From: Bacteroidota bacterium
GTDB taxonomy: Bacteria; Bacteroidota; Bacteroidia; UKL13-3
Direction of reading: 5' to 3'
Length of the DNA stretch: 64,000 nt
Assembly (NCBI GenBank): GCA_013298895.1
Contig: JAAFJM010000003.1
Location: 1-64,000 of the forward strand
The notes beneath the pieces are model-generated. The model was not told where the DNA came from. It made no database searches and saw only the letters and a list, made by a program, of their open reading frames with translations. Each line of letters opens with the position of its first letter. Position 1 is the first letter of the stretch. This document shows, one piece after another, positions 1-64,000 of this stretch. A program made the position numbers and the translations under genes.

Positions 1-23
1 ATCATAAAATAAAAATCGCTCAA

Positions 24-848
24 TCAATTAATATGCAGGTATTCGCTTTTAAGTTTTTTGCCAAAAAATATTTCGGCTTGTTGGTCAAATATTTCTGTGG
101 AATCGGTAGTATAAAAAGCCATTTTACCATTTTTACTACAAAGGTTTTCTAAATCCGTGTGTCGCTCTAAATATTGTGTTAGGCTATTGGATACTATTTT
201 GCCTTGGCTTAGTAAAGCTATTCCTTCGGGTAAAAGTGCTTTGATTTTATCTTGCAATAAAGGGTAGTGTGTACAACCTAACAAAATGGTATCAATATTG
301 GCCGATTTAGCCATGAGTTGGTTTAGGTGTTTTTGAATAAAAAAGTCTGCGCCAGGGTTGTCAAACTCATTGTTTTCAATAAGCGGAACCCAAATGGGAC
401 ATGCCTGCTGATGAACAGTTATTTCAGGAAAAAACTTTTCAATTTCAATAGGGTAGGAGTTGGAGGTAACAGTGCCTAAAGTAGCTAAAACCCCCACTTG
501 TTTTGTTTTACTAAATGTACCAATTAGTTCGGTAGTAGGTCTAATAACTCCTAATACACGTAGGCGGCTATCCAATAATGGTAAATCGCGTTGCTGAATA
601 TTACGCAGGGCTTTGGCCGAAGCAGTATTGCATGCTAAAATTACCAATTTACAGCCTTTGTTAAAAAGGGCATTTACACACTGCAAAGTATATTCATATA
701 CTGTTTCAAAACTACGGTTTCCATAAGGAGCCCGTGCATTATCGCCCAAATAAACATAATCGTATTGTGGCAATGAGTCAACAATTTCTTTCATTACAGT
801 TAATCCACCGTAACCTGAATCGAAAATACCTATAGGGCCGCTTTGCAT
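24..848 (-). CDS. murI: glutamate racemase MurI
   Basis: Interconverts L- and D-glutamate to supply D-Glu for peptidoglycan in the cytoplasm. The 274-residue protein has the normal family length. The N-terminal motif GIFDSGYGGLTV carries Asp10/Ser11. The two catalytic cysteines lie in ACNTASA (Cys73) and GCTHYPLL (Cys192), followed by His194, so both racemisation bases are present. The ATG start lies only 4 nt after a TAACCTTG promoter element on the same strand, suggesting a nearly leaderless mRNA. The next gene upstream on this strand is a T9SS cargo gene with its own terminator, so murI is probably transcribed alone. Confidence 0.96.
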   Translation of the reverse strand: MQSGPIGIFDSGYGGLTVMKEIVDSLPQYDYVYLGDNARAPYGNRSFETVYEYTLQCVNALFNKGCKLVILACNTASAKALRNIQQRDLPLLDSRLRVLGVIRPTTELIGTFSKTKQVGVLATLGTVTSNSYPIEIEKFFPEITVHQQACPIWVPLIENNEFDNPGADFFIQKHLNQLMAKSANIDTILLGCTHYPLLQDKIKALLPEGIALLSQGKIVSNSLTQYLERHTDLENLCSKNGKMAFYTTDSTEIFDQQAEIFFGKKLKSEYLHIN

Positions 849-852
849 GTTG

Positions 853-883
853 CAAGGTTATAAAATAAAAAAGCCCTAACAAA
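853..883 (-). promoter_or_regulatory. murI promoter (TTTG-N19-TAACCTTG)
   Basis: On the minus strand TTTG (883-880) is followed after exactly 19 bp by TAACCTTG (860-853), close to the Bacteroidota primary sigma consensus TTTG-N19-TAnnTTTG. The ATG of murI follows 4 nt later, so the transcript would have almost no leader. The element overlaps the terminator of the preceding gene. This is inference from pattern only. Confidence 0.5.
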
Positions 884-902
884 ATAAATTTTGAAAGGGC
901 TC
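865..902 (-). terminator. terminator after the CXXCH/T9SS gene
   Basis: An inverted repeat (AGCCCT at 872-877 against AGGGCT at 896-901, flanked by A/T-rich pairing) is followed on the minus strand by a T-rich run. It lies directly downstream of the gene ending at 936. Confidence 0.65.
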
Positions 903-935
903 TTTGCATTGGTGAATTGTTATTCCATTTTTCCT

Positions 936-3530
936 TTAGTTTTTTACAAACTTTTCATAAACTATTTTTTCAGCTATTACTAACTTAATAAAATAAACAC
1001 CCGCAGGTAATGAAGTAATGTCAATCGTTTGAAATTTATTAAAGGCTTCATGTTGAATTGTTTTACCATTTATATCCAATAAATAATAAGCGCCATTTTT
1101 ATTATTTTCATTGGTTTCAATAGTTATAAAATCGTTGGAAGGATTTGGATATATTTTAACACCTAATTGATTTGATAAAGTTTTAACAGCAGTATTGGTT
1201 ATGGTAACAGATTTACTTACCGAATCTTTACAGCCGAAAGAATTTACAGCTACTAGTGAAGCTGAAAATACACCACCTTTAGTATAAACAAAGCTAGTAT
1301 TTTTGGTATTAGCTGTACTATTAGCAGCATCGCCAAAATGCCAAGTATAATTATTCGAATCGGTGGTTAAATTAGTAAATACTACGCTATTTTTATTTAC
1401 GTTATTAGAATCCGACTTAAGATATTCAAGGCTAAAATTAGCAACTGGATTCGGATTTTCAGTTACTGTAATTACAATTGACGAATCAGCACAAAAAGTA
1501 GCTGTATCAATTACAGTGGCTTTAATCAATGTGTTTTGTAAAGTCAATTTATTGGTTAAATTAATTGCATTGTTAAATCCAGCTTGTAATAATGTTCTAG
1601 TGGGATTTAATTGATAAAATGAGAACAGATTAAGGCCATTTGCTCTATTGGCAGTTAAAATAATATTTTGCCCCTTGCAATAAGTTGCATTAGGTTTATT
1701 ACTAGTTATGTTCGGCACAATTGGGTTAAGGTTTCCTTTAATTGTAAAAAAAGAATCAATAATTGGGCAGCCCGTTGCAACACTATCTTTTATTTTAATT
1801 CTTATACTATTATTACCTGCTTTAATCGGCATATTAAAAATGGTACTACGCGAAAAAGTACTAGTAATTGAATCTGTTTCATACTGAATTAAGTATTTGG
1901 GGTTCGAAATATTTTTAACCTCAAAAGGAGTTGTAGTAACTATCTCATTGGCGCTTAGGCATACAAAACGTTTATAATTGTAAAAACTATTTATAGTATT
2001 ACAGCCATTATTGATGCAAGTTTTGCTAGCAATTAATCCATTTCCGCATACTCCATTCGATTTAACCCTCACCCAAATAGTTTTGGTGGTGTTAGGTTGT
2101 AATCCTTCAATAGTATGTGTTGTTTGGTTTACACCACTAGCATTTACCCATGTTTTACCAGTATCTAAACTAATTTCATAATTAGTATAATTTGCTACAG
2201 GCTGCCAAATAAATTCAATAGCAGAAGTAGTACTATTACCGCAATTTACAATTGGAGCGATTGGCTGGGTTTCAACTGATATATATTTTGCTGGTAAATT
2301 AGTAGCACAACCAGCTGCTGTAATCTTTGCTGCTACTTTATAAATTCCTGCTTTGCTTCTGCTAAACTCGTAAAGCAAATTTTGTGAGTTTTGTTCAGAA
2401 GTGTCATTCACAAAATATTGAGCACTAAATCCATTTCCAGTTATATCAAACATTACTTTGTCGCTATTACAGATGGTATCTTTATTACTTACTAAAGTGG
2501 CTTGAGGATAACTAGCTTTGCTAGGCTTAACACTTGTAGATGTGGCAAAACAACCGCTTGTATTCGTTACTTTTACTTTATAGCTTAAACTATCTTTAAC
2601 GTATATTGATGAAGTGATAAAATTTCCAGGAGTCCATAAATAGGTTAGTCCAGCTCCCGTATTTGCTTGCAAGTTTATTGAATCGTTTCCACATATGGTT
2701 GTATTACTTGTAGTTATGGTAGCAGTTGGTTTAGCTATAACTTGAATAGTTTGTGACACTTGCGATGAATTCCCGTCCGCATTAGATGTAGTTAATCTAA
2801 CTTGTCTGTTTCCCGCTGAAGTATAAACAAGTTTTACATCCTTGGTATTAGCAGAACTTGGATTGCTATTAACAAATACCCAGCTATATCCAGTAGGATT
2901 ATTTTGACCGCTTCCGCTCAAATACAAAGTATCGCCTACACAAACTGTTGTGCTCGATGCAGTTATTACTGCGGTTGGAGGATTAGTTAAGGATTGAGAT
3001 AATGCAAATGATTTGGTATAAACTAAGTCACCACTGGTATTTCCATTAGCGTTTGTAGCATTATAACTAGTATAAAATGTGACTGTACCTATTCCTGATG
3101 CAGGTGCAGTCCAATTAAATGTCCAGGTTCCACTGGTACTTGATGAACTTTGCGAAATATAAGTTTTACCACTGCTTGAACTAGTTGTAGTTCCTGTACC
3201 AGCTGCCATACTTCCTGCATTGGTGTTTGATGAGGTTAAACAAGTAACCTGAAAACCGTTTTTAGTTGTGGCCGCAGCACCACCACTAACCGTAAGTGCG
3301 TATACTGTACCCGGAACATAACCATTTAGTGGTAAACCACTAATAGTAATTGCATTCCAATTAGCTCCACTTGTAATTGCAGCTCCCGAATGGCACGAGG
3401 TACAGTTTGTACCACTTGGTTCACCAGCATTGGCTGACGGAGGATTACTAGAATTAGTAAATACCGATAATGAAATAAACAAAACAGGTATTACAAAAAC
3501 TGACTTTAATAGGGTATTTTTTTTGATCAT
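936..3530 (-). CDS. secreted T9SS cargo with choice-of-anchor V-like domain and PKD/Ig-like repeats
   Basis: A large exported protein of about 864 residues; function unknown. The ATG at 3530 is preferred over an upstream in-frame ATG at 3563 because it starts directly with a signal peptide (MIKKNTLLKSVFVIPVLF). Mature residues 43-47 read CTSCH, a CXXCH motif placed as in the 'choice-of-anchor V' domain family. Ser/Thr/Gly-rich beta domains follow, then several PKD/Ig-like repeats and a late PKD motif (WHFGDAANS). The C-terminus (IYPNPSNDFITIET ... PAGVYFIKLV) is a type A T9SS sorting domain, so surface attachment or secretion across the outer membrane is expected. Whether CXXCH binds haem is uncertain; a single motif is weak evidence. 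Confidence 0.85.
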   Translation of the reverse strand: MIKKNTLLKSVFVIPVLFISLSVFTNSSNPPSANAGEPSGTNCTSCHSGAAITSGANWNAITISGLPLNGYVPGTVYALTVSGGAAATTKNGFQVTCLTSSNTNAGSMAAGTGTTTSSSSGKTYISQSSSSTSGTWTFNWTAPASGIGTVTFYTSYNATNANGNTSGDLVYTKSFALSQSLTNPPTAVITASSTTVCVGDTLYLSGSGQNNPTGYSWVFVNSNPSSANTKDVKLVYTSAGNRQVRLTTSNADGNSSQVSQTIQVIAKPTATITTSNTTICGNDSINLQANTGAGLTYLWTPGNFITSSIYVKDSLSYKVKVTNTSGCFATSTSVKPSKASYPQATLVSNKDTICNSDKVMFDITGNGFSAQYFVNDTSEQNSQNLLYEFSRSKAGIYKVAAKITAAGCATNLPAKYISVETQPIAPIVNCGNSTTSAIEFIWQPVANYTNYEISLDTGKTWVNASGVNQTTHTIEGLQPNTTKTIWVRVKSNGVCGNGLIASKTCINNGCNTINSFYNYKRFVCLSANEIVTTTPFEVKNISNPKYLIQYETDSITSTFSRSTIFNMPIKAGNNSIRIKIKDSVATGCPIIDSFFTIKGNLNPIVPNITSNKPNATYCKGQNIILTANRANGLNLFSFYQLNPTRTLLQAGFNNAINLTNKLTLQNTLIKATVIDTATFCADSSIVITVTENPNPVANFSLEYLKSDSNNVNKNSVVFTNLTTDSNNYTWHFGDAANSTANTKNTSFVYTKGGVFSASLVAVNSFGCKDSVSKSVTITNTAVKTLSNQLGVKIYPNPSNDFITIETNENNKNGAYYLLDINGKTIQHEAFNKFQTIDITSLPAGVYFIKLVIAEKIVYEKFVKN

Positions 3531-3645
3531 AGAATAAAACTTATTGAGTACAAGGATATACAATGCATGGTATAGAAAATAATAATAATTGTAATTTTTT
3601 TTATTTTTTTAAAACTTTTACAAAATAAATTAGTTTGATAAAATT

Positions 3646-4155
3646 ATGTTAGTGAGTGAAAAAGAACGATTAAGTATTTATAAGTTCAAACTGAAAAATT
3701 TATTAGGTGAGGAGATTTTACTCGAAAAATTTAAAGGAAAAGTCTTATTAATTGTTAATACAGCAAGTGAGTGTGGATATGCTGATCAATATAAAGAGTT
3801 AGAAGAAATATATAAACAATACAAGGATAAGGGTTTTGAGATATTAGCATTTCCTAGCAATGATTTTGGCTCGCAAGAGCCTTTGAGTGGTGTTAATATT
3901 GAAAATTATTGCCATGCCAAATACAATACCACTTTTCCTATATTTAATAAAATAAAAGTAAAAGGACTTGGTGCACATCCATTGTATCAATTTTTAAGTG
4001 AAAAAAGATTAAATGGAAATGTGAACATGTATCCTAAATGGAATTTTCACAAATATTTGGTGAATAAGGATGGTCAAGTAGTTGATTATTATTTTACTGT
4101 AACCAAACCTAATTCACTAAAACTGAAACAAGCGATTGAGAAATTATTAGGATAA
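3646..4155 (+). CDS. glutathione peroxidase family (thioredoxin-fold peroxidase)
   Basis: Reduces hydroperoxides, in bacteria usually with thioredoxin rather than glutathione. The 169-residue protein carries the catalytic tetrad: Cys43 in NTASECGYADQY, Gln77 in FPSNDFGSQEP, and Trp132/Asn133 in KWNFHKYL. The active-site codon is an ordinary TGT, so this is a cysteine and not a selenocysteine enzyme. No signal peptide is seen, so it is probably cytoplasmic. Its stop overlaps the convergent alpha/beta hydrolase gene by 9 bp. Transcribed alone. Confidence 0.93.
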   Translation: MLVSEKERLSIYKFKLKNLLGEEILLEKFKGKVLLIVNTASECGYADQYKELEEIYKQYKDKGFEILAFPSNDFGSQEPLSGVNIENYCHAKYNTTFPIFNKIKVKGLGAHPLYQFLSEKRLNGNVNMYPKWNFHKYLVNKDGQVVDYYFTVTKPNSLKLKQAIEKLLG

Positions 4156-4992
4156 AAATTGATTTATCCAATCAACAATCTCGACTGCAAATTCGCCATA
4201 TAACATGGTATGGTGATTACCCTCACTAGTTTTTAGTTCTCCTTTTTTTAATAAATTAACCGCTTTTCGAGCAAGGTATCTAGGTAAAATAGGTTCACTT
4301 AAGTTATACTCGCCTTCTGCACTAATTAGCAAAGTATCCTTTTTTATACTGCTAAAGTACATGGCAAATGGCTCCTTACTAACATGAGTGGCTATTTGAA
4401 TTATTTGAGCTAAATCTGATTTAGATTCTACTGTACCATCTTCATTGATATCAATATCTGCATCATAATAAGTTTGCATGTCATTATCCCAAAAATTCAC
4501 ATATGGAGCATTTTTAACCTGTTGGAAATAAGCATCTTTGTTTTCAAATTTTTTATCCAACCTACCCATCGAAGTTTGTAACATTAATGGGGTTTTTGGA
4601 TTCATTTCGGGAGCGGCATCTAAAAAAATTATTTTACTAAAATAATTAGGATAATAATAACATAAATATGAAGATAAAAGTCCACCAAATGAATGTCCTA
4701 CTAATACTATTTCACGATTTGCGAAAGGTTTTATTAATCCAATAATATCTTCAGCATGAAGTTTAAAGCTATACCCAAAAGCAGGATGACTGCTTAATCC
4801 CCTGCCTCTTAAGTCAGGTATAATAAGTTCAAAATTATTATTTAAGCCTTTATTTACAAGTCCTTCAAAGGCATGACAATTGGCAGTTAGTCCATGTAAT
4901 AATAATAATATTGGTTTATCTGCATTTGGGTAATGCAAAAAATGAAGTTTAATATTATTAATTTCTAAAAAGTTACTGGTAAAATTATCCAT
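4147..4992 (-). CDS. alpha/beta hydrolase
   Basis: A serine hydrolase of unknown substrate, about 281 residues from the ATG at 4992; an upstream in-frame ATG at 5016 would overlap the preceding gene. LLLLHGLTANCHAF supplies the oxyanion hole, GHSFGG the nucleophile Ser (about residue 101) and GNHHTML the C-terminal His. No signal peptide. It starts 1 bp after the stop of the SDR gene, so the two are surely co-transcribed and may act in one small-molecule pathway, for example on hydroxyacid esters; this is inference. Confidence 0.88.
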   Translation of the reverse strand: MDNFTSNFLEINNIKLHFLHYPNADKPILLLLHGLTANCHAFEGLVNKGLNNNFELIIPDLRGRGLSSHPAFGYSFKLHAEDIIGLIKPFANREIVLVGHSFGGLLSSYLCYYYPNYFSKIIFLDAAPEMNPKTPLMLQTSMGRLDKKFENKDAYFQQVKNAPYVNFWDNDMQTYYDADIDINEDGTVESKSDLAQIIQIATHVSKEPFAMYFSSIKKDTLLISAEGEYNLSEPILPRYLARKAVNLLKKGELKTSEGNHHTMLYGEFAVEIVDWINQFLS

Positions 4993-4993
4993 A

Positions 4994-5764
4994 TTATTGT
5001 GCTGTCCAACCTCCATCTACCGGAATAGCAGTTCCTGTTATAGTTGCTGCATTGTCAGAAATTAAATAGGCCACCATTTGAGCAATGCTTTCTATGGCTA
5101 TAAATGATTTGATGGCCTGTTTGCTTAACATTACTTTTTCAATTACCTCTTCTCTGCTTAGTCCATGTACTTTCATTTGATCCCCAATTTGATTTTCAAC
5201 AATAGGCGTATGAACATATCCAGGGCAAATTGCATTTACTGTAATATTATGTGGGGCACCCTCTAAAGCAATAGTTTTAGTAAAACCAACTACACCATGC
5301 TTTGAAGCAATATATGCCGATTTAAATTCACTTGCTACTAATCCATGTGCTGAAGCTATATTTACTATTCTTCCGAATTTGTTTTCAATCATACTAGGAA
5401 AACAAAGCTTGGTTAAAACAAAAGTAGCTGTTAAGTTTATGGCAATAATTTGATTCCATTTATCCAATGGGAAATTTTGTACAGGAGATACAAATTGAAT
5501 ACCTGCATTGTTAACCAATACGTCTATTTTACCAAATTTAGCCAAGGCTTGGCTTACCATGGTTTCTATTTGTTCTGTGAATAATAAATTGCATGGCGAA
5601 AAAAGGTAATCAATTCCATATTTTTGAGCTACTTCTGCAGCAATTTGCTCGCCATTTGCCTCTAATCCGTTAAAAATTATATTATATCCGCTAGCTGCTA
5701 AATTATTTGCTATGGCCAAACCAATTCCACTTGTGCTGCCAGTTATTAGTGCTGTTTTTTTCAT
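4994..5764 (-). CDS. SDR oxidoreductase, 3-hydroxybutyrate dehydrogenase-like
   Basis: An NAD(P)-dependent short-chain dehydrogenase of 256 residues from the ATG at 5764. The longer open frame reaching 5869 adds a 35-residue leader unlike the family and is rejected. TGSTSGIG (8-15) binds the cofactor, NNAG (85-88) is structural, and the catalytic residues are Ser138, Tyr151 and Lys155 (YIASK). The C-terminus VDGGWTAQ closely matches D-3-hydroxybutyrate dehydrogenases, so oxidation of 3-hydroxybutyrate to acetoacetate is the best guess; other hydroxyacids are possible. Forms a two-gene operon with the downstream hydrolase. Confidence 0.88.
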   Translation of the reverse strand: MKKTALITGSTSGIGLAIANNLAASGYNIIFNGLEANGEQIAAEVAQKYGIDYLFSPCNLLFTEQIETMVSQALAKFGKIDVLVNNAGIQFVSPVQNFPLDKWNQIIAINLTATFVLTKLCFPSMIENKFGRIVNIASAHGLVASEFKSAYIASKHGVVGFTKTIALEGAPHNITVNAICPGYVHTPIVENQIGDQMKVHGLSREEVIEKVMLSKQAIKSFIAIESIAQMVAYLISDNAATITGTAIPVDGGWTAQ

Positions 5765-5943
5765 TTTTTCATTTTTTAATTGGCAACAATAATGGTTTTT
5801 ACTGATTTGATACAAATTTTTTAAAAGTGGTTTGTTTATAAATTTCGATAAAAATAAAAAATTAGTCATTTAAATAAATAAATTAAAATAGAAATTCAAT
5901 TTAAAAATCGCTCATTTGTTGTATTATTGTGCATTATTATATC

Positions 5944-7209
5944 ATGGATAATTATTCAGTCATTATATTATCAAGTATTTTGTTTTCTGCTTTTTTTGCA
6001 GGAACCGAAATTGCTTTTATATCCTCAAATAAACTTTTAATTGAGTTAAAAAGTAAACAGGGAAGCGTTACTGCCAATATATTATCAAATTTTGTTAATA
6101 ATCCTTCAAAATTTATAAGCACAACATTAGTAGGTAATAACATTGGCTTAGTAATTTATGGTATTTATATGGCTAAGGTTTTAGATCCTTTTTTAGTTAG
6201 CATTTCACCCTATTTCGAAACCCATAAATTTCTTTTATTATTTACCCAAACTATTGTTTCTACATTAATAGTATTAGTAACAGCAGAGTTTATACCTAAA
6301 GTGCTTTTCCGAATAAATCCTGATTTGGTTCTACAAGTTTTAGCATTACCTTTTTTAATTTTTTATTATTTATTTTGGCCTGTTGTACATGTTATAATTT
6401 GGTTATCTAAAATTATTTTAAATGGTTTTTTAAAAATAAAATACACGGAAACTACACCAGTATTCACTAAAATAGATTTAGATGATTACATCAATCAGGT
6501 TAGTGATAACGATTTGGATGAAGATGCAGAGGTTGATACAGAAATGTTTAAGAATGCGCTTGATTTTTCAAATTTAAAGGTGCGTGATTGTATGACTCCT
6601 AGAACCGATTTGGAGATAATTGACATAACAGAAACACCAGAAGTATTATATGAAAAATTTGTAAAAACGGGACTTTCTAAAATTTTAGTATATGGTGGTA
6701 CTTCTGATAACATTATTGGATATGTGCACCAAAAAGAGATTTTCAAAAAAGTAAATTCGATTAAAGAAATCGTTTTTCCAATAGAAATTGTTCCTGCTAC
6801 TACCTCTGTTATGGATGTTTTAAATAGATTTAGTAAAACTCGAAAAAGTATAGCTTTAGTTGTAAATGAACTAGGTGGAACTGCTGGAATTGTTACTATT
6901 GAAGATGTGATGGAGGAAATTTTTGGTGAAATAGATGATGAGCACGATACAGAATCGTTAACAGAGAAGTTATTGAGTGAAAATGAATATTTATTTTCAG
7001 GAAGGTTAGAAATATATTATATCAACAATAAGTATGATTTAAACTTACCTGAAGGTGAATATAATACATTAGGCGGCTTCATTACTGCAAATCACGAGGA
7101 TATTCCAATGCAAGGAGAAAAACTGGTAATTGATGGTTTTGAATTTATAATTCAAAAATCAAGCAGTGCAAAAATAGAAGAGGTTGTTTTGAAAGTAGTG
7201 AACAAATAG
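5944..7209 (+). CDS. CNNM/DUF21-CBS-CorC_HlyC membrane protein
   Basis: A hemolysin-C/CorC-type integral membrane protein, family members of which are linked to Mg2+/Co2+ export. About 421 residues. The N-terminal DUF21 segment has about four hydrophobic helices (first at SVIILSSILFSAFFAG, with the typical GTEIAF). A CBS pair begins near RDCMTPRTDLEIID and continues through GGTAGIVTIEDVMEEIFG, followed by a C-terminal CorC_HlyC domain. The ATG at 5944 fits the family start better than the in-frame ATG 15 bp upstream. In this phylum one paralogue is the gliding protein GldE, but nothing here lets me separate it from other paralogues. Confidence 0.9.
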   Translation: MDNYSVIILSSILFSAFFAGTEIAFISSNKLLIELKSKQGSVTANILSNFVNNPSKFISTTLVGNNIGLVIYGIYMAKVLDPFLVSISPYFETHKFLLLFTQTIVSTLIVLVTAEFIPKVLFRINPDLVLQVLALPFLIFYYLFWPVVHVIIWLSKIILNGFLKIKYTETTPVFTKIDLDDYINQVSDNDLDEDAEVDTEMFKNALDFSNLKVRDCMTPRTDLEIIDITETPEVLYEKFVKTGLSKILVYGGTSDNIIGYVHQKEIFKKVNSIKEIVFPIEIVPATTSVMDVLNRFSKTRKSIALVVNELGGTAGIVTIEDVMEEIFGEIDDEHDTESLTEKLLSENEYLFSGRLEIYYINNKYDLNLPEGEYNTLGGFITANHEDIPMQGEKLVIDGFEFIIQKSSSAKIEEVVLKVVNK

Positions 7210-7219
7210 AGGAATATTA

Positions 7220-8176
7220 CTATTCCCCCTTGTCATATGCCTTAATAATATCCTTAACCAACTTGTGTCTAACAACATCTTCGTAGGTTAAATATTGAAA
7301 TTTTATACCATCAATTTCTTCTAATATTTTTACAGCTTTTAATAATCCTGAAAGTTGTTTTTTTGGTAAATCTATTTGCGACAAATCGCCTGTAACAATA
7401 AATTTAGCATGAGGCCCCATTCTTGTTAAAAACATTTTTAATTGCAAATCGGTTGCATTTTGAGCTTCGTCTAAAATAACAAAAGCATTATCCAATGTTC
7501 TACCTCGCATAAAAGCTAAAGGTGCAATTTCAATCACGCGGGTTTCAAGGTATTGCTTAAGTTTTTCGGCAGGAATCATATCATCTAATGCATCGTAAAG
7601 TGGACGCAAGTAAGGATCAATTTTCTCTTTTAAATCACCGGGTAAAAACCCTAAACTTTCGCCAGCTTCTACCGCAGGCCTAGCTAATATTATTCGCCTA
7701 ACTTCCTTGTTTTTAAGAGCCTTTACTGCTAGTGCGACAGCTGTATAAGTTTTTCCTGTACCTGCTGGGCCAATTGCAAAAAGTATATCATTATTTTGAA
7801 TATGCTCCACCATTAATTTCTGATTTGGTGTTTTGGCTTTAATGGCTTTTCCACCATTTCCATGTAAAATTACATCTGCATTATGGGTATTTGATTCTAC
7901 TAGCTCATTCTTACTTTGCGCTATATCTCCAGCTAATAGGGCCTTAAACTGACTATCAGATATGGTTCCATTCTTAAATATTACAGCTTCAAGTTGAGTA
8001 AATTTTCCTTCAAATAACTCCATTTCCAATTCATCCCCAGTTAATATTAACTGATTGCCTCTGCTTACAATTTTTAGTTTTGGAAAATGTGCTTGAAGTA
8101 TTTTTAGATTACGGTTATTGTGACCCAATAATTCTAAAGGGTCTAAATTTTCGATAAGAATTTCTTTATTATTCAA
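7220..8176 (-). CDS. phoH: PhoH family ATPase
   Basis: A cytoplasmic RNA-associated P-loop ATPase of the PhoH/PhoL type, 318 residues, the usual length. The N-terminal RNA-binding-like region (to about residue 110) precedes Walker A GPAGTGKT (136-143) and Walker B FVILDEAQNAT (Asp236/Glu237). LARPAVEAGESLGFLPG is the characteristic family block. Convergent with the CNNM gene (11 bp apart) and divergent from the SAM-hydrolase homologue (59 bp). The exact cellular role is not established for this family. Confidence 0.95.
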   Translation of the reverse strand: MNNKEILIENLDPLELLGHNNRNLKILQAHFPKLKIVSRGNQLILTGDELEMELFEGKFTQLEAVIFKNGTISDSQFKALLAGDIAQSKNELVESNTHNADVILHGNGGKAIKAKTPNQKLMVEHIQNNDILFAIGPAGTGKTYTAVALAVKALKNKEVRRIILARPAVEAGESLGFLPGDLKEKIDPYLRPLYDALDDMIPAEKLKQYLETRVIEIAPLAFMRGRTLDNAFVILDEAQNATDLQLKMFLTRMGPHAKFIVTGDLSQIDLPKKQLSGLLKAVKILEEIDGIKFQYLTYEDVVRHKLVKDIIKAYDKGE

Positions 8177-8235
8177 ATTATATGCTGCTTAATTATATTT
8201 TTGCACGAATTTATTAAAATAGCTAAGTCCTACAA

Positions 8236-9012
8236 GTGAAAAATATTACCTTAATATCAGATTATGGAAATGCGAGCCATTATGCTGCTGCTTTAAAGGG
8301 TAATTTATTCAAAACAGTTCCTAATATTAGAATTATTGATATTTCGCATACAATTGAAAAGTTCAATAAATTGCAATCTGCATTTATTCTAAATGCTATT
8401 TATAAAAATTTTGAAGAGGGAACAATTCATCTTATTTGTGTTGATACAAACTTGTTTATGTATGAACAAATAATAATTGCAAAGCACCAAAATCAATATT
8501 TCATTGCATTGGATAATGGGATTCTGAACCTAATGTTTGAAGGTGAGCCAGATGAAATTTGGACATTAAATAGTAACCTTTGTAACTCCAATGATTCGTT
8601 TATTGAAAATGAAGCATTTGTGCTAATAGCAAAACACTTAACATCAAACTCACCCATTAGTTTAATAGCTACAAATGGTAAATTAAATTATAAGTTAAGT
8701 CATCCTAATATAGAAATTCACGATCAAGGCATAGTTGCATTTGTAGCATTTGTAGATGGTTTTGGTAATGCTATTTTGAATGTTGATAAAATACTTTTCG
8801 AGAAAATAAGAGGAGGACGATTATTTAAGATTTATTATGCAAGAAAAGAGTTTTTTGATAAAATTAACAAGCATTATAAAGAGGTAGAAAAAGGAGAGGA
8901 GGCAATATTGTTTAATTCAAGCGGGTATTTGGAAATAGCTACCAATGAAGGAAATGCCTCACAGTTACTAGGATTGAGGGTAGGAAGTAAGATAATGATA
9001 GAATTTCAATAA
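8236..9012 (+). CDS. SAM hydroxide adenosyltransferase / DUF62 homologue, divergent
   Basis: Related to the fluorinase/chlorinase/SAM-hydroxide adenosyltransferase superfamily; classical members hydrolyse SAM to adenosine and methionine. 258 residues, GTG start (no in-frame ATG fits). Recognisable family blocks are LISDYGNASHYAAALKG (Asp9), IDISHTI, ICVDTNLF (Asp70), ALDNGILN and VDGFGNAILNV. The family's catalytic Arg, expected a few residues after the VDPGVG block, is not visible: the segment reads VDTNLFMYEQ. The active site is therefore altered, and activity on SAM is doubtful. The next gene begins 6 bp downstream, so the two form an operon. Confidence 0.82.
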   Translation: MKNITLISDYGNASHYAAALKGNLFKTVPNIRIIDISHTIEKFNKLQSAFILNAIYKNFEEGTIHLICVDTNLFMYEQIIIAKHQNQYFIALDNGILNLMFEGEPDEIWTLNSNLCNSNDSFIENEAFVLIAKHLTSNSPISLIATNGKLNYKLSHPNIEIHDQGIVAFVAFVDGFGNAILNVDKILFEKIRGGRLFKIYYARKEFFDKINKHYKEVEKGEEAILFNSSGYLEIATNEGNASQLLGLRVGSKIMIEFQ

Positions 9013-9018
9013 TAAAAT

Positions 9019-9315
9019 ATGATAACTAGAATAGTACGATTATGTTTTGAGCCATCAAAAGTTGATGACTTTTATAAAGTTTTTGAAGCTAGTAAACTTC
9101 AAATTGCTGCTTTTGAAGGATGTAATGGATTGCAATTAATGCAGGATGCTAATGAAAATAACGTTTTATATACCTTAAGTTATTGGGAAAGTGAAGAACA
9201 TTTAAACAAATATCGTTTTTCGGAACTTTTTAAAACTACGTGGGCTCAAACAAAAATTTTATTTAATAATAAACCTCAGGCATTTAGTTTAGAATTATTG
9301 CAAAAAGTAAAATAA
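9019..9315 (+). CDS. antibiotic biosynthesis monooxygenase (ABM) fold protein
   Basis: A 98-residue single-domain protein of the dimeric alpha/beta barrel type. The opening MITRIVRLCFEPSKVDDF, the central EGCNGLQLMQD and the block YWESEEHLNKYRFSELF are typical of ABM/YgiN-like proteins, which act as small cofactor-free oxygenases or haem-handling enzymes. Substrate cannot be inferred. Starts 6 bp after the SAM-hydrolase homologue, so it is co-transcribed with it. Confidence 0.82.
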   Translation: MITRIVRLCFEPSKVDDFYKVFEASKLQIAAFEGCNGLQLMQDANENNVLYTLSYWESEEHLNKYRFSELFKTTWAQTKILFNNKPQAFSLELLQKVK

Positions 9316-9317
9316 TA

Positions 9318-9348
9318 TTTGCTTATAAAATAAATATTTTTACATTTG
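9318..9348 (+). promoter_or_regulatory. tRNA-Met promoter (TTTG-N19-TACATTTG)
   Basis: TTTG (9318-9321) and TACATTTG (9341-9348) are separated by exactly 19 bp, matching the Bacteroidota -33/-7 consensus without mismatch. The tRNA begins 85 bp downstream. Confidence 0.6.
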
Positions 9349-9433
9349 CAGCCCTTATTACAGCAAAGAATTTTATTTATTAATCTCAAAAAAATATTCT
9401 TTTGAGATTAAATTAACTAAAGTATATAATAAT

Positions 9434-9510
9434 GGCGGGGTAGCTCAGATGGTTAGAGCACAGGATTCATAACCCTGAGGTCGGCAGTTCGATTCTGCTC
9501 CCCGCTACCA
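9434..9510 (+). tRNA. tRNA-Met (anticodon CAU)
   Basis: A complete cloverleaf can be drawn. The acceptor stem GGCGGGG pairs with CCCCGCT (first pair G-U). The D-arm is TAGCTCAGATGGTTAGAGCA, the anticodon loop TTCATAA, and the T-arm GGCAGTTCGATTCTGCT. The 3' CCA is encoded (9508-9510). The lowest anticodon-stem pair is an A-C mismatch. The acceptor stem lacks the C1-A72 mismatch of initiators, so this is an elongator; a tRNA-Ile with modified CAU cannot be excluded by sequence alone. Confidence 0.95.
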
Positions 9511-9518
9511 ACAAAATC

Positions 9519-9552
9519 AAGGCTTTACAGAATTACTGTAAAGCCTTTTTTG
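9519..9552 (+). terminator. terminator after tRNA-Met
   Basis: A perfect 12-bp stem (AAGGCTTTACAG / CTGTAAAGCCTT) with a 5-nt loop, followed by a T run. Confidence 0.85.
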
Positions 9553-9621
9553 TTTATTATTTGATTAAATAATGTTGTTCATGGATGTATTGTAGCTCGG
9601 ATATTTATTTATATTTGCCAA

Positions 9622-11718
9622 GTGAGATCAAAAACATTCCTATTCATACTTTTAATAGTGCTTGGTAATTATTTAAAAGCAGGTTCTATAACAACAACCA
9701 CTTTGTCACTTCCATCATTTGGAAATGTATACCCATTCAATAGTTCATCAAGTTTAAATTATACGGTTTCTGGAACATCACTTACAGCCCCAATCGTAAT
9801 TGCTGCTTCAACAGCCTTTGAAGTATCATTATATTATAATTATGGTTATGGTAATAAAATAACATTAGCACCATTGTCTGGAGTGGTAGCCAATACAAAA
9901 ATATTTGTTCGCTTTAGTCCGTCATTGGTAGCAAGTTATCCAAGTACTTCAAATGCAATATTAAATAGTAGTCTTGGTTCTGCTTCAGTTAGTGTTTCAG
10001 TTAGCGGAACATGCATTGCAACAACAATTCCTACAGGAGTAAATACTTATTTTAATACCATTGGAAATGTTAGAGGAGCTGCTTTAAAAACGGCTCTTTA
10101 TAATAAAATTTCAGTAGGAACTACCTCTGTTAGTTATACTCCTGGTGTTTGGAATGCATACGCTACTACCGATGTTCAGCCAAATGGAAAAGTTTGGGAT
10201 ATTTATAGTACAAGATTAGACCAAGCTTCTCCTTATGAATATACATTGGTGAGTAATCAATGTGGTACATATTCTGTAGAAGGTAATTGTTATAATCGAG
10301 AACATTCATTTCCACAAAGTTGGTTCAATTCAGCAAGTCCTATGGTAACTGAATTAAACCATGTATTCGCCTCGGATGGAAAAGTAAATGGCATGAGAAA
10401 TAACTATCCTTATGGTTATGTTACAAATGCTACTTATACAAGTCTTTATGGCGGGAAATTAGGAACTAGTGCTAATAATTTTGGCTATACAGGAGTTGTT
10501 TTTGAACCAATTGATGAATATAAAGGTGACTTAGCAAGAGGCTACTTTTTTATGGCTACAAGGTATGAAAACCTAATTGCTTCTTGGTTGTCAAATGGCA
10601 ATGCATCAGATATTCTTGCAGGAAATAATTATCCTGTATTTTTACCTTGGCAGTTAAGTGTACTATTAAGTTGGCATAACCTTGACCCAGTGAGTGATAA
10701 GGAAATAAAAAGAAATAATGCTATAGCTGCAATTCAAGGAAATAGGAATCCATTCATTGACAGTCCACAATATGCTCAGCGAATATGGGGCGGTGCAATT
10801 CACAATGAGCCTACTATCGCATCAACTGATTTTTCATATACAAATAATGGAACAAATACAGTAAACTTAAGTTGGAAAACGGGTAATGGTGTAAGAAGAT
10901 TAGTTATTTGTAAGGCAGGAAGTGCAGTTAATTCTTTACCTATAGATACTTTGGCTTATACCGCTAATTCAGTTTTTGGAAGTGGTTCTAATATTGGAAA
11001 TAATTGTTTTGTGGTATACAATGGAACGGGTAGTTCTTGCAATGTTACAGGTTTAAATAATACTACCAATTATTACTTTGCAATTGTTGAATATAATGGA
11101 GTTTCAAACATATCTAATTACAATACATCAACTTACTTTAATAGTGGAATTGTGTCTTTACCAGTAAAATGGTTGTCATTTAATGCCGCATTTGTAAATC
11201 CTGCCAATGTGCTAATAAATTGGAAAACTGCAAGTGAAGTTAATAACAATAAATTTGAAGTAGAAAAAAGTTACGATGGCATTAATTGGATAAAAATTAG
11301 TGAAGTTAAAGGTGCGGGAAATAGCAATAGTGTAAAAACATATTCTGTTACTGATGAAATAGGTTCAATTATTTCAAATAGCATTTTATACTACAGAATC
11401 AAACAAATTGATTTTGATGGTAATTTCAGTTATAGTAAAGTTGAAAAAGTCACAAAAATTACAAGTGAAAAAGTAGTGGTAAGTCCAAATCCATTTACTA
11501 ATTTTTTAAACATTAACTTATTTTCAGAAACAGGTTCTAGTGCCAATATTACGTTATTAAATAATTGGGGTTCTAAGGTAATGATTTATGAAGCCAACCT
11601 TGTTGTAGGAGATAACCTAATTGAAATTCCTGAGGTACAAAAACTATCAAATGGTATATACATTATTCAAATTGAATCAGGATCAACCATTCAATCGTTT
11701 AAGTGTATAAAAAATTAA
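9622..11718 (+). CDS. secreted endonuclease I family nuclease with T9SS sorting domain
   Basis: An exported nuclease of 698 residues with a GTG start followed directly by a signal peptide (MRSKTFLFILLIVLGNY). An N-terminal beta domain (to about residue 135) precedes an endonuclease I domain. That domain has the active-site block NREHSFPQSWF near residue 220, a following NHVFASDGKVN block, and the late family motif GNRNPFIDSPQYAQRIWG near 375-390. A fibronectin-like region follows. The C-terminus (VVSPNPFTNFLNINLF ... NGIYIIQIE) is a type A T9SS sorting domain. The likely role is extracellular DNA or RNA degradation for nutrient use. A TATATTTG element at 9610-9617 lies 4 nt before the start codon. 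Confidence 0.9.
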   Translation: MRSKTFLFILLIVLGNYLKAGSITTTTLSLPSFGNVYPFNSSSSLNYTVSGTSLTAPIVIAASTAFEVSLYYNYGYGNKITLAPLSGVVANTKIFVRFSPSLVASYPSTSNAILNSSLGSASVSVSVSGTCIATTIPTGVNTYFNTIGNVRGAALKTALYNKISVGTTSVSYTPGVWNAYATTDVQPNGKVWDIYSTRLDQASPYEYTLVSNQCGTYSVEGNCYNREHSFPQSWFNSASPMVTELNHVFASDGKVNGMRNNYPYGYVTNATYTSLYGGKLGTSANNFGYTGVVFEPIDEYKGDLARGYFFMATRYENLIASWLSNGNASDILAGNNYPVFLPWQLSVLLSWHNLDPVSDKEIKRNNAIAAIQGNRNPFIDSPQYAQRIWGGAIHNEPTIASTDFSYTNNGTNTVNLSWKTGNGVRRLVICKAGSAVNSLPIDTLAYTANSVFGSGSNIGNNCFVVYNGTGSSCNVTGLNNTTNYYFAIVEYNGVSNISNYNTSTYFNSGIVSLPVKWLSFNAAFVNPANVLINWKTASEVNNNKFEVEKSYDGINWIKISEVKGAGNSNSVKTYSVTDEIGSIISNSILYYRIKQIDFDGNFSYSKVEKVTKITSEKVVVSPNPFTNFLNINLFSETGSSANITLLNNWGSKVMIYEANLVVGDNLIEIPEVQKLSNGIYIIQIESGSTIQSFKCIKN

Positions 11719-11845
11719 AACAGAGGAAACTTGTACTTTTTCGTAATTTTATAACTTAATTGTAAAAAATTATAACATTTATTTTCAGGGATAAAATTTT
11801 ATTTGTATTACAAATTAGCAAAAGTTAATTATAAATAATACGCTC

Positions 11846-12094
11846 ATGAAAATAAAAAAAAATGTAGCCATTAGCGAATCTGGATTTATATTCAATCCAA
11901 CTACAGGTGATTCGTTTAGCACTAATCCAATTGGATTAGAAATAATAAGAATGCTAAAGGACGAAAAGGGTAAAGATGATATCAGAAAAGCTATTTTAAG
12001 TAAATACAATGCTGATGAATCTACTTTTGAAAAAGATTATTACGATTTTGTAATGATGCTTCAAAATAATCAAGTGGGTGACGAGGGGGAATAG
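11846..12094 (+). CDS. PqqD-like small protein
   Basis: An 82-residue protein of the PqqD fold. PqqD-like domains bind a peptide or protein substrate and present it to a modifying enzyme. Visible features are the opening beta strands (KNVAISESGFIFNPTTGDSF), the phrase SFSTNPIGLEIIRML, which matches the 'N..g..i..ll' core of PqqD proteins, and a C-terminal helical half ending in acidic residues. It is first in a three-gene cluster, 20 bp before the ATP-grasp gene. No radical SAM gene and no obvious precursor peptide are adjacent, unlike pyrroloquinoline quinone or classical RiPP loci. The PqqD assignment is probable rather than certain. Confidence 0.75.
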   Translation: MKIKKNVAISESGFIFNPTTGDSFSTNPIGLEIIRMLKDEKGKDDIRKAILSKYNADESTFEKDYYDFVMMLQNNQVGDEGE

Positions 12095-12114
12095 TAATAA
12101 ATTTAATATATACT

Positions 12115-13161
12115 ATGAAACCTAAAATAACAGTCGCAGTATCTGGACTTAATAATATTGATAGTCCAGGACCAGGAATACCCGTAATTCGTGCTTTAAA
12201 AGAAAGTAAAGATTTTGATGTTAATATAATTGGACTAAGTTATGAAACACTTGAGCCAGGTTTGTACATGCACGATTTAGTGAACAAGTCATATCAAATA
12301 CCATTACCAAGTGCAGGAATTGATTCATTGATGGAACGTTTAAGTTACATCAATAACCAGGAAAATGTAGATGTAGTAATACCTAATTTTGATGCTGAAT
12401 TAGCTAATTTCATGAAACTTGAGCAAAGGTTAAAAACAGAACTAGGAATTAGCATGTTTTTACCAACTCAGGAACAGTTTGACGAAAGACACAAAGCCAA
12501 TTTATATGAATTTGGACAAAAACATGGAGTAAGCGTTCCTTACAGTAAAATGATGTTTAGCACCAATGAGATAAGTGCCATAGCCACTGAATTTTCATAT
12601 CCAATGGTAGTTAAAGGAAAGTTTTATGAGGCTTATATTGCCTACAATCCTGAACAAGTAGCTAATTATTTTAATAAATTAAGTGCTAAATGGGGTTTAC
12701 CTATTATTATTCAAGAATATGTATTTGGAAGTGAAGTAAATGTTACTGCACTAGGCGATGGACAAGGAAATGCAATCAGTGCAGTACCTATGAGAAAATT
12801 GTTTATTACCGATAAAGGTAAAGCTTGGGCAGGTATTTCATTAGATGATGATGAATTAGTAAATATTGCTAAAAATGTAATTTCTTCATCAAAGTGGAGA
12901 GGTGGAATGGAGCTAGAGTTTATTAAAACTGCTGAAAACAAATACTACTTACTTGAAATAAATCCACGTTTTCCAGCTTGGGTATATTTAGCTGCTGGTT
13001 GTGGCCATAATCAGCCTGAGGCATTGGTTAAATTAGCTTTAGGTAAATCTGTTGAACCTTTTGGATATTACGATATAGGTAAAATGTTTATTAGGTATTC
13101 TTATGATATGATTGTTGACTTAAAAGAATTTGAGCAAATTTCAACAATAGGTGAACTTTAA
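12115..13161 (+). CDS. ATP-grasp ligase, carbamoyl-phosphate-synthase-like
   Basis: A 348-residue free-standing ATP-grasp enzyme, expected to couple a carboxylate to an amine, thiol or similar nucleophile with ATP. The N-terminal pre-ATP-grasp domain starts KITVAVSGLNNIDSPGPGIP. ATP-contact residues include Lys167 in PMVVKGKFYEAY and Glu201 in IIIQEYVFGSEVNV. The Mg2+ ligands lie in LLEINPRFPAWVYLA (Glu281, Asn283). Substrate unknown. It sits between the PqqD-like protein and a PLP decarboxylase, suggesting that all three act on one metabolite or peptide. The downstream gene is 156 bp away across a repeat-like spacer. Confidence 0.85.
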   Translation: MKPKITVAVSGLNNIDSPGPGIPVIRALKESKDFDVNIIGLSYETLEPGLYMHDLVNKSYQIPLPSAGIDSLMERLSYINNQENVDVVIPNFDAELANFMKLEQRLKTELGISMFLPTQEQFDERHKANLYEFGQKHGVSVPYSKMMFSTNEISAIATEFSYPMVVKGKFYEAYIAYNPEQVANYFNKLSAKWGLPIIIQEYVFGSEVNVTALGDGQGNAISAVPMRKLFITDKGKAWAGISLDDDELVNIAKNVISSSKWRGGMELEFIKTAENKYYLLEINPRFPAWVYLAAGCGHNQPEALVKLALGKSVEPFGYYDIGKMFIRYSYDMIVDLKEFEQISTIGEL

Positions 13162-13317
13162 AATTAGCTGCCAGCCATTAGTTTCTGAATTCTAGCTAAA
13201 AAAAGTTATAGTCATGAATCAAAATAGTTAGATGCTACCAGCTAGCTGCAAAAAAAAATAAACAAAAATTGCCAAAGGCTAGCCACAAGCAGCTAAAGGC
13301 CTAAAAAATATAAAACA
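13162..13317 (+). repeat. spacer with degenerate GCTAGC-type repeats
   Basis: The 156-bp spacer inside the cluster contains several variants of a GCTAGC/AGCTGCC word (around 13166, 13190, 13240 and 13281) in partly inverted order. I see no coding potential and no terminator in it, so transcription may continue through. Confidence 0.4.
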
Positions 13318-14676
13318 ATGGAAAAAATTAGATATGAAAGACCAGTCATTAAAAAGTTAAATACTGGCGTAATGAACAAGTACGGTACCCGCACAGAATA
13401 TACTCCATTTACAAATATTGATGGAGCTAAAGTTAAAGATTTAATAGCTGAATTTGGTTCTCCATTGTTTGTTATGAGTGAGCAAACAATTCGCAAAACT
13501 TATAAAGATGCGGTTCGTGCTTTTACAACGCGTTACCCTAAAGTACAATTTGCTTGGAGTTACAAAACTCACTACAATAATGCAATTTGCAATGTGTTTC
13601 ATCAAGAAGGAAGTTGGTCAGAAGTTGTTTCTGGATTTGAGTATAATAAAGCATTATTAAACGGTGTTCCAGGAAATAAAATTATATTCAATGGTCCTGA
13701 TAAAACCGATGAGGATTTAATCTTAGCCATTAATAATGAATCAATGATTCATATTGATCATCTAGATGAACTATATAGAATTATAGAATTAACTGAAGAA
13801 CTAAAAAAACGCCCTAAAGTTGCTATTAGGGTAAATATGGATACTGGTGTTTATCCTATGTGGGATAGGTTTGGATTTAATTATGAAAGTGGACAAGCAT
13901 GGGATGCCATTAATAAAATTATCTTAACCGATAAAATGGACTTAATAGGTTTGCATTCACATATTGGTACTTTTATGTTAACACCAAGTGCTTATGCGGT
14001 GGCTGCTACCAAGCTTTCTGATTTAGCTTTCCATATCAAAGCCAAGTTTGGAAAAAATATTTCTTACATTGATATGGGAGGTGGATTTGCATCTCGTAAT
14101 ACTTTAAAAGGATCATATCTAATGGGTGCTGATACTGTTCCTACTTTTGATGATTATGCAGAAGCAATTTGTTCAGCATTATTAAATTCTGATTACAGTA
14201 AAGATGAATTGCCTTTATTGATTTTAGAAAGCGGCCGTTCATTGGTTGATGATGCAGGTTATTTATTAGGAACTGTTTTAGCAAATAAACGCCTAAGTGA
14301 TGGACGTAAAGCTACCATAATGGATTTTGGTGTAAATTTATTATTTACCTCATTTTGGTACGAACATAAAATATCGCCAGCTCAAGAGTTTAGTCATTAT
14401 ACCGAAGATTCTGTTATATATGGTCCGTTGTGCATGAATATTGATGTAATTAGAGAAAATGTAACTTTACCACCAATGAAAAAAGGTGATAATGTGGTTG
14501 TACATACAGTTGGTGCATATAACATGACTCAGTGGATGCAGTTTATTTCAATGAGACCAAATGTGGTAATTATAGATATGGAAGGAAAACCACATTTAAT
14601 TAGAAAAAAAGAAACGTTAGAATACATGAATAGTTTAGAGGTAACACCTGGCTATTTAAATGAATTTAAGTTGTAA
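13318..14676 (+). CDS. type III PLP-dependent decarboxylase, diaminopimelate decarboxylase-like
   Basis: A 452-residue fold III PLP enzyme related to diaminopimelate/ornithine decarboxylases. Seen: Lys83 as probable Schiff-base lysine (FAWSYKTHYNNAIC), His215 in GLHSHIGT, the phosphate-binding glycines 254-256 (DMGGGFASRN), LESGRSL (304-307), and Tyr401 in VGAYNMTQ. The catalytic Cys motif, CESxD in true DAP decarboxylases, reads PLCMNID (Cys372, Asp376). The Cys and Asp are kept but the Glu-Ser pair that recognises the substrate's distal group is not. The substrate is therefore probably not diaminopimelate. Third gene of the PqqD/ATP-grasp cluster; a strong terminator follows. Confidence 0.85.
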   Translation: MEKIRYERPVIKKLNTGVMNKYGTRTEYTPFTNIDGAKVKDLIAEFGSPLFVMSEQTIRKTYKDAVRAFTTRYPKVQFAWSYKTHYNNAICNVFHQEGSWSEVVSGFEYNKALLNGVPGNKIIFNGPDKTDEDLILAINNESMIHIDHLDELYRIIELTEELKKRPKVAIRVNMDTGVYPMWDRFGFNYESGQAWDAINKIILTDKMDLIGLHSHIGTFMLTPSAYAVAATKLSDLAFHIKAKFGKNISYIDMGGGFASRNTLKGSYLMGADTVPTFDDYAEAICSALLNSDYSKDELPLLILESGRSLVDDAGYLLGTVLANKRLSDGRKATIMDFGVNLLFTSFWYEHKISPAQEFSHYTEDSVIYGPLCMNIDVIRENVTLPPMKKGDNVVVHTVGAYNMTQWMQFISMRPNVVIIDMEGKPHLIRKKETLEYMNSLEVTPGYLNEFKL

Positions 14677-14697
14677 GTTTTTTAGGTAATAAATCGC

Positions 14698-14738
14698 AAA
14701 AGATGTTGAACTTTTTTATTAAGTTCGACATCTTTTTT
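14698..14738 (+). terminator. terminator closing the decarboxylase cluster
   Basis: A 16-bp stem, AAAAGATGTTGAACTT against AAGTTCGACATCTTTT (one G-U pair), with a short T-rich loop followed by T residues. It separates the cluster from the downstream urea-transporter-M23 operon. Confidence 0.88.
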
Positions 14739-14815
14739 ATAAAGTATTGTTTCTAATAAGAGTGAAATTAAATACAAACCTAATGTCTTTTTTATTTTAA
14801 TCATCAAACTAAAAG

Positions 14816-17020
14816 TTGAATAAAGCGAAGCTATCATATTATTTTAATTTACATACCCAAGGATTAGTAAACAGCTACTCTCAACTATTTTTAGCTGATA
14901 GTTATTGGCTTGCCTCATTGGTTATCTTGGCCTCTTTTATAAATATTTATGTTGGTTTGTTTGGCTTATTATCAGTTGTCCTAACTAATTTTTTTGCCAA
15001 TATTTTAAATTATAATCATCATTTTATTCAAAAAGGTTATTATGGTTTCAATAGTTTATTGGTTGGTTTGTTTATAGGTTATACTTATGCACCAAGTTGG
15101 CAATTGTTAATATTTTCAGCCTTCACTAGTTTTTTATGTTTCGTATTAACCATTGTTATTGCAGGACTTCAAGCTAATAAAAAATTACCATTTTTAAGTT
15201 TACCATTTCTATTTACTGTTTGGTTAATTATTTTAGCTACTCCACATTTTACATCACTCATAGACAGCGATAGCAGTATTTTTATTTATAATGACTTAAT
15301 GAAACTAGGAGGGAGCGATATGGTGAATGCATATCACTTCTACGATAATATTGAATTACCTCAAATCATTGATGTATATTTAAAATCATTAGGTGCAATT
15401 ATTTTTCAATACAATATTGTTGCAGGTGTTTTAATCGTAATTGGCTTATTAATTTTCTCCCGAATTGCATTTATGCTTTCGGTAGTAGGTTTTTTGAGTG
15501 GATATTATTTTTTTATTTTACTGCAAGGTAATATTGGACTCATTAACTATACCTACATAGGTTTCAATTTTATTTTAGCTGCCATAGCCATTGGTGGGTA
15601 TTTTTTGCTATCTAATTCGTATTCATTTTTATTGGTAGTTGTTGCCGCGCCAATAATTTCAATGATTATTGCAGCTTCAGCTACTATTTTAGGCTCTTTT
15701 GGATTGCCTGTTTTGTCATTACCTTTCAATTTAATGGTTATAATGGTTCTTTACTTTTTATACAATAGAGTAAAGGCTGATAAACTTAAATTGACTCAAG
15801 TTCAATTATTTTCTCCAGAAAAAAATTTGTACAGACACCTAAATGAAAAAGCAAGATATAATGATGAGGTATATTTAAAAATAGGTTTACCATTTTATGG
15901 AGAATGGTATATTTCACAAGGACAAAATGGAAATATTACCCATAAAAATGAATATCAATACGCTTGGGATTTTGTTATTAAGGATGATGAATTAAAAACA
16001 TTTAGATTACCTGGAACAAATTTAGAAGATTATTATTGTTACTCATTACCAGTTTTGGCTCCTGCAGAAGGCTATGTAGTTGATATTATTGATGGTATTG
16101 ATGATAATTTAATAGGTGATGTTAATTTACAACAAAATTGGGGTAACACTATCATTATTAAACATGCAGAATTTTTGTACAGTAAAATTAGCCACATCAA
16201 AAAGGAAAGTTTTAAAGTGGCTATAAACGATTATGTTTATAAAGGTCAGGTTTTGGCAAGCAATGGGAGTTCGGGTCGTTCTCCCGAGCCACATGTTCAT
16301 TTTCAGCTTCAGAGTACAGCAGTTTTAGCCGCAACTACTATAAAATATCCTCTAAGTAATTATATAGTAAAGGAGAGTAATAAATACGTTTATTTCAGTA
16401 ATGGAATTCCTAAAGAGAATGATATTGTAGCTAATGCCACAATTAATTCACTATTGAAAAGTGCCTTTTACCTTATACCAGGTAAAAAATTGAATTGGGA
16501 TTTAAAATTCGAAAATGGAAAATCAGATTTAGTAAAATGGGAAGTATTTACCGATATTAATAATTACTCTTATTTATATTGTTATAATACTAAATCAACA
16601 GCTTGGTTTTGTATTGATAGTCATCAATTTTATTTCACTTCATTTGAAGGGAATAAAAATAGCTTGCTATATAGTTTTTATATCAATGCTCATAAAATAT
16701 TGTTTAGCTATTATCAGGATATGGTTATTAGTGATTCATTGCCAATATATGATGTTTTTAAACCAATGAATAGGCTTGCAAATGATTTTATTTTACCTTT
16801 CAAAAATTTACTTAAAGCAGAATACAGGTTAACATATTTTTCAATTGATGACCATATGTATACAAGAAATATTGTTTTACAAAGCAATATTAATCTAAAA
16901 TCTACCTTTATGGTAAATAAACATTTAACAGGTACAATTACCTTAGAAGATGCTAAAATACAACAGTTTGAATCAACCATGAATGGTGTTAAATTTAAAG
17001 CAATATGCGAAGTTTTATAA
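14816..17020 (+). CDS. urea transporter domain fused to M23 peptidase domain
   Basis: A 734-residue inner-membrane fusion with a TTG start. Residues about 1-320 form roughly ten hydrophobic helices resembling the urea transporter (UT) family, including the N-terminal FFANILNYNHHFIQKGYYGFN-like region and the LPVLSLPFNLM segment. After a short linker an M23 (lysostaphin/DUF-like) metallopeptidase domain follows. Its signature residues are His and Asp around THKNEYQYAWDF (about 376-384), His in IIIKHAEF (about 449) and the HxH pair in SPEPHVHFQLQ (about 491-495). A C-terminal beta-rich domain of about 230 residues is unrecognised. Overlaps the next gene by 16 bp. Whether it moves urea or a different small amide is unknown. 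Confidence 0.8.
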   Translation: MNKAKLSYYFNLHTQGLVNSYSQLFLADSYWLASLVILASFINIYVGLFGLLSVVLTNFFANILNYNHHFIQKGYYGFNSLLVGLFIGYTYAPSWQLLIFSAFTSFLCFVLTIVIAGLQANKKLPFLSLPFLFTVWLIILATPHFTSLIDSDSSIFIYNDLMKLGGSDMVNAYHFYDNIELPQIIDVYLKSLGAIIFQYNIVAGVLIVIGLLIFSRIAFMLSVVGFLSGYYFFILLQGNIGLINYTYIGFNFILAAIAIGGYFLLSNSYSFLLVVVAAPIISMIIAASATILGSFGLPVLSLPFNLMVIMVLYFLYNRVKADKLKLTQVQLFSPEKNLYRHLNEKARYNDEVYLKIGLPFYGEWYISQGQNGNITHKNEYQYAWDFVIKDDELKTFRLPGTNLEDYYCYSLPVLAPAEGYVVDIIDGIDDNLIGDVNLQQNWGNTIIIKHAEFLYSKISHIKKESFKVAINDYVYKGQVLASNGSSGRSPEPHVHFQLQSTAVLAATTIKYPLSNYIVKESNKYVYFSNGIPKENDIVANATINSLLKSAFYLIPGKKLNWDLKFENGKSDLVKWEVFTDINNYSYLYCYNTKSTAWFCIDSHQFYFTSFEGNKNSLLYSFYINAHKILFSYYQDMVISDSLPIYDVFKPMNRLANDFILPFKNLLKAEYRLTYFSIDDHMYTRNIVLQSNINLKSTFMVNKHLTGTITLEDAKIQQFESTMNGVKFKAICEVL

Positions 17021-17928
17021 TAATAATAATAATGTTTTTGTGCTTTAATCCAATTTGGGCTAAGGAAGTAAATTTAATGAATAATAGTTTCAAAAAACCT
17101 GCAGGAATAATGCGGTTAGGAAAAACTAATTTATTTAATCAAATTTACGTGGAGTCAGGGGTTAAATGGAGTAGTAATATGGATACTACGGGTAATTTAC
17201 ATGCAGGTTTGATTGGTTTGCAGCATCAACTTGCTAAAAAGTTAACACTTTTCCATAATTATTATTATTTGAGTCAAGATAATTTTTGGGGAAATGTCAG
17301 CCAGTCGGGTTATTATGCCAATTTAGAATATAAATTTAATAAAAAGTTTAAAATGGGTTTTGCCGGTTCTTATTTGAATAGTAGAGCTCGCATTTCTGAA
17401 AATTCCCTTTTGGGTATTTCAAATCAAATAATTAATAATAACAATTATTTAGTTCTATTGCATGCAACTGTAGCCATAAAAAAGTTATACATAAAACCTT
17501 CAATTGCATACAGCAATCTTAATTATTTATCAGAAAAACAAGACCAATTACAAGTAGGAGGGGAAGTATTATTTGATTTAAAAAATGATGAAAGGTTAGT
17601 TTTTGGATTAGGTCTGTATCATTTTATAAATAATTCTAATGTAAGTACATTTTTTAAACCATCTATCAGTTTTGCTGTTTCGGATGAGGTTAATATAAGT
17701 GCTGATTATTTTTATACTAATCAAGTAAATTATAGTGACCAAAACGGATTTGTTATTTACAATTCTGCTGATAAGTCATATGACAGAACAAATATTAATA
17801 TAAGATACGAATTTGCCAATAATTTATATATGTTTGGCGTATATCAATTTGAAAGAAAGCAAGATCATTTATCAAAAACAGATTATCATTTTAACTCTAT
17901 TTTTTTAGGAATCAAATACAATTTATAA
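17005..17928 (+). CDS. outer-membrane beta-barrel protein, YaiO-like
   Basis: A 307-residue exported protein. The signal peptide (MRSFIIIIIMFLCFNPIWA) starts inside the end of the preceding gene, so the two are translationally coupled. The rest is a run of amphipathic beta strands with alternating aromatic residues (NYYYLSQDNFWG, NLEYKFNKKFKMGFAG, SADYFYTNQ), ending in FLGIKYNL, as expected for an outer-membrane barrel. The layout resembles YaiO-type barrels, which in other bacteria are preceded by TPR repeats in the same protein; here a TPR protein is encoded by the next gene, 1 bp downstream. Confidence 0.72.
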   Translation: MRSFIIIIIMFLCFNPIWAKEVNLMNNSFKKPAGIMRLGKTNLFNQIYVESGVKWSSNMDTTGNLHAGLIGLQHQLAKKLTLFHNYYYLSQDNFWGNVSQSGYYANLEYKFNKKFKMGFAGSYLNSRARISENSLLGISNQIINNNNYLVLLHATVAIKKLYIKPSIAYSNLNYLSEKQDQLQVGGEVLFDLKNDERLVFGLGLYHFINNSNVSTFFKPSISFAVSDEVNISADYFYTNQVNYSDQNGFVIYNSADKSYDRTNINIRYEFANNLYMFGVYQFERKQDHLSKTDYHFNSIFLGIKYNL

Positions 17929-17929
17929 T

Positions 17930-18541
17930 ATGAAAAAAACAATTTTATCACTTTTTATTACTTTAACTTTTATTGGCTTTGCTAATGCTCAAGATGATAA
18001 AGTTAAAACCGCTTTCGCCTCTAGTTTAGGATTTGAAAACAAAAGTAATTACACCTCTGCCATAAGTAAAATGATTGAAGTTTACAGTCCATCATCATAC
18101 GAAATAAATCTTCGACTAGGTTGGCTTAACTATTGTGCTGGTTTACAAAAAGAATCAAAACAATATTATAAAATAGCCATGGAATTAATGCCTTTTTCGC
18201 TTGAAGCAAAGTTTGGTTATATTTATCCATTATCAGTTTTAAACGAATGGGATGAAGTAGTATTTCAATACCAAGCTATTTTAAAATTAGATCCTAATAA
18301 TAGCTTTGCTCTTTATGCATTAGGTATGATTTATTATAATGGAAAACTATATGAAAAAGCACATAAATGTTTTACATTATTGGTTAATTTATATCCATTT
18401 ACTTACGATGGTTTGCACATGTTAGCATGGACAAATTACAGGTTAAGTAAACCTAAGGAGGCAAAACAATTGTTTAATAGGGTTTTGTTAATAGCACCAA
18501 ATGATACTTCGTCACTAGAAGGTTTGTCTTTAATTAAATAA
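17930..18541 (+). CDS. periplasmic TPR protein
   Basis: A 203-residue protein with a cleavable signal peptide (MKKTILSLFITLTFIGFANAQ). At least four TPR-like helical pairs follow, for example AKFGYIYPLSVLNEWDEVV, AILKLDPNNSFALYALGMIY and WTNYRLSKPKEAKQLFNRVL. It starts 1 bp after the barrel gene and is the last gene of the operon before a strong terminator. A periplasmic scaffold linking the inner-membrane M23 fusion and the outer-membrane barrel would fit, but is inference. Confidence 0.85.
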   Translation: MKKTILSLFITLTFIGFANAQDDKVKTAFASSLGFENKSNYTSAISKMIEVYSPSSYEINLRLGWLNYCAGLQKESKQYYKIAMELMPFSLEAKFGYIYPLSVLNEWDEVVFQYQAILKLDPNNSFALYALGMIYYNGKLYEKAHKCFTLLVNLYPFTYDGLHMLAWTNYRLSKPKEAKQLFNRVLLIAPNDTSSLEGLSLIK

Positions 18542-18563
18542 CATAAAAGAGTATAAGTTTTAC

Positions 18564-18592
18564 AAAAGAGCCGTTTTTACGGCTCTTTTTGC
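18564..18592 (+). terminator. terminator after the M23/barrel/TPR operon
   Basis: A perfect 10-bp stem (AAAAGAGCCG / CGGCTCTTTT) with a 6-nt loop and a T run. Confidence 0.88.
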
Positions 18593-18601
18593 TTAGGAGT
18601 T

Positions 18602-19063
18602 CTACATAATAAATGGGAAAAACCGGTATTTTTGTTTAGTATAATTGTAATAGTCAGGAAACTTCTTTAGTAATAGACTTTCTTCATACTTTGATTTGAA
18701 ATAAAATATTATAAAAAGTATAATTGCTATGCCTATCTTTAATAAACCATGTGAATAAAGTGCATAGAAAAAAGTAGTTAGTATTATACCTGTATAAATT
18801 GGATGTCTTATAGTTTTATAAACTCCAGTTTTTATTAATTCACCATTTTGTTTTGGTGTAGGAAAAGGGGTTAAATTTTTGTTGAGTAATAGCAAGGAAA
18901 TCCCAATTAGTAAAATGCCAATTAGAGTGATAATTAAAAAGAAATTCTCTGCTATTTTGCTATTGTATTTTAATTGATAGGCAGGAGTAGGTATTAAATA
19001 AAATAGGAATAATACTAATTGTGTGCCAACAAAAAATATATCTTTTTTAGAAATGTTATACAT
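18602..19063 (-). CDS. isoprenylcysteine carboxylmethyltransferase-like membrane methyltransferase
   Basis: A 153-residue integral membrane protein with about four hydrophobic helices. The block GELIKTGVYKTIRHPIYTG, then YEESLLLKKFPDYYNYTKQ near the C-terminus, is the signature of the ICMT/PEMT-like family (SAM-dependent methylation of a membrane-bound substrate). In bacteria the substrates are mostly unknown lipids or isoprenoids. Its start is well separated from any neighbour; 237 bp of AT-rich sequence without visible features lie upstream. Confidence 0.86.
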   Translation of the reverse strand: MYNISKKDIFFVGTQLVLFLFYLIPTPAYQLKYNSKIAENFFLIITLIGILLIGISLLLLNKNLTPFPTPKQNGELIKTGVYKTIRHPIYTGIILTTFFYALYSHGLLKIGIAIILFIIFYFKSKYEESLLLKKFPDYYNYTKQKYRFFPFIM

Positions 19064-19300
19064 TCAGTGATTTTTAAAAATTGACTTTTATTTCAACCAA
19101 GTTTTATAAAAAAATTTCTTCCATTAGTTTAGTCATTTACAAACAACAACATCTTTAGGTGCCAATTAGCTGGCTATACGTTAATTTTTGACTATTTGTT
19201 GAATCTCATTTCATCATTAAAAAAATAAGTAGGCTTTTAACTTTTTGCTTATTCTTAATTTAAAATGTTGAAATAATTTCAACTATAATGTTTAACGCCA

Positions 19301-20077
19301 TCATATTAAATCTTCTATTTTTTCAAATACTTCCTTCGTTTGTAAAAACTCTTTGGTGTATTGATAAGCAAATAAAAATATTTCTTCAGCTTTCTTCACC
19401 TCAAATAAACCATATTTACTCATTTCGGGTGGTTCAATAAATAAATCGCATAAGTATATTTTATCATATACTGTTTTACTCATAGCTAAGTGAAAACTTC
19501 TATCCAAAATATCTTTCATATGAAAATTTTCGGCTTTTAAACTCATTTCATTGGTATGCACACCAATAATAAAATCACACTTTCCAATAACTGGCTCAAC
19601 GGGTAAATTATTTAAAATTCCTCCATCTAAATATAATGTATCATTATACTTTATTGGTTCAAATACCATAGGCAAACAAGATGATGCTAAAAGTGCTTTT
19701 GATACACTTCCAGTTGTGAAATATTTTGATTTACCTTTAATGATATCAGTAGCAGTAATACATATCGGTATAGGTAATTTCTCAATTAAATTTTGTTTGA
19801 AATGGGTTTTGTAAATTTTTTCAAACGATTGCATTTTAAATAAACCAGATTTATTTAATAACAAATTAGAAAAGCTAAAGAAATTACCTTCTAATGCTAT
19901 TTCAATAATTTCTTCAGGATTAAAACCAGCAGCATAAAAAGCCGCTACAATTGCACCTGCGCTGGTTCCGGAAATAATACTTGGAATAATATCTACCTCC
20001 TCTAATGCCTTAATCACTCCTAGATGTGCAAATCCTCTTGCTCCTCCACCAGATAAAACCAAGCCAAATTTTCCCAT
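19301..20077 (-). CDS. patatin-like phospholipase, RssA-type
   Basis: A 258-residue cytoplasmic lipid acyl hydrolase. The oxyanion-hole block GLVLSGGGARGFAHLGVIKAL is at the N-terminus, the nucleophile Ser lies in GTSAGAIVAAF, and the catalytic Asp in LDGGILNNLPV (the DGG motif). This Ser-Asp dyad is complete. The ATG at 20077 is preferred to the TTG one codon earlier. The lipoprotein gene upstream on the same strand is about 28 bp away, so they may be co-transcribed. Confidence 0.92.
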   Translation of the reverse strand: MGKFGLVLSGGGARGFAHLGVIKALEEVDIIPSIISGTSAGAIVAAFYAAGFNPEEIIEIALEGNFFSFSNLLLNKSGLFKMQSFEKIYKTHFKQNLIEKLPIPICITATDIIKGKSKYFTTGSVSKALLASSCLPMVFEPIKYNDTLYLDGGILNNLPVEPVIGKCDFIIGVHTNEMSLKAENFHMKDILDRSFHLAMSKTVYDKIYLCDLFIEPPEMSKYGLFEVKKAEEIFLFAYQYTKEFLQTKEVFEKIEDLI

Positions 20078-20105
20078 CAACTAAACCAATTTTATTACTA
20101 ATCTA

Positions 20106-20573
20106 TTAATTAACTTTAACTGCTGTAAATTTATAGTCCACGCTTGCAGGATCAGGAAAAATAACGTTCTTGATTCCGTTTAATTCCTTTTCATTTAGTA
20201 TATTTATTTCATACATAGTAAATACATTTAAATTTTCACCTTCAACCGTAAGTTTATCTCCAGTAATTTCGCCTTCAAAACGTTTTACTGTACTCCAACC
20301 TTTAGTATTGCCAGAAACTATATTTAAAATAACCCTATTACTTTCGTGCTTAATTTTCCATTTTTCCTTTATTACTTTTTCGGTATGGCGCTTATTATTA
20401 ATTTTTTGCACTTTAAAAGTTACCTCCCAATCGCCACATAGGTCAAGCATTTTTATATAAGGATCTTTAAATTGATGTGGAACATCTGTCTTAATTTCAC
20501 TGCTAATACTAGGTGTTTCATCGCAGGCTGCTAAAAAGGTTAATATATAAAATACGATTAGGAGTTTTTTCAT
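20106..20573 (-). CDS. small lipoprotein of unknown function
   Basis: A 155-residue predicted lipoprotein. The start is taken at the ATG at 20573, not the GTG one codon earlier. The signal ends in the lipobox LAAC (LIVFYILTFLAAC), so the mature protein is lipid-anchored. The mature part is beta-rich with GDWEVTFKVQ near its beginning, faintly lipocalin-like, but I do not recognise the family. Lies upstream of the patatin gene on the same strand. Confidence 0.75.
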   Translation of the reverse strand: MKKLLIVFYILTFLAACDETPSISSEIKTDVPHQFKDPYIKMLDLCGDWEVTFKVQKINNKRHTEKVIKEKWKIKHESNRVILNIVSGNTKGWSTVKRFEGEITGDKLTVEGENLNVFTMYEINILNEKELNGIKNVIFPDPASVDYKFTAVKVN

Positions 20574-20663
20574 CACGAATTGATTTTTTTTAATATCTAG
20601 ACTTTACAATAATATAAAAAAATCTAAAACCTAAATATACTTTTTGTAAATTTTATACTACAA

Positions 20664-20694
20664 AAAAAGGCCACTTTTTTAAAGTGGCCTTTGA
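20664..20694 (-). terminator. terminator after ferredoxin
   Basis: A perfect 12-bp stem (AAAGGCCACTTT / AAAGTGGCCTTT) with a 3-nt loop, followed on the minus strand by seven T residues. Confidence 0.85.
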
Positions 20695-20716
20695 TATAAA
20701 ACAAACATTTGGTTGA

Positions 20717-21061
20717 TTATAAATGCATTCTATGTTTCTTTTCTAATAAACGTTCTTGTGTTTCTACATTATCTGGATCAGGTAAGCAGCAATCAACAGG
20801 GCAAACAGCAGCGCATTGAGGCTCTTCATGAAAACCTACACACTCGGTACATTTGCCAGTTACAATATAGTAAGTATCGTCTGATTTAGGAGCAAAACGT
20901 GCACTTGCTTCAACCGTTTCGCCATCAATATCAACACTTCCACTTAAACTATTTCCATCTTTCCAAGCCCACTCAGCTCCCGATTCGTAAATTGCATTGT
21001 TTGGACATTCAGGTTCGCATGCACCACAGTTAATGCATTCGTCAGTTATCATTATTGCCAT
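20717..21061 (-). CDS. 2[4Fe-4S] ferredoxin
   Basis: A 114-residue electron carrier. The first cluster motif [12 protein letters not shown] has the normal CxxCxxCxxxCP spacing. The second is [20 protein letters not shown], with an insertion between the second and third cysteines as in Chromatium-type ferredoxins. No signal peptide, so it is cytoplasmic. It diverges from the acyl-CoA reductase gene with 100 bp between; the pairing of these two genes recurs in related bacteria as far as I recall. A TAATCTTGC element upstream could be the promoter. Confidence 0.93.
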
Positions 21062-21161
21062 AATATGTTATAAATTAATTTTTGTTTTTTTCTATTGTAT
21101 TTAACTACTGCAAGATTAGTTTTGTTCTCTCAAATCTAAAAATAGAATCGTTCTAAATAAC

Positions 21162-22181
21162 ATGACTTTTCAACAACGTGTACAAGCTTTTATTCAACTA
21201 GGAAATTTTTTACAAGATGCTGCTAATAATGCACATAAGGCCATAGTTGAAGCCTATTTATATAACAATTGGTTTACTGAAGAAAGCCAACGACTAGCTT
21301 TACAAGCTTGGGCCGATACTTTAAGCGAGCATAAAATTAACCAATGGATTGAAAAATATGATTTTGAAAAACCTGTAAACGAAAAAACGGTAGCCATAGT
21401 AATGGCTGGTAATATTCCCTTAGTTGGTTTACATGATTTAATTTGCGTTTTGCTTTGCGGTCATAAAGCCATAGTAAAATTAAGTAGCGATGATAAAATT
21501 TTACCTAAATTTATTGTTGCTGCCTTAATGCAAATTGAACCTGCTTTTGCAGATAAAATTAAATTGCTTAAAGACGATGAAAAACTAGAAAATAATTATG
21601 ATGCTGTAATTGCCACAGGCAGCAATAATAGCAATCGTTATTTTGAATATTACTTTAGTAAGTTTCCCAATATTTTGCGTAAAAATCGCAATAGTGTGGC
21701 TGTTTTAACTGGCCATGAAACCGATGAAGAAATGAAACTTTTAGCCAAAGATATTTTTACTTATTTTGGTTTAGGTTGCCGAAACGTAAGCAAGTTATAC
21801 TTACCAAAAGGTTTTGATATGGCTTTGTTTTTTGAAAATACCCACGATTACGATGAGTATTTAAAACACAATAAATATGGCAACAACTTAATGTACCATA
21901 AATCAATTTGGTTATTGAATCAAGATGATTTTTTAGAAAATGGACTGATTAATTTAAAAGAAGATAAAGCCATGGCATCGCCTTTGGCAAGCTTATTTTA
22001 CGAGTATTATGAAAGTTTAGATGAAGTAAAAGCTACTCTTGAAACACGTAAAGATGAAATTCAATGTGTGGTTAGTAAAATAGATTTAGGTAATAATATT
22101 CCATTTGGAAAAACGCAACAACCTGAACTTTGGGACTATGCTGATAATTTAGATACTATTGCGTTTTTGTTGAGTTTGTAA
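21162..22181 (+). CDS. acyl-CoA reductase, LuxC family
   Basis: A 339-residue relative of LuxC-type NADPH-dependent acyl-CoA reductases, which produce fatty aldehydes through an acyl-cysteine intermediate. Family blocks include VAIVMAGNIPLVGLHDLI, the nucleotide-binding region AVIATGSNNSNRYFEYYF, LRKNRNSVAVLTG, and a Cys-containing block FGLGCRNVSKLYLP that would carry the catalytic cysteine. Divergent from the ferredoxin. No luciferase genes are present, so the role is probably in lipid or aldehyde metabolism. Confidence 0.85.
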   Translation: MTFQQRVQAFIQLGNFLQDAANNAHKAIVEAYLYNNWFTEESQRLALQAWADTLSEHKINQWIEKYDFEKPVNEKTVAIVMAGNIPLVGLHDLICVLLCGHKAIVKLSSDDKILPKFIVAALMQIEPAFADKIKLLKDDEKLENNYDAVIATGSNNSNRYFEYYFSKFPNILRKNRNSVAVLTGHETDEEMKLLAKDIFTYFGLGCRNVSKLYLPKGFDMALFFENTHDYDEYLKHNKYGNNLMYHKSIWLLNQDDFLENGLINLKEDKAMASPLASLFYEYYESLDEVKATLETRKDEIQCVVSKIDLGNNIPFGKTQQPELWDYADNLDTIAFLLSL

Positions 22182-22202
22182 TAGTGATTTGTAGATTATT
22201 CG

Positions 22203-22240
22203 TAGCTGCTGTTGTTGGTCAGGAGACACAACAACTGCAT
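22203..22240. repeat. short dispersed-type hairpin (GTTGTTG ... CAACAAC)
   Basis: GTTGTTG (22211-22217) and CAACAAC (22229-22235) form a stem around GTCAGGAGACA. The element lies between convergent genes and looks like a dispersed intergenic repeat of this phylum. No second copy is in the window. Confidence 0.35.
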
Positions 22241-22277
22241 CCCACGGAAAGCAATAGAAAGCTCTAAGTAATAAAAA

Positions 22278-23948
22278 TTAGTATCCTGTTAACGGTTTGT
22301 CTTTAGGATGTTTAACTTCAAAGCTAAATTTGATTATTTGACTTTTTTCAGGTGTTAAATCTAATTTCCAAGTTAACTTACCTGTTGCTTCATCTAAATT
22401 AGCATTTCCTTTATCGGTTAGTTTTACTTCAATTTCTTTGTCAGTGCTTACCGGAATTTGATCTTCAATGGTTAATGTAACTGCTTCTTTACGCGTATTT
22501 TTAATGGTAATTTCCCATGTTATACTTTCGGTTTTGGTACCTCCAAAAAACGAATTAGAGCAAAACTCTTTTAGTTTTTTTCTTTCTACCTGAATGCGTT
22601 TGTCTTTACCTAAAGTAAGTAATAAAGTATCGTTTACAGTTGGACTAATCATTGTTTTACCAGTAAAAGTTCCATCGTAATATACATTGGCTTCACCGCT
22701 AATTTGGTTGATTAAATCATTTGCTAAAACTTGCGCAGTTACAAACACTTCTTTGTTCAGTTTTGGCACTACCGAATAACCATAAATAGCACTTTGCGCA
22801 AAACTAGTTAAATCCACTTGATGGTTTTGGTTATCACTTGGAATGGTATAAGCTATATTGGTTTCAAACTCGGTATTAAACATGTTTTGAGAAACCTTTG
22901 GTTGGGCAAATTTGGTCTTATAATTTGAAGGAGTAGGATCTTCTTCTTCAATTACTTTATCGCCATAACTAGCTGGTGTACCTCCAGTAATTACATCTTT
23001 AAAACCAATATTTTGATTGTTAGAATATTCTCTAGGTCTGAAACTTAACCAATTGGTTTGTAATTCAGGTTTTACACCTCCTTCAGCTGGATTAGCTGTA
23101 GTCAATTTTAGTTTCACATTGTTCCAATCTTCGCCTGTACTTTGGTAAATATTAGCCTTTAAAAAGAATTGTACATCGCTTTTATTGTCTTTTACTCGTA
23201 TGTCGTAATAGGGCGACCAACTTACATTTCCAACCAAATAAGTTAATTCTACTTGTGCATTTTGGAAATTATTTTCGGCTTTAACCGTTAAAATTACTTC
23301 ATTGTTTAATGTTAATTTACCATTGTTGTAGGCTGCTAATTGTTGTTCTACATAATATTTTGCTTTGTTGTATTTATCTTCTAAACGTGTTAACCTAAAC
23401 CAATTTACTTTAAAATCATCCAATTTTTTTTTGTATAATTCCATTAAATCATCTAATTCATCAGCCTTCACACCCACTTGATTACTGCCCACATTTTTAT
23501 TGTTTAACATCAATTCTTTTTGGTGAACAATGGATTCTTTATCTGCTTTAAAATCTTCTAATTCAGCATTAATTTTAACCAACGAATCCTCCAATAAAAT
23601 AATATCAGCAGGCTTTTCGTCATTATTCAAATATTCGTTTCTATTGCTTACCGATAAAATAGTTATTCGAGCATCGGCTTTAGCCTCAATACTGTTTATA
23701 TTTATATAAGGCGAAAGTTTGTCGAAAACAATATTAAAAATACCACTTCCTTCAAAATTCAATTTTGCTATCCTAGTTACTTGAGCTTGGTTATTAAAAA
23801 CAGTTACGTTGCTTACTACACTGTTCACTTTACGCTCACTAGGTTTTGAATTATGGTAAGAAATATCATCGTTAACTGCATTACTTTGGGCTAATAAATT
23901 GAATGTATTAGCAAGTACTATAATAATTATTGATCTTATTTTTTTCAT
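22278..23948 (-). CDS. MuiA / DUF4139 family exported protein
   Basis: A 556-residue protein of the mucoidy-inhibitor-A (DUF4140-DUF4139) family; molecular function unknown. The ATG at 23948 is chosen because it opens a signal peptide (MKKIRSIIIIVLANTFNLLAQ), unlike the ATG 21 bp upstream. DUF4140 covers the region after VNSVVSNVTVFNNQAQVTR, then a coiled-coil stretch (about 120-200), then DUF4139 with WSPYYDIRVKD and the terminal WKLDLTPEKSQIIKFSFEVKHP. Transcribed alone; a TACTTTGC element at 24028-24021 may be its -7 box, giving a leader of roughly 70 nt. Confidence 0.9.
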   Translation of the reverse strand: MKKIRSIIIIVLANTFNLLAQSNAVNDDISYHNSKPSERKVNSVVSNVTVFNNQAQVTRIAKLNFEGSGIFNIVFDKLSPYININSIEAKADARITILSVSNRNEYLNNDEKPADIILLEDSLVKINAELEDFKADKESIVHQKELMLNNKNVGSNQVGVKADELDDLMELYKKKLDDFKVNWFRLTRLEDKYNKAKYYVEQQLAAYNNGKLTLNNEVILTVKAENNFQNAQVELTYLVGNVSWSPYYDIRVKDNKSDVQFFLKANIYQSTGEDWNNVKLKLTTANPAEGGVKPELQTNWLSFRPREYSNNQNIGFKDVITGGTPASYGDKVIEEEDPTPSNYKTKFAQPKVSQNMFNTEFETNIAYTIPSDNQNHQVDLTSFAQSAIYGYSVVPKLNKEVFVTAQVLANDLINQISGEANVYYDGTFTGKTMISPTVNDTLLLTLGKDKRIQVERKKLKEFCSNSFFGGTKTESITWEITIKNTRKEAVTLTIEDQIPVSTDKEIEVKLTDKGNANLDEATGKLTWKLDLTPEKSQIIKFSFEVKHPKDKPLTGY

Positions 23949-24479
23949 ACGTTTATCTAATTTTTCCAATAAATTAAAATATCATTTATTTATTATGTGA
24001 ATTTTCCAACAAATTCGTTTGCAAAGTACTTTCCTTTTTTTGATTTTTTATTATTGTTTCTAATTGGATATAATTTTGCAATTTATATTTCATTGCTATA
24101 AAAATTGAAGTAAAATTATAAAGTATTAGATTTTGCCAAAGTTAGATTATTCAATAATCCTTTTTTTTACATTTAGGATGTAAAGTTATTTTGAAGGATT
24201 TTACCAATAAATGTTTCTAATAAAGCTATTTCCACTTAAGAAAAAGAAAATAAAATTAAAAGAAGTATGATTATTTATTAGCAATAATTTATCAAAATAA
24301 AACAACTTTAATTACCCAACAATCTTACAGATAAGGAATTAAAGCCTTTTCAATTTCATAATAATTTTATCAAATCTACAAAAGGTCTTTTTCAATATTA
24401 TGAATAATAAAAAGCAAATAAATTTTATAACTTAACTACTCATTTTTTAATAAAGTTCAATAAAATTTTTTTTAAATAA
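23949..24479. other. gene-free AT-rich stretch
   Basis: About 530 bp between the MuiA-like gene and the cold-shock gene hold no open frame with recognisable protein features. I see a possible promoter for the MuiA gene near 24021-24028 and nothing else beyond low-complexity A/T runs. Confidence 0.6.
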
Positions 24480-24510
24480 AAAAGCCTGTAATTTTCATTA
24501 CAGGCTTTTG
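24478..24510 (-). terminator. terminator after the downstream cold-shock gene
   Basis: A 13-bp stem (AAAAGCCTGTAAT / ATTACAGGCTTTT) with a 4-nt loop, followed on the minus strand by TTTATTT. Confidence 0.85.
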
Positions 24511-24532
24511 GTATTGAATATAAAAATAAATA

Positions 24533-24724
24533 TTAAGCAACTTGAACACGTACTGCGTTCATGCCTTTTTTTCCTCTTTCTTCTTCAAAAGTTACTTTGT
24601 CATTTTCTCTAATTCTGTCTATTAAACCAGATGAATGTACGAAAATATCTTCTCCGCCATTAGCTGGTGAAATAAAACCAAATCCTTTTGTTTCGTTAAA
24701 AAACTTAACTGTTCCTTCTTGCAT
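24533..24724 (-). CDS. cold-shock protein, CspA family (copy 2)
   Basis: A 63-residue single cold-shock domain that binds single-stranded RNA/DNA. RNP1 is KGFGFISP and RNP2 is DIFVHSS. It is very similar to the neighbour 51 bp upstream, indicating a tandem duplication; differences cluster in the loop after RNP1 (ANGGEDIF versus SEGREDIF). Probably co-transcribed with it from the promoter near 25000, and closed by the terminator at 24478-24510. Confidence 0.95.
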   Translation of the reverse strand: MQEGTVKFFNETKGFGFISPANGGEDIFVHSSGLIDRIRENDKVTFEEERGKKGMNAVRVQVA

Positions 24725-24774
24725 TATTTTGTTGTAATTAATTGTAAATAAAATTTTGTAATAAAATTAGAATA

Positions 24775-24969
24775 TTATCGTGATACCTGCACTCTTACAG
24801 CATTGATACCTTTTTTTCCTCTTTCTGTTTCAAATTGTACTTTGTCATTTTCTTGAATTCTGTCGATTAAACCTGTTGAATGTACGAAAATGTCTTCACG
24901 TCCTTCTGATGGAGTGATAAATCCGAAGCCTTTTGTTTCATCAAAAAACTTCACTGTTCCTTCTTGCAT
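24775..24969 (-). CDS. cold-shock protein, CspA family (copy 1)
   Basis: A 64-residue nucleic-acid-binding cold-shock protein. RNP1 KGFGFITP and RNP2 DIFVHST are intact. First of two tandem paralogues. A promoter-like CTTG-N19-TACCTTG lies 28 nt upstream of the ATG (25026-24997), implying a leader far shorter than the long regulatory leader of E. coli cspA. Confidence 0.95.
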   Translation of the reverse strand: MQEGTVKFFDETKGFGFITPSEGREDIFVHSTGLIDRIQENDKVQFETERGKKGINAVRVQVSR

Positions 24970-24996
24970 TGTATTAAATTATTAAATATGAAGGCG

Positions 24997-25026
24997 CAAG
25001 GTAACTTTAATTAATTCATAAACAAG
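24997..25026 (-). promoter_or_regulatory. probable promoter of the cold-shock gene pair
   Basis: On the minus strand CTTG (25026-25023) and TACCTTG (25003-24997) are 19 bp apart. This resembles the phylum consensus with a one-base-shorter -7 box. The word TA(C/T)CTTGCGCCTT also precedes the DUF4290 gene at 42009. Confidence 0.4.
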
Positions 25027-25105
25027 TATTTTAATTTTATTCCTTAAATCATAAACAAATAATTGTAAGAAACATTTTACTTGAAAATCATTGGGCCAAA
25101 CTTAT

Positions 25106-25600
25106 TTAACTATGAAAAAGTTTAGATAAACCTTTTTCGGCTTTTTGTTCTTGTTCATATACATGATCTATCATTAGGTTAACTTTGTCATCTGCAGCTG
25201 CGGTGGCTAATTGATCGCAGCGTTCATTACCAGGATGTCCAGCATGACCTTTTACCCAATGCATTTTTACTTGGTGTTGGGCATAAATTTTTAAAAAATC
25301 ATTCCATAAATCACCATTTTTTTTACCAGCAAAGTTTTTTTGTTTCCATCCAAAAACCCATTTTTTTTCAATGGCATCGCAAACATACTTACTATCTGTA
25401 TAAATATTAACTTGTGTATTAGGTTTTTTTAGTTGTTGTAATGCTACAATAACAGCCAACAACTCCATTCTGTTATTAGTAGTTAATCGGTAGCCAGCTG
25501 AAAGTTCTTTTCTAAATTGTCCGCTGGTTAATACTATTCCATAACCACCATTTCCGGGGTTTCCTCTTGCCGAACCATCGGTATATATATTTACAATCAT
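25106..25600 (-). CDS. rnhA: ribonuclease HI
   Basis: Degrades the RNA strand of RNA-DNA hybrids. 164 residues, normal length. The catalytic carboxylates are Asp8 (YTDGSARGNPG), Glu46 (NRMELLAV), Asp69 (IYTDSKYV) and Asp129 (NERCDQLA), all present, plus His121 in KGHAGHPGNE. The C-terminal 25 residues extend past the fold. Last gene of a three-gene minus-strand operon, 3 bp after the acetyltransferase gene. Confidence 0.96.
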   Translation of the reverse strand: MIVNIYTDGSARGNPGNGGYGIVLTSGQFRKELSAGYRLTTNNRMELLAVIVALQQLKKPNTQVNIYTDSKYVCDAIEKKWVFGWKQKNFAGKKNGDLWNDFLKIYAQHQVKMHWVKGHAGHPGNERCDQLATAAADDKVNLMIDHVYEQEQKAEKGLSKLFHS

Positions 25601-25603
25601 TTA

Positions 25604-26083
25604 TTATACTAACTTATTAATTGCTTCTTGGTTTAATCGGTAAACGGTCCATTCGTCCATGTGTGCAGCTCCTAAGTTTTCATAAAAATCTTTGGCAGGT
25701 TTATTCCAGTTTAATACACTCCATTCTACTCTGCCGCAGTTGCGCTCATGTGCTATTTTTACAAGGCTTAACAATAGTTTTTTACCGTAACCTTTTCCTC
25801 TGTATTTTTCTTTAACAAATAAATCTTCCAAGTAAATACCAGGCTTGCTTACAAAGGTACTGTAGTTGTGAAAAAACAAGGCAAAGCCAATTGGAACATG
25901 ATTTTCAAAACCAATCAAACATTCGGCAAAAGCTTTTTCTTCGAATAAATATTTCACAATACTTTCTTCGGTTGCTTCTACTTGGTCCGATAATTTTTCG
26001 TATTCGGCTATATCTTTTATTAATTCTAAAATGATTCCTGCATCATTTTTGGTAGCAGGTTTTATTTCAAAAATATCAGTCAT
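25604..26083 (-). CDS. GNAT acetyltransferase, spermidine/spermine N1-acetyltransferase (SSAT)-like
   Basis: A 159-residue acetyl-CoA-dependent N-acetyltransferase. The layout closely parallels the SSAT/thialysine acetyltransferase family: IKPATKNDAGIILELIKDIAEYEKL at the start (here residues 7-31), YLEDLFVKEKYRGKGYGKKLL as the acetyl-CoA-binding motif A, and LNWNKPAKDFYENLGA as motif B. Likely substrates are polyamines or lysine analogues. Overlaps the upstream exported-protein gene by 8 bp and is followed by rnhA after 3 bp. Confidence 0.9.
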   Translation of the reverse strand: MTDIFEIKPATKNDAGIILELIKDIAEYEKLSDQVEATEESIVKYLFEEKAFAECLIGFENHVPIGFALFFHNYSTFVSKPGIYLEDLFVKEKYRGKGYGKKLLLSLVKIAHERNCGRVEWSVLNWNKPAKDFYENLGAAHMDEWTVYRLNQEAINKLV

Positions 26084-26600
26084 TATTTTTAGCTATTTTG
26101 TAAGTTAAAGTGTATGATTTTTTTACCACTAAATTAGAGTTACGAGCTATATAGCTAAATTTAATTTTTACTTTCCAAGTAGTGCTGTTAACTTTTGTAC
26201 CTATAAATGTTCCGTTTTTTATTTTATAGGTTCCAGCATCGCGGCAAAAACAACTTTGAGTATATAATATAGGTATATTTTTTAAGTTAGATGATTTAAA
26301 GTAAAACCTTTTTGCTTTTGGGTTAATGGTAAAAATTAACCTTTCTACTATTTCATCATCGGCTATTTGTAGGTATTCTTTGCTCCTAAACTCATATTCA
26401 AATAATAGGTTATTTCCAGCTTTTAATTCATAATCAGGATTTATACTATCATTTGAGTTAAATTGAATGGCTTTTTTGGTAAATATTTTGGCCGATTTTT
26501 TTTCAGGTGTAAAAGCATTCATTAACGAATCTTCGTTGTTTTGCGAAAAGGCAATAACATTAAATACCAAAATAAAGGCAATGGTTGAAAATAGTTTCAT
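26076..26600 (-). CDS. exported protein of unknown function
   Basis: A 174-residue protein with a signal peptide (MKLFSTIAFILVFNVIAFSQ). The mature part is beta-rich and contains two cysteines in a short loop (TQSCFCRDAG), which may form a disulphide or bind metal. I do not recognise a family. First gene of the operon with the SSAT-like acetyltransferase and rnhA, which it overlaps by 8 bp; no functional link is evident. A TATTATTGC element about 27 nt upstream could be its promoter. Confidence 0.78.
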   Translation of the reverse strand: MKLFSTIAFILVFNVIAFSQNNEDSLMNAFTPEKKSAKIFTKKAIQFNSNDSINPDYELKAGNNLLFEYEFRSKEYLQIADDEIVERLIFTINPKAKRFYFKSSNLKNIPILYTQSCFCRDAGTYKIKNGTFIGTKVNSTTWKVKIKFSYIARNSNLVVKKSYTLTYKIAKNND

Positions 26601-26691
26601 GTTTTTATTTATTTTGGAGCAATAATAATCAATACAATTATTGTTTAAACATTTTGAGCATAATATTGTAGAAATAAAACAAACCCATTTT

Positions 26692-27345
26692 ATGAAAAAG
26701 CAAGAACGATTTGAGCAAATTATAAACTATTTTAAAACCAATCAGCCAATTGCAGCAACAGAATTGCATTATGAAAATCCTTTTCAACTTTTAATTGCAG
26801 TTATACTTTCCGCCCAATGCACCGATAAACGGATAAATATGATTACGCCTGCATTGTTTAAAGCTTTTCCAACGCCACAAAAATTAGCCGAAGCTGAGTT
26901 TGATGAAGTTTTTCACTATATAAAATCAGTTAGTTACCCAAGTAATAAAAGCAAACACTTAATTGGAATGGCCCAAATGCTAGTAAATGATTTTAACGGA
27001 AAAGTTCCCGAAACAACCGAAACGCTTACAAAACTGCCTGGTGTTGGCCGTAAAACCGCTAATGTAATTACTTCAGTGGTTTATAACCAACCAAGCATGG
27101 CTGTTGATACACACGTTTTTAGAGTGAGTAATCGCTTGGGTTTAACAACCAATTCAAAAACACCACTTCAAACCGAAAAAGAGCTAATTAAATATATACC
27201 AGAAGAATATGTGGCTGTGGCTCACCATTGGTTAATTTTGCATGGAAGATACACTTGCACCGCAAGATCGCCAAAATGCGATGAGTGTAAACTGACTCAG
27301 TTTTGCAAATCTTATCCTAAATGGCAAAAAGGGTTGTTCATTTAA
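26692..27345 (+). CDS. nth: endonuclease III
   Basis: A bifunctional DNA glycosylase/AP lyase that removes oxidised pyrimidines. 217 residues from the ATG at 26692; an in-frame TTG 51 bp upstream is rejected as unlike the family. The helix-hairpin-helix LPGVGRKTANVI carries the catalytic Lys121. Asp139 lies in AVDTHVFRV. The C-terminal [4Fe-4S] cluster cysteines (189, 196, 199, 205) have the exact C-x6-C-x2-C-x5-C spacing. Monocistronic. Confidence 0.96.
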   Translation: MKKQERFEQIINYFKTNQPIAATELHYENPFQLLIAVILSAQCTDKRINMITPALFKAFPTPQKLAEAEFDEVFHYIKSVSYPSNKSKHLIGMAQMLVNDFNGKVPETTETLTKLPGVGRKTANVITSVVYNQPSMAVDTHVFRVSNRLGLTTNSKTPLQTEKELIKYIPEEYVAVAHHWLILHGRYTCTARSPKCDECKLTQFCKSYPKWQKGLFI

Positions 27346-27424
27346 ACTTTGGACTTTTAATAACAAATTTATTTGAATTTACTTATAAAACATTAGATTG
27401 CGACAAATATTTTTTTAAGATAAA

Positions 27425-28621
27425 ATGAAGAAAATAATACCATTTGTACTTTATATTTTTGTGTGGCAAAGTGCTTTTGCTCAAAAACAACTTGCTTCTC
27501 ATCAGTTAATTTTACCAGGACACACTAATGATGTTAATGCATTGGCTGTTTCTTTTAAATTTAATTTATTAGCATCTGCAGGTTGGGATAATACCATCAA
27601 TATTTACAATTGCAATGACACTACATTTAAACTAATTAAATCTATAAATGATGCACATAGAGCACCAATAAATGCTTTAAAATTTAATAAACAAGGGAAT
27701 CTACTAGCCAGTGCTTCAAACGATTTTGTAGTAAATGTATTTGACAGTACTTTCAAAAAAACAAAAATGTTAATTGCTAATGATGGCCATGTTTCCAATA
27801 TTAATTCAATTATGTTTGATAATAGTGGTAAAGTAGTTTTTAGTGGCGATGATGATGGTAAAATTATTATTTGGAGTTTAGAAACACAGAAAAAATTAAG
27901 AGAGTTGAATACTGGCAGTGCTGTAAATGCAATGGTTATGAGTAATGATCCAAGAACAGTATTTGTTGCAGGAAGAGAGCCAATTATTAAGGTTATAAAT
28001 GTTGCAAATGGTCAGGTTCAACGTTCATTTGTCGGTCATTCTGATATGATAAATGCCATAGAAATTAGCCCTAATCAACAGTATTTACTAAGTGGAAGTA
28101 ATGATAAAAGTGCTCGAATTTGGGAGGTAAAAACGGGCAAAGAATTAAAAAAACTACCCGTTGATTGTTGGAAAGTAACAGCTGTAGCTTTTAGTTTTGA
28201 TAGTAAATATTGTGCAACAGGATGCAATGATGGGAGTATAAAAATTTGGGAAGTGGAAACGGGTAGATTAATTGAGAATATTGCAAGTCAAAATTATAAT
28301 ACTAGGGATTTAGTTTTCTTAAAAAAATACAGTCAAATTGCAGCAGCACCTATGTTAAAAGGTTCAGTTGATTTTGGTGTAAGAATATATCCTACAGACT
28401 TAATAGACCCAATTACAATGGGTTTAAATGATGCCAGTAAATTTCGAATCAATAAATTTCAAAATGCAATTGACAGTGTTATGAAAATTAGGACTTTGAC
28501 TAAGCAAGATAGTTTTAAATTTCAAATAAAGGCTTTCAAATCAAGTGTAAAAAATACAAACATTAACAATTCTAAAATTGATACAGTTAAAATTTACAAA
28601 ACACCATCGTTAAAAAAGTAA
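27425..28621 (+). CDS. exported WD40 repeat protein
   Basis: A 398-residue protein with a signal peptide (MKKIIPFVLYIFVWQSAFAQ), so it is probably periplasmic. Six to seven WD40-type blades follow, for example GHTNDVNALAVSF, SAGWDNTINIYN, GHSDMINAIEISP, GSNDKSARIWEV and GCNDGSIKIWEVETG. The C-terminal 70 residues are Lys-rich and not propeller-like. No enzymatic domain is seen; a protein-binding scaffold is likely. The upp gene starts 22 bp downstream, so the pair may be co-transcribed. Confidence 0.9.
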   Translation: MKKIIPFVLYIFVWQSAFAQKQLASHQLILPGHTNDVNALAVSFKFNLLASAGWDNTINIYNCNDTTFKLIKSINDAHRAPINALKFNKQGNLLASASNDFVVNVFDSTFKKTKMLIANDGHVSNINSIMFDNSGKVVFSGDDDGKIIIWSLETQKKLRELNTGSAVNAMVMSNDPRTVFVAGREPIIKVINVANGQVQRSFVGHSDMINAIEISPNQQYLLSGSNDKSARIWEVKTGKELKKLPVDCWKVTAVAFSFDSKYCATGCNDGSIKIWEVETGRLIENIASQNYNTRDLVFLKKYSQIAAAPMLKGSVDFGVRIYPTDLIDPITMGLNDASKFRINKFQNAIDSVMKIRTLTKQDSFKFQIKAFKSSVKNTNINNSKIDTVKIYKTPSLKK

Positions 28622-28643
28622 ACTAACTTAATTACCTCTATTT

Positions 28644-29288
28644 ATGTTAATCAATCTTTCTGAAAACAACTCCATTGTTCAGCATTTTTTAGCTCAAATT
28701 AGAGATAAAGAAGTACAAAAAGATGCGCTTCGGTTCAGAAAAAATTTATTCAGAATAGCACAAATATTGGCTTACGAGGTAAGTAAGCAATTAAACTACG
28801 AAACCAAAACTGTTACTACTCCTTTGGCAAACACAGAGGTGAATGTAATTAATAATCAACCTATAGTTTGCAGCATTTTACGCGCTGGGTTAATTATGCA
28901 CGAAGGTTTTCTAGATTTTTTTGATCAATCAGACTCTGCATTTGTATCAGCTTATAGAAAGCATAGCGCACCTGGAGAATTTGAAATTGTAGTTGAATAC
29001 ATGGCTTCACCTAATTTGCAAGATAAAACTGTTATACTTATAGACCCAATGTTAGCTACAGGCAGAAGTATGTATTTGGCTTATCAGGCCATTTGTAAAC
29101 ATGGGGTTCCTGCTAAGGTTATTATTGCAAGTCTTATAGCAAGTGAGCAAGGTTTGGTTTATGTAAACCGTTTTATGCCCAAAGCTAGTGTGATAACGGC
29201 TGCAATTGATAAGTATTTAAACGAACATAGTTATATAGTTCCAGGTTTAGGTGATGCTGGTGATTTAGCATATGGTATAAAAATATAA
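28644..29288 (+). CDS. upp: uracil phosphoribosyltransferase
   Basis: Converts uracil and PRPP to UMP in pyrimidine salvage. 214 residues, the standard length. The PRPP-binding loop is VILIDPMLATGRSM. Other family blocks are VCSILRAGLIMHEGFLDFF and the uracil-binding end YIVPGLGDAGDLAYG. Cytoplasmic. Lies close behind the WD40 gene. Confidence 0.95.
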   Translation: MLINLSENNSIVQHFLAQIRDKEVQKDALRFRKNLFRIAQILAYEVSKQLNYETKTVTTPLANTEVNVINNQPIVCSILRAGLIMHEGFLDFFDQSDSAFVSAYRKHSAPGEFEIVVEYMASPNLQDKTVILIDPMLATGRSMYLAYQAICKHGVPAKVIIASLIASEQGLVYVNRFMPKASVITAAIDKYLNEHSYIVPGLGDAGDLAYGIKI

Positions 29289-29543
29289 ATATTTACTACT
29301 AATAGAAAGTTAAATTGTTCAATGAGAATAAATATTATTCACAAAATTGCTACATAAAATGTTAAATTAAATAGCATTGAATATCAATGTATTACATCAT
29401 AAATATTTAAAAAAAAACAATATATAAAAACAAAATTCATCCGCAAAACGAGCTTAAGTAATTACTGAAATAGATAAAAATTTATTTTTTTAATAAAAAC
29501 TGCTTTATTTGCACCCACATCTAAAAATTTAAACAATACAAAA

Positions 29544-29783
29544 ATGTCAGAAATTAAAGGAAAAGTAAAAACCATCATCATGGACAAACTTGGTGTTGAA
29601 GAAGCTGAAATTACAGACGAAGCAAGTTTTACAAACGATTTAGGCGCAGATTCATTAGATACTGTAGAGCTTATTATGGAATTTGAAAAAGAATTTAATA
29701 TTGCAATTCCTGATGATCAAGCTGAAAAAATTGGTACAGTTGGACAAGCTGTAAGTTACATTGAACAAAATGTAAAAGCATAA
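29544..29783 (+). CDS. acpP: acyl carrier protein
   Basis: A 79-residue acidic four-helix carrier of fatty-acyl intermediates. The phosphopantetheine site is Ser37 in [13 protein letters not shown]. First gene of the acpP-fabF-rnc group, 55 bp before fabF. The 255-bp AT-rich gap upstream ends in TTTATTTGC about 30 nt before the ATG, a near match to the -7 box. It presumably holds a strong promoter. Confidence 0.98.
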
Positions 29784-29838
29784 TCAGCTAATTTTTACAA
29801 AAAAAATTAAAACAAACATCTCCCAAAACTAATCTTAC

Positions 29839-31092
29839 ATGCATAAACGCAGAGTAGTAATTACTGGCCTTGGAGCTATAACTCCAATAGGTAACAGTTT
29901 GCAGGAGTATTGGAATGGATTATCAAATGGGGTGAGTGGCAGCGCGCCAATTACCCAATTTGATACCACCCATTTCAAAACAAAATTTGCTTGCGAAGTA
30001 AAAAACTTTGATCCCAACCAGTTTCTTGATAAAAAAGATGCTAGGAGAATGGACAGATTTACCCAATTTGCTATGGTAACTTCTGATGAGGCCGTGAAAG
30101 ACAGCGGACTTAATTTGGAAACTGTTAACAAAGATAGAGTTGGAGTAATTTGGGCTTCTGGAATTGGTGGATTAAAAACTTTCCTAGACGAAGTTACTTC
30201 GTTTGCCAAAGGCGATGGAACCCCTCGCTTTAGCCCTTTCTTCATTCCGATGATGATTGCTGATATAGCAGCGGGCTTAATTTCAATAAAATACGGATTT
30301 AGAGGTCCAAACTTTGCAGTTGTTTCTGCATGTGCTTCAAGTACCAATGCTATTGGAGATGCATTTATGTATATCCAATCAAATAGAGCCGATATGGTTT
30401 TAACTGGTGGTTCTGAGGCTGTAGTAAACGAAGCGGCAATGGGTGGCTTTAACTCTATGAAAGCACTTTCCGAAAGAAATGATAGTCCAGAAACTGCCTC
30501 ACGTCCATTCGATTTAGAGCGGGACGGTTTTGTGTTAGGTGAAGGTGCTGGTGCATTAATGCTTGAAGAATTAGAGCATGCCAAAGCTCGTGGTGCTAAA
30601 ATTTATGGCGAAATAGTAGGTTATGGAGCAACTGCCGATGCTTATCACATGACAGCCCCTCATCCAGAAGGAATTGGCGCTGCTAATGTTATGAAAGCTG
30701 CATTATTAGACGCAGGTATGCAACCAACCGAAATTGATTACGTGAATGTACACGGAACATCTACTCCACTTGGTGATCCGCAAGAAATAAAAGCTATTCA
30801 AACTGTTTTTGGTGAACATGCTTTCAATATTAATATTAGTTCTACTAAGTCAATGACAGGTCATTTACTTGGGGGTGCTGGTGCTATTGAGGCAATTGCC
30901 AGTTTGTTAGCTATTAATAAAGGTATCATTCCTCCAACTATCAATCACTTTAATGATGATCCTGCATTTGACACAAAATTAAATTTAACTTTTAATAAAG
31001 CCCAACACCGTGAGGTAAAAGCAGTTTTAAGTAATACATTTGGTTTTGGTGGCCACAATGCTTCGATTATAATAAAGAAATTTGAGGAATAA
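29839..31092 (+). CDS. fabF: 3-oxoacyl-ACP synthase II
   Basis: Condenses malonyl-ACP with acyl-ACP in fatty acid elongation. 417 residues. The catalytic triad is Cys165 (VVSACASSTNA), His305 (VNVHGTSTPLGD) and His342 (SMTGHLLGGAGA), all intact, with the C-terminal GFGGHNASI block. Follows acpP in the standard order and abuts or overlaps rnc. Confidence 0.97.
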   Translation: MHKRRVVITGLGAITPIGNSLQEYWNGLSNGVSGSAPITQFDTTHFKTKFACEVKNFDPNQFLDKKDARRMDRFTQFAMVTSDEAVKDSGLNLETVNKDRVGVIWASGIGGLKTFLDEVTSFAKGDGTPRFSPFFIPMMIADIAAGLISIKYGFRGPNFAVVSACASSTNAIGDAFMYIQSNRADMVLTGGSEAVVNEAAMGGFNSMKALSERNDSPETASRPFDLERDGFVLGEGAGALMLEELEHAKARGAKIYGEIVGYGATADAYHMTAPHPEGIGAANVMKAALLDAGMQPTEIDYVNVHGTSTPLGDPQEIKAIQTVFGEHAFNINISSTKSMTGHLLGGAGAIEAIASLLAINKGIIPPTINHFNDDPAFDTKLNLTFNKAQHREVKAVLSNTFGFGGHNASIIIKKFEE

Positions 31093-32095
31093 TTTGATTA
31101 CCTTTTTTTCTAATTTTAAATACTATTTTTCTAAGGATCGTGTTTTATTTATACGGATAAAACAGATTACAGGTATTGCACCTTTAAACTTAAGTTGCTA
31201 TAAGCAGTCGTTAAGACATCATTCTATTGCTAGTAAAATTCATAATAGCGGAAGTAAAGATAGCAATGAAAGACTAGAATTTTTGGGCGATGCAGTTTTA
31301 AACTCAGTGATAGCTGAATATTTATTTAAAAAATATCCATACAAAGACGAGGGTTTTTTAACTGAATTGCGGTCAAAAATTGTGAGTCGTGTTAGTTTAA
31401 ACGATTTGGCTCTTAAAATTGGTTTGAGCGAATTGGTTGAATACGATAGAAAAAGCATGCAAAACATCAATGTTAGAAATAGCATTTTTGGCAATGCCTT
31501 AGAAGCGTTTATTGGTGCAATATTCCTAGACAAAGGATTTAAAAAATCAAAATACTTTATCATTGAAAAGTTGCTTCGTTTGCACATTGATGTAGATAAA
31601 TTACAACAAACTGAAAAAAACTTTAAAGGCAGGCTAATTGAATACACTCAAAAGTCGGGTATGAACCTTGATTTTAAACTGGATGAGTTAGCTCATGGAA
31701 AACAAAAAATATTCAAAGTTTCAGTAATTGTAAATAAAAAAGTGTTTGGCGAAGCCGAACATACCAATAAAAAACAAGCTGAACAGCAAGCTTCAGAAAA
31801 AGCACTTGAATTGCTCAAAAATACACCTAAAGACTTTTTTATCAATCAAGAAAAAATTGAAAATAGGCAAGAAGAGGTTTTAGTAGATGTGGCAATTGAA
31901 GAAATTCCAACTGAAACTATTAATGAAAGTAATGATAATCTGATAAATGAAGATTTGGAAAATAGTTTATCTGAAGAAACAGAATCCGAAGATTTACTTG
32001 CTGAAACTGAAGTGAACATAGAAATAGATGCGGAGAGCATTCATTTAAACAAGGTTTTAGATAACGAAACGGAAGAGGTTAAAACCGATAATTAA
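31082..32095 (+). CDS. rnc: ribonuclease III with an acidic C-terminal extension
   Basis: Cleaves double-stranded RNA in rRNA and mRNA processing. The RNase III signature RLEFLGDAVLNSVIAEYLF, the second acidic block GNALEAFIGAIFLDKGF and a dsRNA-binding domain (about 165-245) are complete. The start is uncertain: TTG at 31082 overlaps fabF by 11 bp, while TTG at 31094 begins 1 bp after the fabF stop and is equally plausible. After the dsRBD, about 80 further residues are strongly acidic and low in complexity, rich in Glu, Asp and Asn, which is longer than the usual enzyme of about 230-250 residues. Confidence 0.94.
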   Translation: MRNNLITFFSNFKYYFSKDRVLFIRIKQITGIAPLNLSCYKQSLRHHSIASKIHNSGSKDSNERLEFLGDAVLNSVIAEYLFKKYPYKDEGFLTELRSKIVSRVSLNDLALKIGLSELVEYDRKSMQNINVRNSIFGNALEAFIGAIFLDKGFKKSKYFIIEKLLRLHIDVDKLQQTEKNFKGRLIEYTQKSGMNLDFKLDELAHGKQKIFKVSVIVNKKVFGEAEHTNKKQAEQQASEKALELLKNTPKDFFINQEKIENRQEEVLVDVAIEEIPTETINESNDNLINEDLENSLSEETESEDLLAETEVNIEIDAESIHLNKVLDNETEEVKTDN

Positions 32096-32106
32096 TTAAA
32101 ATACTC

Positions 32107-32640
32107 ATGAACGAAAGTTTTGCATTTTTCCTAGATTTTTTAAAATATTTATTACCTGCTTTGGTAATTTTTTTAGTGGTTTACTATCAGCAAAAAGCAT
32201 TTTTTGATGATAAGTACCAAAAGAGAATGATTGACTTAAGAAAAGAACAAGAAAAGACTTTGTTACCATTAAAATTACAGGCTTATGAACGCATGATTTT
32301 GTTTATTGAGCGTATTAGTCCTGAAAGTTTGGTTATTCGAATTCATCAGCCTGGTATCAGTGCATCGCAATTAAAAATGGATTTAATAGCAAGTATAAAC
32401 CAAGAATTTAGTCATAATATTTCACAACAATTATATGTTTCAGCTCAGTGCTGGCAAATGATCAGAGTAGTAAAAGAAGAAATGATTAATTTGATTAATA
32501 CTTCTTATGCCAACTTAGGGCCTAACTGTGTTGGTATAGATCTTAGTAAAGCCATTTTTGAAGAAATTATAAGTTTAAACGATACACCTACTCACAAAGC
32601 ATTGGTTTTTGTGAAACAAGAATTTGATTTAATGTTCTAA
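32107..32640 (+). CDS. membrane-anchored protein of unknown function (DUF7935-like)
   Basis: A 177-residue protein with one N-terminal membrane helix (about residues 8-27, YLLPALVIFLVVYY) followed by a helical cytoplasmic part (KEQEKTLLPLKLQAYERMILFIER at about 50-73). It looks like a conserved hypothetical family common in this phylum; no enzymatic motif is visible. Starts 11 bp after rnc, so it is probably in the same transcript. Confidence 0.8.
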   Translation: MNESFAFFLDFLKYLLPALVIFLVVYYQQKAFFDDKYQKRMIDLRKEQEKTLLPLKLQAYERMILFIERISPESLVIRIHQPGISASQLKMDLIASINQEFSHNISQQLYVSAQCWQMIRVVKEEMINLINTSYANLGPNCVGIDLSKAIFEEIISLNDTPTHKALVFVKQEFDLMF

Positions 32641-32743
32641 ATAAAAGGATTGTTTGCCTTTTGATATTATTTGTTTATAAACAGTGGTCAAATTCAAAAC
32701 TTAAAATGGTATCATTGTGCTTTCTTAATTTTACAATAAACAT

Positions 32744-33694
32744 ATGAAAGCTATAATTGCAACAAACTTCTTTTTTCCTAAACAAAAAAACTTTTACAGA
32801 GGTAAAGTTCGAGATGTTTATAATATAAATGATGATGTTTTGGTAATGGTTGCCACTGATAGAATTTCTGCATTTGATGTGGTAATGACAAAGGCAATTC
32901 CCTATAAAGGACAAGTACTTAATCAAACTGCGGCATTCTTTTTTGATTTAACAAAACACATAGTTCCTAATTGGATAATTTCATCGCCACACACTAATGT
33001 AACCATTGGACATAGATGTGTTCCATACCAAGTTGAAATTGTAATTAGAGGGTATTTAACAGGTCATGCTTGGCGCGAATATAAAAGTGGAAAACGCACT
33101 ATTTGTGGTGTTTCAATGCCTGAAGGAATGCGCGAAAATGATAAGTTTCCTGAACCAATTATAACCCCAACAATAAAGGCTACTAGCGGTCATGATACAG
33201 ATATTAGCAAAGAGGAAATTATTGCTCAAGGTTTAGTGAGTGCTGAAGATTTTGCTCAAATTGAAAAATATACCCGCGAATTATATGCCTTTGGAACTGA
33301 GTTTGCTTTAAAACAAGGTTTAATTTTGGTAGATACTAAATACGAGTTTGGTAATAAAGATGGTGTAATTATGTTAATGGATGAAGTGCATACCCCTGAT
33401 TCATCACGTTATTTTTATGCAGATACTTACCAAGAAATTCAAGCTAAAGACCAGCAACAGCGCCAATTATCGAAAGAGTTTGTGCGTCAATGGTTAATTA
33501 GCCAAGGTTTTCAAGGGCAGGAGGGAGCTACAGCACCAACATTCCCTGATGATTTAATTGATAGCATTACCAATCGCTATGTTGAGTTGTATCAAAGTAT
33601 TACCGGCTTAGAGTTTATTAAAAATGGTTACGATAATTTTGAAGATAAAATGGAAAAAGCAATTTTATCAGAATTAGAAAAACTAACAATGTAA
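32744..33694 (+). CDS. purC: phosphoribosylaminoimidazole-succinocarboxamide synthase
   Basis: SAICAR synthase: ligates aspartate to CAIR in purine biosynthesis, with ATP. 316 residues, the longer (yeast-like) form of the enzyme. Motifs are YRGKVRDVYNIND, TDRISAFDVVM, the signature VIRGYLTGHAWREYKSG, and LVDTKYEFG. Followed after 1 bp by a small unknown gene, so the two are coupled. Confidence 0.96.
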   Translation: MKAIIATNFFFPKQKNFYRGKVRDVYNINDDVLVMVATDRISAFDVVMTKAIPYKGQVLNQTAAFFFDLTKHIVPNWIISSPHTNVTIGHRCVPYQVEIVIRGYLTGHAWREYKSGKRTICGVSMPEGMRENDKFPEPIITPTIKATSGHDTDISKEEIIAQGLVSAEDFAQIEKYTRELYAFGTEFALKQGLILVDTKYEFGNKDGVIMLMDEVHTPDSSRYFYADTYQEIQAKDQQQRQLSKEFVRQWLISQGFQGQEGATAPTFPDDLIDSITNRYVELYQSITGLEFIKNGYDNFEDKMEKAILSELEKLTM

Positions 33695-33695
33695 T

Positions 33696-34154
33696 ATGTA
33701 TTACAATCCGGAACACCTAAAGTTGCTTAAAAGTGCTGAAGGGAAAATACTTAGCAATGTTTTATACCACTTTTGGGTAAACAAGGCCAACCCGCAAGAT
33801 ATATTTAGTTTTGTAGAGTATATAGAGCTACAGTTCACTGATAATAGTAAGTTGATTCTGCAAAAAGCAGAAGAGATCAGTGAAATGATTCTACCATTAG
33901 CCACATTAGACATTGAGCTTTTAAATCATAACCTACATGTGGAGTTTAAAGGAAGTTTGCAATACCAAACACGCAATGCCAGTAAAACCGATGCTTGGCA
34001 GAATTTAATTAATGATAAAATTGATGACGTGTTAGTAGAGGAAGAGAATGGTCTTTTTATAGCTGAGGCAATAATTATTGGAACTCATAGACATCAAACT
34101 ATAATTAGATTAGAAAATGATGGCCTAGAAGCAGAGGAATATGTTTTAGAATAA
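33696..34154 (+). CDS. conserved-looking protein of unknown function
   Basis: A 152-residue cytoplasmic protein directly behind purC (1 bp). No signal peptide or membrane helix. The sequence has a helical N-terminal half (HLKLLKSAEGKILSNVLYHFW) and a beta-rich acidic C-terminal half ending EEYVLE. I do not recognise a family. Tight spacing with purC argues for co-transcription but not for a purine role. Confidence 0.75.
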   Translation: MYYNPEHLKLLKSAEGKILSNVLYHFWVNKANPQDIFSFVEYIELQFTDNSKLILQKAEEISEMILPLATLDIELLNHNLHVEFKGSLQYQTRNASKTDAWQNLINDKIDDVLVEEENGLFIAEAIIIGTHRHQTIIRLENDGLEAEEYVLE

Positions 34155-34207
34155 TTATTTAATTAATTAGCAACTTTCATTTTATTTTATGTATTTATAT
34201 TTGCCCA

Positions 34208-34612
34208 ATGGAATTAACCTTAACTACACCTGCCATTTTATTTCCTGCCATTAGCTTACTTATGCTTGCTTATACCAATAGGTTTTTGGCATTGGCAAAT
34301 TTAATCAGAAACTTACATGCAAAATTTATTCAAAATGGCGAAAACGAAAAAGTGGTAATAGCACAACTAAAAAACTTACGGTTAAGAATAAAGTTAATAA
34401 AATACATGCAAGGCTTAGGCGTTTTAAGCATATTTCTGTGTGTATTGTGTATGATATTTTTATACGTAAACTACGCATTGGTAGCCCAATTAATTTTTGG
34501 ACTCAGTTTGCTTATATTTTTAGCATCGCTTTCGCTTTCATTAATCGAAATAAATATTTCAACCAATGCACTTGAATTTGAATTGAGCGATATGGAAGAA
34601 AAATACTTTTAA
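34208..34612 (+). CDS. DUF2721 family membrane protein
   Basis: A 134-residue membrane protein of unknown function. The opening LTTPAILFPAISLLMLAYTNRFLALANLIR is the typical first helix and loop of DUF2721 (residues 6-35), and two more hydrophobic segments (about 80-120) complete a three-helix layout. A TATATTTG element at 34196-34203 lies 4 nt before the ATG, which would make the mRNA leaderless. Confidence 0.85.
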   Translation: MELTLTTPAILFPAISLLMLAYTNRFLALANLIRNLHAKFIQNGENEKVVIAQLKNLRLRIKLIKYMQGLGVLSIFLCVLCMIFLYVNYALVAQLIFGLSLLIFLASLSLSLIEINISTNALEFELSDMEEKYF

Positions 34613-34613
34613 T

Positions 34614-35582
34614 TTACTCGTACAAGCCTTTTGATAAATAATTCGTTACATAATCCTTTACAGCCTCTTCAATGGGTGTAAATGGTTTTGCATAGCCAAT
34701 GGCTTTTAATTTATCCATATTGGCTTCGGTAAAGTATTGGTATTTATCTCTAATGTCTTCAGGAATAGGAATGTATTCAATATTTGGTTCTAAATGCAAC
34801 GCACTAAAAATAGCTTTTACCAAATCGTTCCAAGTACGGGCTTTGCCAGTTCCTAAATTATAGATACCCGAATTTTTGCGTGTTTCCATTAAAAATAAAC
34901 ATACATCACAAAGGTCTTTAACATAAATAAAATCGCGCATTTGCTCCCCATCGTTATAATCTGCCCTGTGCGACTTAAATAAATTCACCTTACCATTTTC
35001 CTTAATTTGGTTAAATGCATGGAAAATAACCGATGCCATACGGCCTTTATGGTATTCGTTAGGGCCATACACGTTAAAAAACTTGAGCCCTGCCCAAAAA
35101 TAAGGTTGCTTGGTTTGGCTTACAGCCCATTTGTCAAAATCATTTTTCGATTTACCATATAAATTCAATGGATTTAAGGTGTTTAATTTGGTTACATCAT
35201 CATCATAACCATTTTCGCCCTCACCATAAGTGGCAGCACTTGATGCGTAAACCATTCCTATTCCTTCGCTCACGCAAATATCCCATAGTGATTTACTGAA
35301 ATCGTAATTTAGTTCTTTAAAAATAGCTGCATCGGTTTCGGTAGTATCAGTACGTGCGCCAATATGAAATACAAACTGAACTTGATTGGCATTTTGCGCA
35401 AACCAAGCAAAAAAGTCTTTTCTGTTTACTTTTGCCGAATATTTTTTACCTATTAAATTGGCAGCACGGTTTGGCCAAGAATCAAAGTCGTCAACTAAAA
35501 TTAAATCATTATAATTATGTTGGTTTAATTTGGCTACCAAACATGAACCTATAAACCCTTCAGCACCTGTAATTACTATCAT
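34614..35582 (-). CDS. hldD: ADP-L-glycero-D-manno-heptose 6-epimerase
   Basis: Epimerises ADP-D-heptose to the L-form used in the lipopolysaccharide inner core. 322 residues. The NADP-binding TGAEGFIG (5-12), the family hallmark HIGARTDTTETD (73-84), SSAATYG, and the catalytic Tyr142/Lys146 (LYGKSK) are all present. Convergent with the DUF2721 gene (1 bp gap). Together with kdnAB elsewhere in the window it points to a structured LPS core. Confidence 0.95.
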   Translation of the reverse strand: MIVITGAEGFIGSCLVAKLNQHNYNDLILVDDFDSWPNRAANLIGKKYSAKVNRKDFFAWFAQNANQVQFVFHIGARTDTTETDAAIFKELNYDFSKSLWDICVSEGIGMVYASSAATYGEGENGYDDDVTKLNTLNPLNLYGKSKNDFDKWAVSQTKQPYFWAGLKFFNVYGPNEYHKGRMASVIFHAFNQIKENGKVNLFKSHRADYNDGEQMRDFIYVKDLCDVCLFLMETRKNSGIYNLGTGKARTWNDLVKAIFSALHLEPNIEYIPIPEDIRDKYQYFTEANMDKLKAIGYAKPFTPIEEAVKDYVTNYLSKGLYE

Positions 35583-35727
35583 TTATTGTTTTGTAAAAAT
35601 ACTTTTGTTTTAACTAAATAAAAGTATTTGCGTATTAACATTCTAAAAAATTTATGGCAAATAACTTTATTGAATTGATAAATTCAAATCAAATGTTTTT
35701 ATTGTGCCACTGCAAATATATAACTAG

Positions 35728-36762
35728 ATGAGAAACTATACCATAAGTTGGCGTTATACAAGTATAATTATTGGACTATTATTGCTTTTTGCCTTGTATA
35801 AAATAACATCTGACTTTTTTTTAAGTAACACCAATCCCGATTTAAACAAAACCGCATATATTTATATTCAATCAAACCAAAGTTTTGATAGGCTCATTTT
35901 TAATTTGCAAAAAGATAATCTGCTCGACAATGTAGAATCGTTTGAAAGGGTAGCTAAATTATTGAATTTGGACAAAAACATAAAGCCAGGACGATACAAG
36001 ATTATACCACGCTTAAGTAATATTCAATTGATTAGAATTTTAAAATTGGGTAGGCAAGAGCCCATTAACTTAATAATTAACTATGCAAGAAGAAAAAGCA
36101 ACTTAGCAGCAACTATTAGCAAACAAATAGAATTAGATAGCAACAAGTTAATGGCATTAATGTGTGATAGTATTGTATTGCAAAAAGTAAATATGGATAG
36201 CAATAATATTATCAGCTTGTTTATACCAAATACTTATAACATGTACTGGAATATTAATAGCACTCGCTTTATGGAACGTATGTTTAAAGAGTACAATAGC
36301 TTTTGGAATAGCAGCAGAACCACCAAATCCATATTGTTAAAAATGAGTCCGCTACAAGTTGCTACATTGGCCTCTATAGTAATGAGTGAAACCAATAAGG
36401 TAGATGAAATGCCAATTATAGCTAGAACATATTTGAACAGACTTAAAATAGGAATGCCTTTACAAGCCGATCCTACTATTATTTTTGCCTTGAACGATAC
36501 AGCAGTAAAGCGAGTTTTGAGTATCCATACAGCTATTAATAATCCATATAATACCTATTTAAATAAAGGTTTACCACCAGGCCCAATATGCATGTCATCG
36601 CCTGCTGCCATTGATGCAGTCTTGAATGCGCCAAATCATAATTACATTTATTTTTGCGCAAAAGAAGACTTTAGTGGGTATCATAATTTTGCTGAAACTT
36701 TTAACCAACATCAAATAAATGCACGCAAATATCAAAACGAATTAAATAGGAGAGGGTATTAG
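35728..36762 (+). CDS. mltG: endolytic murein transglycosylase MltG
   Basis: Cleaves nascent glycan strands at the inner membrane. 344 residues with one N-terminal membrane helix (TSIIIGLLLLFALY). A LysM-like region precedes the YceG domain. The catalytic Glu is Glu221 in LASIVMSETNKVDEMPI, where the usual EKET reads MSET, a substitution also seen in relatives as far as I recall. LQADPTIIFALND, the GLPPGPICMSSP block and YHNFAETFNQH complete the family pattern. Monocistronic. Confidence 0.93.
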   Translation: MRNYTISWRYTSIIIGLLLLFALYKITSDFFLSNTNPDLNKTAYIYIQSNQSFDRLIFNLQKDNLLDNVESFERVAKLLNLDKNIKPGRYKIIPRLSNIQLIRILKLGRQEPINLIINYARRKSNLAATISKQIELDSNKLMALMCDSIVLQKVNMDSNNIISLFIPNTYNMYWNINSTRFMERMFKEYNSFWNSSRTTKSILLKMSPLQVATLASIVMSETNKVDEMPIIARTYLNRLKIGMPLQADPTIIFALNDTAVKRVLSIHTAINNPYNTYLNKGLPPGPICMSSPAAIDAVLNAPNHNYIYFCAKEDFSGYHNFAETFNQHQINARKYQNELNRRGY

Positions 36763-36939
36763 TTTAAAAAAGAGTAATGCACTAAAATAGTGCTTAAATT
36801 ATTAACGTTTTTTATATCATAAATATTAAAAATGCTCTTATATTATCTACTTGATGAAAATTACTCATTTAAACTGGAATATTGAGAAATAATTGGAACT
36901 ACTTTTATTGTTTTAATAAAATTTTGAACGTTGGATTTT

Positions 36940-36984
36940 GAATGATGCATGAAATAAAATTAGTTGTTTCATAATTCATCATTC
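36940..36984. repeat. imperfect inverted repeat GAATGATG ... CATCATTC
   Basis: GAATGATGCATGAA and TTCATAATTCATCATTC form an imperfect inverted repeat between convergent genes. Similar ATGATT/GAATTATGA words occur near 49440-49470, suggesting a dispersed repeat. Confidence 0.35.
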
Positions 36985-36995
36985 ACTCTTCATAA

Positions 36996-38285
36996 TTAGT
37001 ATAACACAATCTTTTTATTAATAACACCTTTTTCTGAAATGATATTCATAAAATAAATTCCTTTAACATTTTGGCTTAAATCAATAGGGGAGTTGTTAGT
37101 TTGATAATAAACCAATTTTCCGTTAATATCAGTGATATTGATGTTTTCAATCTTCTCAATGGTATTTATGTTTACAATTCCTGTTGTTGGGTTAGGGTAA
37201 ATAATAATATTGGTTTTTGTTACTTCATTTGTGTTAGCTTTAAAAGGGCTATAGTAGTAGGTTTGTAGTTGATTGTTTATCCAGTTATTGTTTTTTTGAT
37301 TTTGGATATTAATTGTTAATATTTGATTTCTATAATTTACTTCTTGTAATTCAATATTGCGTGGAAAAGCAACTTCATCAATTGATATTGTACTATTATA
37401 AATAAATACGATTCTTGAGGAATTATCAGATGGAGTATTTGTATTTCTATCCCAACAATGATATATACTTTCAATAGTTTCACCCTTAGTATTTATAGTA
37501 TTTAATAACTTATAACCAACTAGCCATTCGTTTCTAGTTGAATCCCAAAAACTAATATCAGCATTTGTTAGATTGTTATCAATATCAAAAGTATTATCTG
37601 TTTTATAGAATTTTGGACAACCGGAATTTAGCAAATTTGTTGTTATAGTACTAATATTATTACCTTTACTGTTATAAATGAAATCAATTTTAGTTACCGA
37701 TTTATTTTTTTTATCACTTACTGAATCAATTTCACTGATAATTAAATGATTGTCGTTGTAATTTAAATAAATAAATGAATACAACTCCCATTTGCCATCA
37801 TTAGTATTCCACTGATAAAATTTAGTTATTGTATTATTATCTTTATCATCATATATTTTTTCTACCTTTTCATAATTTATCCAAGTATTTACTCCAACTA
37901 CGGTGGTTTTTAAAACTAAAATTGCCTTATTTTTTTTATTATAAGTAATTTCAGATTTATTAAGATTAGAGTATTCGTCAGGCTCCATCAGTATTCCCTC
38001 AACTTGTAGAATATTGTTACCTACTGCATCATAATAAAATTTTCTAGTTACACTATTTGCTTCATAACTATTAGTAGTTGTATTCCAATTTAGAGTTGTA
38101 ATACTATCAAGCCTAACCTTAAAACCATTCTTTTCTAAACGATTTGAGTAATTCCCAATATTTTTGGTATACCTCGCAGGAAAATACTTGTTAATCAAGT
38201 TGAAATTATGTTGTTCTTGAGCAAACAAATTAACCGATGCAATAAGCAAACATAGAATCAAGGAAATTTTTGTTTTTTTGTTCAT
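36996..38285 (-). CDS. secreted T9SS cargo protein, unknown function
   Basis: A 429-residue exported protein. The ATG at 38285 is chosen because it starts a signal peptide (MNKKTKISLILCLLIASVNLFAQ); the in-frame ATG at 38336 adds a non-signal leader. The central part has repeated YD-like units (YDAVGNNILQVEG, YNSKGNNISTITTN, FDIDNNLTNADISFW) that resemble beta-strand repeats. The C-terminus, IIIYPNPTTGIVNINT through KGIYFMNIIS, is a type A T9SS sorting domain. No catalytic motif. Confidence 0.85.
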   Translation of the reverse strand: MNKKTKISLILCLLIASVNLFAQEQHNFNLINKYFPARYTKNIGNYSNRLEKNGFKVRLDSITTLNWNTTTNSYEANSVTRKFYYDAVGNNILQVEGILMEPDEYSNLNKSEITYNKKNKAILVLKTTVVGVNTWINYEKVEKIYDDKDNNTITKFYQWNTNDGKWELYSFIYLNYNDNHLIISEIDSVSDKKNKSVTKIDFIYNSKGNNISTITTNLLNSGCPKFYKTDNTFDIDNNLTNADISFWDSTRNEWLVGYKLLNTINTKGETIESIYHCWDRNTNTPSDNSSRIVFIYNSTISIDEVAFPRNIELQEVNYRNQILTINIQNQKNNNWINNQLQTYYYSPFKANTNEVTKTNIIIYPNPTTGIVNINTIEKIENINITDINGKLVYYQTNNSPIDLSQNVKGIYFMNIISEKGVINKKIVLY

Positions 38286-38360
38286 ATCTTTATCTTTAAC
38301 AATGAAAATGTTGTCCTTAAATATGAACTCAAACAAACTTTGTTATTTAAAATTCAACAT

Positions 38361-39821
38361 TTACAATTTTATACAAACATTCTTTTGTTCAGTAAAAAAC
38401 CTAAGTGCTTCCCAACCACCTTCTCTGCCTACACCGCTTTGTTTCATTCCTCCAAAAGGAGTTCTCAAATCGCGCAATAACCAACAGTTTATCCAAATTA
38501 TTCCGCTTTTAACTTGCGCAGCCATGTAATGAGCTGTATTTAAATTTTCTGTCCAAATGGTAGCAGCTAAGCCATATTGAGTACTATTAGCCATTTTTAA
38601 AACTTCTTCTTTGGTGTCAAATGGAGTTAAGGTAACAACAGGGCCAAAAATTTCTTCTTGGTTAGTTCTACAGTTATACGCTAAACCTTCTATAATGGTT
38701 GGTTCCATAAAATAACCATCTGCATTTTCACCATCAAACTGTACTTTATTGCCTCCATATAAAATGGTTCCACCTTCTTGTTTGGCTAAATCAATATAAC
38801 TTAATACTTTATCAAAGTGCATTTTGCTAGCAATGGCGCCCACTTTAGTATCATCCAGTAGGGGATTGCCCACTTTCATGGTTTTGGTTTTTTCAATAAA
38901 TGCTGCTTTAAACTTATCGTAAATTGGTTTTTCAATAAAAATTCGAGAGCCACATAAGCAAATTTCGCCTTGATTGGTAAACGATGAACGAACACTTTCG
39001 CTCACAGCTTTTTCAAAATCGCAATCAGCAAAAATAATATTCGGATTTTTTCCTCCTAATTCTAAAGACAGTTTTTTAAACATAGGTGCGGCTACTCGGG
39101 CTATTTCAGCACCAGTTTTGGTTCCACCTGTAAATGAAATAACCGAAATACCTGGATGAGAAACAATAGCAGAACCAACTTTACCGCCTAAACCATGCAC
39201 AATATTTAAAACACCTTTTGGCATTCCGGCTTGTATGCATAATTCAGAAAATAAGTAAGCTGTCATTGGAGTTACTTCGCTTGGTTTAGCTACCACACAA
39301 TTACCAGCAGCTAGGGCAGGGGCTATTTTCCAAGTAAATAAATACAAAGGTAAATTCCAAGGACTGATACAACCTACAACTCCTATTGGAGTGCGCAAAG
39401 TATAGTTAATGGCGTGGCTTCCCATAGAGTGCGACTCGCTGGCATAATGCTCAATTGCTGTAGCAAAAAAATGAATATTTTGAACTGCTCTAGGTATTTC
39501 GCCAAGCTTGGCTAACCAAACAGGCTTACCTTGATCTATGCTTTCGGCAATGGCTAATTGTTCGATATTTTCTTCCATTAATGCAGCCAATTTCAAGAGA
39601 ATTTTACTTCTTCCATCTGCACTCATATTGCTCCATTCAGGGAAAGCTGCGTTTGCTGCTTGGTAAGCTAGTTCTACATCGGTTTCATCGCTATCAGGGC
39701 AAAGCGAATAAACTTTTCCTGTAGCAGGATTTAAATTATCTAAATAACTTTTTGCATTAGGTTCTACTAATGCTCCATTAATATAATTGGCTATCTTTTG
39801 CATAAATTTTTTATTATTCAT
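38361..39821 (-). CDS. aldehyde dehydrogenase, aminomuconic/hydroxymuconic semialdehyde type
   Basis: An NAD-dependent aldehyde dehydrogenase of 486 residues. Asn156 (SPWNLP), Glu254 (LELGGKNP) and the catalytic Cys288 (NQGEICLCG) are present. The C-terminal block WINCWLLRDLRTPFGG is characteristic of the ALDH8/2-aminomuconate and 2-hydroxymuconate semialdehyde subgroup, so aromatic (for example kynurenine) breakdown is the likely setting, although no other pathway gene is nearby. An in-frame ATG 18 bp downstream is an alternative start. Confidence 0.9.
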   Translation of the reverse strand: MNNKKFMQKIANYINGALVEPNAKSYLDNLNPATGKVYSLCPDSDETDVELAYQAANAAFPEWSNMSADGRSKILLKLAALMEENIEQLAIAESIDQGKPVWLAKLGEIPRAVQNIHFFATAIEHYASESHSMGSHAINYTLRTPIGVVGCISPWNLPLYLFTWKIAPALAAGNCVVAKPSEVTPMTAYLFSELCIQAGMPKGVLNIVHGLGGKVGSAIVSHPGISVISFTGGTKTGAEIARVAAPMFKKLSLELGGKNPNIIFADCDFEKAVSESVRSSFTNQGEICLCGSRIFIEKPIYDKFKAAFIEKTKTMKVGNPLLDDTKVGAIASKMHFDKVLSYIDLAKQEGGTILYGGNKVQFDGENADGYFMEPTIIEGLAYNCRTNQEEIFGPVVTLTPFDTKEEVLKMANSTQYGLAATIWTENLNTAHYMAAQVKSGIIWINCWLLRDLRTPFGGMKQSGVGREGGWEALRFFTEQKNVCIKL

Positions 39822-39823
39822 TT

Positions 39824-39883
39824 GCCACAGATTTTCACAGATAAATATGAAAAATGGTTATTACTATATGGGAAATCTGTGGC
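39824..39883. repeat. inverted repeat GCCACAGATTT ... AAATCTGTGGC (copy A)
   Basis: An 11-bp perfect inverted repeat (39824-39834 and 39873-39883) with a second CACAGAT half inside (39837-39843). The same word flanks the gap at 61790-61867. Lies between two minus-strand genes, so it would be transcribed as a hairpin. Confidence 0.65.
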
Positions 39884-39899
39884 GGTTTATGTTATCAAT

Positions 39900-41228
39900 T
39901 TATCTCAAACACTCGGCTGGATCTTGCATGGCTGCGCGCTTAGCAGGCAGTATACCAAACACCAATCCAACACTGATTGAAATAGTAAAACTTAAAAATA
40001 CACTTATTGGCGAAACAATGGTTTCAATATCGGTGGCGGCTTGAATGATTAAACTAATGGCAATTCCTAAGAAAATACCAATAATGCCACCACTAACGCT
40101 AATGGTTACACTTTCGGCCATAAATTGCATTACAATATCGCGCTTACTTGCTCCAATACTCATACGCAAACCAATTTCTTTAACACGTTCCAAAACGCTT
40201 GCAAGCATGATATTCATAATACCAATTCCGCCCACTAACAACGATATAGAGGCTATAATTCCTAATACAGTATTGAATAATTTTTTTGTTTTTTGTTCTT
40301 GTTTTAAAAGTAATTCTGGTACAATGATTTCAAAATCATTTACTGCATTATGCCTGCGCAATAAAATGCGTTGCAAAACATCTACAGTAGCTTCAATTTC
40401 AGAACTTTTGGCCACCTTAACCACTAATCTATCTAATTGATGGTAGTTATTATCTGTTGCACTTTGATTGTTACCTTCTTCTTGGTTTTGCGAAGCTTTT
40501 AAGCCAGAAATAGTTACCAAACCTCGGTTTTTATAACGTAATAAAAATGTTTTTACGGGAGTATATATTTCTAAATCAACATTACGGATAGAAAGCTTTT
40601 GCATGTTGCCTTCATCTACGTTTTTATTATTTAAAACACCCACAATTTTCAACCAATTATTGCCGCATTTTATTTCTTTACCAATTGGGTCTTCTGTATT
40701 GAAAAATTTGGTGGCTACTTTAGAGCCAATTATACAAACTGGCTGCGCATTGATTAATTGAAAATCACTAAAAAAGTTACCACTCACTAACGAAAAATCA
40801 AGCAAATGGAAATAATCGTTACTCACGCCAACAAGTTTGCCGCCAAGTTTAATTCCTGATCTAATAAATAAAGTTTGTTGTTCAATTTCGCTGCTAACCA
40901 CTTCTACATCGGTTAATACTTGCCTAATATTTTCGGCATCATACATACTTAAACCGGGGCTAAACTTTTTTTGTTCAATGCCACTTTCCTTCAGTTGCTT
41001 TTCTTCTTCTTTGGTTTTAATAATGGGTTTTATAACAATATTATTGGAACCTACTTGTTTAATTTGTTCCAAAATTTGTTTTTCGGCACCATTACCAATG
41101 GCAAGCATTGCAATAACAGCAGCCACTCCAAATATAATTCCAAGCGAAGTTAATAAGGCCCTAAACTTGTTGGTTAGCAGGGCTTCCATGCCATTTTTAA
41201 AGTTGAAAATAATACGTTGTAAATGCAT
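39900..41228 (-). CDS. ABC transporter permease, MacB/FtsX type
   Basis: A 442-residue inner-membrane protein. An N-terminal helix (LLTSLGIIFGVAAVIAML, about 27-44) is followed by a long periplasmic MacB core domain (about 45-310) and three C-terminal helices, with the FtsX block VKEIGLRMSIGASKRDIVMQF (residues 355-375 approximately). It ends in the typical LPAKRAAMQDPAECLR. No cognate ATPase gene is in the window. Starts 13 bp after the DUF4290 gene, so the two are co-transcribed. Confidence 0.92.
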   Translation of the reverse strand: MHLQRIIFNFKNGMEALLTNKFRALLTSLGIIFGVAAVIAMLAIGNGAEKQILEQIKQVGSNNIVIKPIIKTKEEEKQLKESGIEQKKFSPGLSMYDAENIRQVLTDVEVVSSEIEQQTLFIRSGIKLGGKLVGVSNDYFHLLDFSLVSGNFFSDFQLINAQPVCIIGSKVATKFFNTEDPIGKEIKCGNNWLKIVGVLNNKNVDEGNMQKLSIRNVDLEIYTPVKTFLLRYKNRGLVTISGLKASQNQEEGNNQSATDNNYHQLDRLVVKVAKSSEIEATVDVLQRILLRRHNAVNDFEIIVPELLLKQEQKTKKLFNTVLGIIASISLLVGGIGIMNIMLASVLERVKEIGLRMSIGASKRDIVMQFMAESVTISVSGGIIGIFLGIAISLIIQAATDIETIVSPISVFLSFTISISVGLVFGILPAKRAAMQDPAECLR

Positions 41229-41241
41229 GGAAATAATTTAA

Positions 41242-42009
41242 TTATCTGTCTTTACTATTGAATTTTCTGTAACCGCTATCATTACTTCCTAAAGTAGGAT
41301 TTTTGTTGTTTGGGTTATTGTTATTTGGTTTGCGGTTATTGTTATTATTGTTGTTGCGGTGGTTGTTATTATTGTTGTTATTTCTAAAATTACGATTGTT
41401 GTTATTTCTGTGATTGTTGTTTTGGTTATTGTTCATTCTACGCATTTGTTGCGCTTTAAAATCAATATCCTCTGAATCGTTAATTTGAATTTTACCATCA
41501 CTTAGTTGTTCTAAGTGAGCCATTATTTGTTCATCGCCAATTACTTCATCGTTCCAATTGCGGCAATTGGTTTTCATAAAACTACCAATGGCATTGATAT
41601 ACGAGGTTTTAAAAGGCCCTTCGGGCAATTCAGTAACCTTGTTAATCATGTTTTGAATATTTTTACCATAAAACCTGTATGAAATTTTGCTTTGCGGATA
41701 TTTCATTGGTTCGGGCTTCACAAAAACCGTTTCTCTTGTTGGCTTCGGGTAAGGCGAATCAAGTTCTAATTTAAAATCAGAAATAATGAATAAATGATCG
41801 TATAGTTTGTGCTTGTAGTCAGCAATATCGCGCAAGTGCGGGTTAAGCTGACCCATTAAAGTTAATATTTCGTCAGCTACTTTTTTGCGTTTTTCAATGT
41901 CTTCTATTTGGGTAGCATAATCTACCATTTTTTGAATACTGCGTCCGTATTCCGAAAGTATCAATTTATTTCGTTCGGTATTGTATTCTAATGTTGCTTC
42001 TTTTATCAT
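41242..42009 (-). CDS. DUF4290 protein with Asn-rich tail
   Basis: A 255-residue cytoplasmic protein. Residues 1 to about 190 fit DUF4290 (YNTERNKLILSEYGRSIQKM, LMGQLNPHLRDIADYKHKLWDH-like block). The last 60 residues are a low-complexity Asn/Arg tail (runs of N broken by HR and RK). The tail is encoded by AAC/AAT codons, visible as GTT runs on the plus strand around 41310-41440. Function unknown. Precedes the MacB-like permease. Confidence 0.88.
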   Translation of the reverse strand: MIKEATLEYNTERNKLILSEYGRSIQKMVDYATQIEDIEKRKKVADEILTLMGQLNPHLRDIADYKHKLYDHLFIISDFKLELDSPYPKPTRETVFVKPEPMKYPQSKISYRFYGKNIQNMINKVTELPEGPFKTSYINAIGSFMKTNCRNWNDEVIGDEQIMAHLEQLSDGKIQINDSEDIDFKAQQMRRMNNNQNNNHRNNNNRNFRNNNNNNNHRNNNNNNNRKPNNNNPNNKNPTLGSNDSGYRKFNSKDR

Positions 42010-42261
42010 AAAGGCGCAAGATAATTTTTTTGATTTAATATTTAAAAGAGATTTTTTGAGTAGAAAAAGGTGTTTTATTGGCCTAAGACACTCACTTTCA
42101 TCTTTCGAGCTTGGGTCTAATTGGCGTCCTGCCTTTATCTAAATAAATCAGCCGGAGGCTTATCTATATATTCACTCGCAAGATGCGAGCGAATGCTAGG
42201 CTTAAGCTTGCTATTATAAATGTCTTCGTTTAAAGCGAATGCTTCGGTTTTTGTATAAAAA
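42010..42261. other. GC-richer intergenic stretch with several hairpins
   Basis: Visibly richer in G and C than its surroundings. It holds CTCGCA-AGA-TGCGAG (42175-42189), GCC-GGA-GGC (about 42151-42159), a pair GCCTAAGAC (about 42079) with GTCTAATTGGC (about 42115), and two GCGAATGC words. The pattern fits a composite repeat element or a structured RNA rather than a gene; no open frame is convincing. Confidence 0.4.
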
Positions 42262-45200
42262 CTACCTAATCAATGTAATATTTCCTTTAAGTTGCTTTAC
42301 TATATCATCGTTATTGGTATAATCAACAATGTAATAATAAACATCTTCTTGGCAAGGGTTTCCATCAAAAGTTCCGTCCCAACCTTTATTTACATTATTG
42401 CTTGTAAAAATTAATTGTCCCCAACGGTTATAAATACTTAAAACTGCCCCTTTTGAATTTTTGTACAATACTTTAAACTCTTCGTTTAATCCATTTTGAT
42501 TAGGCGTAAATGCATTTGGAATAAAAATATTGTTACTGCCTTTAATATGCAATAATTTGGAGGTTGTATCGCTACAAATGCGGTTGATAGCTTTTAATTG
42601 TATGCGGTAAAATCCTTCATCTAAAAAATGATAGATTGGATTTTGTATATTACTAAAAGTGGTGTTTTCAAAAGTCCATAAATAATTATTAGCAAATTTA
42701 CTATTTGATACAAACTGAACAGGCTTATCAATATTGGGATTTAATGGCGTTGTATAAAACTCAGCTATTGGTTGTGGTACAACTTCAATTGTTTTTTCAC
42801 TGTTGCTGCTACAAAAATTTCTAGATATAATATACTTAATTTTAAAAATCCCAACAACATTGGGCGTAAATAATTTATTAAAAACATGCTCTCCTACAAA
42901 TACGCCAATGGAATCAATTGGGGTAATTGTAACAGGTTTTGAAAATTGACAGACCAAAGTATCGCTTGGGTAAAAAAAAGCATTTGGAATAGGGGTGAAG
43001 TATACTTTAAAAGAATCTAATAAAACGCCACATTTGTTTTTTGAAGACAAAACGAGCCACTTATTTCCTTCAGTTGTTGGCTTGGCTTTAAAAGTAGTTT
43101 GGAGTAATTTGTAATTACCAAATGTGCCAAAATTATTTTGAACCCAAAAAACAGAATCATAATTTATGGCAGCCCCTTTAACTTTCAATTCTAAGTCATT
43201 ACACATAACTGTATCCTTTCCAGCTTTTATTAACGGCCGCGAATTAAGAATTATTTGAGTTGTATCCGTGTTAAAGCAGCCATTAAAATCTTCATATTTT
43301 ATCCAATAACTTCCATTAGTTGGAACTAAAATAGAATCAGTTTTTACACCTGTATTCCATAAATAAGATTTAAATTTACTTATACCAATTTTACCAATTT
43401 CTGTACATAAATAAGTTGTTTTAGGTAGATTCACTTTGTTATTAGGAAACAAACTTATTTTTGCAATTTGAGAAATTACGCTATCACATTGGCTTCTAAC
43501 AATTACTGAATAATTGGCAGAATCGCTAGCATTAACAGCGTTAAAATACAAAGAATCTGCAGTTGAGCCAGGTATGATATTGTTATTTTTCAACCATTGG
43601 TAAGTTACCAAACTAGTTCCAATTCCTTTTACTTTCAAAACCACTTTAGAGTTTAGGCATTGTAAAACACTTTGAGGTTGAAGTATAATTTTTGTATTGA
43701 GAACAATTGAAATTCTTGCATTAGCAGAAGCTAAACTATCGCAATTACTTTTTACATTAACAGAATAAATTCCAGTATCAGCGTAATTTATATTATTTAT
43801 TATTAACGAATCGGTGGTTTGTCCTGAAAGAATAGTATTCCCTTTTTTCCATTGATAAGATATTGCACCTGATCCAGTAGCTTTTACAGTTAAAAAAGCA
43901 GTTGTGTTTATGCATTGTGAAACTGATTGTGGTTGAGCTTTTATTGTGGTGTTTTTGTACAATCTTAAATAAACAGTATCACTGAAAACAGATATGCATT
44001 TACCTGTAGCTTTTATTTGATAGAAGCCAGTATCAGAGTTTGTGATATTGTTAACTACCAGCGAATCTTTATTGGCTCCAGAAACTAAATTTCCATTTCT
44101 ATACCATTTATAAATGATATTGGTATCGTTTGTAACCCTTGATTTAAAAATAGCTTTGGTGCCAGAACATTGTAAAATACTAATAGGCTGCGTATTAAAT
44201 ATTGGAAAGAAAACTTTAAGTTTTACGTTATTTGATAAAACGCTATCGCAAAAAGAGGAAACTAAAACCGAATAATCAGCAGTATCTGAATAATTAACAA
44301 TTGGAATTACAACCGAATCAGCATTGGCGCCAATAATATCTTGGCCATTCTTCTTCCATTTATAAATTACATTTCCGTAGCCAACAGCATTTACCTTAAA
44401 TTTTACTATACTATCTTTACATGCCGAAACATTAATTGGCTGAGTTAATATGGTAGTACTTTTAAATATAATAAGTTTAGCAAAAGTAGAAATTACTGTA
44501 TCGCATAAACTCCAAATTTTTACTGAATAATCACCTGAATCGGAATAATTTAAATTATTTAAAACCAATGAATCTTTAGTTTGTCCAATCAAATCAGTGT
44601 TTCCTTTTTTCCATTGATAACTCAATATTCCAGGCCCAATTGCTTTTACTTTAAAAACTGCTTTACTATTCTTACATTGAGAAATAGATTGAGGTTGTGA
44701 ATTAATAATAGTTGTATACGCTATGGTTAATTTTACAGTATCACTATTGGTATAGCTACATTTACCAGTTACTTTTAAATAATAAAACCCTGTATCTAAA
44801 TTTCCAATATTATTAATTACCAAGGAATCTTTATTGGCCCCAGGAATAAGTATGCCTCTTTTAAACCATTGATAAACCATATTAGTATCGCTCGTTACAT
44901 TTGTTTTAAAAACAGCCCTTGTGCCAGGGCATTGTAATAAACTAAAAGGTTGAATTACAAAAACTGGCTTAATTATTTTGAGGGTTGCAATATTAGAAAT
45001 TACACTGTCGCAATTGGCAATTACCAAAACAGAATAATTTGCGGTATCGCTATAACTGGCATTTGGAATTACAAGAGAATCGGTAGTAGCACCAATAATA
45101 TTTACCCCATTTTTTTTCCATTGATATGAAAAGGTGAGTGTGCTATTTACCGTTACTTTAAATTTTGCTAGGCTATCCAAGCAAACTGAAATGTTTTTGG

Positions 45201-46413
45201 GTTGACTAGTAATGTTTAACTTCAATGTAACTGTAAAACTATCTTTTTGAACACAACCATTTACATCTGTGGTGGTTAACAAGTATTTTGTAGTACTTGG
45301 CGGAGAAACTACAGGGTTTAAACAATTGCTGCAACTAAGCCCTGTTGAAGGTGTCCAATTATAATTAATTGGCTGAAAAAATGAACTTACTGTAGCCGTA
45401 TTTTGAAGTGGAAATGGAGTGCCTCCACATACCAGTGTATCATTTTGTAAATTTAATTTTAAATCAGAAATTCTTATTACAGTCGTCAATGTATCAGCAC
45501 AACCAAAAGTAGGGTAAGGTTTTGTTATTAATTTGAATTTATTGTAAATGGTAGGGGTTGAAATATTTAAAATTTGCGAACTTCCTAATAGATTGGTAAA
45601 AGAAGAATCATACCATTTATAATCGGTAAATCCACTTGGCCCAATAAGTGTGGAAATAGGATTTCCTTTACATGAAATGGTGGAAATTTTATATTGATCA
45701 CAATTTACATCCACATAACCATAGCCAAAATGCGCTGTATGCGTACAATCACCACTCGCAAAATCTACAGCAATTGTTTTGCCACCATAACCAGATAAAT
45801 CTAAATTAGCAGATGACCAACTTTTATAATACACGTCTGAAGAACCAACACGAAAAAAACCGGGTAATGCAGAGGTGGCAACAAAATTAAAATTTACACA
45901 AGGAAGTAAAGTATTTGTTGCTGAATCAAAAGCATTTACACTAAAACGAGGTTGATCCCAATCATTATGTCCAGGATTTTGAAAAACAACAGCATATTTA
46001 AAAATTAATTTGTAATCATTTACACCAGCAGGAATTCTTATATAATAACGAGCTCTTTCAGCCTGAGCTCCAGTATTATCATTTCCTAATTTTAATGAAT
46101 AATTTCCACCATCGGGAGCTACAACTGGAAATCCTCCATAAGGATCAACACCTGAGCCTGACATTAAATTATGTCGATTTAAAATGGCTGCAGTCGGGTT
46201 GTTAGCAACAATTGGACAACAAAAACCGGTGTAGAATAACCAATTATCTAAATTTCCGTTTTCAAAATTAATATTTGGTGGGCAAAACACGGTTTGGGCA
46301 TTTGATTTGGAAATGCTGTTTAATATAAACAAAATGGCAAGCGCAAAATGAATATTTTTCCTTTTAAAAATAAATGTGGGATTGAAATGTATTCTTAAAT
46401 TTCTTATTGCCAT
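42262..46413 (-). CDS. giant secreted Ig-repeat protein with T9SS type B sorting domain
   Basis: A 1383-residue exported protein, probably surface-displayed. Signal peptide with a long N-region ending about residue 39 (SKSNAQ). Residues 40-245 form a jelly-roll-like domain with DWDQPRFSVNAFDSATNTLL, as in other T9SS adhesins. From about 401 to 990 there are seven Ig-like repeats of about 84 residues, each starting QP..(I/V)..C and containing Y(Q/K)W(K/F)(K/R) and DSLV(I/L).N. A PKD-like region follows. The C-terminus (IPNAFTPNQNGLNEEF ... YNRWGQLIFTSN) is the gliding-motility-associated/type B T9SS domain. Adhesin or matrix role inferred. Confidence 0.9.
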   Translation of the reverse strand: MAIRNLRIHFNPTFIFKRKNIHFALAILFILNSISKSNAQTVFCPPNINFENGNLDNWLFYTGFCCPIVANNPTAAILNRHNLMSGSGVDPYGGFPVVAPDGGNYSLKLGNDNTGAQAERARYYIRIPAGVNDYKLIFKYAVVFQNPGHNDWDQPRFSVNAFDSATNTLLPCVNFNFVATSALPGFFRVGSSDVYYKSWSSANLDLSGYGGKTIAVDFASGDCTHTAHFGYGYVDVNCDQYKISTISCKGNPISTLIGPSGFTDYKWYDSSFTNLLGSSQILNISTPTIYNKFKLITKPYPTFGCADTLTTVIRISDLKLNLQNDTLVCGGTPFPLQNTATVSSFFQPINYNWTPSTGLSCSNCLNPVVSPPSTTKYLLTTTDVNGCVQKDSFTVTLKLNITSQPKNISVCLDSLAKFKVTVNSTLTFSYQWKKNGVNIIGATTDSLVIPNASYSDTANYSVLVIANCDSVISNIATLKIIKPVFVIQPFSLLQCPGTRAVFKTNVTSDTNMVYQWFKRGILIPGANKDSLVINNIGNLDTGFYYLKVTGKCSYTNSDTVKLTIAYTTIINSQPQSISQCKNSKAVFKVKAIGPGILSYQWKKGNTDLIGQTKDSLVLNNLNYSDSGDYSVKIWSLCDTVISTFAKLIIFKSTTILTQPINVSACKDSIVKFKVNAVGYGNVIYKWKKNGQDIIGANADSVVIPIVNYSDTADYSVLVSSFCDSVLSNNVKLKVFFPIFNTQPISILQCSGTKAIFKSRVTNDTNIIYKWYRNGNLVSGANKDSLVVNNITNSDTGFYQIKATGKCISVFSDTVYLRLYKNTTIKAQPQSVSQCINTTAFLTVKATGSGAISYQWKKGNTILSGQTTDSLIINNINYADTGIYSVNVKSNCDSLASANARISIVLNTKIILQPQSVLQCLNSKVVLKVKGIGTSLVTYQWLKNNNIIPGSTADSLYFNAVNASDSANYSVIVRSQCDSVISQIAKISLFPNNKVNLPKTTYLCTEIGKIGISKFKSYLWNTGVKTDSILVPTNGSYWIKYEDFNGCFNTDTTQIILNSRPLIKAGKDTVMCNDLELKVKGAAINYDSVFWVQNNFGTFGNYKLLQTTFKAKPTTEGNKWLVLSSKNKCGVLLDSFKVYFTPIPNAFFYPSDTLVCQFSKPVTITPIDSIGVFVGEHVFNKLFTPNVVGIFKIKYIISRNFCSSNSEKTIEVVPQPIAEFYTTPLNPNIDKPVQFVSNSKFANNYLWTFENTTFSNIQNPIYHFLDEGFYRIQLKAINRICSDTTSKLLHIKGSNNIFIPNAFTPNQNGLNEEFKVLYKNSKGAVLSIYNRWGQLIFTSNNVNKGWDGTFDGNPCQEDVYYYIVDYTNNDDIVKQLKGNITLIR
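43443..45213 (-). repeat. seven diverged ~250-bp coding repeats (Ig-like domains)
   Basis: The protein repeats of the neighbouring giant gene are visible in DNA as seven units of roughly 250 bp. They alternate between two subtypes (QPQSISQC-like and QP..LLQC.GT-like), which suggests past duplication of pairs. Confidence 0.6.
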
Positions 46414-46550
46414 TAATAGTTATCGTGTAACTTCTTAAAGTTATTTTTCAAATGTATTGTTTAGTTATTAGTTATTCAAGCCAAAGCTACAATCTGCTTA
46501 TTTTTATTAATCTTATAATTAACATTATGTTAAGTAATAGTTTTAAATAT

Positions 46551-46587
46551 AAAAAAACCGACTATTTATTATCTAGTCGGTTTTTGT
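46551..46587 (-). terminator. terminator after the TPR gene
   Basis: A 12-bp stem (AAAAACCGACTA / TAGTCGGTTTTT) with a 9-nt loop; T run on the minus strand. Confidence 0.85.
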
Positions 46588-46607
46588 GGTTATTAATAAT
46601 TTGGGTA

Positions 46608-48011
46608 CTACCCTTTTTTCTTGCTATTGATTATTACTTCTTCTTTCTTAGCGCGGTATTCATTTGATTTGTTTTCATTTTTCATACCTGCATAAATTAA
46701 TTGTAAACTATAATAAGCATCTTTAAGATATGCGTATTTTATTGCTTTGTCTTCAGCTGTTTTTTCAGATTTTACTTCAGCAATTTCAATTACTTTTTCA
46801 AATTGAGCAATTGCCACGCTAAAAATACTGTCTTGTACTTTTTTATATGCATTGAATTTTTTATCGTATTCTGTTTGCGTTTTAGCATCTATAGCATTAA
46901 TTTTTTCGGCAATTGCAGTTGTTTTATTATTTGTCAATGCACCTAAATTATAGTATGCATCTATCATATCCGGGTTTAAGTCAATTGCTTTAAAGTAATC
47001 GGCCTCAGCCTTTGATTGGTATTGAGCAGCTTTTTTATTCAACTCCATTACTTTTGTGCTTAAATCTTTAGCTTGTGCCTCTAATTGCTTTTTAGTCGCA
47101 ACATTTTTTTCAATCTTAGCTTTTTTATTTATTGCAGCTGCCTCCTCTTTGTATTTTTTAATTTCTTTTACAAATCCAGTTGCTGCATTGTCATAAAGGT
47201 TTCCTCTTGTGTATATCAAATCTGGATCTTCAGGTTTTTGCTCATTTGCTAGTTCAACTTTTTGCATTAAAATATCTAGCTTATTTTGAGCAATGTAAAT
47301 ATTAATCTCTTGACCAATTAAATCTTTCTTTTCTGGAAATAAAGTTCTGCCTTTTTCTAAATAACTAATTGCTGTATTAGTATCACCTTCTTCAAGGTAT
47401 ATATTAGTTAAATATGCGTAAATCAAATGATCTTGGTAATCTAATTCAATTAAACGTTTAAGATATTTTTTTTGATCTTCCTTGATTTTTTCTTTATTAG
47501 CAAAATAGAATTGATTGAAAACAATTGATTTTTCAGTCAAATTATTAGTTTTCATATCACCATTTTTATCATACGGCAATAAGTCAATAACCAATTGGTA
47601 ATATGATTGGATTTTCTTGTAATCACTTCTTTGACTAGCTTCGTATGCAGCACTATTACAAGCAAATGCAGCATTTACTATATTATATTCAATTTGCTCT
47701 TTGTAAATTTCTTTTTTATCTAACTCTAAGCAACGTTTTGCAGCTAAAGCCCATTTTTCAGCAGCATCAATATCTAATTTTCTTACCTTTTCATCCTTTG
47801 ATGTAGCAATGGTATCATAAATTGCAGCTCTGTAATAAAGCATTTTAACATTGTCTTTTGTGTCAGGATGTTCAAATGCGGCATCAATGGCTTTTTTAGC
47901 ATCTTCCATTTCTGCATTGTTAAAGTATAGAGCAGCTGACTCTACTTGACTCTTTTGTGCCCAACCACTAAGGGTTATTAAGCACAGTAAAACTAAAAGC
48001 GTTTTTTTCAT
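46608..48011 (-). CDS. exported TPR protein
   Basis: A 467-residue protein with a signal peptide (MKKTLLVLLCLITLSGWAQ). TPR units span most of the length, for example YQDHLIYAYLTNIYLEEGDT, YLEKGRTLFPEKKDLIGQ and KAIDLNPDMIDAYYNLGAL. A Lys/Ala-rich coiled-coil region (about 285-345, KKAKIEKNVATKKQLEAQAK) interrupts them. Periplasmic scaffold of unknown partner. Monocistronic, closed by its own terminator. Confidence 0.9.
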   Translation of the reverse strand: MKKTLLVLLCLITLSGWAQKSQVESAALYFNNAEMEDAKKAIDAAFEHPDTKDNVKMLYYRAAIYDTIATSKDEKVRKLDIDAAEKWALAAKRCLELDKKEIYKEQIEYNIVNAAFACNSAAYEASQRSDYKKIQSYYQLVIDLLPYDKNGDMKTNNLTEKSIVFNQFYFANKEKIKEDQKKYLKRLIELDYQDHLIYAYLTNIYLEEGDTNTAISYLEKGRTLFPEKKDLIGQEINIYIAQNKLDILMQKVELANEQKPEDPDLIYTRGNLYDNAATGFVKEIKKYKEEAAAINKKAKIEKNVATKKQLEAQAKDLSTKVMELNKKAAQYQSKAEADYFKAIDLNPDMIDAYYNLGALTNNKTTAIAEKINAIDAKTQTEYDKKFNAYKKVQDSIFSVAIAQFEKVIEIAEVKSEKTAEDKAIKYAYLKDAYYSLQLIYAGMKNENKSNEYRAKKEEVIINSKKKG

Positions 48012-48132
48012 GGTATATCTATATTATGTGTTATAAAATTAAGGTTTACAAATTGCCTGCCAAAAGTAACAGTAAATTGTATATAAGCAAAAGTCAGCCT
48101 AAAATTTAATATGGTTGCTTTTGTTTATTTTT

Positions 48133-49392
48133 TTAAGCCAATACTAATTGCAGTGATCGCCTATTGCGCTGTTCCATCAGTATTTTTTTGCCTTCGGTAA
48201 ATTTATTAACCTCAGCCGATTCGTATTTACCAATGGTTAAAAGTTCTAAATTACTGTTTGATTTTACCCTGTAATTCTGCTCTAATTCGTTAATTAAATC
48301 ATTGCATTTGTGCTCATTATAGTCAACACAAACGGTAAAGCTAATAGCCGAATTTTGCATTACATTTATTTTTACGCCATAGCAGGCAAATAATGAAAAA
48401 ATACTACTCAAATTTTCTTCTACTATAAAACTAAAATCTTTACTAGCTATAGAAATAAGCATTTGATTTTGCTTGAAAATATAAGTTGGTACTTGGTCTT
48501 CTTTTTCTCTTGAAACCCCTACTGTTGTTCCCTCATCTCCGGGATTGATAAATGATTTTACGTACAAAGGAATTTCTTTGTTTAAAAGTGGTTGAATGGT
48601 TTTTGGGTGAATTACTGTTGCGCCATAAAAGGCCATTTCAATGGCTTTATTATAACTCAAACCCGAAATTTTTACTGCTTCAGCAAAACGTTTTGGATCG
48701 GCATTCATAACTCCAGCTACATCTTTCCATATGGTTACACTTTCGGCATCTAAACAAAAAGCAAAAATTGCAGCACTGTAATCAGAACCTTCTCGGCCCA
48801 ATGTTACCGTGGTATTAACCGAACTGCGACCAATAAAACCTTGGGTTATAACCATCTTTTTTTGTACGATTGGTTTTAAGGTTTTGGCTATTTTTTCGTT
48901 GGTTAAACTCCAATTTACTTTTCCTTCGCGGTAAGTATTATCGGTACTGATAAAATTTTGAGCATCCATCCAACGGTTTTTTAAACCAGCTTCGTTTAAG
49001 TAAGTACTTACTATTTTGGTAGAAATAATTTCGCCATAACTTACTATTTGGTCGTAATGATAATCGTAATTATTATCGGGCTCCGCCTCTAGCAAACATT
49101 CTAATTCAATAAAAATGTTCTCTATATCGTCAAAAGCATGGCTTTGTGTTTGCGGCAATAATTTATCAATAATATTATAATGAAATTGCTTTATTTCCTC
49201 AAAAGTTGAGTACTTAGCATCGGTTCTATTAAAATAGGCGTCCACTAATTTTTCTAACAAATTAGTAGTTTTTCCCATTGCTGAAATAACAATTAAAACA
49301 TTTTCGTTGGCAAAATTGCCTAATACTTTTGCGACATTTCTGACCGCATCTGCATCTTTTACCGATGCACCCCCAAATTTAAAAACTTTCAT
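48133..49392 (-). CDS. lysC: aspartate kinase
   Basis: Phosphorylates aspartate at the entry to Lys/Thr/Met and diaminopimelate synthesis. 419 residues. MKVFKFGGASVKDADAVRNV is the kinase N-terminus, TLGREGSDYSAAIFAF the central signature, and the C-terminal part (from about 305) contains ACT-like regulatory domains. It is monofunctional, without a homoserine dehydrogenase domain. Transcribed alone. Confidence 0.95.
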   Translation of the reverse strand: MKVFKFGGASVKDADAVRNVAKVLGNFANENVLIVISAMGKTTNLLEKLVDAYFNRTDAKYSTFEEIKQFHYNIIDKLLPQTQSHAFDDIENIFIELECLLEAEPDNNYDYHYDQIVSYGEIISTKIVSTYLNEAGLKNRWMDAQNFISTDNTYREGKVNWSLTNEKIAKTLKPIVQKKMVITQGFIGRSSVNTTVTLGREGSDYSAAIFAFCLDAESVTIWKDVAGVMNADPKRFAEAVKISGLSYNKAIEMAFYGATVIHPKTIQPLLNKEIPLYVKSFINPGDEGTTVGVSREKEDQVPTYIFKQNQMLISIASKDFSFIVEENLSSIFSLFACYGVKINVMQNSAISFTVCVDYNEHKCNDLINELEQNYRVKSNSNLELLTIGKYESAEVNKFTEGKKILMEQRNRRSLQLVLA

Positions 49393-49543
49393 TAATACTG
49401 ATAAAATACTTGTGCCGCAAAATAAAACTAATATTTGATTTTTGATTTATGATTTGTGAATTATGATTGAGCTTTTGTTTTGGGATTATTATTCAAGCCT
49501 GAAAAACTCAAACTTTTTTGTTAATAATTTATATATTTGTGAT

Positions 49544-49750
49544 ATGAAAATTTTGTTAGATATTCCTGATAATAAAGCGGCTTCTTTGTTAGAAGTTTTA
49601 AGAAGCATTTCTTATGTAAAAGCAAAACCGGTTACTGATGCAAAAGCGAAACTAATATCTGAAATAAAAGAAGCAGTTGATGAAATGAAGTTAATACGTA
49701 ATGGTAAGAAAAAAGCCAGAAATGCTGAAGATTTTTTAAATGAGTTATAG
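49544..49750 (+). CDS. type II antitoxin
   Basis: A 68-residue small protein that starts MKILLDIPDNKAASLLEVLR. The ATG at 49544 is preferred over an upstream in-frame ATG at 49463, because the upstream segment is poorly conserved-looking. The N-terminal beta-alpha part is followed by a helical charged tail (KEAVDEMKLIRNGKKKARNA) typical of antitoxins that wrap a RelE-like toxin. Overlaps the toxin gene by 11 bp, the standard arrangement, and probably autoregulates the pair. Confidence 0.82.
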   Translation: MKILLDIPDNKAASLLEVLRSISYVKAKPVTDAKAKLISEIKEAVDEMKLIRNGKKKARNAEDFLNEL

Positions 49751-50024
49751 TGTTAAAACAATTGCTGTTTTTGAAAAACAAGCAAAAAAACTAATTAAAA
49801 AATATCCATCTTTGCAAGGTGAGCTTTTTGAGTTAGTTCAAGAACTTAAGTTAAACCCAGAACAAGGCACGCCAATTGGCAAAAACTGTCATAAAATTCG
49901 AATTTCAATAGCTTCCAAAGGAAAAGGGAAATCTGGTGGGGCAAAAATAATCACTAACTTTATAATTTCAGAACAAACCGTTTTTTTGCTTTCTATTTAC
50001 GAAAATCTGAAAAAGACAATTTAA
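49740..50024 (+). CDS. RelE-like toxin, C-terminally frameshifted
   Basis: A 94-residue RelE/ParE-family toxin (mRNA interferase fold). MSYSVKTIAVFEKQAKKL and the block NCHKIRISIASKGKGKSGGAKI match a Bacteroidota RelE subfamily. The reading frame ends SIYENLKKTI. In the +1 frame from 50003 the sequence continues KSEKDNLTDAELTALIDS... to a TGA at 50072-50074, which is the C-terminus expected for this subfamily (IYDKSEKENITDKE-like). One missing A in the GAAAAT stretch at 50001-50006 would account for this. The toxin is probably inactivated or truncated, or the base is a sequencing error. Confidence 0.8.
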   Translation: MSYSVKTIAVFEKQAKKLIKKYPSLQGELFELVQELKLNPEQGTPIGKNCHKIRISIASKGKGKSGGAKIITNFIISEQTVFLLSIYENLKKTI

Positions 50025-50137
50025 CAGACGCTGAATTAACTGCTTTAATAGATTCAATCCCTGATGATTACTGACAAAATTCCCTACCAACCAATCACTT
50101 AATCAACTTATTAACTAATCAACCCAAAAACCAACCT

Positions 50138-50626
50138 CTACCCCAATTCCTCAAAAAAGCCTGTTTGTTTGTTCTTTTTGCAGTTGTTCCAATCGTAGTA
50201 ACGGCCGTTCATGGCTATATAAATGCCTGCAGGTAAGCTTTGTACAAAAGCCAAAGCGCTTCCAAGGTTAAATAATCCATCGCTTGAACCAAATTTATAC
50301 GGAATCATTGCACCAGTAATTACCACAGTTTTACCTGGAATTTTATCAGCTAAATATCTAGCCGTTTCGGTCATGGTATCTGTTCCATGGGTAATTACTA
50401 TTTTATTTTCATCGCAACGCTGGCAACTTTCCAATATGATATTTCTATCCATATCGGTCATTTCTAAACTATCAATTAACATCAATGTGCGCACACTTAA
50501 ATCTAATCGGCTACGGCCAAGTTTCAGAATTTCATTGATGTGCGAATCTTTAAAGAACAATTGTCCTGTTAATTCATTGTATTCTTTATCAAAAGTTCCG
50601 CCTGTTACAAATAGTCTAATTGCCAT
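50138..50626 (-). CDS. short asparaginase-domain protein
   Basis: A 162-residue protein equal to the N-terminal catalytic domain of L-asparaginases. Both catalytic threonine motifs are present: VTGGTFDKEYNELTG near the start and VITHGTDTMTETARYL at about residue 77-92. The C-terminal domain that completes the active site between subunits is missing. A short family of this size exists in other bacteria, so it is probably a complete protein and not a decayed gene. Amidohydrolase activity is plausible but unproven. Divergent from the alkaline phosphatase gene. Confidence 0.85.
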   Translation of the reverse strand: MAIRLFVTGGTFDKEYNELTGQLFFKDSHINEILKLGRSRLDLSVRTLMLIDSLEMTDMDRNIILESCQRCDENKIVITHGTDTMTETARYLADKIPGKTVVITGAMIPYKFGSSDGLFNLGSALAFVQSLPAGIYIAMNGRYYDWNNCKKNKQTGFFEELG

Positions 50627-50661
50627 AATTAATAATTAATTTACGCTGCAAGAATAAGGAA

Positions 50662-51798
50662 TTGAATAAGGCTATTATATTTGAACCCAATAAATTTTTT
50701 AAACAATTGAAAAAAAATGTATTCAGTTTTGGAGTAATACTGTTGGTATTGCTTGCTATTGGCAGTTCTTATTCGTTTACTCAAAAAGCTAAAAAGCCAA
50801 AAGTTAAAAAAGTGATTTTTATAATTGGTGATGGAATGGGCTTGGCACAAATTAGCGGAGCCATGAGCGAAAGCAATGATCGCAATGCTTTTGAAAGGTT
50901 TAAGGTAATTGGTTTAAGCAAAACTTCATCAGCCGATAATTACGTTACCGATAGCGGTGCTGGTGCTACAGTTTTTGCCATTGGTAAAAAAACTTTCAAT
51001 TATGGAATTAGCGTTGGAACTGATTCGTTACCATACCCAAGTTTATTTGAAATGATGAAAAAGAAAAACATGGCAACTGGTGTGGTTGTTACTTCATCTA
51101 TTACGCACGCCACCCCTGCTTGTTTTTACGCCCATGTTTCCTCACGCAAAAGCGAAGATGATATTGCAGAATTTTTGTTAAAAGGCAATTGCGATATAGC
51201 TATTGGTGGTGGAACTAAATTTATTACAGATAGAAAAGATAAAAAGAATTTAACGGAGTTATTGCAACTGAATGGTTTTATAGTAAAAACCGATACTACC
51301 AATAATTTTGAACCTTTTAATGCCAATAAACAAGTTTATACTTTAGCTTACGATGGTATGAAACGTAAATTAGATGGCAGAAACGATTTTTTAAAATTGG
51401 CTTCTATGCATGCTATCAGTCAGTTAAATAACAACAAAAATGGTTATATGCTAATGATTGAAGGCAGCCAGGTAGATTGGGGCGGACATGCCAATGATTA
51501 CCAATACATGAAAACAGAATTGTACGATTTAAACCAAACCATCAATGCAGTTTTAGATTACGCTGAAAAACAAGGAGATATTTTAGTGGTAGTTACAGCT
51601 GACCATGAAACAGGTGGACTTTCATTGCATCCAAATAAAGACGACAAAAAACAATTTACAGCAAATTACTCAACTAGTGGTCATTCAGGAATAATGGTTC
51701 CTGTTTTTGCTTTTGGCCCTGGAGCTGAAATGTTTGGTGGAATTTATGAAAACACTCAAATTCATTATAATTTCAAGCAATTATTAGGTTTGGAGTAA
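50662..51798 (+). CDS. alkaline phosphatase
   Basis: A periplasmic metal-dependent phosphomonoesterase of the PhoA superfamily, up to 378 residues. Metal and active-site blocks are FIIGDGMGLAQI (Asp), VTDSGAGATVFAIG (nucleophile Ser), VTADHETGGL (Asp/His) and STSGHSG (His). Start uncertain: TTG at 50662 gives a 15-residue N-terminal extension, whereas TTG at 50707 gives a typical signal peptide (MKKNVFSFGVILLVLLAIGSS). The last is preferred biologically, but the outer start is kept as the limit. Confidence 0.92.
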   Translation: MNKAIIFEPNKFFKQLKKNVFSFGVILLVLLAIGSSYSFTQKAKKPKVKKVIFIIGDGMGLAQISGAMSESNDRNAFERFKVIGLSKTSSADNYVTDSGAGATVFAIGKKTFNYGISVGTDSLPYPSLFEMMKKKNMATGVVVTSSITHATPACFYAHVSSRKSEDDIAEFLLKGNCDIAIGGGTKFITDRKDKKNLTELLQLNGFIVKTDTTNNFEPFNANKQVYTLAYDGMKRKLDGRNDFLKLASMHAISQLNNNKNGYMLMIEGSQVDWGGHANDYQYMKTELYDLNQTINAVLDYAEKQGDILVVVTADHETGGLSLHPNKDDKKQFTANYSTSGHSGIMVPVFAFGPGAEMFGGIYENTQIHYNFKQLLGLE

Positions 51799-51858
51799 TG
51801 TAATAAAGGTTGGTGAGAACATCAACCTTGGACAAAATAATATATTTGTAAAAAAAGT

Positions 51859-52042
51859 GAAGCAATCTAAAGGAAAAACGAACGGAGTGCTTCGTTCCTC
51901 GCAATGACGCATGTAAAAAGCTTATTAAGTGAACTGAATTTCGATAAAGGCGCTTCGACAAGCTCAGCGACCGCAAAATTATTGGACACTGAGCTTGTAG
52001 AAGTTAAAGATATTTTCAGCGAAAATCTGTGAAATCTGCTGG
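51859..52042. repeat. mosaic of three dispersed intergenic repeat types
   Basis: Element 1 (51859-51910) contains GAAGCAATCT and GTGCTTCGTTCCTCGCAATGAC, related to the widespread TCATTGCGAGGAACGAAGCA repeat. Element 2 is the imperfect inverted repeat CTTCGACAAGCTCAG (51952-51966) with CTGAGCTTGTAGAAG (51989-52003). Element 3 (52019-52042) contains AAATCTGTGAAATCTGC, a relative of the CCACAGATTTC repeat at 39824 and 61790. All lie between the phosphatase and ccmB. Confidence 0.65.
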
Positions 52043-52061
52043 AGAAAAAACAAGACAAAAA

Positions 52062-52712
52062 ATGAAAGAAATAAAACAATTGATAAAAAACCTTTTGCTT
52101 ATTGAATGGCGCGAACGCTATGCATTAAATGGCATTTTATTGTATGTTTTTTCATCTATTTTTACAGTGTCGCTGTCAGTTAAAGTGCTTAATTTACCTA
52201 TATGGAACGCAGTTTTTTGGGTTTTGATTTTATTCAGTTCTATTAATGCCATTGCTAAAAGTTTTATAGCCGAATCAAAAGGCAAAATGCTGTACTTTCA
52301 TGGTTTGATTTTGCCTGAGCATTTAATTTTAGCAAAATCAATTTACAGTGCCATTTTAAATTTGGTGCTGAGTTTTATTGCCTTATTATTTTACAGTATT
52401 GTTTTAGGTAACCCTATTCACAGCTTAGGATTTTATTGTTTAATATTGGTTTTGGCATCCATCGGTTTCGCTTTTACCTTTACCATGATTTCGGCCATTG
52501 CTCAAAAAAGCGGGAATGGAAACCTGCTTATGCCCATTTTAAGTTTCCCCATTATTATTCCATTTTTACTATTACTCATCAAATCGAGCAAAAAAGCCAT
52601 GGATGGCATTGATGTAAGTTTAATTTATACCGATTTACTGCTTTTAGTAGCCATGAATTTATTGGTTGCCGCTTTGGCATACGTATTATTTCCTTTTTTG
52701 TGGAAAGAATAA
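52062..52712 (+). CDS. ccmB: haem exporter / cytochrome c biogenesis protein CcmB
   Basis: A 216-residue membrane protein with six predicted helices, part of the CcmABCD complex that handles haem for cytochrome c maturation. IEWRERYALNGILLYVFSS at the start and GNPIHSLGFYCLILVL / SGNGNLLMPILSFPIIIPFLLLL (middle) are typical. Start at the ATG at 52062; an upstream in-frame codon at 52029 lies inside a repeat element. No ccmA, ccmC or other ccm genes are in the window. Confidence 0.9.
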   Translation: MKEIKQLIKNLLLIEWRERYALNGILLYVFSSIFTVSLSVKVLNLPIWNAVFWVLILFSSINAIAKSFIAESKGKMLYFHGLILPEHLILAKSIYSAILNLVLSFIALLFYSIVLGNPIHSLGFYCLILVLASIGFAFTFTMISAIAQKSGNGNLLMPILSFPIIIPFLLLLIKSSKKAMDGIDVSLIYTDLLLLVAMNLLVAALAYVLFPFLWKE

Positions 52713-52771
52713 CTGCAAAGTTCGAATAAAAAAAATCCGAAATTCTAAATTCTAAATTTTGTGTTTTTATC

Positions 52772-54547
52772 TTATAAATTATCAGATTTTCTTTCTAGTT
52801 CAGCTTCTTTTTCTTCCAATTTGCGTTCAATTTCTGTCTGTTTCTCTTCTATTTTACGTTCTATTTCCTCTTGTTTTCTCTCAAACCTACTTTGGTTACT
52901 ATCCTCGTTTTTATAGCTGTTTATGTTATTTATTTCAAACCAAAATTGGGTCGGTGTTTCTCTTTTTCCTATAAATCCAAATACTTTTTGAGCAGTTTCA
53001 TTAGCATAAAATTTTACATTTTCTTTTAAATAAAACTTAACTTTTACAGTTTGAAATTTAAACTTATAAAGTTTAGGAATAAAATAATGACTTGGGAAAA
53101 TTATTGAATCACCAACTAATTTATATTGCAAAACTATTTGAGCAAGTTTGGCTTTTGTTTTACTAACCATTACACCTTTAAATTGCTTATTAATGGTATA
53201 TGTGGATTTGTTTTCCAGCGTGTTATCAATTTCATAATTTATTGGTACAAAAATCCCACTATCGCACAATTGAATTTTAAATTCATTTTTACTAAAAAGA
53301 TCTATTTGTTTTCCTGTACTCAATTCATTAATTATTACTATCAATGAATCATTTTGTGGCAAATTTTCATTCTCTATATCAGTAATATCAACAGCTTGAA
53401 AATAGTTAGCGCCCATATTTAAACCAACATAGATTAATAAGCCAATTCCCAAAAAAAACAAAAATACCAATCCAGAACCAGCATATCTAAATTGTATATT
53501 AGCCTTAAATGCATATTTAGCTATAACTGCCAATAAAAATAAAACTGGAGCAAAAATAATTAAAAGAACTCCAGTAAGTAAAATACTTAAATTTTCATCA
53601 AATGGAACGGTATTCGATAAAAAATCAAATAAATTAATATTAGTAAAAAAACTGAACATGCCAGCTGTAAAGAAGAACGAAATAACCAAAATACCTAATA
53701 AAAAAATGGCTATCAAGGCAATAATAAATTTAAAAAAAGACCTGATACCATTTAATTGTGTGTCATTTTGAACTACATAATTTTGATTATTATTTAACTT
53801 TGTTTTTTGGAATTGATTATTGGCTTCTGGAATGGTAATCCAAGCAATGATATAAATTAAAAAAGAAGTTCCCCAAAAAAACAATCCCGCAAAAAAGGCC
53901 AATCTTACCACCCAAATTTCAATTCCAAAATGCAATGCCAATCCACTACAAACCCCTCCTATCGCTTTAGTTTCCTGGTTTCTATAAAGTTTGTGAACGT
54001 TATTATTTTCATTTTTAATAATCTTATCAGCATCTTCTCCAGTTGCTTTAGGTATCACAATCCATAACACAATATAAGCCAATACACCTGTTCCAAAAAA
54101 GAAAAAAGCGAACACAAATGCAATTCTAATAAAACTAGTATCCACGCTTAAATAATTGGCAATTCCACTACATACACCACCCAAACTTTGGTTAAATGGA
54201 TTTCTTCTTAATTTAGGTTTTGATGAATTTATATTAGTAAAATCTGATTGATTAGGTTCATGATTCGAATAACTTTTTTCAGATTTATGGCTGTTTGTCA
54301 ATTCTTCAACAGTTCCAAGTGTTTTTATTACTTCATTGACATGATTTGCTTCAACCATTTCAGCTTGTGTAGCTGCCAATTGTAAAGTTAATAATTCAGC
54401 TATTCTAGCTTCTATATCGAACAAAATATCGGGTTCTGATTTAAAACTGTTTTTTAATGCAGAAACGTAATTATTCAATTGATGGTAAGCATCATTATTT
54501 AATGTAAAGGTTGTTTTGTTTAGATTTATTTTGATAGATGTTATCAT
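52772..54547 (-). CDS. PspC-domain membrane protein with two PspC units
   Basis: A 591-residue membrane protein. The first ~90 residues form a cytoplasmic helical domain. Two PspC domains follow: GGVCSGIANYLSVDTSFIRI (about 125-170) and GGVCSGLALHFGIEIWVVRL (about 198-250), each with a membrane helix. Several more helices and a soluble C-terminal domain follow. The last ~45 residues are a charged coiled coil with repeated IERK.EEK units. Related to envelope-stress/phage-shock proteins. It begins 10 bp after the PadR-type regulator, which probably controls it. Confidence 0.9.
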   Translation of the reverse strand: MITSIKINLNKTTFTLNNDAYHQLNNYVSALKNSFKSEPDILFDIEARIAELLTLQLAATQAEMVEANHVNEVIKTLGTVEELTNSHKSEKSYSNHEPNQSDFTNINSSKPKLRRNPFNQSLGGVCSGIANYLSVDTSFIRIAFVFAFFFFGTGVLAYIVLWIVIPKATGEDADKIIKNENNNVHKLYRNQETKAIGGVCSGLALHFGIEIWVVRLAFFAGLFFWGTSFLIYIIAWITIPEANNQFQKTKLNNNQNYVVQNDTQLNGIRSFFKFIIALIAIFLLGILVISFFFTAGMFSFFTNINLFDFLSNTVPFDENLSILLTGVLLIIFAPVLFLLAVIAKYAFKANIQFRYAGSGLVFLFFLGIGLLIYVGLNMGANYFQAVDITDIENENLPQNDSLIVIINELSTGKQIDLFSKNEFKIQLCDSGIFVPINYEIDNTLENKSTYTINKQFKGVMVSKTKAKLAQIVLQYKLVGDSIIFPSHYFIPKLYKFKFQTVKVKFYLKENVKFYANETAQKVFGFIGKRETPTQFWFEINNINSYKNEDSNQSRFERKQEEIERKIEEKQTEIERKLEEKEAELERKSDNL

Positions 54548-54557
54548 AATTGTTCTT

Positions 54558-54884
54558 TTAATTTTTTGTGATTGTATTTACTGAGTTTACCAAATCAATC
54601 CATGATTGATTGATTTCCTTTAAAAACTGTTGTCCATTTTTAGTTAATTGATAATATTTCCTTGGTGGCCCACTATTACTTTCAAACCAATTATAATTTA
54701 ATAAATCTTCATTTTTTAACCTTGTTAGTAATGGGTATAATGTCCCTTCAACCACAATTAAATTTGCTTTTTTTAGTTCCACAATAATATCACTAGCATA
54801 TGCTTCGCCCCTACTTATAATGGTAAGAATACAAAGTTCGAGTATTCCTTTTTTCATTTGTGCTTTACTATTTTCTATATCCAT
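54558..54884 (-). CDS. PadR family transcriptional regulator
   Basis: A 108-residue winged-helix regulator. The ATG at 54884 is preferred to an in-frame ATG at 54932, because the family begins close to MKKGILELCILTIIS. The recognition part reads VVEGTLYPLLTRLKNEDLL, and the wing SNSGPPRKYYQLTKNGQQFL; both are classic PadR. First gene of the PadR-PspC operon, 10 bp before the PspC gene; such pairs are common and likely respond to envelope stress. Confidence 0.93.
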   Translation of the reverse strand: MDIENSKAQMKKGILELCILTIISRGEAYASDIIVELKKANLIVVEGTLYPLLTRLKNEDLLNYNWFESNSGPPRKYYQLTKNGQQFLKEINQSWIDLVNSVNTITKN

Positions 54885-55111
54885 TTGAAAAAAATTACCG
54901 GACAAACATAATAATATTTTAGTACTATGCAATACATAGTATCATTTACTTTTACTTTCTAAGCAATAAAAATACGGCTAGAAAAAAATTATGCTTCAAT
55001 GAGCATTAAATGCTTAGTCATCAATTAATTTTTTGATTGATTAATTTTTGAAATAAATTTTATGATGGTTTGTTAGAAAATATTATTTTGCCGAAAATAA
55101 ATTTATATAAT

Positions 55112-55963
55112 ATGATATTGATTGCAGATAGTGGTTCTACAAAAACCGATTGGGTAATAATTAATAAAGATGGTACTGGTCGAAAGACTTTCCATACAAT
55201 TGGGTATAACCCTTATTTTATTGACAGTGAAGCAATTTATTACTCACTGAGTGAAAATTTATTAAAGGATTTAGATGGAACGTCTATTTCAGAAGTTTAT
55301 TTTTATGGAGCAGGTTGCTCTACACCTGAAAAAAAAGATATTGTTAGAAAAGCATTAACAAGAAGCTTTCCTTATGTACCAGATATTTTTGTAGGCCATG
55401 ATTTACTAGCTTCTGCTCGTGCACTGTTAGGTAAAGAAAAAGGTTTTGCAGCTATTTTAGGCACCGGCACCAATTCATGTTTATATGACGGATTTGATGT
55501 TTTCCATAATATTGATTCTTTGGGCTATTTAATGGGTGACGAAGGAAGCGGAAGTTATATTGGTAAAAAAATATTACGCGACTTTATGAGAGGTAATCTC
55601 CAGCCTGAATTACAAGCTAGATTTAAAGAGCGCTTTCAAATTGAAGATAATGAACAAATTTTCACTACTTTATACCAAACTCAATTTCCCAATAGATATT
55701 TAGCTAGTTTTTGCAAATTTGCAGATGAGTATGTTTCTCACCCCTATATAAAAAATAAAGTACGTGATGGATTTAGAGATTTCTTTAAAAATCTAGTGTC
55801 GAAATATCCAAATTATAAAGAATACACTTTTAATTGTGTAGGATCTGTAGGATTTGTATTTAAAGAAATTTTAGAAGAAGTTGCTTTAAGTTATGATATG
55901 AAAATTGGAAAAGTAATTAAGTCTCCAATGGACGATTTGATTCAATTCCATTTAAATTCATAA
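55112..55963 (+). CDS. BadF/BadG-type ATPase, N-acetylglucosamine kinase-like
   Basis: A 283-residue sugar-kinase-fold protein. The phosphate-1 motif DSGSTKTDWVI is at the N-terminus, followed by VGHDLLASARALLG, the phosphate-2 motif ILGTGTNSCLYDG, and GYLMGDEGSGSYIGK. This fits the N-acetylglucosamine kinase/BadF family of cytoplasmic kinases that recycle amino sugars. Start at the ATG at 55112, not the TTG-type frame start at 55070. Monocistronic, with a strong terminator. Confidence 0.9.
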   Translation: MILIADSGSTKTDWVIINKDGTGRKTFHTIGYNPYFIDSEAIYYSLSENLLKDLDGTSISEVYFYGAGCSTPEKKDIVRKALTRSFPYVPDIFVGHDLLASARALLGKEKGFAAILGTGTNSCLYDGFDVFHNIDSLGYLMGDEGSGSYIGKKILRDFMRGNLQPELQARFKERFQIEDNEQIFTTLYQTQFPNRYLASFCKFADEYVSHPYIKNKVRDGFRDFFKNLVSKYPNYKEYTFNCVGSVGFVFKEILEEVALSYDMKIGKVIKSPMDDLIQFHLNS

Positions 55964-55983
55964 CTGAAAATTTTATTTATTTT

Positions 55984-56010
55984 AAAGCCGCTTTTTGCGG
56001 CTTTTTTTAT
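55984..56010 (+). terminator. terminator after the GlcNAc-kinase-like gene
   Basis: A perfect 8-bp stem (AAAGCCGC / GCGGCTTT) with a T5 loop, followed by a T run. Confidence 0.88.
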
Positions 56011-56195
56011 GCCTATCCACGTAAATATTTATTATAATCTACATTTAAAAACATTAATATTTCTAGCATTTACAATTGTATAACCTAAAAAATCCACCAA
56101 AAACAAGCTCAATTTTATGAATACAATATTCAATAAAACAGTATGTTATAGTAATAAATCTATACTAAAAAACACCCCAACGATATTAACGTATT
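56011..56195. other. gene-free AT-rich stretch upstream of the repressor operator
   Basis: Together with the terminator before it and the operator after it, this forms a 327-bp gap between genes. I see no coding or RNA feature in this part. Confidence 0.5.
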
Positions 56196-56269
56196 AATAC
56201 AAATGCAAACCATGTTGTTTACATTTGTATTTTATAAAAACATTTGTAAATTCGCAGCTTTACAAATGT
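56196..56269 (+). promoter_or_regulatory. operator array of four TACAAATG half-sites
   Basis: Four copies of TACAAATG or its complement lie at 56198, 56222, 56241 and 56261. They form two inverted pairs: AATACAAATG/CATTTGTATT (10 bp, 16-bp gap) and ACATTTGTAAA/TTTACAAATGT (11 bp, 8-bp gap). TACATTTG at 56220-56227 also fits the -7 promoter box. The array ends 21 bp before the repressor gene, so autoregulation is likely. Confidence 0.68.
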
Positions 56270-56290
56270 ATTATATAGCTGATTGTCAAT

Positions 56291-56749
56291 ATGGATGAAC
56301 TTAACAAACGTGTATGTGACGTGATGGAGCGTTTTTGTGGCTCTAAATCAATATTTGCAACTGAATTAGGTGTTGGTTTACCTGTAATTACCCATATTTC
56401 ATCTGGCCGAAATAAGCCTGGAGTAGATATTTTGCAAAAAATACTGCATGCCTACCCTACCATTGATGCCACTTGGCTAATGATAGGAAAAGGCGAAATG
56501 ATAAAGACCGAAAAACCTTCGTTAAATATTGATAATGAAATCAATAATATCAAAAATTTAGCTAATAAGTTTGAGCTTTTAAAGGAGAATACAGCCTCTG
56601 TTATTGGTTACCATAAGCTATTTATTGATGAATTAAGACACTTTACAGAACTAGATAGTATTTTACAAAAAACCCAATTCGGTATGAATGAAATTCAGCA
56701 AAAAATCGATGAGGAATTACTGAATTTAAAATATAAAGTTGAAAAATAG
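56291..56749 (+). CDS. helix-turn-helix regulator, phage-repressor-like
   Basis: A 152-residue DNA-binding protein. Residues about 1-65 form a Cro/CI-type helix-turn-helix (KSIFATELGVGLPVITHISS as the HTH core) followed by GRNKPGVDILQKILHAYPTIDATWLMIGKGEM (split here across residues 39-70), a layout common to Bacteroidota XRE regulators. The C-terminal half is a coiled-coil-like helix rich in Lys/Glu and may dimerise. No peptidase domain. The operator array just upstream suggests it represses itself. No phage genes are nearby. Confidence 0.85.
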   Translation: MDELNKRVCDVMERFCGSKSIFATELGVGLPVITHISSGRNKPGVDILQKILHAYPTIDATWLMIGKGEMIKTEKPSLNIDNEINNIKNLANKFELLKENTASVIGYHKLFIDELRHFTELDSILQKTQFGMNEIQQKIDEELLNLKYKVEK

Positions 56750-57012
56750 ATATATAATTACATATTTCTGATAAATAAACAGATAATTTTATTAAATAAC
56801 TAAAAATAACCATAACTAATTTTGATTTTTTCATAAAAAAATTTCAAGGATTAATAAAAAGAATACTACATTATAATAAAATTAATCTAAAAAATCTTCT
56901 TTTATTTCTAATGTCTGAGAATAGACTAAAAAAATCATAAAAACTTTTAAGTGAATATAAATGTTAATTGTATGTTTGCATATCAAACTTAATTAGACTA
57001 AATAAAAATAAG

Positions 57013-57588
57013 ATGACTGAAAATACTGAATATTGGAATATATATGCTGAACAAACTCCTAATCCTGAAACGATGAAGTTTGTTTTTAACAAAATGATTT
57101 TGCCCGATGAGGCCGAAGATTATCCAACCAAAGAAAAAGCAAATGCTTCTCCGCTAGCTAAAAGTTTATTTGAATTTAGCTTTATAAATGGTGTTTTTGT
57201 AATGAATAACTTTGTTACCATTACCCGCGCTCCTGAAACTGAATGGCACGAAATTACACCAATTGTCAAAGAATTTTTAAAAGCTTACGTAGAAGCTGGT
57301 GAGCCAATTAGCTATAAATCGGATAAATCAAATATACAAGGTGCTGATAATATTATAGTTGCGCAAATTTTAGATATTTTAGATACTTATATTAAACCAG
57401 CGGTTGAAAACGATGGCGGAATGATTTCTTTTAAATCGTTTAACGAAGAAAGTGGTTTGGTAACTGTTGAATTGAAAGGTTCTTGCAGCGGCTGCCCATC
57501 ATCAACGGTAACGCTAAAACGAGGAATTGAAGGATTATTAACCCGCATGGTTCCGCAGGTTAAAGAAGTGGTGGCCGAAAGCCTTTAA
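57013..57588 (+). CDS. NfuA-like iron-sulphur scaffold (NifU C-terminal domain)
   Basis: A 191-residue protein that carries and transfers Fe-S clusters. The N-terminal Nfu domain begins YAEQTPNPETMKFVFNK, and the C-terminal NifU domain contains the cluster-binding pair in LKGSCSGCPSSTVTLKRGIE. An insertion between the domains is short. Start at the ATG at 57013; the frame open from 56968 lacks similarity. Monocistronic; terminator at 57614-57648. Confidence 0.93.
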   Translation: MTENTEYWNIYAEQTPNPETMKFVFNKMILPDEAEDYPTKEKANASPLAKSLFEFSFINGVFVMNNFVTITRAPETEWHEITPIVKEFLKAYVEAGEPISYKSDKSNIQGADNIIVAQILDILDTYIKPAVENDGGMISFKSFNEESGLVTVELKGSCSGCPSSTVTLKRGIEGLLTRMVPQVKEVVAESL

Positions 57589-57613
57589 GAAAATATTTTT
57601 TTTGATTACATTT

Positions 57614-57648
57614 AAAAGCCAATTCATTTAAGAGTTGGCTTTTTTTAT
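57614..57648 (+). terminator. terminator after the Nfu gene
   Basis: AAAAGCCAA pairs with TTGGCTTTT around a short loop; T run follows. Confidence 0.75.
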
Positions 57649-57663
57649 ATTTACACTTTAATT

Positions 57664-58086
57664 ATGACACCTTTAGACTTAAAACTGAATCAAATTTTGA
57701 ATGTATTGCCTAGCCAAAAGCCTAGGTTTATTTATACCATTCCGTTTACTCCTAATTTGCTCAATCACTTTAATAGCGTGCATGCAGCAGTTATTTTTTC
57801 GCTTGCTGAAGCTACAAGTGCGCAGTTTTTACTTCAAAATTTTGAAGCATTTCAAAATGAGTTTATTCCTTTGCTTAGAAGCACGCAAACCAAATATAAA
57901 CAACCTGCATTTTCGGCTATCTATGCCAAAGCTGAATTTAAAAATACCAGTAAAGAACTTGTAATAACTGATTTACAAATTAAAAATCGGGCGTTGGTAA
58001 CTATTTCAGTAACCGTTCATGATGAGGAAGAAAAATTAGTTTTTACCAGTGAGCTAGAATGGTTTTTAACCTTAAAAACTAAATGA
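57664..58086 (+). CDS. DUF4442/hotdog-fold thioesterase-like protein
   Basis: A 140-residue single-domain hotdog protein. HFNSVHAAVIFSLAEATSAQ corresponds to the conserved helix of PaaI/YiiD-type thioesterases (N, H and E/D positions around residues 36-50), and LQIKNRALVTISVTVHDEEEKLV to the last strands. Substrate probably an acyl-CoA. Its TGA overlaps the ATG of the next gene (ATGA), indicating coupling. Confidence 0.78.
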   Translation: MTPLDLKLNQILNVLPSQKPRFIYTIPFTPNLLNHFNSVHAAVIFSLAEATSAQFLLQNFEAFQNEFIPLLRSTQTKYKQPAFSAIYAKAEFKNTSKELVITDLQIKNRALVTISVTVHDEEEKLVFTSELEWFLTLKTK

Positions 58087-58823
58087 TACCTAAAAGCGTA
58101 TATGATGGTATGAAGTTTTTTCAAATAATTTGTTTGGCAGCAGTATTAAGTGCTTGCAGCAAACAAACCAACACTATCAGCCAACCAAATGTACCTAATA
58201 CACCTAAAGTCGATACTTTTAAAGTGAATTATTTAGCACTTGGCGACTCTTACACCATTGGACAAAGTGTGGCTTTTGAGGAAAATTTCCCTAATCAGTT
58301 GGCTAAAACATTGGCTAACGATACCATTTTATTTAACGAAGTAAAAATTATAGCCACCACCGGCTGGACAACCACCAATTTGATTGACGCTATCAATAAT
58401 CAAAATTTGGATAAAAAGTACAACTTGGTTTCGCTTTTAATTGGAGTGAACAATCAATATCAAAATAAACCCATTGAACTTTACAAAACTGAATTTAAAG
58501 CACTGTTAAACAAAGCCATAGCATTAGCCAATTTTGATACTACCAAGGTTTTTGTGGTTTCGATTCCTGATTATGGTTTTACTCCTTTTGGTAAAAACAA
58601 CCAAAGCACCATTTCTGCACAACTTGAAAATTACAATCAAATTAATAAAAACTTAACAGATTCCTTAAAGGTGAGTTATGTAAACATTACTCCTATTTCG
58701 CAAATGGGTTTAACCAATCCTGAATTAGTAGCTTCTGATGGTTTGCACCCAAGTGCTGCTATGTATAAAATGTGGGTTGACCTAATGAAACCTGTGGTTT
58801 ATAAAAAGATAGTTGGTAAATAA
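58083..58823 (+). CDS. SGNH/GDSL hydrolase lipoprotein
   Basis: A 246-residue lipid-anchored hydrolase. The lipobox is LSAC (ICLAAVLSACSK). Block I is ALGDSYTIGQ (nucleophile Ser), the oxyanion residues lie in LLIGVNNQY, and block V is DGLHPSAAMY (Asp/His). Either ATG at 58083, overlapping the upstream stop, or ATG at 58110 could be the start. Likely an esterase or lipase acting at the envelope. Monocistronic with the thioesterase-like gene. Confidence 0.9.
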   Translation: MIPKSVYDGMKFFQIICLAAVLSACSKQTNTISQPNVPNTPKVDTFKVNYLALGDSYTIGQSVAFEENFPNQLAKTLANDTILFNEVKIIATTGWTTTNLIDAINNQNLDKKYNLVSLLIGVNNQYQNKPIELYKTEFKALLNKAIALANFDTTKVFVVSIPDYGFTPFGKNNQSTISAQLENYNQINKNLTDSLKVSYVNITPISQMGLTNPELVASDGLHPSAAMYKMWVDLMKPVVYKKIVGK

Positions 58824-58846
58824 TGGTTTGCTTATTTTGAATTTTG

Positions 58847-58872
58847 TAAAGACGTTTAATTAAACGTCTCTA
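58847..58872. repeat. long palindrome AGACGTTTAATTAAACGTCT
   Basis: A perfect 20-bp palindrome at 58850-58869, extended to about 14 bp per arm with one mismatch (GTAAAGACG / CGTCTCTAC). A further ACGTCTCTA word follows about 80 bp downstream. Lies between convergent genes; it could double as a bidirectional terminator but lacks a T run. Confidence 0.6.
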
Positions 58873-58989
58873 CCATGACCACAGAAAACCAACAACCAAA
58901 TATAAAGACTTTGAGTGCAACGTTTTTTTTATTGCAGAATTAACAAATTACGTCTCTAAAAATATATTGAACAAAAAAATAGCAGACAG

Positions 58990-60117
58990 TTAATGGTCTG
59001 CTATATTAATTTTATAAGTTCTATGAACTTTGGTGGTTTTGGCACCTAGTTTTTCAAACAATCCGTGCATTTTGGGGTTAAAGTCCCCTATCCAACCTAG
59101 TTCTGAAGTATTAATTTTATGGTGCTTTTGCATGGCATCATATAGGTTTATAATCATACCACTTTCTATTCCTTTTTCTTGGTAAGCCGGAATTACACCA
59201 AACACCTCACCCCTAATTCTGTTTACCTGCCCAAAGTTTTTGTACCAAATAAACTTAAGCATTCCAAACCAATTGAGTTTACCATTTACTTGCTTAAAAA
59301 TTTGGTTTACATCTAATACACTTACATAAAAACCAATTGGTTTTCCATTGGCATAAGCAAACCAAATGGCATCTTCCATAATAATAGGCTTTAGTTGTTT
59401 AAGTTCAGCCATTATTCTTTCGTTGGTCATTGGAAAAAAATCTGGTCTATGCGCCCAAGCTTGGTTGTATATTTCAGTAAAATCAGCAGCATACTTTTTT
59501 ATATTACTCATTTTAAAGTGTTCAAAAGTATATTCAGGGTTTTTCATTACCCTTTCCGAAAGCTTTTTAAAGCGATCAAAGTCAAAGTCTTTATAAGTAA
59601 TTTCGCTGGTAGTTTGTTCGGTATGTTGTTCAAAACCGGCAGCTAAAAAATGACTTTCGTAATAAGGCCAATTAAAGTTTTCTTTATAAGAAGGATTCTT
59701 AAAACCACTCACCATTAAGCCCCAAAATGCATTTTTCTCACCAAAATTAATTGGGCCCAAAACAGTGTCAACATGGTGTTTTTTTAACCAATCAAAAGCA
59801 GTAGTAAAAAGCAGTTTAGATGCATTTAAATTATCAATACACTCATAAAAACCAATTCCTCCCACATGTTCTTCGGGTTTAAAATGGTTTTTATCAAAAA
59901 AAGCAGCTATTCGCCCAATGTTTTTACCATCAGCATCTTGCAAAATCCATTGTTTAGCATCACCATTTTTGTAATAAATGTTTTCTTCTCTATCAAATAC
60001 CTTAACAATGTCTTTGTCTAGCGGGCATATCCAATCGTTATTTCCTTTATAAATGGCTCGGTGAACATTTATAAATTCAATTAAATCATGGTGATTATTT
60101 ACTTCTTTTATTTTCAA
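58990..60117 (-). CDS. GNAT-fold protein of unknown substrate
   Basis: A 375-residue cytoplasmic protein. The N-terminal half contains GPINFGEKNAFWGLMVSGF (about 145-163), a phrase typical of a large Bacteroidota family of GNAT-like proteins. The C-terminal half has FGVIPAYQEKGIESGMI, which corresponds to the acetyl-CoA-binding motif A. An acyltransferase role is likely; the substrate is not known. Transcribed in the same direction as, but 47 bp from, the toxin gene upstream. Confidence 0.8.
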   Translation of the reverse strand: MKIKEVNNHHDLIEFINVHRAIYKGNNDWICPLDKDIVKVFDREENIYYKNGDAKQWILQDADGKNIGRIAAFFDKNHFKPEEHVGGIGFYECIDNLNASKLLFTTAFDWLKKHHVDTVLGPINFGEKNAFWGLMVSGFKNPSYKENFNWPYYESHFLAAGFEQHTEQTTSEITYKDFDFDRFKKLSERVMKNPEYTFEHFKMSNIKKYAADFTEIYNQAWAHRPDFFPMTNERIMAELKQLKPIIMEDAIWFAYANGKPIGFYVSVLDVNQIFKQVNGKLNWFGMLKFIWYKNFGQVNRIRGEVFGVIPAYQEKGIESGMIINLYDAMQKHHKINTSELGWIGDFNPKMHGLFEKLGAKTTKVHRTYKINIADH

Positions 60118-60164
60118 TTTTTAAATAATTTAAAATGAATGATTGTTAAACAATTGATGAATTG

Positions 60165-60455
60165 TTAATTGATTAAGTTTTTTCCGTGAATAATTCTAAC
60201 AACTCTAAGTTTAGTACCTTCTACCTTGTAAATAAATACATAACTATTTTCAAAAACTGCGCACCTGAAATTTGCTTTTAAAAACGCTGAATATCTGCAT
60301 AATGGATATTTGTTATGATACAAGGCTAAAGACAATGTAAACTCTTCCATTCTACTGACATAATTTAGCGCTGTTTCTGGGTATCCTTTTTCACTAATAT
60401 AATTTAAAATGTCAATTAAATCGTTTTCTGCTTTTCTTGAAATTTCAATTTTCAC
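60165..60455 (-). CDS. ParE/RelE-type toxin
   Basis: A 96-residue toxin. MKIEISRKAENDLIDILNYI and the late FRCAVFENSYVFIYKVEG, VRIIHGKN match the ParE/RelE fold, which inhibits gyrase or cleaves mRNA. Intact, unlike the RelE gene at 49740. Overlaps the antitoxin stop by 4 bp and is downstream of it. Confidence 0.86.
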   Translation of the reverse strand: MKIEISRKAENDLIDILNYISEKGYPETALNYVSRMEEFTLSLALYHNKYPLCRYSAFLKANFRCAVFENSYVFIYKVEGTKLRVVRIIHGKNLIN

Positions 60456-60682
60456 TTGCTAAACTTTAATTTCAAGTTGCTAAAAACTTCGTTTGCACTT
60501 AAATATTCATCATCTTCAGCCTCTGCTACAATGTTAATGTAATCTTGTTCTTCTAAAACGTTACCTGGTATTGAAAACATGGTTTCTTTCTCAACTTTCT
60601 TTACACCATTCAAACTTTCAATAGTATGCAATAGTTCGTCTAAGTTTGCATTTTCATCTAAGGTTACTATAAAACTTTTCAT
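60452..60682 (-). CDS. antitoxin of the ParE/RelE pair
   Basis: A 76-residue protein just upstream of the toxin (4-bp overlap). The N-terminal half (MKSFIVTLDENANLDELLHTI) and a charged C-terminal half (EDDEYLSANEVFSNLKLKF) resemble small antitoxins; I infer the role from position and size. It begins 18 bp after the kdnB stop, so it may be co-transcribed with kdnAB. Confidence 0.78.
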   Translation of the reverse strand: MKSFIVTLDENANLDELLHTIESLNGVKKVEKETMFSIPGNVLEEQDYINIVAEAEDDEYLSANEVFSNLKLKFSK

Positions 60683-60700
60683 AATCAGAATTATTGAATT

Positions 60701-61780
60701 TTACATTCTTCTAAACAAAGCTTCTATGGTTTCAATCGTTACTTTTTCTTTCCAATCAGTTCCAATGGCATGGTTCCACATGTGCGGCAAGTTATAGGCT
60801 ACATGAGCCATAGCTGTTATTTCAGCATCGCTCCAGTTTTTACTCAAACCTTGAGGTAAGGTAATATGGTGTTTTGCTAACATGGTATTAAATTCAGCTA
60901 CACCTTCTGGGTAATAATCTCCCAAATGTTGGAATGCTAAACAATTGGCATAACAATGTTTTTCACCAAATATTTTACTTAAACCATAACTCAATGCATG
61001 GCAAACACCTACTTCACTATAAGTTAAACTTAAGCCACCCATTAAAGAGGCCACCATTAATTTATCATCGTTTTCAGCACTCTGACCAGCATTTTCGCCT
61101 AAATAAATATCGCGGCAAAGCTTTAAACTTTGTTCGCCATAAGCCATGCTATAAGCGTTGTTCAAGATACCATCACGGCTTTCAATACAATGAATAAAAG
61201 TATCCATTCCTGTATAAAACCACTTGTCAACCGGCACTGTCGCGGTAAGCTCAGAGTCTAGTATTACTTGGTCAAAGATGGTCCATTCGCATTTTAAACC
61301 TAGCTTTTTTTCAGGGCCGGTTAATACCGCTGTCATGGAACATTCAGCACCTGTTCCTGAAATAGTAGGAACGCCAACATGGTAAACTCCCGGTTTTTTT
61401 ATCAAGTTTAATCCTTGGTAATTTTGCGATGGTCCTTCATTGCAAAGCATCAATGAAAGTGCTTTGGCAATATCCATAATACTTCCACCACCAATTCCAA
61501 TTACGCCACTTGGCAAACCTTTACCTGCTAAAATTTCATCACGTAATTGGTCAATTTGTTCGGTAGTTGGCTCGTGTGGGTCAACATCAATAAAGTAAAC
61601 CGTATCTTCCGGTTGGTTTTGAAGCTTATTAGCTAAATCTTTTCCGTTAAAATAATTATCTACTATATAAACAAAATATTTGTTGTTTTCACTGCGTTTT
61701 GGGGCAACAATTTCGGCTAATTGCGCAAAACTACCACGTCCAAATACCGTTTTTTCTATGCTTTTAAAATTTTTATGCAT
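60701..61780 (-). CDS. kdnB: KdnB-type iron-containing alcohol dehydrogenase (Kdo 8-oxidase)
   Basis: Oxidises the C8 hydroxyl of Kdo to an aldehyde as the first step to 8-amino-3,8-dideoxy-Kdo (Kdo8N). 359 residues. Family I-ADH features: GIGGGSIMDIAKA (96-108, NAD-binding), metal ligands Asp193, His197, His261 and His275. The blocks KSIEKTVFGRGSFAQL, LIKKPGVYHVGVPTISGTGAE and TIEALFRRM parallel the Shewanella KdnB sequence as I remember it. Immediately downstream of the kdnA-type transaminase, which strengthens the call. Confidence 0.9.
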   Translation of the reverse strand: MHKNFKSIEKTVFGRGSFAQLAEIVAPKRSENNKYFVYIVDNYFNGKDLANKLQNQPEDTVYFIDVDPHEPTTEQIDQLRDEILAGKGLPSGVIGIGGGSIMDIAKALSLMLCNEGPSQNYQGLNLIKKPGVYHVGVPTISGTGAECSMTAVLTGPEKKLGLKCEWTIFDQVILDSELTATVPVDKWFYTGMDTFIHCIESRDGILNNAYSMAYGEQSLKLCRDIYLGENAGQSAENDDKLMVASLMGGLSLTYSEVGVCHALSYGLSKIFGEKHCYANCLAFQHLGDYYPEGVAEFNTMLAKHHITLPQGLSKNWSDAEITAMAHVAYNLPHMWNHAIGTDWKEKVTIETIEALFRRM

Positions 61781-61789
61781 GTTTTATGT

Positions 61790-61867
61790 TAGCCACAGAT
61801 TTCACTGATGGCACTGATTTTTTAAATACTTATTTCAAATTACAACTTTCTGTGTAATCTGTGGCTA
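61790..61867. repeat. inverted repeat TAGCCACAGATT ... AATCTGTGGCTA (copy B)
   Basis: A 12-bp perfect inverted repeat in the gap between kdnA and kdnB, with the same core word as copy A at 39824 (GCCACAGAT). Two CACTGAT words lie in the loop. It would form a hairpin in the kdnAB transcript. Confidence 0.68.
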
Positions 61868-61871
61868 GTTG

Positions 61872-63077
61872 TTATGCTGTTTGTCCTAAAGCGGCTTTAA
61901 TTGAAGTAGTCATTTTAGCCACTAATGTATTTAATTCTTCTTCTGTCCAAGTTGCTTTAATTCCAAAAGAGATTAATCTTCCAACGGTTTCTTGCGTTTT
62001 TGGCAAATCAAGATTTTTGTAATCTTGAGGCGCTCCAAGCAGTTGTACGTTGGTTTTAGCTGCAACGCGACCTTCTTTAATATGATCCCATTGGTTGATA
62101 AAATGGTACATATTGGTAAACCAATAGTTGAAACCTGCTACACCATTTTTATTAAATTCATCAACTGTAGCCATTGCAGCAGCAGTATTAGGCATTAACA
62201 TATTTAAAAAAGTAGCTGAATCACCATCTGCATCAGGAATAGTAGCAAAGCTTACTCCTGGTATTTTGCCTAACTCAGCCATCATAAACTTTTTATGTTT
62301 ATTATTTACCTCTCTAATCATGGGTACTCTTCGGGTTTGAGCCAAACCAACAGCAGCATGTAATTCAGAAATTCTATAATTAAATCCTAACACTGGGTGA
62401 TTTTCCATTCCGCGATTATTTCCTTGGTGGTCATGTCCATGGTCAGCAAAATTATCGGCTAGTTTATAAGCAGTTTCATCGTTTGTAACAAAAACCCCAC
62501 CTTCGCCTGCTGTAGCAATTTTAAAGAAATCGAAACTATAGCAACCAGTTTTTCCAAATAAACCTGTAGAAGTTCCTTTATAACTTGCAGCCATTGCTTG
62601 TCCAGCATCTTCAACTAATACTAAATTATGTTCTTTAATAACTTGCATGATTTCGTCCATTTGTGCCATTTGCCCACACATGTGAACCAACATTACCGCT
62701 TTGGTTTTAGGAGTAATTGCTTTTCTAATTCCTTCAGCACTTAAACATAAAGTTTCGTCAATTTCAGCAAAAACAGGCAATGCACCTGCAAAAATTACTG
62801 CTTCAACAGAAGCAATGTATGTGAAAGGTGGAACAATTACTTCATCGCCAGCACCAATACCTGCAGCTGCTAAAGCACAACTTACAGCAGTACTTCCGCT
62901 ACTTACTGCATGAGCATATTTAGCTCCAACTAATTTGGCTACTTCTGCTTCAAACTCGCGTGCTTTCCAAATATTGTTGCGTTGTGCATCGTGGTTATAT
63001 CTAAATAAAATTCCTGTTTCTAAAACATCGTTTACTTCTTTGCGCTCATCTGCGCCAAAATATTCATTACCTGCCAT
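61872..63077 (-). CDS. kdnA: KdnA-type transaminase (Kdo8N biosynthesis)
   Basis: Transfers an amino group to the C8 aldehyde of oxidised Kdo, giving Kdo8N. 401 residues, DegT/DnrJ/EryC1 fold. The PLP lysine is Lys186 (CYSFDFFKIATAGEGG); Asp157 (VEDAGQAM) binds the pyridine nitrogen; GSTAVSCALAAAGI is the phosphate-binding region. Pairs with kdnB downstream. Kdo8N is incorporated into lipopolysaccharide and in Shewanella alters antibiotic resistance. First gene of the operon. Confidence 0.9.
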   Translation of the reverse strand: MAGNEYFGADERKEVNDVLETGILFRYNHDAQRNNIWKAREFEAEVAKLVGAKYAHAVSSGSTAVSCALAAAGIGAGDEVIVPPFTYIASVEAVIFAGALPVFAEIDETLCLSAEGIRKAITPKTKAVMLVHMCGQMAQMDEIMQVIKEHNLVLVEDAGQAMAASYKGTSTGLFGKTGCYSFDFFKIATAGEGGVFVTNDETAYKLADNFADHGHDHQGNNRGMENHPVLGFNYRISELHAAVGLAQTRRVPMIREVNNKHKKFMMAELGKIPGVSFATIPDADGDSATFLNMLMPNTAAAMATVDEFNKNGVAGFNYWFTNMYHFINQWDHIKEGRVAAKTNVQLLGAPQDYKNLDLPKTQETVGRLISFGIKATWTEEELNTLVAKMTTSIKAALGQTA

Positions 63078-63183
63078 TATTATTAATATGTTTGATTGTT
63101 TAAATTAATTGATTGTACAAATATAATTTTTGTAGTGATTAAATAAAATGAGTTTTAATGACATTATGAATAAAAAATAACAA

Positions 63184-64000
63184 CTAAATCAAACATAAAA
63201 TGGCTTCTTCAATTCTTTTATATTTAAACTCAAAACCTTCGTTTATTAGTTTTTCAGGATAAACCCACCTACTTTTTAACAATAACTCAGTTTCGGTATT
63301 TATTAACCACGCCCCTATTTCTAAAAGCCATTTAGGTTGGTTTATACCTATTGGCATTTTTAGTTTTTCTCTTACTTTTTGCATAAAATAAGCATTGGTA
63401 ACTGCGTTTGGAGAAGCTAAATTATACGTTCCTGCGCAGTTAGTATTATTTATAAAATACGCTATTGCGCTGCAAAAATCATCTACATGAATCCAACTGA
63501 ACATTTGTTTTCCATTACCAGCTTTACCTCCAAGTCCAAATTTAGCCAAGTTCTTAAATGGTACCATTACGCTTTTATCCTTTTGTAAAACAATGGCAAT
63601 TCGTAAGTTAATTTGCCTAACTTCATTAAATGAAAAACTATAAAACAATTGCTCCCATTTTTGACAAACATCAACACTAAAACCTTCGCCAATAATTCCG
63701 TTTGTTTCTGTATTTGGCTTTTCATATTCATTTCTGTAAATAGTTCCAGAAGCCGCGTTCATCCAAACTTTGGGTTTTTGTTTACATTGTTTTATGGCTT
63801 CGCCTAAAATGGCTGTACTATCTAATCTTGAAGCATAAATTTCGGCTTTGTTAGCTTCATTGTACCTGCAATCTACCGATTTTCCAGTAAGGTTAATCAA
63901 TGCTTCAGCACCTTCCAATTCAGCGGCCCAATTACCTAAACTCTTAGCATCCCAATTTATAAAAGTGATGCCATTTGCTGTTTTTGAATTACCTCGTGTT
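63184..64000 (-). CDS. TIGR01777 family NAD-dependent epimerase-like protein (5' end cut by the window)
   Basis: Partial: the frame stays open to the window end and the N-terminal GxxGxxG part lies outside. The visible part has INLTGKSVDCRYNEANKAEI and NAASGTIYRNE (corresponding to the active-site region), then FSWIHVDDFCSAIAYFI and the C-terminal DUF1731-like region (MPIGINQPKWLLEIGAWLI ... LKSRWVYPEKL). Family members are about 300 residues long, so about 30 are missing. Cell-division inhibitor SulA-like annotation of this family is not established; an oxidoreductase role is likely. Confidence 0.88.
   Translation of the reverse strand, partial: TRGNSKTANGITFINWDAKSLGNWAAELEGAEALINLTGKSVDCRYNEANKAEIYASRLDSTAILGEAIKQCKQKPKVWMNAASGTIYRNEYEKPNTETNGIIGEGFSVDVCQKWEQLFYSFSFNEVRQINLRIAIVLQKDKSVMVPFKNLAKFGLGGKAGNGKQMFSWIHVDDFCSAIAYFINNTNCAGTYNLASPNAVTNAYFMQKVREKLKMPIGINQPKWLLEIGAWLINTETELLLKSRWVYPEKLINEGFEFKYKRIEEAILCLI

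Follow-up and report, generated by a model that had tools for sequence, protein, structure and literature searches.

A helically phased operator array upstream of a chromosomal HTH regulator gene in Bacteroidota, with features suggestive of negative autoregulation through promoter occlusion and a DNA loop

An XRE-type helix–turn–helix (HTH) regulator gene in the window, the 64,000-nucleotide stretch of Bacteroidota DNA analysed here, is preceded by an operator array that is real and strongly conserved. It is of an ordinary kind, namely negative autoregulation with multiple operators, and is unusual in its conserved helical phasing and in the near absence of a regulon. We consider it probable that the gene, a 152-codon ORF at 56291–56749 on the + strand, encodes a chromosomal negative autoregulator that would act by promoter occlusion together with a DNA loop. 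The observations that support this are the conservation of the sites, their spacings, their 10.5-bp phasing, their overlap with a predicted promoter and the fact that the rest of the genome has almost no such arrays.

The array upstream of the ORF consists of four TACAAATG words within 71 bp, at 56198–56205 (+), 56222–56229 (-), 56241–56248 (-) and 56261–56268 (+), with the inverted orientations that the original prediction had described. The window contains 13 such words in all, compared with a mean of 6.8 in 100 shuffles, two of which reach 13; four words within 75 bp occur once in the window and in none of 300 dinucleotide shuffles of it. A second group, at 8670–8754, lies inside coding sequence and was rejected as an array, and Rfam at gathering scores gave no matches over 54900–57100. 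The single word is fairly common genome-wide (375 occurrences vs 267 for the same word read backwards), an abundance to which the fit of TACATTTG to the flavobacterial -7 consensus TAnnTTTG may contribute. One might therefore argue that AT-rich DNA yields such words by chance, or that they are instances of this -7 box, the more so as some isolated copies elsewhere stand at likely promoters, and chance abundance had been named from the outset as a worry. Pairs of ACAWWTGT dyads separated by 8–18 bp are found at the array and at one other place in the genome (C37:4311), and the backwards pattern gives none. The shuffles and an 86-fold enrichment upstream of orthologues leave the chance or -7-copy explanation exceedingly improbable, and for the array it is already refuted.

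Although the words were first taken to be half-sites, the orthologues show that each is a full dyad, ACA-NN-TGT, often perfectly palindromic. We regard each word as a complete palindromic operator because the variants ACAATTGT and ACATATGT occupy the same places in orthologues. In the window, all words but the first are parts of complete dyads, the predicted operators S2 (TACATTTGTA, 56220–56229), S3 (AACATTTGTA, 56239–56248) and S4 (TACAAATGTA, 56261–56270), and the first, predicted operator S1 (56198–56207), is the degenerate dyad TACAAATGCA with a score of 7.9. The S1 position holds a complete dyad, ACAAATGT or ACAATTGT, in five other members of the window's genus (loci L003–L007). The operator centres lie at -88, -66, -47 and -25 relative to the ATG, so that the centre spacings are 22, 19 and 22 bp, each close to two turns of the helix. 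A further predicted operator, D (TACAATTGTA, 56071–56080, core dyad 56072–56079), which had been overlooked originally, stands 127 bp upstream of S1, centre to centre. As read from the sequence, the array is thus one of four full operators, with TACAAATG as the dyad core ACA-NN-TGT, plus a distal fifth, and the operator consensus is WTTACA-WW-TGTAAW with A/T flanks. Further upstream, an intrinsic-terminator-like hairpin and T-run follows the preceding gene (55984–56009, + strand; one found vs 0.1 expected from shuffles), and would keep read-through out of the operator array.

We then examined the array across related genomes. Matches to the regulator at E <= 1e-6 were present in 50 of 97 of these, a figure that includes distant HTH relatives, and 34 orthologues had readable upstream DNA (L001, L003–L017 and L019–L036; L018, which has no start, and L002, a fragment of another HTH gene, were left out). 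The dyad ACANNTGT occurs 156 times in the 10,714 bp upstream of these genes, with at least two in each case, and 17 times in the remaining 100,691 bp of the loci, that is, 14.6 per kb in the 330 bp upstream vs 0.17 per kb in the rest. The earlier impression that an array of this size is unusual for a lone regulator does not hold up against this distribution, since every one of the 34 orthologues, and 15 of 20 distant relatives with this HTH type, has dyads in its upstream DNA.

A position weight matrix was built from the exact orthologue dyads, and sites were counted at a score of at least 6.5, with S1 assigned by hand. Proximal sites are in register at 0, 22–23, 41–43 and 63–64 bp, giving spacings of 22–23, 19–20 and 21–22 bp, in 24 of the 33 orthologues assessed; L025, with no more than 95 bp of upstream DNA, was left out. 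All 32 orthologues whose upstream sequence is long enough, which leaves out L028, have a distal site 96–139 bp from S1, weak in some cases. Its spacing is mainly 116–117 or 127 bp within the window's genus, and mainly 96, 107, 117, 127 or 138 bp outside it. Departures from this plan are of several kinds: the proximal array lacks one site in L008, L014, L021 and L028; its layout differs in L030 and L033; the fourth site is shifted in L017, L024 and L034, which also carry an extra distal site at 152–153 bp besides those in phase; L014 has an additional distal site at 74 bp; and off-phase sites occur at 105 bp in L004 and at 67 bp in L019. Extra sites between the proximal and distal clusters are found in several orthologues, e.g. 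L005, L008, L009, L020, L021 and L023; given these, the clusters could be read as one longer array in register instead of a simple loop.

The array overlaps a predicted sigma-A promoter on the + strand (56224–56254), TTTG (56224–56227)-N19-TAAATTCG (56247–56254), with a predicted transcription start at ~56259 and a predicted 5' UTR of ~32 nt. The consensus TAnnTTTG is placed at -12 to -5 in flavobacterial promoters by PMC9723704. In seven of the eight orthologues of the window's genus, the TTTG lies inside S2 and has a -7 box, TAAATTTG, TAAATTCG or one like them, 19–20 bp after it, so that the operators overlap the gene's own predicted promoter, as expected for a negative autoregulator. One half-site had been thought to double as a promoter box. 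The TTTG of the TACATTTG site fits a -33 element in these seven orthologues, and none of the eight has a TTG correctly placed for TACATTTG to serve as -7; the TACATTTG of the window is therefore probably part of the -33 element and of the operator rather than a -7 box. The same S2–TTTG layout recurs in L010, L035 and L036, whereas the promoter scan read TACATTTG as a -7 box in L017, L030 and L033. L009 has further full promoter matches, and a second candidate in the window, GTTG-N21-AACATTTG with S3 as -7, matches the -7 element equally well. By the same rules no promoter was found in L008, and none was clear in most members of genera g2 and g3. A sigma-70-type scan gave fewer matches than shuffles, and none over the operator array. 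Many orthologues also carry a short motif like TNATCAATA before the start codon (window ~56282–56290). It adjoins the ATG in members of the window's genus and sits several bases farther upstream elsewhere, and the operators do not account for it.

We propose that dimers of the 152-aa HTH protein would bind the four tandem full operators, two turns apart, over their own promoter. With S2 on the -33 element, S3, which abuts the predicted -7 box, against that box, S4 at the predicted start and S1 just upstream, RNA polymerase would be excluded. The same protein would bind the distal operator ~96–139 bp further upstream, in helical phase, and its long C-terminal helices would link the two clusters in a short DNA loop, tightening repression. 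Binding of the regulator to these sites, repression, the joining of dimers by the C-terminal helix and loop formation are steps that we infer. Autorepression by a lone regulator, as proposed originally, is favoured, in the same inferential sense, by the clustering of operators over a predicted promoter, but the half-site and -7 components of that proposal have not survived.

The phasing of the distal operator bears most directly on the loop. All exact-dyad distances between 71 and 240 bp peak at a period of 10.5 bp (R 0.50), a value reached by none of 5000 jitters; the test used 78 distinct genus–distance rows without hand assignment, each distal block being shifted randomly by -5 to +5 bp. 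The distal operator is thus in helical phase with the proximal cluster, as expected for a looping autorepressor, with a weaker result (p 0.079) in the most conservative control, in which equal distances were merged over all genera and weak sites were kept. Common ancestry explains part of the repetition of spacings, but hardly the changes of spacer length by whole turns. Contact between the clusters, in what would be a DNA loop, is in our view the best explanation of the phasing.

It could be argued instead that the distal operator serves only the promoter of a divergent gene, that there is no loop, and that the site is a relic in the window's genus. The upstream gene is divergent in 18 of the 32 loci where one is in view (a count that includes L118 and L095 from one assembly), and 17 of these 18 genes are SRPBCC-like by eye; the one divergent protein tested matched PF03364 at E 1.3e-4, just under the cut-off. 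An exact dyad lies 60–127 bp before the start codon of the SRPBCC-like gene in 14 of 16 examined loci, the array in some sister genera separates the regulator from the divergent SRPBCC gene, and within the window's genus other divergent ORFs lie upstream in L004–L007. However, no SRPBCC gene is present within 1500 bp upstream of the regulator in any of the eight loci of the window's genus (g1), and the distal site is retained in the absence of this neighbour in 8/8 g1 loci, 6/6 g2 loci, both g10 loci and the one g9 locus with enough sequence. SRPBCC relatives occur at other places in eight of ten genomes of the window's genus, those at L205 and L206 being more distant, and all eight lack an operator in the 350 bp upstream. 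Moreover, the helical phase holds in the 18 orthologues without an adjoining SRPBCC gene (R 0.71; 0 of 20,000 trials) and in the 14 without any divergent upstream gene, a set of 10–11 blocks that drops L004–L007 (R 0.72–0.73; one or three of 20,000 jitters, depending on the site cut-off). Because the distal operator is kept beside the regulator despite the absent SRPBCC gene, we favour a role in autorepression, and we consider it unlikely that the site serves the divergent promoter alone. The pattern of kept and missing operators suggests that an autoregulatory circuit can outlive its neighbour gene. In genus g2 (L090–L093), a gene for a 129-aa AHSA1/START-like protein (by eye) lies downstream of the regulator on the same strand; it may have replaced the divergent SRPBCC gene as partner.

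The other neighbours of the regulator are poorly kept. The next genes in the window are one without a Pfam match, presumably a sugar kinase, and a NifU-like gene. When 35 loci were compared with flanks of up to 4 kb, this pair was kept in L084 and in part in L085 and L086, and none of the window neighbours was kept in the 32 others; outside the window's genus, no tested window neighbour is kept at the regulator locus. In agreement with the original prediction, no recognised phage gene stands beside the regulator.

The regulator itself has a 434 Cro-like HTH at residues 3–65 and a single long C-terminal helix. Its Pfam match to HTH_3 (E 0.0022) is below the gathering cut-off. The AlphaFold model (pLDDT 88.6, pTM 0.45) has five N-terminal helices and a C-terminal part formed by one 71-residue helix, 81–151; with a pTM of 0.45, the model does not give the arrangement of HTH and helix relative to each other. 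DdrO is a peptidase-controlled damage-response repressor. Foldseek gave DdrO of Deinococcus (6jq1, 6rnx) as the best match, over 76–78 columns or about half of the regulator (E 7.9e-3), followed by 434 Cro (E 1.3e-2) and also P22 c2, all with E above 1e-3; the 434 Cro match has a TM-score of 0.79 by target length, in agreement with a five-helix XRE/HTH_3 domain. A PDB search with the orthologue profile matched the long helix best, to the plant MYC2 coiled coil (E 0.0013); HTH matches stayed above E 0.1, the exception being one designed protein (0.024). The alignment of 22 orthologues shows conservation of GRNKPG, which follows the third helix, and of Y107, H108 and E114 within the long helix.

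Autoregulatory operator arrays, with several dyads over a promoter, are familiar from the CI and Cro systems of lambda, 434 and P22. The present system resembles these in its small 434 Cro-fold HTH, in the several dyads ~two turns apart over the promoter and in a second, distant operator cluster that lies between divergent genes in sister genera. It differs from them in that the regulator has no S24 or other cleavage domain and no known lysis–lysogeny partner, is chromosomal, has the operator TTACA-NN-TGTAA and has a tree that follows host genera. No Pfam match to an S24 peptidase or an oligomerisation domain was found in the C-terminus, which is the one helix, the neighbours are non-phage and no close viral relative was found, none of which is as expected for a CI repressor. 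GalR also represses through short loops, and LacR and GalR operators lie some tens to 150 bp apart and are joined by a loop. The operators described here are similarly those of one protein, tens to 150 bp apart, with a loop that we would expect rather than observe, although the protein belongs to another family. For LacR, short-loop repression is treated in PMC1762422 and PMC2553838, the latter naming loops of ~150 bp.

A prophage repressor that the host has domesticated, with an array conferring immunity to phages that carry the same operator, might be suspected from the similarity to phage regulators in PHROG, which is weak (best E 2.5e-5), and from partial HTH matches in five phage records. 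Among these five records, however, only L208 has a dyad before the gene, and it is unannotated with a chromosomal-type protein; no dyad precedes the gene in L207 or L209, the two annotated phage repressors. None of 51 viral contigs with a triple dyad shows such a regulator beside it (a motif search on loci, some of them truncated), and no relative was found in IMG/VR, in a search reaching close relatives only. The gene tree follows the host genera with six changes, the least possible, although support for g3 is weak and g11 does not form a single branch. The phage searches made here found no temperate phage of these hosts with TACA-WW-TGTA operators, and we regard a prophage origin as very improbable. 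L208 (MT836585.1), filed as a bacteriophage, carries a GRNKPG regulator with TACANNTGTA dyads upstream; the entry bears an 'unverified' mark, and its DNA may be bacterial.

The dyad core raises the further possibility that a different repressor, of the BlaI/MecI/CopY type, acts at these sites and controls the regulator gene: TACANNTGTA is the classical CopR–CopY box, and is also claimed for BlaI and MecI (PMC7253601). The core is common to both systems, but the flanking preference differs, being A/T here as against the refined CopY operator RNYKACANNTGTMRNY (PMC7253601). Genome-wide, no PF03965 match exceeds the cut-off, one being sub-threshold at 21.3 vs 22.6 bits, and the regulator's own Pfam matches do not include this Penicillinase_R family. 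Furthermore, the boxes accompany the HTH gene in 34/34 orthologues, with unrelated neighbours outside the genus, and in 15/20 distant relatives. We therefore find control by such a repressor quite improbable, and retain the regulator itself as the protein that would bind the array.

A search for dyad pairs elsewhere had been suggested as a route to the regulon. It yielded the one other pair in the window's genome (G000), at C37:4311, which lies between inverted flanks and adjoins no such regulator, and no regulon emerged from the pairs. A similar pair occurs in G002, G003 and G004, inside a sigma-factor-like gene (labelled by eye) in G002 and G004. At least 49 of 64 family genomes contain a dyad pair, many of them at the regulator among the matches listed. 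Strict single dyads, TWACAWWTGTWA, are not in excess in G000 (21 vs 27 backwards). G001 has 14 of them, and the DNA around the sites was retrieved for all 21 in G000 (20 regions), for 20 of 21 in G003 and for 19 of 23 in G006; three shared non-coding or partly non-coding sites, aligned between genomes, look like ordinary -7 boxes or the palindrome of a TetR gene. The wider pattern WWACAWWTGTWW occurs 125 times vs 89 backwards, and given this, weak single targets beyond the regulator's own gene may exist. We conclude from these searches that the clear predicted target of the regulator is its own gene, which raises the puzzle of why a regulator with almost no visible regulon should keep so elaborate a control region. 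The start of the TetR-like gene (by eye) is immediately preceded by a perfect palindrome, CTAACAATTGTTAG, probably its own operator; three genomes share it without change (L141, G000:C1:88843-88854; L177; L190).

Similar dyads occur beyond the orthologues. Among 20 distant loci found by the GRNKPG pattern, many of which have other C-terminal domains, 15 have at least one [AT]ACANNTGT[AT] in the 200 bp upstream and nine have at least two, a density of 7.6 per kb vs 0.33 in the rest; L120, L127, L129, L132 and L136 have none there. A second, partly overlapping set of 13 loci, which leaves out the unmatched L047 and L048, gave at least one dyad in ten and at least two in nine (9.1 vs 0.24 per kb). 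The dyad code thus seems to belong to a chromosomal Bacteroidota HTH group rather than to phages. Tentatively, we suggest that Bacteroidota GRNKPG-type HTH regulators may share an ancient operator code, TTACA-NN-TGTAA, that forms here a nearly regulon-free, helix-phased and loop-forming array of about five to seven operators, with the regulator's own gene as main conserved target, no longer coupled in the window's genus to the SRPBCC gene that shares the divergent control region in sister genera. Among the literature matches listed, neither the regulator nor the operator was named for Bacteroidota. The code is testable for HTH regulators found in several Bacteroidota families, and the natural spacer series of 96, 107, 117, 127 and 138 bp makes short-loop repression testable outside E. 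coli and lambda.

Two other loci in the window may be mentioned. At 52772–54932, a PadR regulator gene (PF03551) lies directly before the gene of a PspC-domain membrane protein, in which two PspC stretches are combined with a toast-rack domain. At 60165–60682, a ParE-type toxin gene (PF05016, E 4.8e-11) directly follows a 76-codon ORF without a Pfam match that occupies the place of an antitoxin gene, and the two are likely to form a type II toxin–antitoxin pair.
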